Shown here piece after piece: positions 1 through 37,318 of a stretch of 37,318 bases of DNA. The notes under the pieces are model-generated. The model was not told the origin of the DNA and did not search any database. It saw only the letters and a list, made by a program, of their open reading frames with translations. How positions within the stretch are numbered: the first letter of the stretch is position 1; every line of letters begins with the position of its first letter. The position numbers and the translations under genes were made by a program. The DNA is from Planctomycetota bacterium (GTDB taxonomy: Bacteria > Planctomycetota > Planctomycetia > Pirellulales > Pirellulaceae): positions 1 to 37,318 of the forward strand of contig JAPOKD010000002.1 in assembly GCA_029977825.1 (NCBI GenBank). Direction: 5' to 3'.

Positions 1-666
1 CAAGCCGGCGCCAGCGACATTTGCATCATCAACCGAAGTTACGATCGCGCCGTGGCACTGGCGAATACATTCAGTGCGGAGTCTGCACTATGGGATGATC
101 TTCAGGAGCAGATTGTGAGTGCGGATTTATTGATCGGCACACCCTCAGCGACTGAACCCATCTTGGACGAAGCAACATTCCAGCCGTTGCATGCCAAACG
201 CAAGAACCGGCTGCTATTGATTCTTGACTTGGCGGTACCCCGCGATTTTGAACCATCGATAGGTGAGTTATCGAATGTCTATTTATATGGGATCGATGAT
301 TTACAATCAGCCTGCGATCGCAATCGGCGCGAACGGCAAAAGGAGTGGCCCAAAGCCAAGCAGGTGATTTCAGAAGAGACGCAGCGATTCATGCAGGCGT
401 TCAATCACAAAGCAACCGGTCCTGTCATCCAGCGTCTACGAGAGCAAGCCCAGGATCTGAAAAAAGACGAACTGGATCGGTTGATCAACAAACTCCGGTT
501 GGAAGAACTTGATCCATCAGTTCAAAAAGAGATCGAGAAGTCCTTTGACCGGCTGATCAATAAACTGCTGCATCCTCCACTGGCATCTCTACGTGATGAC
601 GCAGCAGAGGGTCACCGTCGCGGTTTGCTTGAAGCACTGCGACATCTTTTCAACTTGGGCGAATGA
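1..666 (+). CDS. hemA: Glutamyl-tRNA reductase, C-terminal part (5' end outside window)
   Basis: The reading frame is open from base 1, so the start lies to the left of the window. HemA reduces glutamyl-tRNA to glutamate-1-semialdehyde with NADPH, the first step of C5 tetrapyrrole (heme) synthesis in the cytoplasm. The first visible residues end in IINRSYDRAVALA, which matches the NADPH-domain segment 'NRT..RA..LA' of the family. They are followed by the 'DLLIGTPSATEPIL' segment and the 'LLILDLAVPRDFEP' strand, equivalent to the family's 'iDlavPRdie'. The last 100 residues are helical and charged, as expected for the dimerisation domain, and contain 'RLREQAQDLKKDELDRL' and 'NKLLHPP', both typical of HemA C-termini. 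The gene is convergent with scpB, with about 140 bp and no clear hairpin between them. The catalytic cysteine domain is not in the window. Confidence 0.9.
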   Translation, partial: QAGASDICIINRSYDRAVALANTFSAESALWDDLQEQIVSADLLIGTPSATEPILDEATFQPLHAKRKNRLLLILDLAVPRDFEPSIGELSNVYLYGIDDLQSACDRNRRERQKEWPKAKQVISEETQRFMQAFNHKATGPVIQRLREQAQDLKKDELDRLINKLRLEELDPSVQKEIEKSFDRLINKLLHPPLASLRDDAAEGHRRGLLEALRHLFNLGE

Positions 667-806
667 CGCGTCTGACGACTGCTGCGGCCGCCTCAAGATC
701 CCGTCCCTGCAAGCCCGGTAAAACACTGGGCAAGAAGACGCGAGAAGCGGTGTTGGCATTGTCCTCTCAAAGAAATTGCGACTAGTGAAGAAGTGCCTGA
801 GGATGA

Positions 807-2009
807 TTACTCATTCCAGTCTTCGTCATCATCTTCCTGCTCTTCCCACTCTTCTTCTTCGTCATCGAACTCTTCATCGCCAACTTCATCGTCGACTTCT
901 TCCCAGCCGCCATCATCATCATCGAGGTCGTCGTCAGTGGATTCATCATCGTCGAGGTCGTCTTCTAGATCATCGTCCTCATCGAGATCATCATCATCGG
1001 AATCCAAATCATCGTCGGACGTTTCATCAGCGTCTTCATCGTCCCAGTCCTGGTCATCCCAGTCATCATCGTCATCGTCATCGTCATCGTAATATCCGTT
1101 CTCCTCATCCTCGATGACGGCTTGAGCAGCATCGGTGGCCGAGGTGGGTTCAGGCCGCTCGGATGTTGTTGCCATTGGGGCAAGAGCGGCTTGATCAATC
1201 TCTGGAAGAGTTGGAACGACTGTGTTACTCACAACGAGGTCCTTCTTTGATGTCGATAATTCATCAGGGTTTGAATTTTCGGGGTCGGGATCATCTTGCA
1301 AAGCTTGCCACTGAATTGCTGGCAATGCATCGATATTCGATAGTCCGAATAGTTGTAAAAAACGTTTGGTAGTTCCGTAAAGGTAGGGACGCCCTAACTC
1401 CTCGCTACGACCTACTATTCGAACTAAATCCTTCTCCATCGTTTGACGTAATAACTCACCACAACCGACCCCCCGAACCGCCTCGACATCGGCCCTCGAT
1501 ACAGGCTGACGATAGGCGACTACAGCAAGGGTTTCCATCATGGGTGTCGATAATCGTACAGGGGCTGGCAAGTGCCCCAATCGTGCGAGCCATGGTGACA
1601 GTGCCGACCTTGTCATCAGCCGGTATCCACCAGCAACCTGCTCCACACGAATCGCCCGCCCGTACTCCTCAAAAGTTGTGTTCAACTGGCGAATCAGTGT
1701 ACGAGCCTCAGTAGCGTCCGCCAAGTGAGCCATTTGACATAGTTTTCGTAGGCTTAGAGGTGTTTTTGCCAACAGCAAGACAGCCTCCAGCCTCATCCGC
1801 GAAACCCTTGGGTCGCTCGCTTCCTGAGGTTGCTGGGACTGACCTGACCGAAAATCGGTCGGATTTACCGTTTGGGTTACTCTATAAGGCCTCCACGGCA
1901 AGATTCTCCCAGCAGCGGCGGAAATCGAGCCTGCAGGCCTTGGCGATGCAATCGAGTTGCATGATTCACCAGACTTCCAGCAAACAGTAGGGGTTCGCGA
2001 ACGCATCAT
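807..2009 (-). CDS. scpB: Segregation and condensation protein B with long acidic tail
   Basis: ScpB is the winged-helix (kite) subunit of the SMC-ScpA-ScpB complex, which organises and segregates chromosomes. The conserved core spans about residues 70-230: 'RLEAVLLLAKTPLS', 'EARTLIRQLN', 'GGYRLMTR', 'METLAVVAYRQPVSRADVEAVRG', 'GRPYLYGTTKRFLQLFGL'. Residues 300-400 are a low-complexity tail made mostly of Asp and Glu with a few Trp, Tyr and Ser, including a run of nine Asp. Typical ScpB proteins are about 180-250 residues, so this one of 400 is unusually long. The N-terminal 65 residues do not look conserved and the first ATG has no clear ribosome binding site. An internal start is possible, but the next Met (residue 72) falls at the very start of the domain. 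scpA is not adjacent. The gene is divergent from the 2075 gene with 65 bp between them. Confidence 0.9.
   Translation of the reverse strand: MMRSRTPTVCWKSGESCNSIASPRPAGSISAAAGRILPWRPYRVTQTVNPTDFRSGQSQQPQEASDPRVSRMRLEAVLLLAKTPLSLRKLCQMAHLADATEARTLIRQLNTTFEEYGRAIRVEQVAGGYRLMTRSALSPWLARLGHLPAPVRLSTPMMETLAVVAYRQPVSRADVEAVRGVGCGELLRQTMEKDLVRIVGRSEELGRPYLYGTTKRFLQLFGLSNIDALPAIQWQALQDDPDPENSNPDELSTSKKDLVVSNTVVPTLPEIDQAALAPMATTSERPEPTSATDAAQAVIEDEENGYYDDDDDDDDDWDDQDWDDEDADETSDDDLDSDDDDLDEDDDLEDDLDDDESTDDDLDDDDGGWEEVDDEVGDEEFDDEEEEWEEQEDDDEDWNE
810..1112 (-). repeat. Trinucleotide-rich tract encoding the poly-Asp/Glu tail of ScpB
   Basis: On the plus strand the tract is rich in tca/tcg/atc triplets (many 'tcatcg' and 'tcatca' units, densest at about 906-1090). 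Read on the minus strand it gives GAT/GAC/GAA/GAG codons. Such imperfect triplet arrays can change length by slippage in whole codons without breaking the frame. The plus-strand reading is Ser-rich and open, but it is a mirror of the Asp codons and not a gene. Confidence 0.8.
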
Positions 2010-2074
2010 TGCTTACAGTAGACTGACGAGTACTTACTCCATTCACTACCCGAACATGCCCCAACAAAGCTCCT

Positions 2075-2797
2075 GTGTCCACCTCGGTTTCAACATCTGC
2101 TCAATCTGGAAAGTCATCGGCGAAGAGAAATCGCTCAATTCGAGTCTGGGTCTCCGTCTCGGCAGCGATCATTATTTGCGTTGTTCTGGGGCTTCTGATC
2201 CGGACTCAAGGTTTTGTCAGGGGCAGCGAATTCGCGCCAACGCACTTCGTCCAAAGAAGTTTCAGTTTCTACGAAATTCCATTTTTCCACTGGCAAATCA
2301 CGCCAATTCGTCGAAGTGATGACACCCCGCCTGCAGCCACCTATGTCAAAACCGCGCACCTTAAAAAATTGCCGTTGGCAAAGGCGAGTGTCTGGCATCT
2401 GGTTTCTTTATCCCGGGGAATCTCGGGAACAACCACTGCGGATGCGAATTTGCTCGTTGCGCAGCTGAAATTTAGCGAGAAAAGCGATCCCTACTGGGTC
2501 GATTGGAGCAAACAAAACCCAAAACAAGCCGCTATTCTTTGGCCAATCATCCAACGCTTGGCCGAGCGAGAACTTTATGTGTTCATACCGATGGTTTTCG
2601 CTACAGCTGATTCTCAGGACAGGAGCCCGGCGGAACTCCAAAAAATCCTCGACGAGCAACTGGCACAGGAGTATGTCAGCTTGATCAAGGACATGCGCGA
2701 AGCTGGAAATGTGACACTTGCAGCGACATTGCTGAGTGAAAGTTTGGCTGATTACCCGAATCATCCAGACCTTCAACGGCTCTCCATCAAGAAATGA
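2075..2797 (+). CDS. Single-pass membrane protein of unknown function
   Basis: The product is 240 residues and I do not recognise the family. A Lys/Arg-rich N-terminus (about residues 12-23) is followed by one hydrophobic segment at about 23-43 (VWVSVSAAIIICVVLGLLI). This fits a type II anchor with the remaining 200 residues outside the cytoplasm. The soluble part has no Cys-rich or catalytic motif that I can see. Its last 60 residues are helical ('LQKILDEQLAQEYVSLIKDMREAGNVTLAATLLSESLADYPNHPDLQRL') and resemble a degenerate TPR-like hairpin. The start is a GTG without a good Shine-Dalgarno sequence. The gene lies 45 bp upstream of the cysteine desulfurase on the same strand, so co-transcription is likely. 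Confidence 0.72.
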   Translation: MSTSVSTSAQSGKSSAKRNRSIRVWVSVSAAIIICVVLGLLIRTQGFVRGSEFAPTHFVQRSFSFYEIPFFHWQITPIRRSDDTPPAATYVKTAHLKKLPLAKASVWHLVSLSRGISGTTTADANLLVAQLKFSEKSDPYWVDWSKQNPKQAAILWPIIQRLAERELYVFIPMVFATADSQDRSPAELQKILDEQLAQEYVSLIKDMREAGNVTLAATLLSESLADYPNHPDLQRLSIKK

Positions 2798-2842
2798 GAT
2801 GGAAAGTGCAACGGACACGCATGACATGAAAGGAAAAATGGC

Positions 2843-4009
2843 GTGACGAAGGTCTACCTCGACAATAACGCCACAACGGCAATCGATCCGCGCGTTGCCA
2901 ACGTCATGTTGGATCAGTTTCTGGATGGTCCCAACAACGCTTCGAGTCAACACGCCTTCGGAAGACGTTCACGCGCACGTCTGGATGGTGCCATTGAGGC
3001 CATTGGTTCGTATTTGGGAACCCAACTGGATCAACCCGATGGAGCCAGATTGATCATTACCAGTGGTGGAACAGAATCGAACTATCAGGCGCTCACAGGG
3101 CTGACGGATCACGGAACGCTCGTTTTAAGCCGAATTGAACACCCCAGCGTGCTTGCGACCGCAAAATGGCTCGAACAGCAAGGACGCGTGATACGGTGGC
3201 TTGAGGTCGACCAGAATGGCCTGGTTCGGGTCGATCAACTGGAAACACTCATTTCATCGGATGGGCATGGCACCGCGTTGGTGTCACTCATGGCCGCCAA
3301 TAACGAGACGGGAGTCATTCAGCCAATCAGCCAGGCTGCTGAAATCTGCCAGAAGAAGGGCATCCCACTTCACGTCGATGCGACGCAAACCGTCGGAAAA
3401 TTGCCTCTGAATTTGAGTGATTCCGGTATCTCAGCGCTGACCTTTACCGCTCATAAATTTCACGGACCTGCCGGTGTTGGCGGCCTTTGGCTTGCACCAA
3501 ACATCAAAGTGGAGCCCGTTTTTCACGGTGGCGAACAGCAACTGGAGACCCGACCGGGTACCGAACCTGTCGCATTGGTCATCGGAATGGCCGAAGCTTT
3601 GAAATTGGCGGTCAATGAAATGGCGTCTACGACCGAACACTGTGAAACGCTGCGTGATCGTCTCGAAAATGGCCTGATTGAACGCCATTCCGACTTGGTC
3701 GTACAAGGCAATGTTCATGATCGTCTGCCGGGGACCAGTGCTATTTCGTTCCTGGAAACGGATCGTCAATCGATGCTGATGGCACTCGATATGGTGGGCA
3801 TTGCCTGCAGCAGCGGATCAGCTTGCAGCAGCGGCAGCAGTCCTCCCAGTCACGTCCTGACGGCCATGAAACGTCCAGAAAGTGAAATTGAGTCGACTCT
3901 TCGCTTTGGTGTCTCAAAGTTTTCCACTATTGAAGAAATTGATAAAGCAATCGACTCTATATCCAATGTATACAACAGGTTAAGAAATAAAACTTGTGTG
4001 GATAACTAG
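2843..4009 (+). CDS. Cysteine desulfurase, NifS/IscS family
   Basis: This PLP enzyme takes sulfur from L-cysteine as an enzyme persulfide, for Fe-S cluster assembly or tRNA thiolation. The 388-residue length is normal. Visible family motifs are 'VYLDNNATT' at the N-terminus, 'SGGTESN' near residue 74, 'MAANNETGVIQPI' near 150, 'HVDATQTVGK' near 177, and the PLP lysine at about Lys205 in 'FTAHKFHGPAGVGGLW'. The persulfide cysteine is about Cys328 in 'SSGSACSSGS', followed by 'SHVLTAM'. The start is GTG; an ATG five bases upstream is in another frame and stops at once. The C-terminus lacks the long IscU-docking tail of IscS, and no iscU-like gene is adjacent. mnmA elsewhere in the window is a possible sulfur acceptor pathway (inference). 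The last codons carry a perfect DnaA box. Confidence 0.93.
   Translation: MTKVYLDNNATTAIDPRVANVMLDQFLDGPNNASSQHAFGRRSRARLDGAIEAIGSYLGTQLDQPDGARLIITSGGTESNYQALTGLTDHGTLVLSRIEHPSVLATAKWLEQQGRVIRWLEVDQNGLVRVDQLETLISSDGHGTALVSLMAANNETGVIQPISQAAEICQKKGIPLHVDATQTVGKLPLNLSDSGISALTFTAHKFHGPAGVGGLWLAPNIKVEPVFHGGEQQLETRPGTEPVALVIGMAEALKLAVNEMASTTEHCETLRDRLENGLIERHSDLVVQGNVHDRLPGTSAISFLETDRQSMLMALDMVGIACSSGSACSSGSSPPSHVLTAMKRPESEIESTLRFGVSKFSTIEEIDKAIDSISNVYNRLRNKTCVDN
3997..4005 (-). promoter_or_regulatory. Perfect consensus DnaA box (TTATCCACA on minus strand)
   Basis: The plus strand reads TGTGGATAA, the exact complement of the consensus DnaA box. It sits inside the codons for the last residues (C-V-D-N) of the cysteine desulfurase, about 90 bp upstream of the dnaA start. 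A perfect 9-mer is expected by chance less than once in a window this size, and finding it just upstream of dnaA makes function likely, either as autoregulation of dnaA or as part of the origin. No cluster of further perfect boxes is visible here. Confidence 0.65.
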
Positions 4010-4092
4010 CATTATTTTGCTCGCTTTTCGCTCGCCGGCTCTTAGAATGGCATGATCTCCTTCGGAAGGCGATCCTCACTACCCGACTTCGA

Positions 4093-5220
4093 ATGCCATT
4101 CATGTCGACAGCTACACGCCCTGCTAATCAGGTTCACTCCTTTCCTCTCGAGCGTCCAATCGCGCGAGTACGGAAGCGAGCTGCGCAGATCCAGGGAGGT
4201 AGCTTGCCATATTTCATTGCCGGTGAAGAAAATCGGATGGTGCACTTCGTTGCCTCCTCGGAAACCTCAATCTTTGATTTGGGGAATCCATTGCTGCTTA
4301 TCGGCCCTAGTGGCAGCGGGAAAACCGCGATTGCTCTGCATCTTGCAGCCAGAGAGTCAAGTCGATCTCAAACGGGTGAACCCATGCCGGTTCTCTACTA
4401 CCCCGCAATAGACTTTGCCAGACTCTACGCAGAAGCGGTCGGCGCTGATGATCTTCCGCCCCTCCGTCAGGAAATCAATGACGCCCCAATTCTTGTCATC
4501 GATGATCTCCATCTGATAAATGACAAGTCAGCCGCTCAAGATGAGTTGGCCGCAAGAATCGAAGAACGTGTAACTCGAGGCTTGCCAACATTGTTGACGT
4601 GCAAACGCCTCCCCTCGGACATCAGAGGCATGCGTTCACTCCTCGTCAGCCGAGTCCTACCGGGCCTGACGATTCCCCTGGACATGCCTGCCGCTGCTGC
4701 CAGAGCTCAGTTACTCAGAGAGTTAGCTGTTCACCTTGATTTGGATATTGATGAGAAACTGTTCGATTTGCTTGATCGTAGACTGGAACCCCGCTTGCCA
4801 ACCCGCGCTCTCGAAGCAGCTCTGAAACAGGTTTCGCTTTGGTGTCGCATGCATGACGCTGTCCCAAGCGAAGACGCAATCATCTCGGCCGTAGCCGTGG
4901 TGGGCGAGCGTGAGGAGGTGTCGTTGGCGGCAATCGGTACAGCAGTAGCCCGCTATTTTAAGCTAAAAGTCGCTGATCTTCGCAGCAGTTCCCGTAAACA
5001 GAATCTGGTCCGGGCTCGATCGCTCGCAATGTTCATTGCGAGACAGTTAACATCCAAAAGCATGCAGCAAATTGGTGAATACTTTGGTGGTCGTGACCAC
5101 ACCACCGTTCTACATGCGATTCGTAAAACGGAATTGCTACTCGATTCTGACTCGGAACTGCAGCGTGCTGCTGAAGAAGTGCGGGAAAAATTCAGTGATG
5201 TCGAAGTTTTTGAACGGTGA
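4093..5220 (+). CDS. dnaA: Chromosomal replication initiator DnaA, short form lacking domains I-II
   Basis: DnaA binds DnaA boxes at oriC and, as an ATP-bound oligomer, opens the origin. The AAA+ domain has Walker A GPSGSGKT at 71-78, Walker B 'ILVIDDLH' at 133-140, and 'VSRVLPGLTIPL' near 185, equivalent to the family's 'SRF..GL' arginine-finger region. Domain IV at about 275-345 has 'VARYFKLKVADLRS', 'RARSLAMFIARQLT' and the diagnostic signature 'GGRDHTTVLHAIRK'. The protein is 375 residues against about 450-470 for typical DnaA. In E. coli the Walker A motif starts about 170 residues in, so roughly 100 residues corresponding to domains I and II are missing. Upstream sequence between the desulfurase stop and this start is only 83 bp, so no longer start is possible in frame. 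Met4 is an alternative start. dnaN follows after 382 bp. Confidence 0.93.
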   Translation: MPFMSTATRPANQVHSFPLERPIARVRKRAAQIQGGSLPYFIAGEENRMVHFVASSETSIFDLGNPLLLIGPSGSGKTAIALHLAARESSRSQTGEPMPVLYYPAIDFARLYAEAVGADDLPPLRQEINDAPILVIDDLHLINDKSAAQDELAARIEERVTRGLPTLLTCKRLPSDIRGMRSLLVSRVLPGLTIPLDMPAAAARAQLLRELAVHLDLDIDEKLFDLLDRRLEPRLPTRALEAALKQVSLWCRMHDAVPSEDAIISAVAVVGEREEVSLAAIGTAVARYFKLKVADLRSSSRKQNLVRARSLAMFIARQLTSKSMQQIGEYFGGRDHTTVLHAIRKTELLLDSDSELQRAAEEVREKFSDVEVFER

Positions 5221-5602
5221 ATAACACGTTACTCCTCTGTCAGATCGACGTCCACTTTCGGAACTTTGATAGCATGAATCGATCATTCGCATGTTCAAAG
5301 CTGTTCAAAAGAGCCGCTGTCTGCGACATAAACCCAACAGTACCCTAACCTGTTTTCCACAGCCATTGAAGTTTCATAAACCTATATACAGCTTAACCTT
5401 AGCTAAACTCAAGAGTTTCTCTCAACACTTCATTGCTGCGTATTACGATGAAGACGATAGATAAAATTAACTTATAGGGAAGAGCAAGATCTGGTCAGGT
5501 CAGTCAGGAACTTGACTTGGCCCCATGCACGAGAAGCATCAACTGGGTACAACATGCAAACCTGTTTGATAGAGAACGTCCACGGTATCGGTTTGCATTT
5601 CC
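5221..5602 (+). other. dnaA-dnaN intergenic region, candidate origin or promoter region
   Basis: No gene is supported in these 382 bp. The part from about 5370 to 5490 is clearly AT-rich compared with its flanks. It contains a one-mismatch DnaA box (5353-5361) and a small inverted repeat AAACTC-AA-GAGTTT at 5405-5418. It must hold the dnaN promoter unless dnaN is read through from dnaA. The dnaA-dnaN gap is a common oriC location in bacteria, but with only one near-consensus box the origin assignment is weak. A 77-codon frame starting at 5512 overlaps dnaN and is not a gene. Confidence 0.4.
5353..5361 (+). promoter_or_regulatory. Near-consensus DnaA box (TTTTCCACA)
   Basis: The 9-mer differs from TTATCCACA at the third position only. 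It lies about 130 bp downstream of dnaA and 240 bp upstream of dnaN, at the edge of the AT-rich stretch. One-mismatch boxes are expected several times by chance in a window this size, so position is the main argument. Confidence 0.35.
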
Positions 5603-6721
5603 ATGAAGATCACCTGCCAACGAGAATCACTGACCAACGCGTTTGCACTCGCGGCCAGCATTGCACCAGCACGATCGCCGAAAGAGATCCTGCAGAATGT
5701 GAAAGTCACCGCTGCTGGTGGCAAGATCACCTTGACCGCGACTGATATGGAAGTCGGGATTCGATTGGACTTGGAAGAAGGCGTCACAGTCGAAACGGAA
5801 GGCACTGCTTTGCTTCCCGTTCAGCGGACAATGGCCATCTTGCGAGAGAACAATGATGAGGTTCTGGAATTTGAAACTGATGAATCAGGGATTCGTGTCA
5901 AAGGGAAACGGAGCAAGTTCAAACTGCCTGGGAACAATCCTGACGAGTTCCCTGCTGTCGCTGGCTTTGACGAGGACAAGTATCACGTTCTTCCCACGCG
6001 ATTGTTCCGAGAGATGGTGAAACGTACGGTATTTGCAACTGATTCGGATAGCAGCCGGTTCGCACTGGGTGGCGTTCTTCTTGAAATGGAAGAAGAACGG
6101 GTCACAGCTGTTGGAACAGATGGACGACGATTGGCCCGTATGGAAGGAACTGGCGAGTCAGTTGGAGGTCATCAGACGACAGGGGCCAGCACAATCGTAC
6201 CCACTCGTGCGATTCAGTTGATCGAGCGGGCTTTGAACGACAAGGAAGAGACAGTCGATGTAGCAGCGAGAAATAATGATTTGATGGTTCGTACGCCTCA
6301 AGCCGTTATTTATTCACGATTGGTAGAGGGGCGTTACCCCAATTGGCGGCAGGTGTTTCCTGCCAGGGAAAATGCAGTTCAGTTGGACGTGACGGTAGGA
6401 CCGCTTTTTGCAGCGTTACGACAGGCAGCGATTGTGACGGATCACGAGAGTCGTGGAATTGATTTCACCTTTGCGAATGGAACCTTGACCATGGAAGCCA
6501 GCACAGCGGAAATTGGTGAGTCGCAGATTGAAATTCCCATTGCTTACGAGGGTGAGTCGATCACGATGACAATGGATCACCGTTATCTGGCTGATTTCTG
6601 CAAAGTTCTCGATAACGAAGTGAGTTTCATCATGGAGATCGAATCGGGTGCCGCTCCAGCCCTGCTGACGACTGATGATGGTTATGGTTACGTCATCATG
6701 CCGATGGCAAGGGACCGCTAG
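5603..6721 (+). CDS. dnaN: DNA polymerase III subunit beta (sliding clamp)
   Basis: The beta clamp is a ring-shaped dimer that tethers DNA polymerase III to the template. The product is 372 residues, close to the 366 of E. coli. It begins MKITCQRESLTNAF, then 'SIAPARSPKEILQNVKVTA', 'ITLTATDMEVGIRL', and 'ALLPVQRTMAILREN'. Domain 2 contains 'FATDSDSSRFALGGVLLEM' and 'VGTDGRRLARME'. The C-terminus ends 'YVIMPMARDR', equivalent to the family's 'y.vMPmR' that forms the binding pocket for clamp-interacting peptides. No Shine-Dalgarno sequence is visible before the ATG, but the N-terminal match fixes the start. dnaN is convergent with clpC. Confidence 0.95.
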   Translation: MKITCQRESLTNAFALAASIAPARSPKEILQNVKVTAAGGKITLTATDMEVGIRLDLEEGVTVETEGTALLPVQRTMAILRENNDEVLEFETDESGIRVKGKRSKFKLPGNNPDEFPAVAGFDEDKYHVLPTRLFREMVKRTVFATDSDSSRFALGGVLLEMEEERVTAVGTDGRRLARMEGTGESVGGHQTTGASTIVPTRAIQLIERALNDKEETVDVAARNNDLMVRTPQAVIYSRLVEGRYPNWRQVFPARENAVQLDVTVGPLFAALRQAAIVTDHESRGIDFTFANGTLTMEASTAEIGESQIEIPIAYEGESITMTMDHRYLADFCKVLDNEVSFIMEIESGAAPALLTTDDGYGYVIMPMARDR

Positions 6722-6848
6722 GTCGGCCAGACAGCGGCTTGAAAGCCGATAAGGCTTCTGTGGTACTCACAAATGACAAAAGTGTTTGTCGGCTGAACTG
6801 ACAGTCAGAGACGGTATCTAGCTTCCGTTTTTTGCCATGAACACAAAA

Positions 6849-6876
6849 AAAGCGGCGAATGGTAATTCGCCGCTTT
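6849..6876 (-). terminator. Intrinsic terminator of clpC
   Basis: A perfect 12-bp stem (AAAGCGGCGAAT / ATTCGCCGCTTT) encloses a 4-base loop (ggta). On the minus strand the G/C-rich stem runs straight into a T tract (TTTTTTT), which gives a textbook Rho-independent terminator about 25 bp after the clpC stop. On the plus strand the stem is followed by TTTAAAAATC, so it may also stop dnaN transcripts less efficiently. Confidence 0.88.
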
Positions 6877-6902
6877 AAAAATCTTTTGAGGTGATTCAGG
6901 AA

Positions 6903-9545
6903 TCAGCTTTCCCCATCGGCTCCTGCCTCGTCGCCTTCAGCAACACCAGCACTAACTGGTTCGGCAGCATCGGCTAGGCCACGATTTTCACCATTGAATT
7001 CGAGTCGGATAATTTTGACTCGTTTTCCATCGGAGTCCAGCATTTTCCCGTCTTCGTTGGTGGTGACATCTTTGGTCTCGACCCGATCACCATCGGAGTT
7101 CTCCAGAACACCTGTCACGACAATGGTGTCTTTACCTTCGAAAGCACCACGCAACAGTTCCTCACTGAGAGGATCTTCGATTCGTTGTTCCAACGCTCTG
7201 CGCAGTGGGCGAGCACCATAATCGAGATTGCTACCCTTGGTGACCAGGAACTCTTTCGCTTCATCAGTCAATTCGATTGAAAGTCCGCGATCCAGTAAAC
7301 GTTCACGAACTTTTGCAAGCTCGTAGTCAATGACGTTCTTGAGGTCATCCTTGGTGAGATGTCGGAAGATGATGGTGTCATCAAGTCGGTTGAGGAATTC
7401 CGGACGGAATACTCGTTCGATCTGGTCCATCACCCGCTGTTTCATGGAATCGTAGCTGGCATCCCCATCCGGCTTTTGAAAGCCAAAGGCGGATTCATTC
7501 TTGATCGCTTCAGCACCAGCATTGGTGGTCATGATCAGGATCGTATTACGGAAATCAACGTTTCGGCCGAAGGAATCAGTCAGTCGTCCTTCTTCCATCA
7601 CTTGCAACATCATGTTGAAGACATCGGGATGTGCTTTCTCGATCTCATCGAACAGGACAACAGCGTAGGGACGTCGTCGGATTTTTTCAGTCAGTTGGCC
7701 ACCTTCTTCGTAACCGACGAATCCGGGAGGTGCCCCAATCAGACGGCTGACATTGTGTTTCTCCATGTACTCACTCATGTCAATGTGAACGAGTGCTTCG
7801 GAGTCACCGAACATGTATTCAGCGAGTGCTTTGGCTAACAGGGTTTTACCAACACCGGTAGGACCGGCAAAAATAAATGATCCAGTAGGCCTTCGGGGAT
7901 CCTTCAACCCACTTCGGCTCCGTCGAACAGCTTTTGAAACAGCTGTAACAGCAGCGTCTTGACTGACAACACGTTTGTGAAGTTCTTCTTCCATTTGCAT
8001 CAAACGCAGGCTGTCTTCGGTAGACAATCGCGTCAATGGAATACCAGTCATTTTACTGACAACTTCAGCGATGATTTCCTCATCTACAACACCGTCGGTC
8101 TGTTGGCTTTTATCTCGCCATTCCTGCGTGATCTGATCCTTTTTCTTCCGCAGTTTTTCGGCCTGATCTCTGAGATTTGCTGCTTTCTCAAAGTCCTGGT
8201 TTGCGACCGCGTCCTCTTTTTCCTTGTTCAGTTTCTCGACTTCTTCGTCGATTTCCTTCAAATCTGGTGGGCGGGTCATGGTTCGCAAGCGGACCCTTGC
8301 ACCAGCCTCATCGATCACGTCAATGGCCTTATCAGGAAGGCATCTGGCTGTGATATACCTTTCGCTCATTTCGACAGCGGCAACAACGGCATCGTCGGTG
8401 AACTGGACACGATGATGTTCTTCGTATCGTCCGCGGAGACCTTTAAGAATTTCAATGGTCTCGTCTTTTGCGGTCGGCTCTACAATGATCTCCTGAAAAC
8501 GACGAGCGAGCGCGTTGTCTTTCTCGATGTATTTCCGATATTCGTCGAGCGTGGTAGCACCAATGCACTGAATTTCACCCCGAGCAAGTGCTGGCTTCAG
8601 TACGTTGGCAGCATCAATCGCACCTTCTGCTCCACCAGCTCCCACAAGCGTATGAAGTTCATCGATGAACAGAATAGTGTTCTTCACACGTCGAACTTCG
8701 GTCATCACCGCTTTGATACGTTCTTCGAATTGGCCTCGGTACTTCGTTCCAGCAACCATCATTGCCAGGTCGAGTACAACGATTCGCTTCTCGGCCAGAA
8801 TCTCCGGTACCTCGCCCTCGATGACTCGCTGTGCGAAGCCTTCCACAATCGCTGTCTTACCCACGCCTGCTTCTCCGAGCAGAACAGGATTATTCTTTGT
8901 CCGTCGACACAGGATTTGAATGGCTCGCTCAATCTCCCGAGCACGACCAATGACGGGATCCAATTCTCCCTTTTTCGCCAGTTCTGTCAGATCCCGGCCA
9001 AAGCTGTCCAAAGCAGGAGTCTTGCTCTTGCCGCTCTTCCCAGAACTGGTCGGGCTCTCACTCTCACCGCCACGTCCACCGCGTTCACCTACCTCAGCAC
9101 CTTCAAGACCGTGTCCGAGCAGGTTCAAGACTTCTTCGCGAACGTCTTCCAGCTTCAAACCCAGATTCATCAACACTTGTGCGGCAACGCCCTCCTGCTC
9201 TCTCAGCAAACCAAGCAGAATGTGCTCCGTCCCGACATAACTGTGGTTCAGGTTGCGGGCTTCCTCCATCGAATATTCGATGACCTTCTTTGCCCGAGGA
9301 GTTTGTGGCAGCTTTCCCACGGTGACCATTTCTGGTCCGCTTTGAACCAGTTTCTCGACTTCCAGGCGTATCTTGCGAAGATCGACCTCAAGGTTCTTCA
9401 GCACGTTTGCAGCAACTCCACTTCCTTCCTTGACCAAGCCAAGCAGGATGTGCTCTGTGCCGATGTACTCGTGGTTGAAACGCTGAGCCTCCTGATTAGC
9501 CAGTTGCATAACCTTTCGGGCTCGGTCAGTAAATCTTTCGTACAT
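6903..9545 (-). CDS. clpC: ATP-dependent Clp protease ATP-binding subunit ClpC
   Basis: ClpC is a Hsp100 AAA+ unfoldase that feeds proteins to ClpP. The 880 residues contain two Clp-N repeats (about 1-145; '[13 protein letters not shown]' and '[13 protein letters not shown]'). D1 has Walker A GEAGVGKT at 224-231 and Walker B 'ILFIDE' at 291-296. A UVR motif lies at about 440-475 ('[18 protein letters not shown]'). D2 has Walker A GPTGVGKT at 561-568 and Walker B 'VVLFDE' at 629-634. The UVR motif separates ClpC from ClpB and ClpA. 'ESAFGFQ' near 684-690 lies where the ClpP-docking loop is expected. The last 70 residues form an extra acidic, Gly/Ala-rich tail ending GADGES, longer than in Bacillus ClpC. 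No mcsA, mcsB or ctsR lies next to it, so the Firmicute operon arrangement is absent. Confidence 0.96.
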
Positions 9546-9994
9546 ATGTTGTCTCTATTACCCTTGTCTTATCCGACTCTGACAGGAGCGGGTGACTCCG
9601 CGGCAGGTCGATCGTCTGTACCCCACAAACCAGTGTCTCAGAGGACCAACTGATTGAATCAATCAGCTTTGCGATGAAAATCAGGGGTGGGTGCTGTCAA
9701 ATTGGCGAATTTCTTGTTTCTGAACCATCTAGTAGCAAACCGTACGCCACTTCTCTGTCTTACGGGGTCCTGTTTTTCCTCAGGATCCGTGGCAGCCATG
9801 ACAGTGGTGTTCGGGCCAGCTTAGCGTGATTCTATCGGTTACGGTAAAAAGCGGGGATAGGAGCTTTCCGGTGCGATTTCCCGAAAAGTCCCATTCTGGG
9901 TCGAAAATCAAACTTTTTTGCGTCCGGAGCATTGTTTTTCAGTGGCAAGCTCAAAAGATTCCCATCGGTGCCTCTGTCATTTAGGCAGCATCTT
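9546..9994. other. 449-bp non-coding region upstream of clpC
   Basis: No gene is supported here. It must contain the clpC promoter and leader, and it also lies 3' of the minus-strand TPR gene. The clearest structure is the short palindrome at 9650-9666. I see no CIRCE element and no CtsR-type heptad repeat, the two best-known stress operators for clp genes. Confidence 0.5.
9650..9666. promoter_or_regulatory. Palindrome CTGATTGA-A-TCAATCAG, possible operator
   Basis: The two 8-base arms are perfectly complementary around a single central A. It lies about 105 bp upstream of the clpC start codon, in the otherwise featureless leader. The size and symmetry fit a binding site for a dimeric regulator. 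No T tract follows on either strand, so it is not an intrinsic terminator. No regulator can be named. Confidence 0.35.
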
Positions 9995-10567
9995 TTAGGC
10001 CGGACACGGGGTTTTTGTGTCCGTCGGTTCTAAATCGTTTCCAGCGTTGACGGCTCGAGTTAAACGCTTTGATTCGGTTTCTATTTCGAGCAACCAGGCG
10101 TCAGCCACTTCCAGTCGCGATATTTCTCTTAGCAGCAGTTCCGCCGCTTCTAAACGACCAGTGTGGCGGTAGACACCGGTCAAAAGAAGCAAAGCAGGCG
10201 GATCTCTTGGCTCTATTGCTAGCACATCGGTCAACAATCCTTCTGCTTCTTCCCACTGCCCGCTCAGATATGCAATCCTCGCATCAGGAAATCGATCCGG
10301 CTCCTGAGATGTTTCTCGTGGGTTAATCAGGCTTGGCAATTCACGAGCAGTGCGAATGATGTAAAAAAACAACGTGATGAGCCCACCCCAGAAGGCTAAC
10401 GAGACCAAACCGCCATGAATCCATCCGGGATACAGGTATCTGGCGACCAGAATCAGGTTCACGACCAAGGTGAATGCGAGAGCAGTAGGGAGGGCGGATA
10501 ACCGCCCACGCCACCAGAGTTCAGCCAGTCCGGGCCAAAAGCACGTTGCATAGTGTTTCGCTTCCAT
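9995..10567 (-). CDS. Small membrane protein with cytoplasmic or periplasmic TPR domain
   Basis: The product is 190 residues. Two hydrophobic helices at about 27-45 (ALAFTLVVNLILVARYLY) and 52-72 (GGLVSLAFWGGLITLFFYII) form a hairpin. They are followed by a TPR-like region at about 95-165: 'ARIAYLSGQWEEAEGLLTDVLAIEPRDPPALLLLTGVYRHTGRLEAAELLLREI' shows the alternating small and large residues of two helix pairs. Such proteins usually act as docking platforms; no partner is evident. It lies 105 bp downstream of the SF1 helicase on the same strand and may share its transcript. Confidence 0.8.
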   Translation of the reverse strand: MEAKHYATCFWPGLAELWWRGRLSALPTALAFTLVVNLILVARYLYPGWIHGGLVSLAFWGGLITLFFYIIRTARELPSLINPRETSQEPDRFPDARIAYLSGQWEEAEGLLTDVLAIEPRDPPALLLLTGVYRHTGRLEAAELLLREISRLEVADAWLLEIETESKRLTRAVNAGNDLEPTDTKTPCPA

Positions 10568-10672
10568 AAGTCATTCTTTACGCCCAGCACCGACTCAAAA
10601 TCAAGGTGATTTGAGGATTTGCTCCGGTAACTCTTTTTCAAATCTTCCCGGCACAGCATGACTTGTGTTTGG

Positions 10673-12583
10673 TCAAACATTCCCGAATTCCCACACTGAG
10701 CGGTAAGCATTGAGTTTTTCGAAGTGTTCGAGCATATCGGCGTAAAATTGATGAGCAGCCAGAGTAGCGCTGTCGCCAATGACAATCAGCTTTCGCCTGG
10801 CGCGTGTGAGCGCGACATTGGTTCTTCTTGTGTCTGCTAGAAATCCGATTTCACGGCGGTCATTGCTTCGGACCATTGTGACAATGATGACCTCTTTTTC
10901 CCGTCCCTGAAAACCATCGACCGTGTCGATTTCCAGACCGATCACATTCAGTTTGCCCCGCAGCAATCGGACTTGGGCAGCGTATGGCGCAATGATTCCC
11001 ATTTCCTCCGGTGAGACGCCTGCTTCAATCAGATCTCCGATCAACTTTATAACCAGTTCAGCTTCTTTCGGATTTAGCTTACTCTCACCATCGGGTTCGA
11101 GCTGTTCTTCATATTCAGCACCTGCCGTATCAATGAATTCGACTGGTGAGGTCGTTATCGGGACTTCAATCACATCAGGCAGGTCACAGAGCCGATGTTG
11201 TCGGACCGATACATCGGCAATCAGTTTGCCGTCATAAAAAGTATCGGAAGAAAACTGCATGATCGATTCATGCATTCGGTATTGAACTGTCAGTTGTCGA
11301 TACATGGATTCACCATCGCGTTCGATCAAGCGTTGCATCAGGGAATCCTTCATTCCCCGCCCCGCTGCCTGATCACTTAATACGGTAGGTGGTAACTGGC
11401 AGTGGTCACCGGCAAGAATCAATTTTTCAGCACGAAGAACGGCTTGCCAGACACTTGGTACCGTGCATTGGCAAGCTTCATCAATCACCACCAAATCGAA
11501 GGATCGCTTATTCAGAAGATCATCGTCGATGGTTGTGGTTGTGCAAACAACGTCTGCAGAATCAATCACGCTCTGGATCACAGATTTTTCCAGCGAGCGT
11601 ATCTGCCCTCGCAGTTTCCCGGCCTCCGCAAATAATTCGCGTCTTCGACGATGTCCATCACGGGACCGGAAACCTTTTTCCGCGATCCGTATCAAATCCT
11701 CCACTTCGCGTCGCATGTCCCGGACAACTTCGGTTGACGGGTCGTTGTCCACCAGTTCATCCAAGGTGTGTCCCCTTAGAGACTCAAAGACACGTGCTGG
11801 ATGTCCAACCCTGACAACGGCTGGCATCAACGTAACCAACTTTTCCAGCAGGTTGTCGACAGCGGTGTTACTTGGTGCACAGGCTAGAACCTTATTCCCA
11901 CTTTGAACGGCCTGATAGATCAATTCAGCCAGAGTTGTTGTTTTTCCCGTTCCTGGTGGTCCATGGATGATGGCAATATCTTTCGCTGCAAGCCCAAAGT
12001 TAACAGCATCCACCTGTGGCGGGTTAAGCGTTGTCAGGCAGTTGGTAACGGGATTGCTTTCAGCAAATCGTGATTCCCTTTTCCCCAGCAGAACATCCCT
12101 CAGCTTGGCGGGCCGGCCAGTTGCCAGACGAGCATTAGCCATCGCTGCTGATTGTCTTCTTCTTGTGGTTTCATCGGGTGATAGATCGATCCGATATCGC
12201 TTGCCTTCGGGCCATGTATCAGTAGCCACCTGAATGGTGTGGTGTTTTCGGCGACTGACGACACCAGCCACACCTTTGTCATTGGGATTTTCGTTATCTG
12301 AAACAACGACCGGAGAGCCAACCTTCAGGCGGTTCATGGGTAGAGCTTGATCTCCCGGCTTATTGAAATCGAGTAACAAACGACCCGCCAGGCCAGTTTG
12401 ATGATCCAGCATTTGGAGTCCGATGATCGTTTCCCCGGTCTTTTCAACATGTATCTGGGATCGAATCTTTCGTCTGCGAGCCATGCGTTCCCGCTCTGCT
12501 TCGCCCTCCAGCTCCAGCCAGTATTCAAGTTCATCGAAGTAACGATCAAGGTCAGGGTTTTGATCGAGCGGATAATGAGACAT
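10673..12583 (-). CDS. Superfamily 1 helicase, UPF1/IGHMBP2-like (DNA2/NAM7 type)
   Basis: The product is a 636-residue nucleic-acid helicase of SF1B. Motifs in order: Q-motif area 'TTLNPPQVDAV', motif I GPPGTGKT at 208-215, motif Ia 'VLACAPSNTAVDNL', motif II 'VVIDEACQ' with DEAC at 368-371, motif III 'LAGDHCQLPPTV', motif IV 'LTVQYRMHE', motif V 'TVDGFQGREKEVIIVTMVRSN', and motif VI 'RRTNVALTRARRKL'. The N-terminal 180 residues include a beta-rich part ('GLQMLDHQTGLAGRLLLDF', 'LKVGSPVVVSDN') like the beta-barrel before the helicase core in IGHMBP2. Related bacterial proteins are largely uncharacterised, and the RNA or DNA substrate cannot be decided here. It is divergent from the DUF1294 gene with only 42 bp between starts. 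Confidence 0.9.
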   Translation of the reverse strand: MSHYPLDQNPDLDRYFDELEYWLELEGEAERERMARRRKIRSQIHVEKTGETIIGLQMLDHQTGLAGRLLLDFNKPGDQALPMNRLKVGSPVVVSDNENPNDKGVAGVVSRRKHHTIQVATDTWPEGKRYRIDLSPDETTRRRQSAAMANARLATGRPAKLRDVLLGKRESRFAESNPVTNCLTTLNPPQVDAVNFGLAAKDIAIIHGPPGTGKTTTLAELIYQAVQSGNKVLACAPSNTAVDNLLEKLVTLMPAVVRVGHPARVFESLRGHTLDELVDNDPSTEVVRDMRREVEDLIRIAEKGFRSRDGHRRRRELFAEAGKLRGQIRSLEKSVIQSVIDSADVVCTTTTIDDDLLNKRSFDLVVIDEACQCTVPSVWQAVLRAEKLILAGDHCQLPPTVLSDQAAGRGMKDSLMQRLIERDGESMYRQLTVQYRMHESIMQFSSDTFYDGKLIADVSVRQHRLCDLPDVIEVPITTSPVEFIDTAGAEYEEQLEPDGESKLNPKEAELVIKLIGDLIEAGVSPEEMGIIAPYAAQVRLLRGKLNVIGLEIDTVDGFQGREKEVIIVTMVRSNDRREIGFLADTRRTNVALTRARRKLIVIGDSATLAAHQFYADMLEHFEKLNAYRSVWEFGNV

Positions 12584-12625
12584 GCAAAGAAAACCTGATT
12601 CTGGTAACGATAACGAAGCGCAGAG

Positions 12626-12955
12626 ATGATAATGGCAAGCACTGAAGGAATCGAACGGCGTACGAATATGTTGAAAACAATATTAATTTGGACTGCAATA
12701 AGCAGCGGTGTGACTGCAGGACTGTATGTTTGGGATAAGAGAATGGCTTTTCAGGATCGGAGGCGTATCTCTGAACGGACCTTGCTTTTGTGGTGTCTGT
12801 TAGGTGGTTGGCCCGGAGGCTGGGTCACTGGACGTAGAATTCGTCACAAGACCCGTAAGCAGTCTTATCGCATCAGGTTTCTGGTGTGCGTCGTGATCAA
12901 CATGTTAGCTTGGGGTGGAATTTTGTGGCTGGGAAATTGGTTGGCAGGAACATAG
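12626..12955 (+). CDS. DUF1294 family membrane protein
   Basis: The 109-residue protein matches the DUF1294 pattern: 'YVWDKRMA', then 'RRISERTLLLWCLLGGWPGG', then 'RHKTRKQSYRIRF'. It has a hydrophobic helix at about 16-34, a short amphipathic stretch in the GGWPGGW region, and a C-terminal helix at about 83-104. Function is unknown in the family. Three starts are possible (12626, 12632 and 12668). The last would give MLKTILIW and puts the first membrane helix right at the N-terminus, but none has a strong ribosome binding site. The acetyltransferase starts three bases after its stop, so the two are probably co-translated. Confidence 0.82.
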   Translation: MIMASTEGIERRTNMLKTILIWTAISSGVTAGLYVWDKRMAFQDRRRISERTLLLWCLLGGWPGGWVTGRRIRHKTRKQSYRIRFLVCVVINMLAWGGILWLGNWLAGT

Positions 12956-12958
12956 CAG

Positions 12959-13390
12959 ATGGAATTTGTGGAAATCGAGTGGAATAGCAAGCTTTACACA
13001 CTCGAAATTGAACTGCGCGATCGTTTGCTGCGAGCACCTCTGGGTCTGACATTTTCTTCAGAGGAATTAGAAGCAGAGTCCACCGAATTACATTTCGCTC
13101 TGGTGGATCAGGATCAGGTCCGAGCTTGCGCCGTCATTGTTCCTCTGTCTCGCAATCTCGCCAAGCTTCGGCAGATGGCTGTTCACGAAGACTATCAGCG
13201 ACAGGGTTTGGGTTCCATGCTCATACACAGCATCGAATCAGTACTAAAGCAGCGCGGATTTCAAAAGATCGAACTGAATGCCCGGGAGGAGGCTGTTACT
13301 TTCTATGAACGCTTGGGATACCACGCAGCGGGCGACCGTTTTATGGAAGTGGGTATTGGTCATTGGAAGATGCATCGCCAGTTAGGCTAG
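12959..13390 (+). CDS. GNAT family N-acetyltransferase
   Basis: The product is 143 residues, normal for a single GNAT domain. Acetyl-CoA binding motif A is clear: 'LRQMAVHEDYQRQGLGSMLI', with the pyrophosphate loop R-Q-G-L-G-S at 81-86. Motif B follows as 'KIELNAREEAVTFYERLGYHA'. The N-terminal 'LRDRLLRAPLGL' resembles the YjcF/ElaA branch of the superfamily. The substrate is unknown. The gene overlaps neither neighbour and starts three bases after the DUF1294 stop, with an AGGA about nine bases before the ATG. It is convergent with the vWA gene. Confidence 0.87.
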   Translation: MEFVEIEWNSKLYTLEIELRDRLLRAPLGLTFSSEELEAESTELHFALVDQDQVRACAVIVPLSRNLAKLRQMAVHEDYQRQGLGSMLIHSIESVLKQRGFQKIELNAREEAVTFYERLGYHAAGDRFMEVGIGHWKMHRQLG

Positions 13391-13462
13391 CCAGCTGTTC
13401 CGTTGCACTGAAGTGGACCATTGGCGTTTGGTAATACACTGCCCGATGCAATTGACGGATCA

Positions 13463-14713
13463 TCAAGATTCGTGGTCAAGGATCCACTGCTCGACATCCG
13501 GAGTCACTGGCAGATCTTCCAGACGGGTGTCCCCCAGTTCGTCATCAAGAATTTTCAGCAGGATATCGCGTAGGATGGGATTATTGATGGTCGCAGGGTC
13601 CGAATCACGTATTGGTCGGGCGATGTACTCAGCGAAAGCAAATTCTCCATCGGCCATCAAATCGCGGGCAAGAGACATTCGTCTTTGAAGCTCTGAGCTT
13701 CGTTCAGACTTTGTCCGGTAGGTATTCTCAATGTGCCTTACCGCATCAAGAAATCTTTGTGAGTCTACCGGCTGATGTGATTGCGTTTTGACGTAGCGAA
13801 AGCTCCCTCCACTGAGTTTTGCGATCTGTTCCATTGAATCTTTGGTGAATGGATTCTCGAAAGCGATACTGTGTATGGGAATTGATGACATGTGGGCGGC
13901 GATTCCATCCGCGACACTCTGGTGTGACCGTTCTCCGTTGGGTAATAGCCAGCCGGTTTCGAGGGATGGCGTGTTGGGGTGATTGAATTGACCATCTGAC
14001 AACAAGAAGATCGCATCGGGCTGCATTGCTTTAGCCAGTGATAAGGCATCCCTTGGATCTGTTCCAGAACTCAGTGTGGTATTGTTGAGCCAACGAGCCA
14101 GATCTTTGTCGTGGTTGTTTTCAGCCTTTATCCAGACAGGTGGTCTTTCGAAACCCTTCATTTGAGTGCGCCACGAAAAAAGAAGAACCACGTAACTCTG
14201 TTCCGAAGTCAGATTCGATACTGATCGGAGCAATTCGTTTTTGGCACGTCGATATCGTTCCATATTTCGAGCATCCATACTCAATGAAATATCGACGACG
14301 TAAACAAACTTGCTACCTACTGCTTCCGCCCCAAAAAAATTTACGATTGGATTCGATTCCCGATTGTCCTCCGGCAGCTCCTGTTCCTCCATATTTTCTG
14401 CGACTTCTACCACGCTGTCTGACAGGGCTTCCAGGAGCAGATCGGAGATTGTCGAATCAGTTGATCTCGCGGGTTCTTCCCCATCGATTACAACCGGGTC
14501 TACTGGTTGAACAGTTTGCGGCAGTTTAAGGGACACAGTGCTACTTGGTGCACTGAGTGAAGCTGTCAGGCGAATGGAGGCCCGAGGTTGTACTTCAAAA
14601 ACAAGAAACCACAAGATAACTGCAAGTACAGCATGAAGCATCAACGACATGACTGGCGGAAGCAGTCGAGCTTTCGATTGTTGATCGTCATTGTCCAAGT
14701 CTTCTAGGACCAT
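13463..14713 (-). CDS. Membrane-anchored von Willebrand factor A domain protein
   Basis: The product is 416 residues with one N-terminal membrane helix at about 21-39 (VMSLMLHAVLAVILWFLVF), preceded by an acidic stretch. A linker of about 85 residues is followed by a vWA domain from about 130: 'FGAEAVGSKFVYVVDISLSM' carries the MIDAS metal motif D-x-S-x-S at 141-145, 'LSSGTDPRDAL' the MIDAS Thr, and 'IFLLSDGQF' the MIDAS Asp. The domain is therefore likely to bind a divalent cation and a protein ligand. The last 100 residues are helical and acidic. It follows hrpA by 53 bp on the same strand. Proteins of this layout are frequent in planctomycetes; their ligands are unknown. Confidence 0.87.
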   Translation of the reverse strand: MVLEDLDNDDQQSKARLLPPVMSLMLHAVLAVILWFLVFEVQPRASIRLTASLSAPSSTVSLKLPQTVQPVDPVVIDGEEPARSTDSTISDLLLEALSDSVVEVAENMEEQELPEDNRESNPIVNFFGAEAVGSKFVYVVDISLSMDARNMERYRRAKNELLRSVSNLTSEQSYVVLLFSWRTQMKGFERPPVWIKAENNHDKDLARWLNNTTLSSGTDPRDALSLAKAMQPDAIFLLSDGQFNHPNTPSLETGWLLPNGERSHQSVADGIAAHMSSIPIHSIAFENPFTKDSMEQIAKLSGGSFRYVKTQSHQPVDSQRFLDAVRHIENTYRTKSERSSELQRRMSLARDLMADGEFAFAEYIARPIRDSDPATINNPILRDILLKILDDELGDTRLEDLPVTPDVEQWILDHES

Positions 14714-14766
14714 GAGATGACCGTACTTTTCATTTTCCGTCGGGCGTGAAAACCACTTCTTCCAAA

Positions 14767-17700
14767 TTATCGTAGCAGCTTTTCACATCTTTGCGGGGAG
14801 ACTTTGACTGCTGTTCCCAGGGGTTGTGCAAACATGCTAATCCTCAATTCCTCAATCATCCACCGAAATTCGGACATGGCCTGATGATCCGGGGTTTGCT
14901 CTTTTTCGGGGATGAGCTGCAGCCAGCGTTGCTTGAGGTCGTTGATGGTCTCCGTGGCACTCAGGTCACGCGCTGCACCACCACTTTTCACCTTGTCGAG
15001 ACGGTAGGAAATACCCTGCATGTATCTGGGGTAATGTTTCAGCCATTCCCATGGCGTACATGACAGAAATCGCGGGTGTATCAACCACTCTAGCTGTTGA
15101 TTCGCATCGCTGCAGACGTTTGACATTCGATCACTTCCGCGCGACTGTTCCAAGTCGCGGCGGACAATGAACGCATGCTCTGCAAAACTGCCCAGCCAAA
15201 CAGCAACGTCCTGAGTAGCAATTGCTATACGTTGTCCCCGGTCCTGCCGACGTGAATTGAACTCATCACGTGTGCGCACCACTGGCAGTTTTTCCACGAA
15301 GGCGAGTCTAGCCAGCAGATCAACGAGAGAACTTTCAAGATCATCGGCTTTGATCAGTCCTGAAAGTTTGACTTTGATCGCCTGTAAATCAGGCAACCAG
15401 CGAACCTGGTTGCGCAGCTCTTTGCGTTCCTGTATGGCATAGAGTTTTGTAACACCGTTCAAGATCGCTACTTCGGCAGTTGCCTGATCAGGAAACAAGT
15501 CAGTTACTACGCCGTTTTCCTGAATTTGTAATCCGGGGTATTGTGCTACTTGAACACCTCCCCGCATCCGAATCACTTCAACTGGCAGCATTTCTATTTC
15601 AAAATCAGTTAGTGATGTGCGGGCCCACGATTCATCTGCTGGATCAGACTGCGCCTCAGATGATGATGATTGGGGATGATCAAATTGCTGTTGCAACTCG
15701 GTGACCTGCCGGCTCTCGGCAATCACGTCACCCGCATCATCAACAACCTGAACCAGCATGTTGAACTGTTGACCCATTTTTTCAGGTTGAAAATCTGTCG
15801 CTCGGATTGGCATGTCTGCATGTTCAGACATGGCGGCACAAACCGTTTCCATGAACGGTAATTTGCCGTAATGCGGCTCTAACTTTTCAGCGATCTTCTC
15901 TGCAACCTCCGCGGCCGGGACAAGATTCCGTCGAATGCGTTTGGGTAAGGATTTGATCATGTTGATCAATTTTGGCTGCAGCAGGCCCGGCACCAACCAA
16001 CCAAGCCGATCATCACTTATCTGTGACAAGGCTGATTGGTGGACCGTCATACTGATTCCGTCTCTGTCAGAACCAGGCTCAAAGTGGTAATCGAGCGGGA
16101 GTTTTGAATTTCCCAACGTGAGCACGTCAGGGAATTCATTTTCGCCGGGAGATTCAAAGGCCAGATCCAGCACGTCATTTGGCCGCATGTAAAGCTCTGC
16201 GGATTCAGTGGATGCGGTTTGACGTTCCAACCATCCAGTAAGCCATTCAGAGTCGATCGGGCCTTTTGCCCATTTGGGAGTGGTAGTCTCGCGGTCAAGT
16301 TTTTCGAGTCGACCTCGATCACAAATATTTTCCGGTAATTGTGCCTGATAGAATCTGGCAATCTGATAGCTGTCAACAACCAGATCACGCCGTCGAGTTT
16401 TTGCAGCCAACTTCTCGATAGCATCGAGCATGGCTTGATTATGTCTGATGAATTTTGCCGTGGTTCGTAACTGTCTTTCAACAAGTCCGTGTTCGATCAA
16501 CAGAGTGCGAGCTGTGACTGAATCCAGTGGGGGCAACGGAACACGGCGTCGAGTAACAATGGGCAGTCCGAACAGGAACAGGTTTTCGTAGCAGAACGCG
16601 CCCCCTGATTTCGAACTCCAATGTGGATCCTGATGAGAGCGTTTGAGGAGATGGCCAGCGACCTTTTCAATCCATGTGGGGTCGATGCGTGCGACAGTCC
16701 GGGCAAACTGCCGAGATGTTTCAACGAGCTCGCCAGCGATGACCCATTTCGGCTTGGTGTTGAATACACCACTCCCTGGCCAGAGAAAAAGTTTTAGACC
16801 GCCCGCACCGGTGTATTCATTTTTTTCACCAGCCATCGCGATTCCCGACAAGAGCCCAGTCATCAATGATTGGTGGATAGCAGCATAGCGATCATCATCG
16901 ACGATTCGTGTTTTATCATCGCTATACTGAATGGCATTAATCGAACGTTTGCGGGTTTTCGGGCGGTGGGGTCCTGATGATGCAACCATCTCCCTGAGTT
17001 GTCGGTAAACGTCTGACCATTCGCGCATGCGATTGGGTGATAGAAACTGCTTCCGAAGAACGCGAGTTAGTTTGTTGCGACTGTGATCACTGCGGGCCTG
17101 TTGGTAATAACGCCATAGTCTCAGATAGGATAGAAAGTCACTTCGACTGTCCATGAATGCGGCGTGAGCCTCATCTGCTGCCTGTTTTTTCTCAGGGGGC
17201 CGATCACGCGGGTCCTGTATTTCAAGAGCGGCAGCAATAGGTAGGACCTCTGCTAGTACACCGTTTTCATCGGCAGCCAGAATCATTCGACCAACGCGTG
17301 GATCGACTGGAAATCGTCCCAGCTGCTGTCCGATGTCAGTGAGTTGCTGTTTTTCGTTGAGCGCCCCCAGTTCAAAAAGTGTGCGGATTCCTTCACGAAT
17401 CGCTTCAGGCCGTGGAGGGTCAAGGAGGGGAAACTCCTCAAGTTTTCCCAGTTTCAAAACCTTGGTTTGCAACACGACTGAGGCAAGATTGGTGCGTCTG
17501 ATCTCAGGCGTCGTGAACTCATCTCGTGTTTCGTAATCTTCCTTGGAATAGAGCCTGACGCAGACACCGGGGCCAATCCGGCCACATCGTCCCGATCGTT
17601 GGTCAGCGCTGGCTCTGCTGACCGGTTCGATGGGTAGCCGCTGCATTTTACTTCGCGAACTGTACCGACTGATGCGAGCCGTTCCCGAATCGATGACGTA

Positions 17701-18924
17701 CCTGATTCCTGGAACCGTCAACGAACTTTCAGCAACATTGGTTGCGAAGATAATTCGACGCTTGCCACCCTGTGGGTGAAAAATTCGTTGCTGTTCAGAT
17801 TGTGGCAGACGGGCATACAGGGGTAACAAGTCGATCTGCTTCTCCATTCCCATGCGGTGATAATGAGCGCCGACACGGTGGGAAACTTCCCGGATGTCAC
17901 GTTCGGTGGGAAGAAAAACAAGCATATCGCCGGGTCCGCTCAGCCCAGCCTTTTCGATTCCCTTGATTACATGCAGGGAAAGATCAGGGGCGCGTGTTTC
18001 ATCATCGATGAGGTCTTCCCATGGCAGGTACACCATTTCGACAGGAAATCCACGTCCTTCCACGTTGACAATGGGCGCAGGGCCCTGCTCGTCAGAGAAG
18101 TGTTCTGAGAACCTATCAGCATCAATCGTCGCGGAGGTGATGATGATTTTAAGATCGTTTCTTTTGCCCTGTAGGCGACGCAGGAAACCCAGCAGAAAGT
18201 CGATATTCAGAGATCGCTCATGCGCCTCGTCAATAATGATTGCGTCGTAAGCATCGAGAAAACGATCCGATTGTGTCTCTGCCAGCAGAATTCCATCCGT
18301 CATCGACTTGACCAGTGATCGCTCGCTGGTTTGATCACCAAATCGGACCTGATAGCCCACTAACTCACCCAGTGGGGTTTGCAGCTCTTCAGCAAGCCGT
18401 GTGGCAATGCTGCGTGCAGCAAGCCGGCGAGGTTGGGTATGGCCAATCATCGCTTGGCGACCCAATCCGGATTCCAGCAGAATCTTGGGCAACTGTGTAC
18501 TCTTGCCGCTGCCCGTTTCTCCACAAACCACAATCACCTGCCGGCTGTGAATCAACTCAATCAGCTCATTGCGATGTTGACTGATCGGCAATTCAGCGGA
18601 GTATTCAATGCGGGGCTGCGCTGCCATCCGTGTGGCATGCAGATCAACCGACTTTTTGAGTTGTGCCTTGTACTCATCCACTGACAACCGTTTTTGCGCC
18701 CGTTTCAGCCGATATTGATCGACTCGCATTGCATTTTCGATCATTGGCTCCAACGTTTTACTGTTGATTGCCGCTACATCATTGATTGTCGTCCCGGCAT
18801 TTTTTGTCACCTGATGTTGCGAAGTTTTCCGCGGGGGTGATGTCGAATTGAGTGAGGGACTCTGTGGGCGGAATTTCATAACTTTTTTATCGCCAACAGC
18901 GACATCATCAACGGAGATAGGCAT
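14767..18924 (-). CDS. hrpA: ATP-dependent RNA helicase HrpA (DEAH box)
   Basis: The product is 1385 residues, close to E. coli HrpA (about 1300), so this is the long HrpA type and not HrpB. Visible motifs: Walker A GETGSGKS at 135-142, '[14 protein letters not shown]', DEAH at 232-235, '[11 protein letters not shown]' near 260, '[13 protein letters not shown]', '[26 protein letters not shown]', and '[18 protein letters not shown]'. The second half carries the large C-terminal domain of HrpA, including '[11 protein letters not shown]', '[20 protein letters not shown]' and '[22 protein letters not shown]'. HrpA has been linked to mRNA processing and rescue of stalled ribosomes in E. coli. The first 60 residues are a poorly conserved extension, and Met16 is an alternative start. 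It lies in a run: permease, hrpA, vWA. Confidence 0.94.
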   Translation of the reverse strand: [1385 protein letters not shown]

Positions 18925-18964
18925 GGGCGGCTACTTGACGTTGCCGCAGGATCAGCGGGCTGCA

Positions 18965-20770
18965 TCACAGAGGCCAAACCTGAGGGACTACCAGCATCGT
19001 GACCATAAATACGATGATGCTCAATGGCAGTCCGAATCGCACATAATCATTGAACCGATAACCGCCCACACCATAAACCATCAGATTGGTTTGGTAGCCA
19101 AAGGGCGTGATGAAGCTGGCAGAAGCGGCGATCATGACGGCGATCACAAATGGAGTAGGATTTGCTTCCAGACCTGTCGCAGTTTCCAAAGCGATTGGGA
19201 ACATCAGAACCGCAGCCGCATTATTGGTAATCAACTCGGTACACAGCATGGTTGCCAGATAGACTGCAGCTAACGTCAGCATCGGATTTTCACCCGCAAT
19301 ACCCAGCAGCCCGATGGCAATCCCTCTTGCGGCCTGGCTTTGTTCCATCGCCATCCCAATACCAATGGCTGCTCCGATTACAATCAGGACGGACCAGTCA
19401 ACGCTTCGTCTTGCTTCACCAGTAGTGCAGCAACGAAAGCCAACCATGGCAACAGCCGCCAGCAATGCAGCGGTCAAAATAGAGATTCCAGTCGTGGTTG
19501 CGGCTAAAACCATCAATAGCAGGATGCTGATTGAGATCCAAGCTTTTTCTGGACGTCGTACCGTGCCTTGTTCAACGGCACTGACAAGAAAGAAGTCACG
19601 TGATTCACGGCGGCGGTGCAAAAATGATGGTGAGGCTTCCAGCAGTAACACATCACCCACCTCCAAACGCACGTCTCCCAGTTTTCCAGTCAATCGCTTA
19701 TCACCTCGGGCAACTGCAACCACAGCAGCATTGTAGTGTGAACGGAACTTACCTTCGCGGATCGTTTTTCCGAGTAAACCACATCGGGTGCTAACAACGG
19801 CTTCGACCAGAGTTCGTCGCCATGCGGGGACTTCGAGTTTTCGGGCCTGATTATCAGGGATCGTCAGGCCCCGTATTTTTCGAAGGTCTACAACGCTTTC
19901 CAAGGCGCCGACTAAAATCAAGACGTCGTCAGGTCTCAAGCGTTCATTGGGCTTTGCCGCCGCAATGATGCCATCTTCACGTTGGATCTCCGCAATATAA
20001 AGACCCGGTAGGTGACGTAGCCCGGCTTCTTCGATGCTACGACCCACTAACGGTCCTGTGGGGTCAACCTGCATTTCGACCGTGTATTGACGGGGGTCGT
20101 CGCTAACACTCACGGCGGGACGCCGCTCGGGCAGTAGCCAGCGCGATGCAACCATCATGTAAATCAAGCCAATGATGGTTGCCGGAATTCCTACGGCAGC
20201 AGGTGAAAAAAAGTGAAGCGGCTTGGCGATACTGCCGTTACCGATCGCCTGCGTATTGAGATCAGCGATGATCAAGTTGGTGCTGGTACCGATTAAAGTG
20301 CACATGCCACCCAGGATGGCTGCGTAACTTAATGGCAATAACAGCCGACTGGTACTGGCGGAAATGCGTTTGGCCAAGTCGTTTACCACGGGCATCAGGG
20401 CAACGACGACCGGAGTATTGTTGAGAAAACCACTCAACACGGCGACTGGGACAAATAATCTCGCTTGAGCAGTCGTAAGGTTCCTCGCTTTATTGAGAAA
20501 CCAGCCGGTGGCCAATTCTGTTCCACCTGTGCACTCCAGACCCGCGACGACTGCAAACAGCAGAGCAATGGTGATCAGCCCCTGGTTACCAAAACCAGCG
20601 ACTGCCTGCTCAGGTGTTGGAAGGGCTTCCGATCCCGTTATGTTCTGAATTAGTACGAGAATTCCCAGACAAAATAGGGCTAATAGATCCGTTGCAGCGA
20701 TGCGCAGCGCCAAACCGACCAGCAACGTGCAGGCTACGGCGATGGTCAGCCATGCTTCCCAAGTCTCCAA
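18965..20770 (-). CDS. SLC13-type permease with two RCK_C (TrkA-C) domains
   Basis: The product is 601 residues with about 10-12 membrane helices in two halves. The repeated family hairpins are visible: 'SGFLNNTPVVVALMPVV' near 113 and 'LITNNAAAVLMFPIALE' in the second half, with 'LIGTSTNLI' after the first. Two soluble RCK_C domains sit between the halves at about 220-300 ('RSIEEAGLRHLPGLYIAEIQRE', 'LRPDDVLILVG') and 310-390 ('LLGKTIREGKFRSHYNAAVVAVARG', 'LEVGDVLLLEA'). Family members move sulfate, dicarboxylates or other anions with sodium; the substrate cannot be told here. The start is TTG, supported by AAAAGG seven bases upstream. It is the first gene of a run with hrpA, 40 bp apart. Confidence 0.88.
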   Translation of the reverse strand: METWEAWLTIAVACTLLVGLALRIAATDLLALFCLGILVLIQNITGSEALPTPEQAVAGFGNQGLITIALLFAVVAGLECTGGTELATGWFLNKARNLTTAQARLFVPVAVLSGFLNNTPVVVALMPVVNDLAKRISASTSRLLLPLSYAAILGGMCTLIGTSTNLIIADLNTQAIGNGSIAKPLHFFSPAAVGIPATIIGLIYMMVASRWLLPERRPAVSVSDDPRQYTVEMQVDPTGPLVGRSIEEAGLRHLPGLYIAEIQREDGIIAAAKPNERLRPDDVLILVGALESVVDLRKIRGLTIPDNQARKLEVPAWRRTLVEAVVSTRCGLLGKTIREGKFRSHYNAAVVAVARGDKRLTGKLGDVRLEVGDVLLLEASPSFLHRRRESRDFFLVSAVEQGTVRRPEKAWISISILLLMVLAATTTGISILTAALLAAVAMVGFRCCTTGEARRSVDWSVLIVIGAAIGIGMAMEQSQAARGIAIGLLGIAGENPMLTLAAVYLATMLCTELITNNAAAVLMFPIALETATGLEANPTPFVIAVMIAASASFITPFGYQTNLMVYGVGGYRFNDYVRFGLPLSIIVFMVTMLVVPQVWPL

Positions 20771-21027
20771 AAATACGCCTTTTAGCGAGTTCTCGAGTGT
20801 CTACTTTAATACCGAGGGTCAGAAGTTTTGCAGACTGATTTGAACATCCAGACCGGATATTCACTCTTGTCCGATATCGAACTGCCACTAACAGTGTCGT
20901 GAGCCTAATTTTGCCCTGACGCGGTCTGAATTACACTGCTGCCAACTGGTTGCAGGTATCTAGACCGTTGGGAACCGGTTTTCGTTCGCTCTAAGTCCTA
21001 TTTTTCCCTGTTCCCATGAGGCGACAG

Positions 21028-21264
21028 ATGAAAGCTTCCAAGTCCTCGGGACCGCTGATTATCACGGGTCTCGTGCTACTGTTGCTCATTCTGCATCAAG
21101 ATAATTGGTTTTGGACGGATGCCACACTCGTATTTGGATTCATTCCGATTGCTCTTTTTTGGCATGCTTGCATTTCACTGGCGGCCGTAGCGACCTGGTT
21201 TCTTGCAACGCGAATTGCTTGGCCTCTGTCAGATGACCTCGAAGACCACGAGGGAGGTGAATGA
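21028..21264 (+). CDS. DUF3311-like small membrane protein, partner of the symporter
   Basis: The product is 78 residues with two membrane helices (about 9-25, IITGLVLLLLILHQ; and 38-63, LVFGFIPIALFWHACISLAAVATWFLAT). Small proteins of this type are encoded directly upstream of SSS symporters, and this one overlaps the symporter by four bases (ATGA), so they are translationally coupled. I choose the ATG at 21028 over the in-frame ATG at 21016, because GAGG at 21018-21021 sits six bases before it. Its role is probably to stabilise or regulate the transporter (inference). Confidence 0.82.
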   Translation: MKASKSSGPLIITGLVLLLLILHQDNWFWTDATLVFGFIPIALFWHACISLAAVATWFLATRIAWPLSDDLEDHEGGE

Positions 21265-22859
21265 TGGATCATCCAGGATTACCACAACTGATCATTATCC
21301 TTGTCTACTTGGGACTGCTTCTTGCCTTGGGGCTTTTTTCAAGCCGTTTATTCAGGGGTACCAAGGAAGATTATCAAGTTGCTAGCCACTCGATTGGTCC
21401 GTTTCTGTTGTTGATGAGTATCTTCGGAACAACGATGACGGCTTTTGCTCTGGTCGGTAGCAGTGGCGAAGCATTCCGTGAGGGGGTGGGTGTTTATGGC
21501 ATGCTTGCAAGCAGCAGTGGCATCGTGCATTCGCTGTGTTTTTTCTTGATTGGCGTCAAGGTCTGGAAATTAGCCCGCCGTTACAAGTACACCACGCAAA
21601 TCGAGTTCTTTCGTGATCGACTCGATAGTGATTTTGTCGGTTACCTGTTGTTTCCGATTCTGGTTGGACTGGTGATTCCCTACCTGTTGATTGGCGTGAT
21701 TAGTGGCGGTGCAGTCATTCAGTCGTTGACGGCAGGCCTAGCGCCCGAGTTGCCATTGTTTCAAGTGTTTGACGCTGAGGGTAATGCGAATCCGGCTTTG
21801 CACGGCGGCATTCCACCCTGGCTGGGATCGATGGTGATCTGTGTTGTTGTTTTGGTATATGTCTTTTTTGGCGGTATGCGTGGAACAACCTGGGCTAACA
21901 CCTTTCAGACGTTGGTCTTCATGATCCTGGGTGTGGTTACCTTCTTCGTGATTGCAAATAAATTGGGTGGCCAAGAGTCCATCCTCGATAATCTTAAGAC
22001 CTTGGCCAACTCGGTTCCCGAGGACAAGGTCACGCGTTCTGCCATGAGTAAGACCAAGTTCTTTACTTATCTGTTTATCCCACTTTCGGTGGGAATGTTT
22101 CCGCATCTGTTTCAACACTGGATGACGGCCAAGAGTTCACATGCATTCAAGTTGCCTGTAGTCTGTCACCCGTTCTTCATCATGATCGTCTGGGTTCCCT
22201 GTGTGTTGGTCGGGATTTGGGCAACAGGGCTTCCGGCAGACATGCACTTGCCAGCCAACCCCAATACCATCCTGCCATTTCTGGTCAAAACCCAAACAGG
22301 GCCGATTTTAGGAGGGTTCCTTGCTGCAGGTATTCTGGCCGCGATCATGTCCAGCCTCGATAGTCAGTTCCTATGCATCGGTACGATCTTCAACAATGAT
22401 GTTGTGACACATATTGCTGGAAAAGAGCGGTTCAGTGATCGACAACAAGTTCTGTTCACTCGACTTTTTATCATAGGTATCGTTGCGATCACCTATCTGC
22501 TGAGTCTCGGAAACGTACGGAGTGTTTTTGCTCTGGGGGTTTGGTGCTTCAGTGGTTTTAGTGCGCTCTTTCCAATCGTTGTGGCAGCACTTTATTGGCG
22601 CGGTCTTAGCGCAGCAGGAGCCATTAGTGGGGTCTTTGCTGCGATCACCAGTTGGTGCATCTTGTTTTATCAGGGTACCAAGGTACCGATTGAACAAGGC
22701 GGCTTGAGCAAGTTTGTTCTGGAACTGCCGATAGGTGGGGAGAGTTATGAAGTGATGCCCGTCGTTGCCATGATGCTGAGTTCGACCATTACCATGATCC
22801 TTGTTTCTCTTGTTACGCCAAGTCCGAGCGAAGAAAAACTGGAAAAGTTCTTCGGCTAG
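21261..22859 (+). CDS. Sodium:solute symporter (SSS family)
   Basis: The product is 532 residues, about 13 membrane helices, and imports a small solute with sodium. Family features include 'STFGTTMTAFALVGSSGEAFREGVG'-like sequence near residues 50-80 (here 'SIFGTTMTAFALVGSSGEAF'), 'KYTTQIEFFRDRL' near 112, 'YVFFGGMRGTTWANTFQ' near 199-215, and 'AAGILAAIMSSLDSQFLCIGTIFNNDV' near 355-380, which is the second sodium-site helix. An excellent ribosome binding site, GGAGGTG, lies just before the start inside the upstream gene. The substrate is not evident; the pairing with a DUF3311 protein resembles panF-like or acetate/amino-acid type loci. A stem-loop at 22903-22933 may end the transcript. Confidence 0.9.
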   Translation: MMDHPGLPQLIIILVYLGLLLALGLFSSRLFRGTKEDYQVASHSIGPFLLLMSIFGTTMTAFALVGSSGEAFREGVGVYGMLASSSGIVHSLCFFLIGVKVWKLARRYKYTTQIEFFRDRLDSDFVGYLLFPILVGLVIPYLLIGVISGGAVIQSLTAGLAPELPLFQVFDAEGNANPALHGGIPPWLGSMVICVVVLVYVFFGGMRGTTWANTFQTLVFMILGVVTFFVIANKLGGQESILDNLKTLANSVPEDKVTRSAMSKTKFFTYLFIPLSVGMFPHLFQHWMTAKSSHAFKLPVVCHPFFIMIVWVPCVLVGIWATGLPADMHLPANPNTILPFLVKTQTGPILGGFLAAGILAAIMSSLDSQFLCIGTIFNNDVVTHIAGKERFSDRQQVLFTRLFIIGIVAITYLLSLGNVRSVFALGVWCFSGFSALFPIVVAALYWRGLSAAGAISGVFAAITSWCILFYQGTKVPIEQGGLSKFVLELPIGGESYEVMPVVAMMLSSTITMILVSLVTPSPSEEKLEKFFG

Positions 22860-22902
22860 TCCATGATTTTGGTCATGGCCTGTGAATCACTTTTTCGCGG
22901 TT

Positions 22903-22933
22903 AGGATCACATCAAGATGCATGATGTGATCCT
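22903..22933 (+). terminator. Stem-loop downstream of the symporter gene
   Basis: A perfect 12-bp stem (AGGATCACATCA / TGATGTGATCCT) with a 7-base loop begins about 44 bp after the symporter stop. The downstream base run is 'tctcgcg', a poor U tract, so it may be a Rho-aided or attenuating structure. On the minus strand the stem is followed by AACCGCGAAAAA, and it could also serve the CBM9 gene. A weaker hairpin CCATGA/TCATGG lies at 22861-22878. Confidence 0.55.
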
Positions 22934-23044
22934 TCTCGCGACCATCTTATTGGTTACCAGTTTGGGACGATTTTCACGGATACACATAATCTGCAGCAAC
23001 TGCCTTCGTGATGGCCAAAATGATTCCCGGCCAAGGACAGTAGA

Positions 23045-23710
23045 TCACTTCAGTGTGAGTGTTCCAAAGGTAGAAGTATCCTGCCATGAATCGTCTTCGG
23101 TGTGAAACCATTTTGCGATGGCATCACGTTGTGAACTGCCATGGTCATCATTGACTTGAAACTCGATACCCATGACAGTTCCGGGCTTATTGTCAGCTGC
23201 ATGCGTGCGGATTGCCATTTCAACGATGTAGCCTTTTTTGTTCTTTTTTGTAGCTGCCTTGATATCAGCTTCATCGTAACCAGTGCCCTGCCCTGAAATT
23301 TTGCCTTTAAAATTGACACGGTACTGCGCGTCATCGGCCTCATACGATTTGGACTTGTCCTGATGCTGGTCAAGAAACAATTCGACTGAATCTTGAGCCC
23401 AATCATCCCCTGCATCGGCCGATAATTCCGAGTCCTTGACTACCCACAATGCGTAAAGAAAACGATCGTCCCAAAGCACTCTTACCGTTGCTGTTGCCAT
23501 GTCTTTGGATTCAATTTGCAGCAGGTCAGCAATGGGTTGATTGACCAGGTATTTAGGACAAGTCTTCCAGATCTCGTCGATTTCTGCGTCAACTTCTGGT
23601 GTTCCCTTTTTCGCGACAGCCATCCCTTTTTGTGGTTGGGCGGGTTGCTTCTGCGACCATGCTGTGGTTGCAAATGAAATGATAACGCATGCAGAAAGAA
23701 ATCGAATCAT
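23045..23710 (-). CDS. Secreted protein with CBM9-like carbohydrate-binding domain
   Basis: The product is 221 residues with a typical Sec signal peptide (MIRFLSACVIISFATTAWSQ, cleavage likely near 18-20). After a short linker, residues about 35-220 match the CBM9-like fold found beside endoxylanases. Visible parts are 'TPEVDAEIDEIWKTCP', 'TATVRVLWDDRFLYALWVVKDSELS', 'DSVELFLDQHQDKSKSYEADDAQYRVNF', 'GYIVEMAIRT' and a C-terminal 'FGTLTL'. The domain occurs alone, without an enzyme, so the likely role is glycan binding at the cell surface or in the periplasm. No polysaccharide-utilisation operon surrounds it. Confidence 0.84.
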   Translation of the reverse strand: MIRFLSACVIISFATTAWSQKQPAQPQKGMAVAKKGTPEVDAEIDEIWKTCPKYLVNQPIADLLQIESKDMATATVRVLWDDRFLYALWVVKDSELSADAGDDWAQDSVELFLDQHQDKSKSYEADDAQYRVNFKGKISGQGTGYDEADIKAATKKNKKGYIVEMAIRTHAADNKPGTVMGIEFQVNDDHGSSQRDAIAKWFHTEDDSWQDTSTFGTLTLK

Positions 23711-23810
23711 GTGTAGCTCACGCTCTGCTGGATGGAGTATTTTTTCGGTGCAATGGGGATGGTCAGCAACCTTGATTTTTCAGTGTAGTCGAATGCAAGG
23801 GAATAAAAAA

Positions 23811-23838
23811 ACGCCGAGCAGATGAATCTGCTCGGCGT
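23811..23838 (-). terminator. Intrinsic terminator of the TPR repeat-tail gene
   Basis: A perfect 12-bp stem (ACGCCGAGCAGA / TCTGCTCGGCGT) has a TGAA loop. On the minus strand it is followed at once by a T tract (TTTTTT then ATTC). It lies about 40 bp after the stop of the gene ending at 23878, and separates it from the downstream CBM9 gene, so the two are probably not one transcript. Confidence 0.9.
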
Positions 23839-23877
23839 CGTTTAATGCTTTGACATGATCGGCTGTGGATTGCCGGA

Positions 23878-24741
23878 TTAGCCGCCGAATGGGTCAGCAC
23901 CACCGAATGGGTCAGCACCACCGCCTGCAGGAGCAGCTCCGCCCCCGAATGGATCAGCACCAGCCGCAGGAGCGCCTCCGCCGCCAAATGGATCAGCACC
24001 CGCCGCAGGAGCGCCTCCTCCGCCAAATGGATCAGCACCCGCCGCAGGAGCACTTCCGCCGCCGAATGGATCAGCACCACCGGCAGCCGGTGCACCAGCT
24101 GCTGCATTTGGTTTGTCGTCGAATGGTTCTTTCATGGCACCAGCAAGAGCATCATCCGTCATTTTGGTAGGTGCTGCTTGCCCCGCTGTACCCGAGGCAA
24201 AAGGGTTGGCTGCAGCTGGTGGAGTTGGTGGTGGTGCAACAGGGCGAGATGGGACACGGGGAGCGGGTTGAACCGCCGCCGAGTTTTCTGGTGTGGCCCC
24301 AATTTCGCCGTAACGCTGTCTGGATCTCGCGTTGGCTTCCGCCAGAGCCTTGATTCGAGCTGCTTGACGAATTTGTTCAAGCTTCAGTCTGCCATTACCT
24401 TGAAATCTCGCGAGTGAGCGACCGATGGATGGATTTGGGCCACCCAGAGCTTCAATGCCAGCACCGGCCTGCCAGTCTTTTTCAGCTTCTTCCGGACGTC
24501 CGGACACGTAGTTGACGATTCCGCGGTAGTAATAGACACGTGGGTCCTGACTACCACTTTCGATTGCAAGCGAGAAGAATTCGATAGCATCGGTCAAGCG
24601 GCCGCCGTTGTAGGCGTGTACACCTTGGCCGTAAGTTTCGGCCAGAATTGCACTTTGGTTTTGAGCTGTTGCGTTGTTGGCATTCAGGCTGCCAATTGTC
24701 GCAACACCGACAGCAAAGATGGTCAATGCATATTTTTTCAT
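23878..24741 (-). CDS. Secreted TPR protein with Gly/Ala/Pro-rich ADPFGG repeat tail
   Basis: I place the start at 24741 (MKKYALTIFAVGVATIG...). This gives a proper signal peptide with cleavage near 'NNATAQ', and GGAGGA lies about ten bases upstream. A longer in-frame start at 24792 would bury the signal. Residues about 30-100 hold a TPR pair ('YGQGVHAYNGGRLTDAIEFFSLAIESG', 'RVYYYRGIVNYVSGRPEEAEKDWQAG'). A helical segment to about 150 is followed by a Pro/Ala-rich linker. The last 65 residues consist of 'ADPFGGGGAPAAG'-type 13-residue repeats ending FGGADPFGG. The function is unknown; such tails are disordered and may act as spacers or assembly tags (inference). An intrinsic terminator follows. 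Confidence 0.85.
   Translation of the reverse strand: MKKYALTIFAVGVATIGSLNANNATAQNQSAILAETYGQGVHAYNGGRLTDAIEFFSLAIESGSQDPRVYYYRGIVNYVSGRPEEAEKDWQAGAGIEALGGPNPSIGRSLARFQGNGRLKLEQIRQAARIKALAEANARSRQRYGEIGATPENSAAVQPAPRVPSRPVAPPPTPPAAANPFASGTAGQAAPTKMTDDALAGAMKEPFDDKPNAAAGAPAAGGADPFGGGSAPAAGADPFGGGGAPAAGADPFGGGGAPAAGADPFGGGAAPAGGGADPFGGADPFGG
23881..24080 (-). repeat. Tandem 39-bp repeats encoding ADPFGGGGAPAAG units
   Basis: About five imperfect copies of a 39-bp unit are visible on the plus strand, each containing 'ggatcagcacc' and 'gccgcaggagc'. Full-length copies near 23960-24060 are nearly identical in DNA and not only in protein, which points to recent expansion or homogenisation. The two copies nearest the stop are shortened (ADPFGG only). 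The frame is kept throughout. Confidence 0.85.
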
Positions 24742-25027
24742 CGCGGAAGCATCCTCCCCCAGAAAGATGTAAAGTAAGCCTGAAACTGGCAACAGCTTAT
24801 TGAACTGAGTCGCCAGTGGGCCCAGAAAAGTTGGGTTGATTAATCTCCCAAACTGTAATCTTGAGAACCGCTGGCGGCAAACGTTTTTCCACAGGATCGA
24901 CGTTGATGTGGGTAATCAGTTGTGCCAAATGGTTGGGTTATGACGCCAGTCTCCGCTTCTGGAGTGGACGACAAGTTCAGGTGAATGAGCGGCTGTGTTG
25001 GGGGTTCGCATCCCCACATGGTCTGGA
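24742..25027. other. 286-bp non-coding region between TPR gene and mnmA
   Basis: I see no gene here. It contains the leader of the TPR gene (ribosome binding site GGAGGA near 24752) and the downstream region of mnmA. Two one-mismatch DnaA-box-like 9-mers face each other at 24885-24893 (TTTTCCACA) and 24907-24915 (TGTGGGTAA). A GC-rich hairpin at 24999-25016 (TGGGG / CCCCA) resembles a tRNA T-arm but has no tRNA body around it; without a T tract it is at best a weak mnmA terminator. A 63-codon minus-strand frame has no support. Confidence 0.4.
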
Positions 25028-26167
25028 TCATTCAATCCAGCCGCCGCCCAGAACCCGACTCTCATCGTAGACAACCGCTGCCTGACCGGGGGCAACTGCT
25101 AGTTGTGGCACCTCAAATGTTGCCGAAAACCGCGTTTGATCATCGGGATCAACAATGATCTGAGCTGGTTGGGGAGGGGCGTTGTAGCGAATTTGGATTG
25201 ATACTTGTCTGGGTAGATCGGTCGGTTCCACCAGCCAATTGGCATCATTTGCGGTGAGGCCGGGTTTTGCCAGTTGCTCTTTGGAGCCAATGACGACCTG
25301 ATTGGTGTTCGGATTGATTTCGGTGACGAAGAAAGGTGTACCCATGGCTACTCCCAGCCCCTTTCGTTGTCCGATCGTAAAGGCCTCGTAGCCCGCGTGC
25401 TCACCCACAATTTCGCCGTCCGTGGTTATGATTTCGCCACTTGTCTCCGCGGATTTCTCTGGTTCTCGGGCTCGAACGAAATCACTGTGGTGACCTTGAG
25501 TGACAAAACAGATCTCCTGACTGTCTTTCTTCCCAGCGACGCCCAAGCCCAGCTCTTCTGCGATTTCCCGAATTTTTGGTTTCTCGAACCCACCCACCGG
25601 TAACAGCATTCTGGGCAGGAGTTCTGGGCGTATCCCAAAGAGGGCATAGGATTGGTCCTTGGCGGAATCAAGCCCTCGATGGAGCTCGTGTGAGTTGGGG
25701 TTTCCTGTGGTTGACACCTTGCGGGCGTAGTGCCCCGTGGCGACGAATTCGGCGTCTACGCCGTCGGCGTAGTCGAAAAGACGTCCAAATTTGATCCATT
25801 GATTACATCTCACACACGGATTTGGGGTCCGACCGTGCAGGTAATCGTCGACGAAGTAGTCGACGATTCGGCGAAAATCTTCCTGCAAGTCAAGCGCGTA
25901 GAACGGGATATCCATTCGCGAGGCCACGCGTCTGGCATCTGCCGCGTCCGAAGCTGTACAGCAGCCTTGTTTATGATCGGCTCGTCCCTGGGCCATTCCA
26001 CTGAGGACCGGGAGGCCGGATTTTCCATCTTCGACTCGACAAGCTTGACTGGATTCCTCCCCATGACGCATGAAAACACCGATCACTTCGTGACCGGATT
26101 CCAACAGCAGGTGGGCAGCAACGCTTGAATCAACGCCGCCACTCATCGCGAGAACGACTCGGGCCAT
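25028..26167 (-). CDS. mnmA: tRNA-specific 2-thiouridylase MnmA
   Basis: MnmA thiolates uridine 34 of Lys, Glu and Gln tRNAs at C2, using ATP and a protein persulfide. The product is 379 residues. The PP-loop SGGVDS is at 9-14. The catalytic cysteine pair is visible as Cys121 in 'TPNPCVRCNQWIKFG' and Cys220 in 'KKDSQEICFVTQG'. 'ATGHYAR', 'AKDQSYALFGI' and 'TIGQRKGLG' are also conserved, and the C-terminal beta-barrel ends 'PGQAAVVYDESRVLGGGWIE'. Residues about 38-68 are an insertion relative to E. coli, ending in 'HKQGCCTASDAADARRVA'. It contains three to four extra cysteines with C43 and C69-C70, a form I associate with planctomycete enzymes. It is divergent from prfB. The cysteine desulfurase at 2843 could supply sulfur (inference). 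Confidence 0.94.
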   Translation of the reverse strand: MARVVLAMSGGVDSSVAAHLLLESGHEVIGVFMRHGEESSQACRVEDGKSGLPVLSGMAQGRADHKQGCCTASDAADARRVASRMDIPFYALDLQEDFRRIVDYFVDDYLHGRTPNPCVRCNQWIKFGRLFDYADGVDAEFVATGHYARKVSTTGNPNSHELHRGLDSAKDQSYALFGIRPELLPRMLLPVGGFEKPKIREIAEELGLGVAGKKDSQEICFVTQGHHSDFVRAREPEKSAETSGEIITTDGEIVGEHAGYEAFTIGQRKGLGVAMGTPFFVTEINPNTNQVVIGSKEQLAKPGLTANDANWLVEPTDLPRQVSIQIRYNAPPQPAQIIVDPDDQTRFSATFEVPQLAVAPGQAAVVYDESRVLGGGWIE

Positions 26168-26307
26168 GTATATTTCAACTCCGGTGAGAGGTCATGAGTG
26201 TTCCCGATCGACTCCAAGTCGGGGGAGCAGTAGCCATCCATCTGATTTCGATAGCCGATGCTAACGAAATCCTTTCCCACATCATACGCATGGAGACCGT
26301 CACGAGA

Positions 26308-27421
26308 ATGGATGCCGAATTGGTTAACCGCAGCAATGAGATCCACGAGCGCCTGAAACAACTCGGAGACTCTCTTTGACTACGCTTCCAAACAGGGAGA
26401 AATCAAGCAAATTGAAGTGAAGATGGGTGATCCGGGATTTTGGGACGACAACGAGTCCGCACAAAAAACGGTCGCAGATCTCAAGTCACTTAAGGCCATT
26501 GTCGGCCCGATGGATGAATTGACTTCGTCGGTGGACGATCTTGCTGCGCTGTTTGAAATGGCCGAAGAAGATGAGTCGATTGCCGAGGAGGTGACAAGTG
26601 AGCTCGTGCGGCTGGAAAAGATCCTCGAGGAACTTGAACTCAAAGCCTTGCTCAATGGTCCCAATGATTCGGCGGGTGCCATTTTGTCCATCAATGCTCG
26701 CGATGGTGGAACTGATGCAAATGATTGGGCAGACATGATGCTGCGGATGTATTCAGCGTGGGCCGTCGGCGAAGGATACAGTATTGATTTGTTGGACCGA
26801 CAGGAAAACGAAGAGGCCGGGATCAACCATGCTTCAATTGCTGTTCGCGGACCGATGGCTTATGGCTACCTGAAAGGTGAAGAAGGGATGCATCGGCTGG
26901 TGCGGATCAGTCCTTTCAACAGTGAGGGGAAAAGGCAAACCAGTTTTGCAGCAGTGAGTGTGTCGCCTGAAATTGATGATTCGATTGAGATCGATATCGA
27001 AGAGAAAGACGTCAGGGAAGATCGTTATCGAGCGGGCGGTGCCGGTGGTCAGCATGTCAATAAAACAGACAGTGCGATCAGATTGACACACATCCCGACT
27101 AATACGGTTGTTCAATGCCAGAATGAACGCAGCCAACATCAAAACCGAGCAACCGCCTGGAAAATGTTACGCGCCAAAATGGCTCGTCTTGAAGAAGAGA
27201 AGAGGGAAGCAGAGGAAGCAAAAAAATACGAAACTCAAGCCCGCACCGGGTTCGGGAGTCAGATCCGGAACTACTTTTTACACCCTGATCAGCGAGTGAA
27301 AGATTCCCGTACAGGTCACTACGTGGGTAACTTTAACAGCGTGTTAGATGGCAGCGAACTGCAAGGTTTCTTTGATGCATTTCTGCGGCTGAAAGCAGGA
27401 AAGACAGACAAAGAAGTTTAG
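26308..27421 (+). CDS. prfB: Peptide chain release factor 2, with +1 programmed frameshift
   Basis: RF2 reads UAA and UGA stop codons. Translation starts upstream (MDAELVNRSNEIHERLKQLGDSL), reaches an in-frame TGA at 26377-26379, and continues in the +1 frame with DYASKQGEIKQ. The two parts join without a gap to about 370 residues, against 365 in E. coli. The codon-recognition motif S-P-F is in 'RISPFNSEGKRQTSF', and the peptidyl-hydrolysis motif GGQ is in 'RAGGAGGQHVNKTDSAIR'. The early stop falls at the same place, relative to the protein, as in E. coli RF2. An alternative in-frame start at 26290 would add six residues; neither start has a strong ribosome binding site. A downstream GTG at 26417 is not the true start, because conserved helix 1 would be lost. 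A small membrane protein gene follows. Confidence 0.95.
26371..26380 (+). promoter_or_regulatory. prfB: RF2 autoregulatory +1 frameshift site (CTTTGAC)
   Basis: The sequence reads tct ctt tga c. The slippery CTT codon is followed by the TGA stop and then C, the poor termination context used by RF2 genes. A GGAG (26364-26367) lies six bases before the CTT and may act as the internal Shine-Dalgarno stimulator, with slightly longer spacing than in E. coli. When RF2 is scarce the ribosome slips from CTT to TTT and reads GAC. This makes RF2 synthesis self-limiting. Confidence 0.93.
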
Positions 27422-27450
27422 TTATCGTAAGGCACGAAGGAGACAGATTG

Positions 27451-27768
27451 ATGAGTGAACAGAATCAAAGCCAAGGTGATCCTTATCGCAGTCCCCACGA
27501 AGTAGAAGACGTAGCTGCGTCAAAGTCAGTTGCAAAAAAATGGGGGTGGGGAAGATTGGTCTTGGTTGGCTTTATGCTCATAGCGTTGGCTGTGTCGGGT
27601 CTGCTTGCTTTTTCAACACGCGTTGGATCATTCAATATGCAGCGCGCACGGCCAATGAAGTTTGATGAACTTCAATCGCCCGAGGTGCTCGCCCCCGCTT
27701 CAGACGAAAATACGACTGTCGCAGAGGGTGATGTGGCTTCAGATGCTCAGGGTAATCAAAAACCGTGA
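27451..27768 (+). CDS. Small single-pass membrane protein
   Basis: The product is 105 residues and I do not recognise the family. The start is the ATG at 27451, supported by AAGGAGA at 27437-27443 with seven bases spacing; the TTG just before it is not needed. A hydrophilic N-terminus with 'DPYRSPHEVED' is followed by Lys/Trp/Arg and one membrane helix at about 35-55 (RLVLVGFMLIALAVSGLLAF). The C-terminal 50 residues are acidic and probably disordered. It lies 29 bp after prfB and may be read from the same message. N-terminal 'NPYxSP' motifs of this sort are common in small planctomycete membrane proteins. Confidence 0.78.
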   Translation: MSEQNQSQGDPYRSPHEVEDVAASKSVAKKWGWGRLVLVGFMLIALAVSGLLAFSTRVGSFNMQRARPMKFDELQSPEVLAPASDENTTVAEGDVASDAQGNQKP

Positions 27769-27884
27769 CATTCGATGGTCTGACCACATTGCTACACAAT
27801 GAATAAGTTGCCGAGGGAACGTACCGGAAGGCAACAACACTTGTGAGCGGTTGAGCAGTGGCAATCTCCTGATATTAGCTCGTC

Positions 27885-30407
27885 TTAGGCAGCCTTCTGG
27901 TCAGAACCAGCTTCGGGCTTCTCGATACCGTCATTCATTTGCAGTGTCGACGAGGCGTTTCGTTCACGACGCAGATCCCGAATCTTCTTGACGTGATCGT
28001 GCAATTGATTCTCCAGGTCGCGGATTCGATCCTGACCTTTCGCGTTGGTATCGAGGCTATCTTCGAGTTCCTCTCGAATGCAACCAACGTGAATTCTTAA
28101 TTCTGTCACTTCCTGTTTCAACCGATCCCGGTCGCGGCGATCAGATTCAGCACTTTCCAGTGCGATTTTCAAGTCCTGGATTTCGTAAATCTGACGCGCG
28201 ACTTCATCGCTCTTCACGCCGATCTCGGTGACCAGCAGTTCATGTTCTTCGGATTTGGATTCAAGCTGTCTTTCCAGATCCTCCACCTTTGTCGTTAGCT
28301 GTATGCTTTGATCAACGGCAGTTTTCGCTACCTCAAGTTGGATTGCCAGTTTCTCGATTTCGATTTTTTGTTGATCCAGTTTGCTTGTTTTGGCGGCCAG
28401 ATCATCGACAACTGAATCATGCTGTAGTGATCTCGCCGTTAGCTGTGTTTTCAACTCGGTAATGGTGGTTTCCCTCGCCTCCATTTCCGTTTGCAACGTA
28501 ATCTCCAGTTTTTCTTTTGCACTAGCTACCTGTGACAATTCCTCATTCATCTGGCTGGCTTCTGCCAGATGATTCGTGATCTGTTTACCCAGTCGACTGA
28601 TGGTAGATTCGAGACCGTCTCGTGTGACCAGCAGTTGCTCGCGTTCCTGTTTGATTTCATTCAGTTCCGCTTTGCATTGCTCAAGTTGCCGCTGGCTGGC
28701 ATTGGCTTGTTTCAGTTGCGATTGCATTTGCCGGATCTGGTCAGCAGTCTTTTGGTTGGTTGTGGTCAAAAGTGCATTGTCAGTCGACAGGGAGTCAATG
28801 TCACGGGCCATTGAAAGAATGCGATTTTCCAATCCGTCAATTTCAGCGATGGCAACAGCGATCTCGATTTCGTTTTCATCACAAACTCGCTCGGCAGTGA
28901 GGATCGTTGTCTCACGTTCTTCAATTTCATGAACCGCAAGATCGATTTCTTTCTGCTTGTGTTTCAGTGCAAGCTCTAATTCAGGGACGCAGTCAGCTTG
29001 ACGGCTCAGTTCTGAAATTTGGACCGCTTGTTGAAGGAAGAGACTTTCCAAGGCTGAGTTGCGTTCGTGGTATTCGTGGATAGTCTGCTGTGTTGTTTGC
29101 AATTCCTTTTGAACCCTGTTCCATTCTTTTGCCTGTTCTTTGAATTCGTTCAAGGCAGATGTTTTTGATGCAAGCTGTGCTCTCGTTTCGGCCAAATCAA
29201 GAGAGTGGATTGCGTTTTCTTTACGAATAGCGCACAGCTCGGCGACTTGATACTGTTGTTGCTCGACGAGTTGTTGCAGGTCAGCGACTTTCAAGCGATA
29301 AGCAATTTCCTTGTTTTCCGAGTGAGTACAGGCCTCCGTTTTTATGCTGAGTTGCGACTCCAGTTCATCGAGTTGTGTTTGGCACGCGGCATTGAACTGT
29401 TCCAGTTGTAACCGGTGTTCTTTTTCGTCACTAAGCTGCGTATTGAGGTCGCTTACCTGTTGATCGCGTTCAGCCAGATGCGTGGTTTTCAATGCGAGTT
29501 CCGATTCGCATTGTTCCAAAGTTTGTCGCTGTTCGGTTAGCGAACTGGCTGCAGCGGCGAGATCAGTGGCAAATTCATCCCGTTCAGCCTGAACCTGCTG
29601 TGAAAAAGCGATATTGCGTTCAAGTTGTGTCAGGGTTTGTGCGTGGTCCTGCGATTTTTGTTCAAGCTGGTCACGTTCCGCACGGAGCGCATCGATGTCC
29701 TTGCACCTTGCTACTAAATCCTGTTGGGTTTTATGCAGTGAAGTATTCGCTGCTACACATGCCTGTCCCTTCATCTCGATGCGTTCTTCAAGTTCGGTTA
29801 TCTGGCCTTGCTGCTGTTCCAGGTCCGTTTGCCGGTCTTGCGCCAGTGTTCGAAGAGTATCGAGTTCGCGTTGAGAAGTTTCAAACTCCGAGACCGATTG
29901 CCGATATAGCTGATCCAGTTGTTCAAAGCTCTCCTGATGGGATTGATTCTCTGCTGCGAGCGCGGCATTTTTTTCAATCATTTCCTGCAACTGATCAATG
30001 ATTGTCTGGTTACGCTTTTCCTCATTTCCAATTTGTATTTCAGCTTCGTTGAGAGACTTGCGAAACTGGTTGATTTCGTCTTGTGAACTTTGTGAAATCT
30101 GTTCAAGGCGTTTGTTTTTTGAGCGAAGAGTTGAGTGCGCTTGACGCAGGGTTGTTAAATCTTCGTCGAGAGAGGCATTTTGTTTTTGAAGCTCTTTGAC
30201 CTGTGTTTTACGCTGTTTGTGCGAACTTCGTACTTTCAGGTAGCGTGTTTCAAGGTCGGGATCGGTGGGGGAATTTTTGCCGCGATCACGGTACCAAAGC
30301 AAATGTCCAAGCAATGTTCCTGCCAACAAAAACAACGCAGCTGATGAAAGGGGCATGCCCAAAAGTTGTACGGAATTACCAAACAGGTCGATCATTGAAC
30401 GTTCCAT
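27885..30407 (-). CDS. Large membrane-anchored coiled-coil protein
   Basis: The product is 840 residues. One membrane helix at about 17-37 (GMPLSSAALFLLAGTLLGHLL) is followed by 'WYRDRGKN', which places the rest in the cytoplasm by the positive-inside rule. From about residue 50 to 820 the sequence is almost continuous heptad-type coiled coil rich in Gln, Glu, Leu, Lys and Asp, with very few Pro or Gly. No ATPase or SMC head motif is present, so it is a structural rod and not an SMC protein. A rod of this length could extend about 100 nm (inference from 0.15 nm per residue). Met5 (30395) is an alternative start with GGA upstream. The family is unknown; the role may be in scaffolding the cell envelope or division. 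Confidence 0.85.
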   Translation of the reverse strand: MERSMIDLFGNSVQLLGMPLSSAALFLLAGTLLGHLLWYRDRGKNSPTDPDLETRYLKVRSSHKQRKTQVKELQKQNASLDEDLTTLRQAHSTLRSKNKRLEQISQSSQDEINQFRKSLNEAEIQIGNEEKRNQTIIDQLQEMIEKNAALAAENQSHQESFEQLDQLYRQSVSEFETSQRELDTLRTLAQDRQTDLEQQQGQITELEERIEMKGQACVAANTSLHKTQQDLVARCKDIDALRAERDQLEQKSQDHAQTLTQLERNIAFSQQVQAERDEFATDLAAAASSLTEQRQTLEQCESELALKTTHLAERDQQVSDLNTQLSDEKEHRLQLEQFNAACQTQLDELESQLSIKTEACTHSENKEIAYRLKVADLQQLVEQQQYQVAELCAIRKENAIHSLDLAETRAQLASKTSALNEFKEQAKEWNRVQKELQTTQQTIHEYHERNSALESLFLQQAVQISELSRQADCVPELELALKHKQKEIDLAVHEIEERETTILTAERVCDENEIEIAVAIAEIDGLENRILSMARDIDSLSTDNALLTTTNQKTADQIRQMQSQLKQANASQRQLEQCKAELNEIKQEREQLLVTRDGLESTISRLGKQITNHLAEASQMNEELSQVASAKEKLEITLQTEMEARETTITELKTQLTARSLQHDSVVDDLAAKTSKLDQQKIEIEKLAIQLEVAKTAVDQSIQLTTKVEDLERQLESKSEEHELLVTEIGVKSDEVARQIYEIQDLKIALESAESDRRDRDRLKQEVTELRIHVGCIREELEDSLDTNAKGQDRIRDLENQLHDHVKKIRDLRRERNASSTLQMNDGIEKPEAGSDQKAA

Positions 30408-30551
30408 TTTCGCGAGAGCACGCCGGGCGCGCAGCGATAGCCAGTGTGTAAGTCAGGCTGATAGCATGAATTGCCGTTCGGCGTCGACGTTGAATCTACG
30501 GAACCTGTTTCACCAAGTGATCGTGAAACACGTGGGATTGGCTCAGCTGGA

Positions 30552-32738
30552 TCACTGTTGGGCGGGAGCAACCCGAATGACGACGCCCTTGAAAGCAGGT
30601 GTTTTGCTGTTTGGGTCGGCATGTCGAGAGACTAGGACATTGGCCTCTGGAAAGTACATCAGAGCGTTACCCGGCCGAATCGATTCGTAGCATCTTGCCA
30701 AAATGTTTGGCAAGGTGCCGGTATCGCTGGTGACATCGACAAGATCTTCGTGCTCTAGCCCGAGGCGTTTAAGGTCGTCGGGGTGCATTAAAATGATATC
30801 TCGGCGGGTCTGATTCCGATAAAGGTCTTCCTCTTCGTAGACGACTGTATTGAACTGTCCTTCGCTCCGAACCGTCATCAGCCGCAATTCCTTATCCTGT
30901 CGACCCTTGAGTTCGGGAATGGAGTGTGTGTGCAGATTAGCTCTGCCGTCGTCCGTGGCGAAGTTTGGTTTATGGAATGTGCGTCCACCGATCTGAAATT
31001 CTTTTCCTGTTCGATCGATATCAGCGATTTGGTCGTATCCCGGGACAACGTCGGCGATCCACTGTCGAATGGTGCTGGTTTGCTGCATCGTTTTCCAGTC
31101 AACCCCACTCGCATTGGGAAGCAGGCGTTCGCCAAGTTCAGCTATTACTTCGACTTCGCTGCGGGGTCCCGGAAGGCGTCGAGGTCCCCCAGCACTCAGG
31201 CGTACATAGTTGAACATTGATTCCTGAGTCGTCGGAGTCGCTTCTTCATCGCGCGCCAGCACTGGCAGAATATAGGTTTCGGCCGCCAAGCCATTCACAT
31301 GGCCAGTATTCATCGTTGTGCTAAGCATCACATTCATATCCAAACGTGAAAGTGCTTCCGCAGCAAATTTGGAATCCGGGTTTGAACCGAACAGATTTCC
31401 CCCCAACGAAAACCCAAACGACAATTCGTATCTGCTGGCTGCTTCCATGCACTCCAGGGTATCTTTACCTACCGTTGTTGGCAGTTTGACCTGATACTTG
31501 GATTGTAGGGCATCAAAGATTTGTGTTTTAAGCTTCGGAGTCACGCCAACACTGCCAATCCCCTGCACGTTGCTGTGTCCACGAATTGGCATCAGGCCGC
31601 ATCCGGGTTTACCGACCATCCCGCGACAAAGCGCAAGGTTTGCTACAGCCTGCACGTTCTGGACGCCGTGTGCATGGTGGGTAATGCCCATCGTCCATGC
31701 AAAGATGCACCGTTTTGAATTGGCGTAGATCTTGGCAATACTCTCGATTTCGCTGCGTGGCACTCCTGATTTTGTTTCGATCTCTTCCCAGGTAATCGCA
31801 CTGATCGTTTCCTGCCAACTTTCGACATCATTGCAGTGTTGTCGGAGGTATTCGTGATCCACCGCATCCAGTTGGCTGATTGCCTTTGCAAGACCCCAAA
31901 GAAGTGCCAAGTCGCCTCCAATGTGTGGTTGCACATAGTGGCTTGCAATTTTGGAGCCCTTGAAAAGGGAAACAAGATCACTTGGGACGCGAAACTTCAG
32001 CATCCCCGTTTCGCGAACGGGATTGATCACAACGACCTTGCCGCCTCGGCGTCGCAGGTGCATCAGGCTGGTCATCAGTCGAGGATGATTGCTGGCAGGG
32101 TTGCCGCCAATCACAAACACACAGTCAGCTTGATCCAGATCTTCAAGCACTACGGTGGCTGTACCACTTCCGAGTGCTGTTTGAAGTCCTACGCCACTTG
32201 CTTGATGACAGTAGTAGCTGCAATTGTTGATGTTATTCGTGCCGTAAATTCGAGCCATCAACTGCAGCAGAAATCCGGCTTCATTGCTGCTTCGTCCACT
32301 GAAGTACCAGTAAGTGCGATCAGCATCTGTTTGACGAAGTTTTTTTACAATCGCGTCATAGGCTTCCTGCCAGGTGACTGTTTCAAAGTGTGAAGCACCT
32401 TTGCGATATCTGATGGGATGAACGAGTCGACCCAGATTTTCCAGTTCACGAGGTGAAAGGTTCCTCAGGTGATCGATCGAGTTCTGTTTCCAGAACGTTG
32501 GTTCAATGGCCGGTTGCATGTCAGCAACCATTGCTTGCAGTGATTTCTTGCAGACTTCCGGAAACGAGCCGGTTTCATTGACCATGCCGCCTTTTTGGCC
32601 GCCCATTCCCAGTGCACAGGTTTTGCACGAGTTCCGAGTGCGCATGGCTTTGTAAAGCTTCCACAGTCCACCAGCCTCCCGGCCTTTTTTCCAAGTGTAG
32701 TGGATTGCCCGAAATCCGCCCCCGCTGCCAACCTTCAT
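30552..32738 (-). CDS. Molybdopterin-dependent oxidoreductase, FdhF/YdeP type
   Basis: The product is 728 residues, related to the catalytic subunit of formate dehydrogenase. I choose the ATG at 32738 over the TTG at 32756 because AAAGG lies before it. The N-terminus carries only a C-x-x-C (Cys38, Cys41 in 'RNSCKTCALGMG'), so the full four-cysteine 4Fe-4S motif is not evident. 'NCSYYCHQASGVGLQTALGSG' aligns with the active-site loop of E. coli FdhH, with Cys177-His178 at the place of selenocysteine-140 and His-141. Other family parts: 'VFVIGGNPASNHPR', 'VVVINPVRETG', 'GMVGKPGCGLMPIRGHSNVQG', and a C-terminal MopB-binding domain ending 'RVAPAQQ'. No Tat signal is present, so it is cytoplasmic. 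No electron-transfer subunit is adjacent. The substrate is unknown. Confidence 0.88.
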   Translation of the reverse strand: MKVGSGGGFRAIHYTWKKGREAGGLWKLYKAMRTRNSCKTCALGMGGQKGGMVNETGSFPEVCKKSLQAMVADMQPAIEPTFWKQNSIDHLRNLSPRELENLGRLVHPIRYRKGASHFETVTWQEAYDAIVKKLRQTDADRTYWYFSGRSSNEAGFLLQLMARIYGTNNINNCSYYCHQASGVGLQTALGSGTATVVLEDLDQADCVFVIGGNPASNHPRLMTSLMHLRRRGGKVVVINPVRETGMLKFRVPSDLVSLFKGSKIASHYVQPHIGGDLALLWGLAKAISQLDAVDHEYLRQHCNDVESWQETISAITWEEIETKSGVPRSEIESIAKIYANSKRCIFAWTMGITHHAHGVQNVQAVANLALCRGMVGKPGCGLMPIRGHSNVQGIGSVGVTPKLKTQIFDALQSKYQVKLPTTVGKDTLECMEAASRYELSFGFSLGGNLFGSNPDSKFAAEALSRLDMNVMLSTTMNTGHVNGLAAETYILPVLARDEEATPTTQESMFNYVRLSAGGPRRLPGPRSEVEVIAELGERLLPNASGVDWKTMQQTSTIRQWIADVVPGYDQIADIDRTGKEFQIGGRTFHKPNFATDDGRANLHTHSIPELKGRQDKELRLMTVRSEGQFNTVVYEEEDLYRNQTRRDIILMHPDDLKRLGLEHEDLVDVTSDTGTLPNILARCYESIRPGNALMYFPEANVLVSRHADPNSKTPAFKGVVIRVAPAQQ

Positions 32739-32820
32739 CTGAGTGCCTTTCCTCAAAGTGCAATCATGATCCCTGCTCTGCAGCAGATTGTCTCAAAAAA
32801 CAGAGTCGTTGACTATCAGA

Positions 32821-34281
32821 TCACCGCTGTGGGACTCTTCGTGTGTTCTCAAAGTGGATTTGACGGATACCCAGAGGTGGCTTTTGCGCTTGGTTAACAC
32901 GTTTCTGCAGCAATTTTGACAGCCGTGAGAGAGTTTCCTGTTGATCTTCATGTGCAGCCAGATTGTGCATTTCTGCGGGATCGCTCTGGTGGTCGTAGAG
33001 CTCTTTCCCCTCGCCGCCCTGCTCTCCCCATTCTGTGTAGCGATATCGGTGGGTGCGAATGCTGTATCCATTTTCGTACTGTGTCAGAGCGGAAGTCCTC
33101 AGAACCGTTGTCGGATCTCCGAGGCCGTCTTTCAAACTGATCCCCGATGTAAAAGGCGGAGGAGTAATGCCAACCAAATCTGCCAGAGTCGGGTAGAGGT
33201 CCACCATTTCTGCGATTGAGTTTGCGTTTTGTCCCTTGGCAATCTCTGGTCCCGCCATGATCAGTGGCACGCGTGATGCATTTTCAAACAGTGTTGTTTT
33301 CTGCCAGTGTCCATGTTCGCCCATGTGATAGCCGTGATCCGAAGTGAAGATCACGATTGTATTTTTTGACAAATTCGTTGCATCAAGAGCATCAAGAATG
33401 CGACCCAATTGGGCGTCAGCAAAACTGATTGATGCATAATATGCCTGAATCGCCTTAACACCAAGTTTCGGATCAAGATCTAACTGATCTTTCTTTCTGG
33501 TAATTGATTTGCGAGCAGGTGCTGGGAGTGTTTGAAGATAGTCAACTGGAACGTTGGGTACTTGCAATGCGTCCAGCGGATACATGTCAAAATATTTCTT
33601 TGGAGCAACGAATGGTGTGTGAGGGCGAAACAGACCCACCGCCAGAAAAAAATTCGTGTCTGACTTCGCATAATCAAGTAACAGCTGTACAGCCTCTGAC
33701 GCTGCGATCCCATCTGTTTGTTGCTCATCTGTGCCGTCTGCGGCAAGCCAACTCAGTGTGCCTCCAAAGCTTCCTTTCTTGAGACTGAAAATACGATCTT
33801 CGTCATCCTTGTCTCTTCCGCGCGGATTGATTGTCTGATCCCATGAGTAGGGGTCATCATGACCTCCCGTACCGATTTGCTTTGGTACGTTGTAATGAAA
33901 AATTTTCCCAATTCGAGTGGCCCGGTAACCTGCATCCCGAAAAAGTTGTGAGATGGTTTTCACATTTGGAATGTGCTCGCGTATATAAATCGCGTTCCGG
34001 TGGATAAGTGTTTGATCAGCGTAGAGACCCGTCATGAACGAAGCTCTACTGGGACCACAGAGTGGATATTGGCAATACGCTTGATCAAATCGGACACCCC
34101 GTGAAGCCAGTCGATCAATGTTGGGGGTTTTGACCAGTGGGTGCCCGTAGCAACTGATGTCACAGTTCAAGTCATCACAAATCAGAAACAGAATATTTGG
34201 TTTTTCGGCGGCCCGGACTTGGGATACCATCGATGTAGCTGTGAAGACAAAGGTCAAAAGGCACAATAGAGACGGTTTCAT
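32821..34281 (-). CDS. Secreted sulfatase, iduronate-2-sulfatase-like
   Basis: The start at 34281 gives a clear signal peptide (MKPSLLCLLTFVFTATSMVSQVRA, cleavage before AEKPN); the upstream start at 34344 would add 21 residues before it. The mature part begins 'KPNILFLICDDLNCDISCYGHP', with the metal-binding Asp pair. The formylglycine motif C-x-P-S-R is at Cys75 ('LCGPSRASFMTG'), so the enzyme needs a maturation factor. 'FTSDHGYHMGEHGHWQKTTLFE' supplies further metal and active-site residues. The 'RNAIYIREHIPNVKTISQLFRDAGYRATRIGKIFH' region and the overall pattern match the iduronate-2-sulfatase/choline-sulfatase branch. It probably removes sulfate from algal or animal polysaccharides. Sulfatases are highly expanded in planctomycetes. 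It lies 82 bp upstream of the oxidoreductase gene on the same strand. Confidence 0.92.
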   Translation of the reverse strand: MKPSLLCLLTFVFTATSMVSQVRAAEKPNILFLICDDLNCDISCYGHPLVKTPNIDRLASRGVRFDQAYCQYPLCGPSRASFMTGLYADQTLIHRNAIYIREHIPNVKTISQLFRDAGYRATRIGKIFHYNVPKQIGTGGHDDPYSWDQTINPRGRDKDDEDRIFSLKKGSFGGTLSWLAADGTDEQQTDGIAASEAVQLLLDYAKSDTNFFLAVGLFRPHTPFVAPKKYFDMYPLDALQVPNVPVDYLQTLPAPARKSITRKKDQLDLDPKLGVKAIQAYYASISFADAQLGRILDALDATNLSKNTIVIFTSDHGYHMGEHGHWQKTTLFENASRVPLIMAGPEIAKGQNANSIAEMVDLYPTLADLVGITPPPFTSGISLKDGLGDPTTVLRTSALTQYENGYSIRTHRYRYTEWGEQGGEGKELYDHQSDPAEMHNLAAHEDQQETLSRLSKLLQKRVNQAQKPPLGIRQIHFENTRRVPQR

Positions 34282-34577
34282 GATGGCCTGTAGGATGTGA
34301 CGGCTAAGGGCTGCGGATACTTGGCACAAGTGCAGCCCCATCACAACTCATGCAGGGACTGAATGACAACGCTTGTTCACATTCAGTTGCCCATTGATTT
34401 TTCGACCGGGCTGTACCTGATAACTCTGACTTATGGGACCCCGGAATGGATTCAGTGTCTCTTCGCCAGAACGCGTTGCGATGAGTCCCAGTTTGCTATC
34501 AGTAAACCATGTTTCCTCCCTCAACATTTCGTTGAGAGCATACGACTCGGCATGTTACGTGCGGTGTGGGAAGGCAC
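34282..34577. other. 296-bp gap between sulfatase and TelA-like gene
   Basis: No gene is supported. Both flanking genes are on the minus strand, so this is the 3' region of the TelA-like gene plus the promoter and leader of the sulfatase gene. Frames on the plus strand here run into the complement of the TelA-like gene. No strong hairpin or repeat was seen. Confidence 0.4.
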
Positions 34578-35807
34578 TCAGGGACGCAGGTTCTCGCCTC
34601 TGGCATGTCGAGCCAGCGTTTCCTGGTATTTCTGCTTACCTTCTTCGACGGATTTCCGGATTTCTTTGGCACTGTCTTCGGATTCTTTTCTCAGGTCAGC
34701 AATCATTTCAAGTGACTCGACCTGGAAATTACTGATGGCATCAACAAGTTTCTGGACGGATTCCGGATTGATGGTGCTTCCATATCCTGCCTTCAGTGCA
34801 GCGCGTTCCAGTTCCCGACCGAGGTCAGCGATATCTTCCAGCCCTTTGTTGACTCCAGTCTTCATCGCTTCGGTTGCCTGAGTGACTTCGTGTAGTCCGT
34901 GCTGGCTGGTGTACACCGTACCCAGAATTGTGAAGACGTGTTCGTTGGTGGTGAAGAATGTGACGGACCTTCGGTACACTCTTTCTTTGACGTCATGGGT
35001 TTGTTTCAGCTTGGTGATCAGTGTTTCACCAACGTCGTAGCCCACTTCGAGATTTTCAGCAATGTCCTTGAGCAGTTGGTAGGTCGCATCTTCTTTTTCA
35101 AAACTGTAGCGGGCTTCATCTCGGGTTAATTCGAGTCTGCTTTTTTCACTTTCATCCTCACCGCTGTAGGCGTCCAATGCCTCTTGAGTTTCACTCAGAG
35201 AGACTTTCGCTTGTTCGAGAATGGGAAGTTGTGTCTCGAAGAGATCCCGGGCGAGTATTTCTGCCTCTTTCAGTGCGAAGCGGAAATCAATGTAGCCTTC
35301 CATGATGGCTTCTTCACGCTTCAGTTGTTCTTTCGTGTCTTTCGCGACTTCACTGTAGATTTCAACAATCTTTTCGAACCGATCACTCGGTGTTCCGCGT
35401 CGCATTTTCATCCACCAGTTCGACACTTTCTCAGTGCCACTGATTTTCCCATCATCAAGTTGATTGATCAGCCGTTTGCTGTCTTCCCGGACGGAATCAA
35501 ACATCTGTGTGATGTTCATGTATCGGTCACCCACCGAGATACCCTCGACGTTTTCGCGTACGAGTGCGTTGAAGGCACTCATGTGCTGAATGACATCCGC
35601 GATTGCGAGGACTTTGGCTTCATCGAGGTGTTTGACATCTTCGAGCAGGCTGATGAGTTCCTGCGGTGCTGTATTTGAACTGTCTACGCCGAAGTCTTTG
35701 AGCACATTAACTGCTCGACCAAGATATTTGCGCATGGACGTCGATTCCTGAGCCTGTGTAGGGGATGCACTGGGTTCAGGGGCAGGCTGCTGTGCTTGAT
35801 CTGACAT
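34578..35807 (-). CDS. Helical protein resembling the TelA toxic-anion-resistance family
   Basis: The product is 409 residues from the ATG at 35807 (MSDQAQQPAPEPSASP). A longer frame starting at 35903 adds 32 residues without sign of conservation. After a Pro/Ala/Gln-rich N-terminus the protein is almost wholly alpha-helical with no membrane segment. The middle has 'KRLINQLDDGKIS' and 'ARDLFETQLPILEQAKVSLSETQEALD'. The last third ('VTQATEAMKTGVNKGLEDIADLGRELERAALKAG', 'SVQKLVDAISNFQVESLEMIADLRKESEDS') resembles the C-terminal helical bundle of TelA/YaaN proteins ('...V.na.......N..ll......'). I infer a TelA-like fold but not function. It is divergent from a tail-anchored protein gene, with a second coiled-coil gene beyond it, and the three look like one locus. 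Confidence 0.72.
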   Translation of the reverse strand: MSDQAQQPAPEPSASPTQAQESTSMRKYLGRAVNVLKDFGVDSSNTAPQELISLLEDVKHLDEAKVLAIADVIQHMSAFNALVRENVEGISVGDRYMNITQMFDSVREDSKRLINQLDDGKISGTEKVSNWWMKMRRGTPSDRFEKIVEIYSEVAKDTKEQLKREEAIMEGYIDFRFALKEAEILARDLFETQLPILEQAKVSLSETQEALDAYSGEDESEKSRLELTRDEARYSFEKEDATYQLLKDIAENLEVGYDVGETLITKLKQTHDVKERVYRRSVTFFTTNEHVFTILGTVYTSQHGLHEVTQATEAMKTGVNKGLEDIADLGRELERAALKAGYGSTINPESVQKLVDAISNFQVESLEMIADLRKESEDSAKEIRKSVEEGKQKYQETLARHARGENLRP

Positions 35808-36027
35808 GACGGCAAATTCTCCGGGTAATAAGTCGTGGGAGAACCAGCGTTTCTGGTTCTTCCCAGCCGGTATTAGAGTAGCGCGTGAACCACGCGGCTG
35901 CAATCAGCTACTCAGGGGGGAAACGCGATTTCCGGCCAGCTGGCAGTTTTCACGCTCCCCGAATGCGGAAAACGTGCCGATTGAATAGACTACACACCGG
36001 TCAGGACACTCCCAACCCCGTTCCGCG
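35808..36027. promoter_or_regulatory. Divergent promoter region of the right-edge module
   Basis: These 220 bp separate the starts of the TelA-like gene (minus) and the tail-anchored protein gene (plus). Both promoters must lie here. I cannot pick out reliable -35/-10 boxes. A shared control region would co-regulate the two arms. Confidence 0.35.
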
Positions 36028-36450
36028 ATGATCATGGCTAACCAGTCTCAGGCCCAGGCTCCCAATCGATCCACAGGTTCTGCTCGGCGAACGTCGAGTT
36101 TGTTACCCGAGGAGAGTCTCTCGCTTCAGGAGACGCTCCGAGTCATGGATGTAGCTCGGGAAATGCGGGATCAACGGGAAACTGCTGAAGAGATGTTTCG
36201 CCGTGATGATCTCAGGACCCAGCTGCGAGACAAGCTGGTTCGTACGGCTCGCATGTCTGGTGACAATGTTACGGAAGAAGAAATCGAGCTCGCCATCGAG
36301 CAGTTCTTTGAATCCGTTCACAGCTACCAAGACCCGCAGCCTGGCATGAAATCGCTCTTGGCTCATTGCTGGGTTTGGCGTGGTCGCCTGGCTCTTGCAG
36401 CAGCAGCTCTTACCACTGTCCTGGGTGGACTGTGGTTTATGTTTTCCTGA
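36028..36450 (+). CDS. Tail-anchored small protein, possibly DUF6384-like
   Basis: The product is 140 residues. The soluble part has a conserved-looking core, 'LSLQETLRVMDVAREMRDQRETAEEM', then 'LRDKLVRTARMSGDNVTEEEIELAIEQFFESVHSYQDP'. One membrane helix lies at the C-terminus (about 118-138, LALAAAALTTVLGGLWFMF), preceded by 'WVWRGR'. The layout (a 'MDV..xLR' helix, a 'g..vt..ei..ai..f' helix, then a membrane helix) recalls the uncharacterised DUF6384 family; this is from memory and unverified. The start may be Met1 or Met3 (ATG at 36034). The next gene begins 27 bp later, so they form an operon. Confidence 0.75.
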   Translation: MIMANQSQAQAPNRSTGSARRTSSLLPEESLSLQETLRVMDVAREMRDQRETAEEMFRRDDLRTQLRDKLVRTARMSGDNVTEEEIELAIEQFFESVHSYQDPQPGMKSLLAHCWVWRGRLALAAAALTTVLGGLWFMFS

Positions 36451-36477
36451 GTTTTCAAGTTCGAGGTTGCGCGAGAG

Positions 36478-37318
36478 ATGATGATTCCTGGTCCCACCGT
36501 TCATCAACAACTGATGGATGCATACAAACGCTTGACGGAGCAATTGGAGCAAGACCGGAAGAGTATGCACGATGTGCAAGAACAGTATGAGAAACTGGAT
36601 GCAGAACGTGATGATGCATTACGCAGTCTTGCGCAACATTATCTTCCAGAGTTGACGGCTGACGCCATCAATTCAACATGGCGCGAGGTTCAATCAGATA
36701 TCTCAACGCTTCTATTACAAAAAGAGGATGAGGATCGGTCTTTGCAGCAAAAACTGAAGCAGTTGCAGGAAAACCGAACCACGACCGAAAAGGCACTTCT
36801 GCAAGCAACCAATGTTCTGGATTCGGCAATTCTGGAACAGAACAAGGTTTCGGCTGTCGTTGAGAAGCGTTTGCAGGAAGACACCCAGTTCGTGGAACTG
36901 GCAGATCGAGCCGCTATCGCGGAGCTTGCACTTGAAAGAGCAGAATCAAATTTACACGAAATCGACCAAGACGCTGCAAGGAAGCTTCCTGCCTATCAAG
37001 CGAGTACGCTGTTTCAGTATTTGTATGAGCGTGGCTATGGCCAAAAAGAATATCGAAGCCGGGGATTGACGCGTCGTATTGATCGTTGGCTGGCTCGCTA
37101 CATTGACTTCACCAAGGCAAGGCAGGGCTATGACTTCCTAAAACAGACACCAGATCAAATGCGAAAGATTATCGCAGAAGATCGACGTTCATTGAATATT
37201 GTGATGGAGGAGCTAGAGCGAAAGCGTGATCGGGTTGCTGATGAAATGGGCTTGCCAGAGAAAATAAGCCTGACAGATCGACTTACCAGAGATCGACAGC
37301 AAATCCTGCAAACTGCTA
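36478..37318 (+). CDS. Coiled-coil protein, 3' end outside window
   Basis: The frame starts at ATG 36478 (or 36481), with GAGG about 11 bases upstream, and stays open to the last base, so the gene is cut by the window edge. The visible 280 residues begin MMIPGPTVHQQLMDAYKRL. Three coiled-coil stretches are seen: about 15-50 ('LTEQLEQDRKSMHDVQEQYEKL'), 85-170 ('LLLQKEDEDRSLQQKLKQLQ', 'AIAELALERAESNLHEI'), and 240-280 ('EELERKRDRVADEMG'). A less helical part in the middle has 'LPAYQASTLFQYLYERGYGQ' and 'RGLTRRIDRWLARYIDFTKARQGYDFL', which looks like a small folded unit. No ATPase motif is visible so far. The family is not recognised. It is in operon with the tail-anchored protein gene. Confidence 0.82.
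   Translation, partial: MMIPGPTVHQQLMDAYKRLTEQLEQDRKSMHDVQEQYEKLDAERDDALRSLAQHYLPELTADAINSTWREVQSDISTLLLQKEDEDRSLQQKLKQLQENRTTTEKALLQATNVLDSAILEQNKVSAVVEKRLQEDTQFVELADRAAIAELALERAESNLHEIDQDAARKLPAYQASTLFQYLYERGYGQKEYRSRGLTRRIDRWLARYIDFTKARQGYDFLKQTPDQMRKIIAEDRRSLNIVMEELERKRDRVADEMGLPEKISLTDRLTRDRQQILQTA

Follow-up and report, generated by a model that had tools for sequence, protein, structure and literature searches.

A conserved three-gene module with a putative DUF6384 membrane anchor in planctomycetes, DPANN archaea, megaplasmids and a jumbo phage

The genes P1, P2 and P3, which encode a helical protein, a DUF6384 protein with a membrane helix and a coiled-coil protein, respectively, form a module with homologues in Planctomycetota, DPANN archaea, Pseudomonadota, Thermodesulfobacteriota, Campylobacterota, megaplasmids and the jumbo phage phiR1-37. 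We observed gene linkage, co-occurrence, topology signals and paired losses of protein parts. Because the genes are kept together, or in the same genome, across such diverse hosts, they may encode one undescribed membrane machine, and we give a probability of roughly 0.4 to a three-part helical assembly docked on the cytoplasmic membrane. The first-pass annotation had singled these genes out as its best candidate for an undescribed system; the unit is real, and we found no recorded function for it.

Locus and intergenic region

The window analyzed here, a stretch of 37,318 nucleotides, is the entire contig C147 of the assembly (86% complete), and its final 141 bases recur unchanged at the very start of contig C7. 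The source organism of the module is a marine planctomycete. Gene order, strands, the 27 bases from the P2 stop to the P3 start and the 220-base divergent gap between P1 and P2 are as first annotated (Table 1). The coiled-coil P3 does extend beyond the window, as had been proposed: its frame continues into C7, where the protein is completed and followed by a convergent gene. The P2 start kept in seven aligned relatives is the second ATG, at 36034, which gives a protein of 138 aa. P2 and P3 are in a common reading frame, but readthrough of the P2 TGA into P3 was dropped, the frame being put down to chance.

Table 1 Features of the three-gene module in the window.
Feature	Position	Strand	Description and basis
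P1 gene	34578..35807	-	ATG at 35807, 409 aa, helical (ORF reading)
P1 residues 281-300, SVTFFTTNEHVFTILGTVYT	34908..34967	-	Conservation and hydropathy
Intergenic region between P1 and P2 genes	35808..36027	none	Alignment of 8 sequences of the genus
P2 gene, truncated DUF6384	36028..36450	+	140 aa, profile match and ORF
P2 membrane helix, residues 121-139	36388..36444	+	Hydropathy; same place in relatives
P3 gene, 5' part, coiled coil	36478..37318	+	ORF; full protein 493 aa via contig C7

Alignment of the eight genus sequences revealed two conserved intergenic blocks, TTAGA(T/G)TAG...GCAATCA (35873-35907), facing P1, and GAATGCGGAAAACG...GATTGAATAGACTA (35961-35992), facing P2. These look like two divergent promoters within what had been described as one shared promoter region. 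Motif scans upstream of P1 and P2 gave one strict sigma-54 match, six scattered ECF-like matches and none for LexA, CIRCE or RpoE patterns; a loose sigma-54 pattern gave 17 matches, at least five of which come from a single block in the window's genus. The genome holds no further exact copy of the conserved block upstream of P2, and the two other places that match it with three mismatches are at the level of the reversed control pattern. Neither the genome block scan nor the locus neighbours revealed a regulon or neighbour pointing to a stress response.

Linkage and co-occurrence

P1 adjoins P2 in 99 of 106 P1 loci, on the same strand in 46 (in one of which, L143, one gene lies in between) and divergently in 53, and P3 is directly behind P2, on its strand and no more than 150 bases away, in 92/92 loci. 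In all seven loci with P1 apart, both P2 and P3 were detected elsewhere in the genome (one P3 as a partial match). Among 60 genomes of relatives, the own genome included, all three genes occur in the same 22; P3 was not found in two of 13 cellular genomes, both drafts.

In Yersinia phage phiR1-37, g190-g191-g192 have the gene order and proteins of the module. The g190 protein is 37.6% identical to P1 over 95%, g191 is a long P2 with a DUF6384 match at 4.7e-26, and g192 has the P3 tail (see below) but reaches only E 0.69 with the P3 profile. The phage genes differ from those of the window in being co-directional, and are annotated as hypothetical. Several of their neighbours are marked as virion proteins and g190-g192 are not; the main text of the phiR1-37 literature examined makes no mention of these three genes. 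A literature search on conserved hypothetical operons, megaplasmids, jumbo phages and planctomycetes, in which at least three of these subjects had to coincide, retrieved nothing.

P2 is a DUF6384 protein

P2 matches DUF6384 (PF19911), a Pfam family of unknown function, above the curated cut-off (E 4.8e-10; 39.5 bits vs 25; profile positions 5-114 of 308), which bears out the family suggested by the first-pass annotation; no mention of DUF6384 was found in the literature searched. The long P2 homologue of a Bradyrhizobium plasmid spans profile positions 15-308, whereas the window's P2 ends at its membrane helix and lacks the full-length architecture of helical domain, membrane helix and C-terminal domain. 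A further C-terminal domain follows the helix in 69 of 100 P2 loci, and of the 31 others one (L155) is without it only because the contig ends. Methylorubrum extorquens AM1 and Roseibium have the long form, and Rhodopirellula baltica has the short one. The "tail-anchored" P2 of the window is a derived form.

The best hydrophobic stretch of the window's P2 comprises residues 121-139 of 140, in agreement with the single C-terminal membrane helix first proposed, and exactly one membrane helix is present in 86/100 P2 proteins. The N-terminal flank of the helix is the richer in Lys and Arg in 78/100 and the C-terminal flank in six, which, if the charge rule applies, orients P2 N-in/C-out. P2 would be a single-pass anchor that keeps its conserved N-terminal helical domain in the cytoplasm and, in most of the lineages sampled, places a second domain beyond the membrane. 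In a structure model of P2 (pLDDT 92), residues 204-311 form a beta domain, for which no Foldseek or VIA row of the whole-model search gives convincing cover. Searching the PDB by sequence with P2 gave nothing better than E 0.0017.

The P3 tail and the P2 outer domain are mostly lost together

No membrane helix was detected in 83 of 92 P3 proteins, and the best PDB sequence match of P3 is a designed helical protein (E 4e-6), with coiled coils next. P3 homologues usually end in a Gly-rich tail, F.[ST]G..F, which the window's P3 lacks. Using a broad tail pattern (11/1080 in control genes), the tail was present in 60/62 long-P2 loci and absent in 25/27 short-P2 loci; using a stricter pattern, it was present in 48/62 and missing in 26/27, respectively. 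L102 and L107 are short-P2 lineages that retain the tail. Planctomycetes without the P2 outer domain, the window's lineage included, mostly lack the P3 tail as well, the losses falling on two or three branches. On the P1 tree the paired loss requires three changes, two of them forced by the starred branches; the losses are mostly in one clade with the genes adjacent, and only G231 has both with P2 and P3 apart.

This coupling of the P3 tail with the P2 post-helix domain through paired losses is new. P3 would be a coiled-coil partner whose tail works with, or depends on, the second domain of P2. If P2 is indeed oriented N-in/C-out, the membrane would separate the outer domain from the tail, and their coupling may then be indirect. 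The repeated joint stripping of both parts, with the core kept, suggests two separable functions, and the planctomycete lineage of the window keeps such a stripped form.

P1 and the question of a ClyA-like fold

P1 is the most conserved part of the module and its least variable subunit. It belongs to no Pfam or NCBIfam family, and comparison with PADLOC, NCBIfam, PHROGs and Pfam profiles gave nothing above chance. Its homologues are annotated as "cell surface protein", "merozoite surface protein 3b" or hypothetical; literature under the second name concerns malaria throughout, among the matches listed, and the names carried by the module parts are misleading. As the first-pass annotation had noted, P1 has no true membrane helix (none in 103/106 P1 proteins). 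Residues 281-300 are both its most conserved 20-residue block and its most hydrophobic one, only mildly so (best 19-residue hydropathy: family mean 0.81, at residues 281-299; 1.19 in the window's protein), and make a possible membrane-touching segment.

This segment would suit a three-component system of the ClyA type, in which P1, and perhaps P3, would oligomerize and insert into a membrane, while P2 would hold it in place or in check at the membrane of the cell itself. Like members of that family (XaxAB, AhlABC, SmhABC, MakA and ClyA), P1 is modeled as a long helical hairpin, and ClyA-family chains make up nine of its top ten VIA rows; family members with two and three components are described (PMC6602965). 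However, the mild hydropathy of P1 gives no clear sign of a strong hydrophobic head, and one of its module partners is a membrane-anchored protein, unlike in the family. The VIA Z scores of XaxA (12.2; rmsd 5.5, 245 aligned), SmhB (11.6), AhlB (11.5), MakA (11.4), AhlC (10.9) and ClyA itself (10.2) all lie below about 13, where helical-bundle background may account for them, and scores close behind are 11.1 for an HR1 mimic, 10.3 for microtubule-associated chains, 10.1 for a designed bundle and 9.4 for F-BAR domains. Foldseek returned no match at E <= 1e-3, although ClyA-family chains make up many of its top rows; the model has a pLDDT of 76 and is unreliable at residues 305-346; and the best of three weak PDB sequence matches is a tRNA ligase (E 0.032). 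The P1 model thus looks ClyA-like within helical-bundle background, and we regard a ClyA-like system as unlikely, though the best placed of the alternatives.

TelA systems and mobile elements

TelA systems, such as plasmid klaABC and firmicute xpaC-telA, are small operons that pair a helical cytoplasmic protein with a membrane protein and shield the envelope from toxic anions or bacteriocins. The first-pass annotation had called P1 TelA-like, and both an HMM search and profile comparison speak against this family: PF05816 fails to match P1 even at E <= 10, and hhalign of P1 against 20 TelA proteins gave a probability of 2.1% (the controls gave 99.7% for TelA subgroup A vs B, 100% for P1 split in two and 0.3-0.5% for reversed sequences). 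The module could still be a functional analogue serving envelope protection, since a helical soluble protein of ~400 aa encoded with a membrane protein is common to both, and two Pseudomonas megaplasmids carry the module close to genes with the StiP domain, a domain of Ter-type operons. But the partners differ; of 25 genomes or records that bear the module only two were found to have TelA, and none of 149 Planctomycetota has it over the cut-off. The 86% complete genome of the window has no PF05816 match at E <= 0.001, and a literature search for TelA, tellurite and planctomycete found nothing. We consider an analogous role improbable.

Comparably improbable is a system spread by megaplasmids and phages that serves conflict or mobile elements, be it in defence, in counter-defence or in the maintenance of plasmids or phages. 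Its distribution would fit, being patchy over phyla (8/294 Planctomycetota and 2/299 Pseudomonadota genomes, each count including one centre genome known to carry the module), with 11 plasmid records, phiR1-37 and four further IMG/VR contigs, three of which have, by reading, an integrase-like gene nearby; an IMG/VR search with a single P1 sequence gave no match. On the other hand, PADLOC 2.0.0 gave no match for P1 or P2 at E <= 10 and only weak ones for P3 (best E 0.012; JetC, MukB-like), and the module has no widely recurring neighbour: apart from the three genes, even the most frequent gene cluster reaches no more than 11 of 107 loci, and the neighbours in 16 loci are, by reading, mostly ordinary. 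The module is also kept in 16 of 21 other examined genomes of the window's genus, and Roseibium/Labrenzia contribute eight loci among the best 80.

That chance or common chromosomal descent has merely placed three unrelated genes side by side, as the conservation of some flanking genes in the window's genus might suggest, is hardly credible: the genes adjoin one another in bacteria and archaea as well as on plasmids and in phage, and in two gene orders; they are retained jointly when apart; and the losses are paired.

A membrane-docked assembly and its implications

On the tests made, no known kind of system fits, and we make no claim of a proven new mechanism. The membrane-docked scaffold with P2 as receptor, as first proposed, loses its TelA link and keeps a real gene unit, for which a P2-anchored complex is still the best guess. 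P1, as a long helical-hairpin cytoplasmic subunit, would assemble on or with the anchor in a physical complex with P2 and P3, and may contact the membrane through its conserved segment. We see nearly even odds for a machine common to bacteria, DPANN archaea, megaplasmids and jumbo phage, with P1 and a coiled coil on an anchor, a tail read by or acting with the outer domain, and a separable core. Its role might be, as a guess, membrane protection or remodelling under stress, useful to chromosomes, megaplasmids and jumbo phage alike.

The module combines wide reach and high conservation with misleading part names and no recorded function that we could find. Its reach and the P1 identity between planctomycete and phage point to a useful role in very different cells, and the paired loss provides a genetic handle on which partner reads which part and on what the stripped core does.

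Gene content and family assignment

The window is all of contig C147 in a draft assembly (6.4 Mb, 1025 contigs) whose nearest named relatives are Rhodopirellula/Rubripirellula. Its last three genes encode a helical protein (P1), a short protein with one C-terminal membrane helix (P2) and a coiled-coil protein (P3). Contig C7 begins with the 141 bases that close the window, and reading across this overlap, an extension that the first-pass annotation had proposed, completed P3 at 493 aa, with a convergent gene after it. The spacing reported there, 27 bases between P2 and P3 and 220 bases between the divergent starts of P1 and P2, was confirmed. P2 and P3 share one reading frame (36028-37317), with one TGA and 27 bases between them, and the DUF6384 profile match extends past the stop of P2 in several species of the genus.

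Features of the window, with the three module genes listed first
Feature	Positions	Strand	Description
P1	34578-35807	minus	409 aa
P2	36028-36450	plus	140 aa; related species keep the second ATG, 36034, as start
P3	from 36478	plus	continues past the right end of the window
Conserved block, as read towards P1	35964-35979	minus	GG-N10-GC in 8 aligned genus sequences; here CGGCACGTTTTCCGCA
Coiled-coil ORF	27885-30407	minus	840 aa, nearly all coiled coil (by eye), N-terminal hydrophobic segment; 4 kb off, outside the module
Sulfatase-like gene (by reading)	32821-34344		adjoins P1

The 220-base gap is conserved across 8 aligned sequences of the genus, and a conserved block on each side of it reads, from its sequence, like one of two divergent promoters. 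The block on the P1 side is traceable by eye in further planctomycetes. Read towards P1, the conserved sequence at 35964-35979, ~160 bases before the P1 start, fits a loose sigma-54-like promoter, a kind of pattern common by chance. The block on the P2 side is found in exact form only once in the source genome, and no known stress-regulator motif recurred across lineages.

Searches of Pfam, NCBIfam and PADLOC gave no family above chance for P1 and weak matches only for P3, whose PDB matches were coiled-coil or designed helical chains. P2 matched DUF6384 (PF19911) with 39.5 bits (cut-off 25), covering only profile positions 5-114 of 308. P1 had been labelled TelA-like (PF05816), a label that was not borne out. 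PF05816 had no match in the source genome and exceeded its cut-off in none of 149 Planctomycetota genomes (one match at E 9.9e-4) and in 22 of 150 Pseudomonadota genomes; TelA was present in 2 of the 25 genomes or plasmid records that carry the module. When aligned P1 was compared with 20 of the 29 TelA loci found in the module-bearing genomes or records and the Pseudomonadota sample, the probability was 2.1%, against 99.7% between TelA subgroups and 0.3-0.5% for reversed sequences; P3 reached 10.4%, above P1, though P3 and TelA have no reason for kinship. Membership of P1 in the TelA family was rejected on the missing genome match, the profile comparison and the rare co-occurrence.

Spread, linkage and genomic context of the module

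P1, P3 and DUF6384 (over its cut-off) were each detected in 22 of 60 genomes, and the three lists are identical, the source genome included; in a 23rd genome (G025) the DUF6384 match fell below the cut-off. A tblastn search with P1 recovered 11 plasmid records (7 from Pseudomonas, 4 from rhizobia and methylobacteria) and one phage, the Yersinia jumbo phage phiR1-37, in two records. Eight annotated records have DUF6384 and then a 417-466 aa protein directly after P1, and in four records without annotation there, profiles detected P2 and P3 beside P1. The phage P2 counterpart (g191), annotated as hypothetical, matched DUF6384 at 4.7e-26.

Scanning genome contigs with an 11-row P1 alignment matched at least 593 stretches, at least 370 of them encoding a relative. 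The best 80 of these relatives, used for comparison, came from Planctomycetota, DPANN archaea (48-58% identity to P1), Alpha-, Beta- and Gammaproteobacteria, Thermodesulfobacteriota and Campylobacterota. Since the loci are weighted to these best matches, prevalence is to be taken from even samples, in which the module occurred in 8 of the 294 genomes from Planctomycetota and in 2 of the 299 from Pseudomonadota, each count including one centre genome known beforehand to carry it. Many loci are draft metagenome bins, with archaeal contigs of 6-39 kb and bin contamination possible; at locus L115 an EF-2-like neighbouring gene reads as archaeal by eye. Where records lack annotation, genes were called as longest ORFs, some with starts or lengths that are too long. 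One genome, G005, holds the entire module twice (C62:235794-238531 and C120:14796-17533), P1 and P3 matching equally well in both, which is either assembly redundancy or a recent duplication. Two planctomycetes (L227 in G223, L228 in G224) have a second P3-like gene elsewhere on the chromosome (open frames of 638 and 649 aa).

P2 is the neighbour of P1 in 99 of the 106 P1 loci (46 on the same strand, L143 with an extra gene between; 53 divergent), and P2 and P3 lie on one strand at most 150 bases apart in all 92 loci holding both, counts that contain some duplicates. The proposal that the three genes form one unit thus stands. Single-linkage clustering of all called genes in 107 loci placed P1 in 103 loci and P2 and P3 in 91 each; the next largest cluster spanned 11 planctomycete loci, and the remainder were mostly confined to one lineage, with a few large common families (up to 9 loci) spanning lineages. 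The divergent order was found in Planctomycetota, DPANN archaea and one bacterial bin (L119), which occupy one branch of the P1 tree with full support, and the co-directional order in all other lineages and two planctomycete drafts (L130, L144). These two group with proteobacterial rows in the tree, pointing to either cross-phylum transfer or mis-binning.

P1 stands alone in 7 loci. DUF6384 was found in all 15 genomes tested and P3 in 11 of the 14 genomes or records searched for it (a partial match only in G228), both including all seven lone-P1 cases. The P3 search missed two drafts (G229, G232) and phiR1-37, whose g192 diverges too far to be picked up by it (E 0.69 with the P3 profile); g192 shares the position and the C-terminal tail of P3. 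In G027, a single 7.3-Mb contig, P2-P3 sit 3 Mb from P1, and P2 and P3 are on separate contigs in G225-G228, G230 and G231.

Carriage on plasmids and a phage would also be consistent with a role in mobile-element conflict. Of the 5 IMG/VR loci, one is phiR1-37 itself; three of the other four contigs have a gene near the module that reads as integrase-like, so that the module may there lie within the virus or beside it. Flanking genes in 16 loci resembled, by eye, mostly ordinary chromosomal or plasmid genes. On two Pseudomonas megaplasmids, pMPPla107 (L052, 8585-11794) and pBASL58 (L069, 2462-4995), genes for a StiP-domain cysteine protease and a peptidyl-tRNA hydrolase precede the module, and dcd (dCTP deaminase) follows it on both and on a third (L050). 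A gene that reads as sulfatase-like adjoins P1 in a Desulfococcus bin (L152, 501-2093) as in the window; the gene of the bin clusters with planctomycete genes (nine-locus cluster), and as sulfatases are common in planctomycetes this may be chance.

Coupled loss of the P2 outer domain and the P3 tail

On a simple scale, one membrane helix was predicted in 86 of 100 P2 proteins, two in 2 and none in 12, with none in 103 of 106 P1 and 83 of 92 P3. Of 100 P2 proteins, 78 have more K/R before the helix and 6 have more after it, placing the P2 N-terminus inside. P2 had been described as tail-anchored: the single helix holds for the 86, but 69 of 100 carry a further domain past it (long P2). Among the 31 without it (short P2), L155 is cut by the contig end and the other 30 are all planctomycetes. 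Along a quick P1 tree, long and short P2 interchange 7 times, and starred branches force 5 of these switches.

In archaea, proteobacteria, plasmids, the phage and most other planctomycetes, P3 carries a C-terminal tail rich in Gly/Ser that finishes in F.[ST]G..F or a near variant; the P3 of the window ends ...DDTGGSSSDHAG, without it. Among loci with a complete P3 end, a stricter tail pattern matched 48 of 62 long-P2 loci versus 1 of 27 short-P2 loci, and a broader one 60 of 62 versus 2 of 27; the broader pattern was devised after inspecting the tails, a weakness, and its chance matches numbered 11 among 1080 other genes of those loci. An extended set adding nine loci with P3 elsewhere (labels of these nine, of L143 and of the phage assigned by hand) comprised 67 loci with long P2 and the tail, 28 with short P2 and no tail, 2 with short P2 but the tail (L102, L107) and 1 with long P2 but no tail (L068). 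On the P1 tree the combination of short P2 and missing tail requires 3 changes, and starred branches force 2 of them. Where P2 and P3 are apart, five genomes (G225-G228, G230) retain both features and one (G231) has lost both. The P2 domain was lost with the tail kept twice, and the reverse was confined to L068, a divergent plasmid gene with the P3 end DFTTSDAG, a near variant of the tail. This coupled loss is a new observation, and its simplest reading would be that the P3 tail requires the outer domain of P2.

Structure models and a proposed working

The P1 model (46 rows, mean pLDDT 76, residues 305-346 unreliable) has an N-terminal helical part, a long helical hairpin (H140-213 and H219-309) and a C-terminal helix. 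Foldseek returned no match at E <= 1e-3. On realignment, ClyA-family chains made up 9 of the top 10 rows (Z 12.2 for XaxA, 11.6 for SmhB, 11.5 for AhlB, 11.4 for MakA), followed closely by an HR1 mimic (11.1), microtubule-associated chains (10.3), a designed bundle (10.1) and F-BAR domains (9.4). ClyA-like membrane insertion may thus be a lead from the model, its likeness lying within the helical background by the tool's own note. A long P2 model (Desulfobacteraceae, 314 aa, pLDDT 92) has N-terminal helices, a 61-residue helix including the membrane stretch, a helical bundle and a beta domain (204-311), and its structure search gave no convincing match.

DUF6384 was not named in the literature searched, mostly without subscription journals and so weak evidence of absence; searches combining TelA, tellurite and planctomycete, or planctomycete, jumbo phage and megaplasmid, found nothing, again weak evidence with most subscription journals outside them. 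The main text of the phiR1-37 RNA-seq and receptor papers (PMC4848604, PMC13030884) leaves g190-g192 unmentioned.

Linkage, joint retention, one N-in-biased anchor, two soluble helical proteins and the paired domain and tail loss form the basis of our proposal that P1, P2 and P3 would make one assembly on the inner membrane face. P2 would be the membrane anchor, P3 would be tied to its outer domain via the tail, and P1 would be a conserved effector or scaffold that may contact the membrane at residues 281-300. The P3 tail carries no export signal, and the P2 domain to which it would be tied lies outside by the charge rule; either P2 topology departs from that rule, or the P3 tail crosses the membrane, or the two serve one outer function without contact. 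As a guess, with ClyA-like insertion, TelA-like resistance and mobile-element conflict as its rivals, the process served by the assembly may be membrane protection or remodelling.
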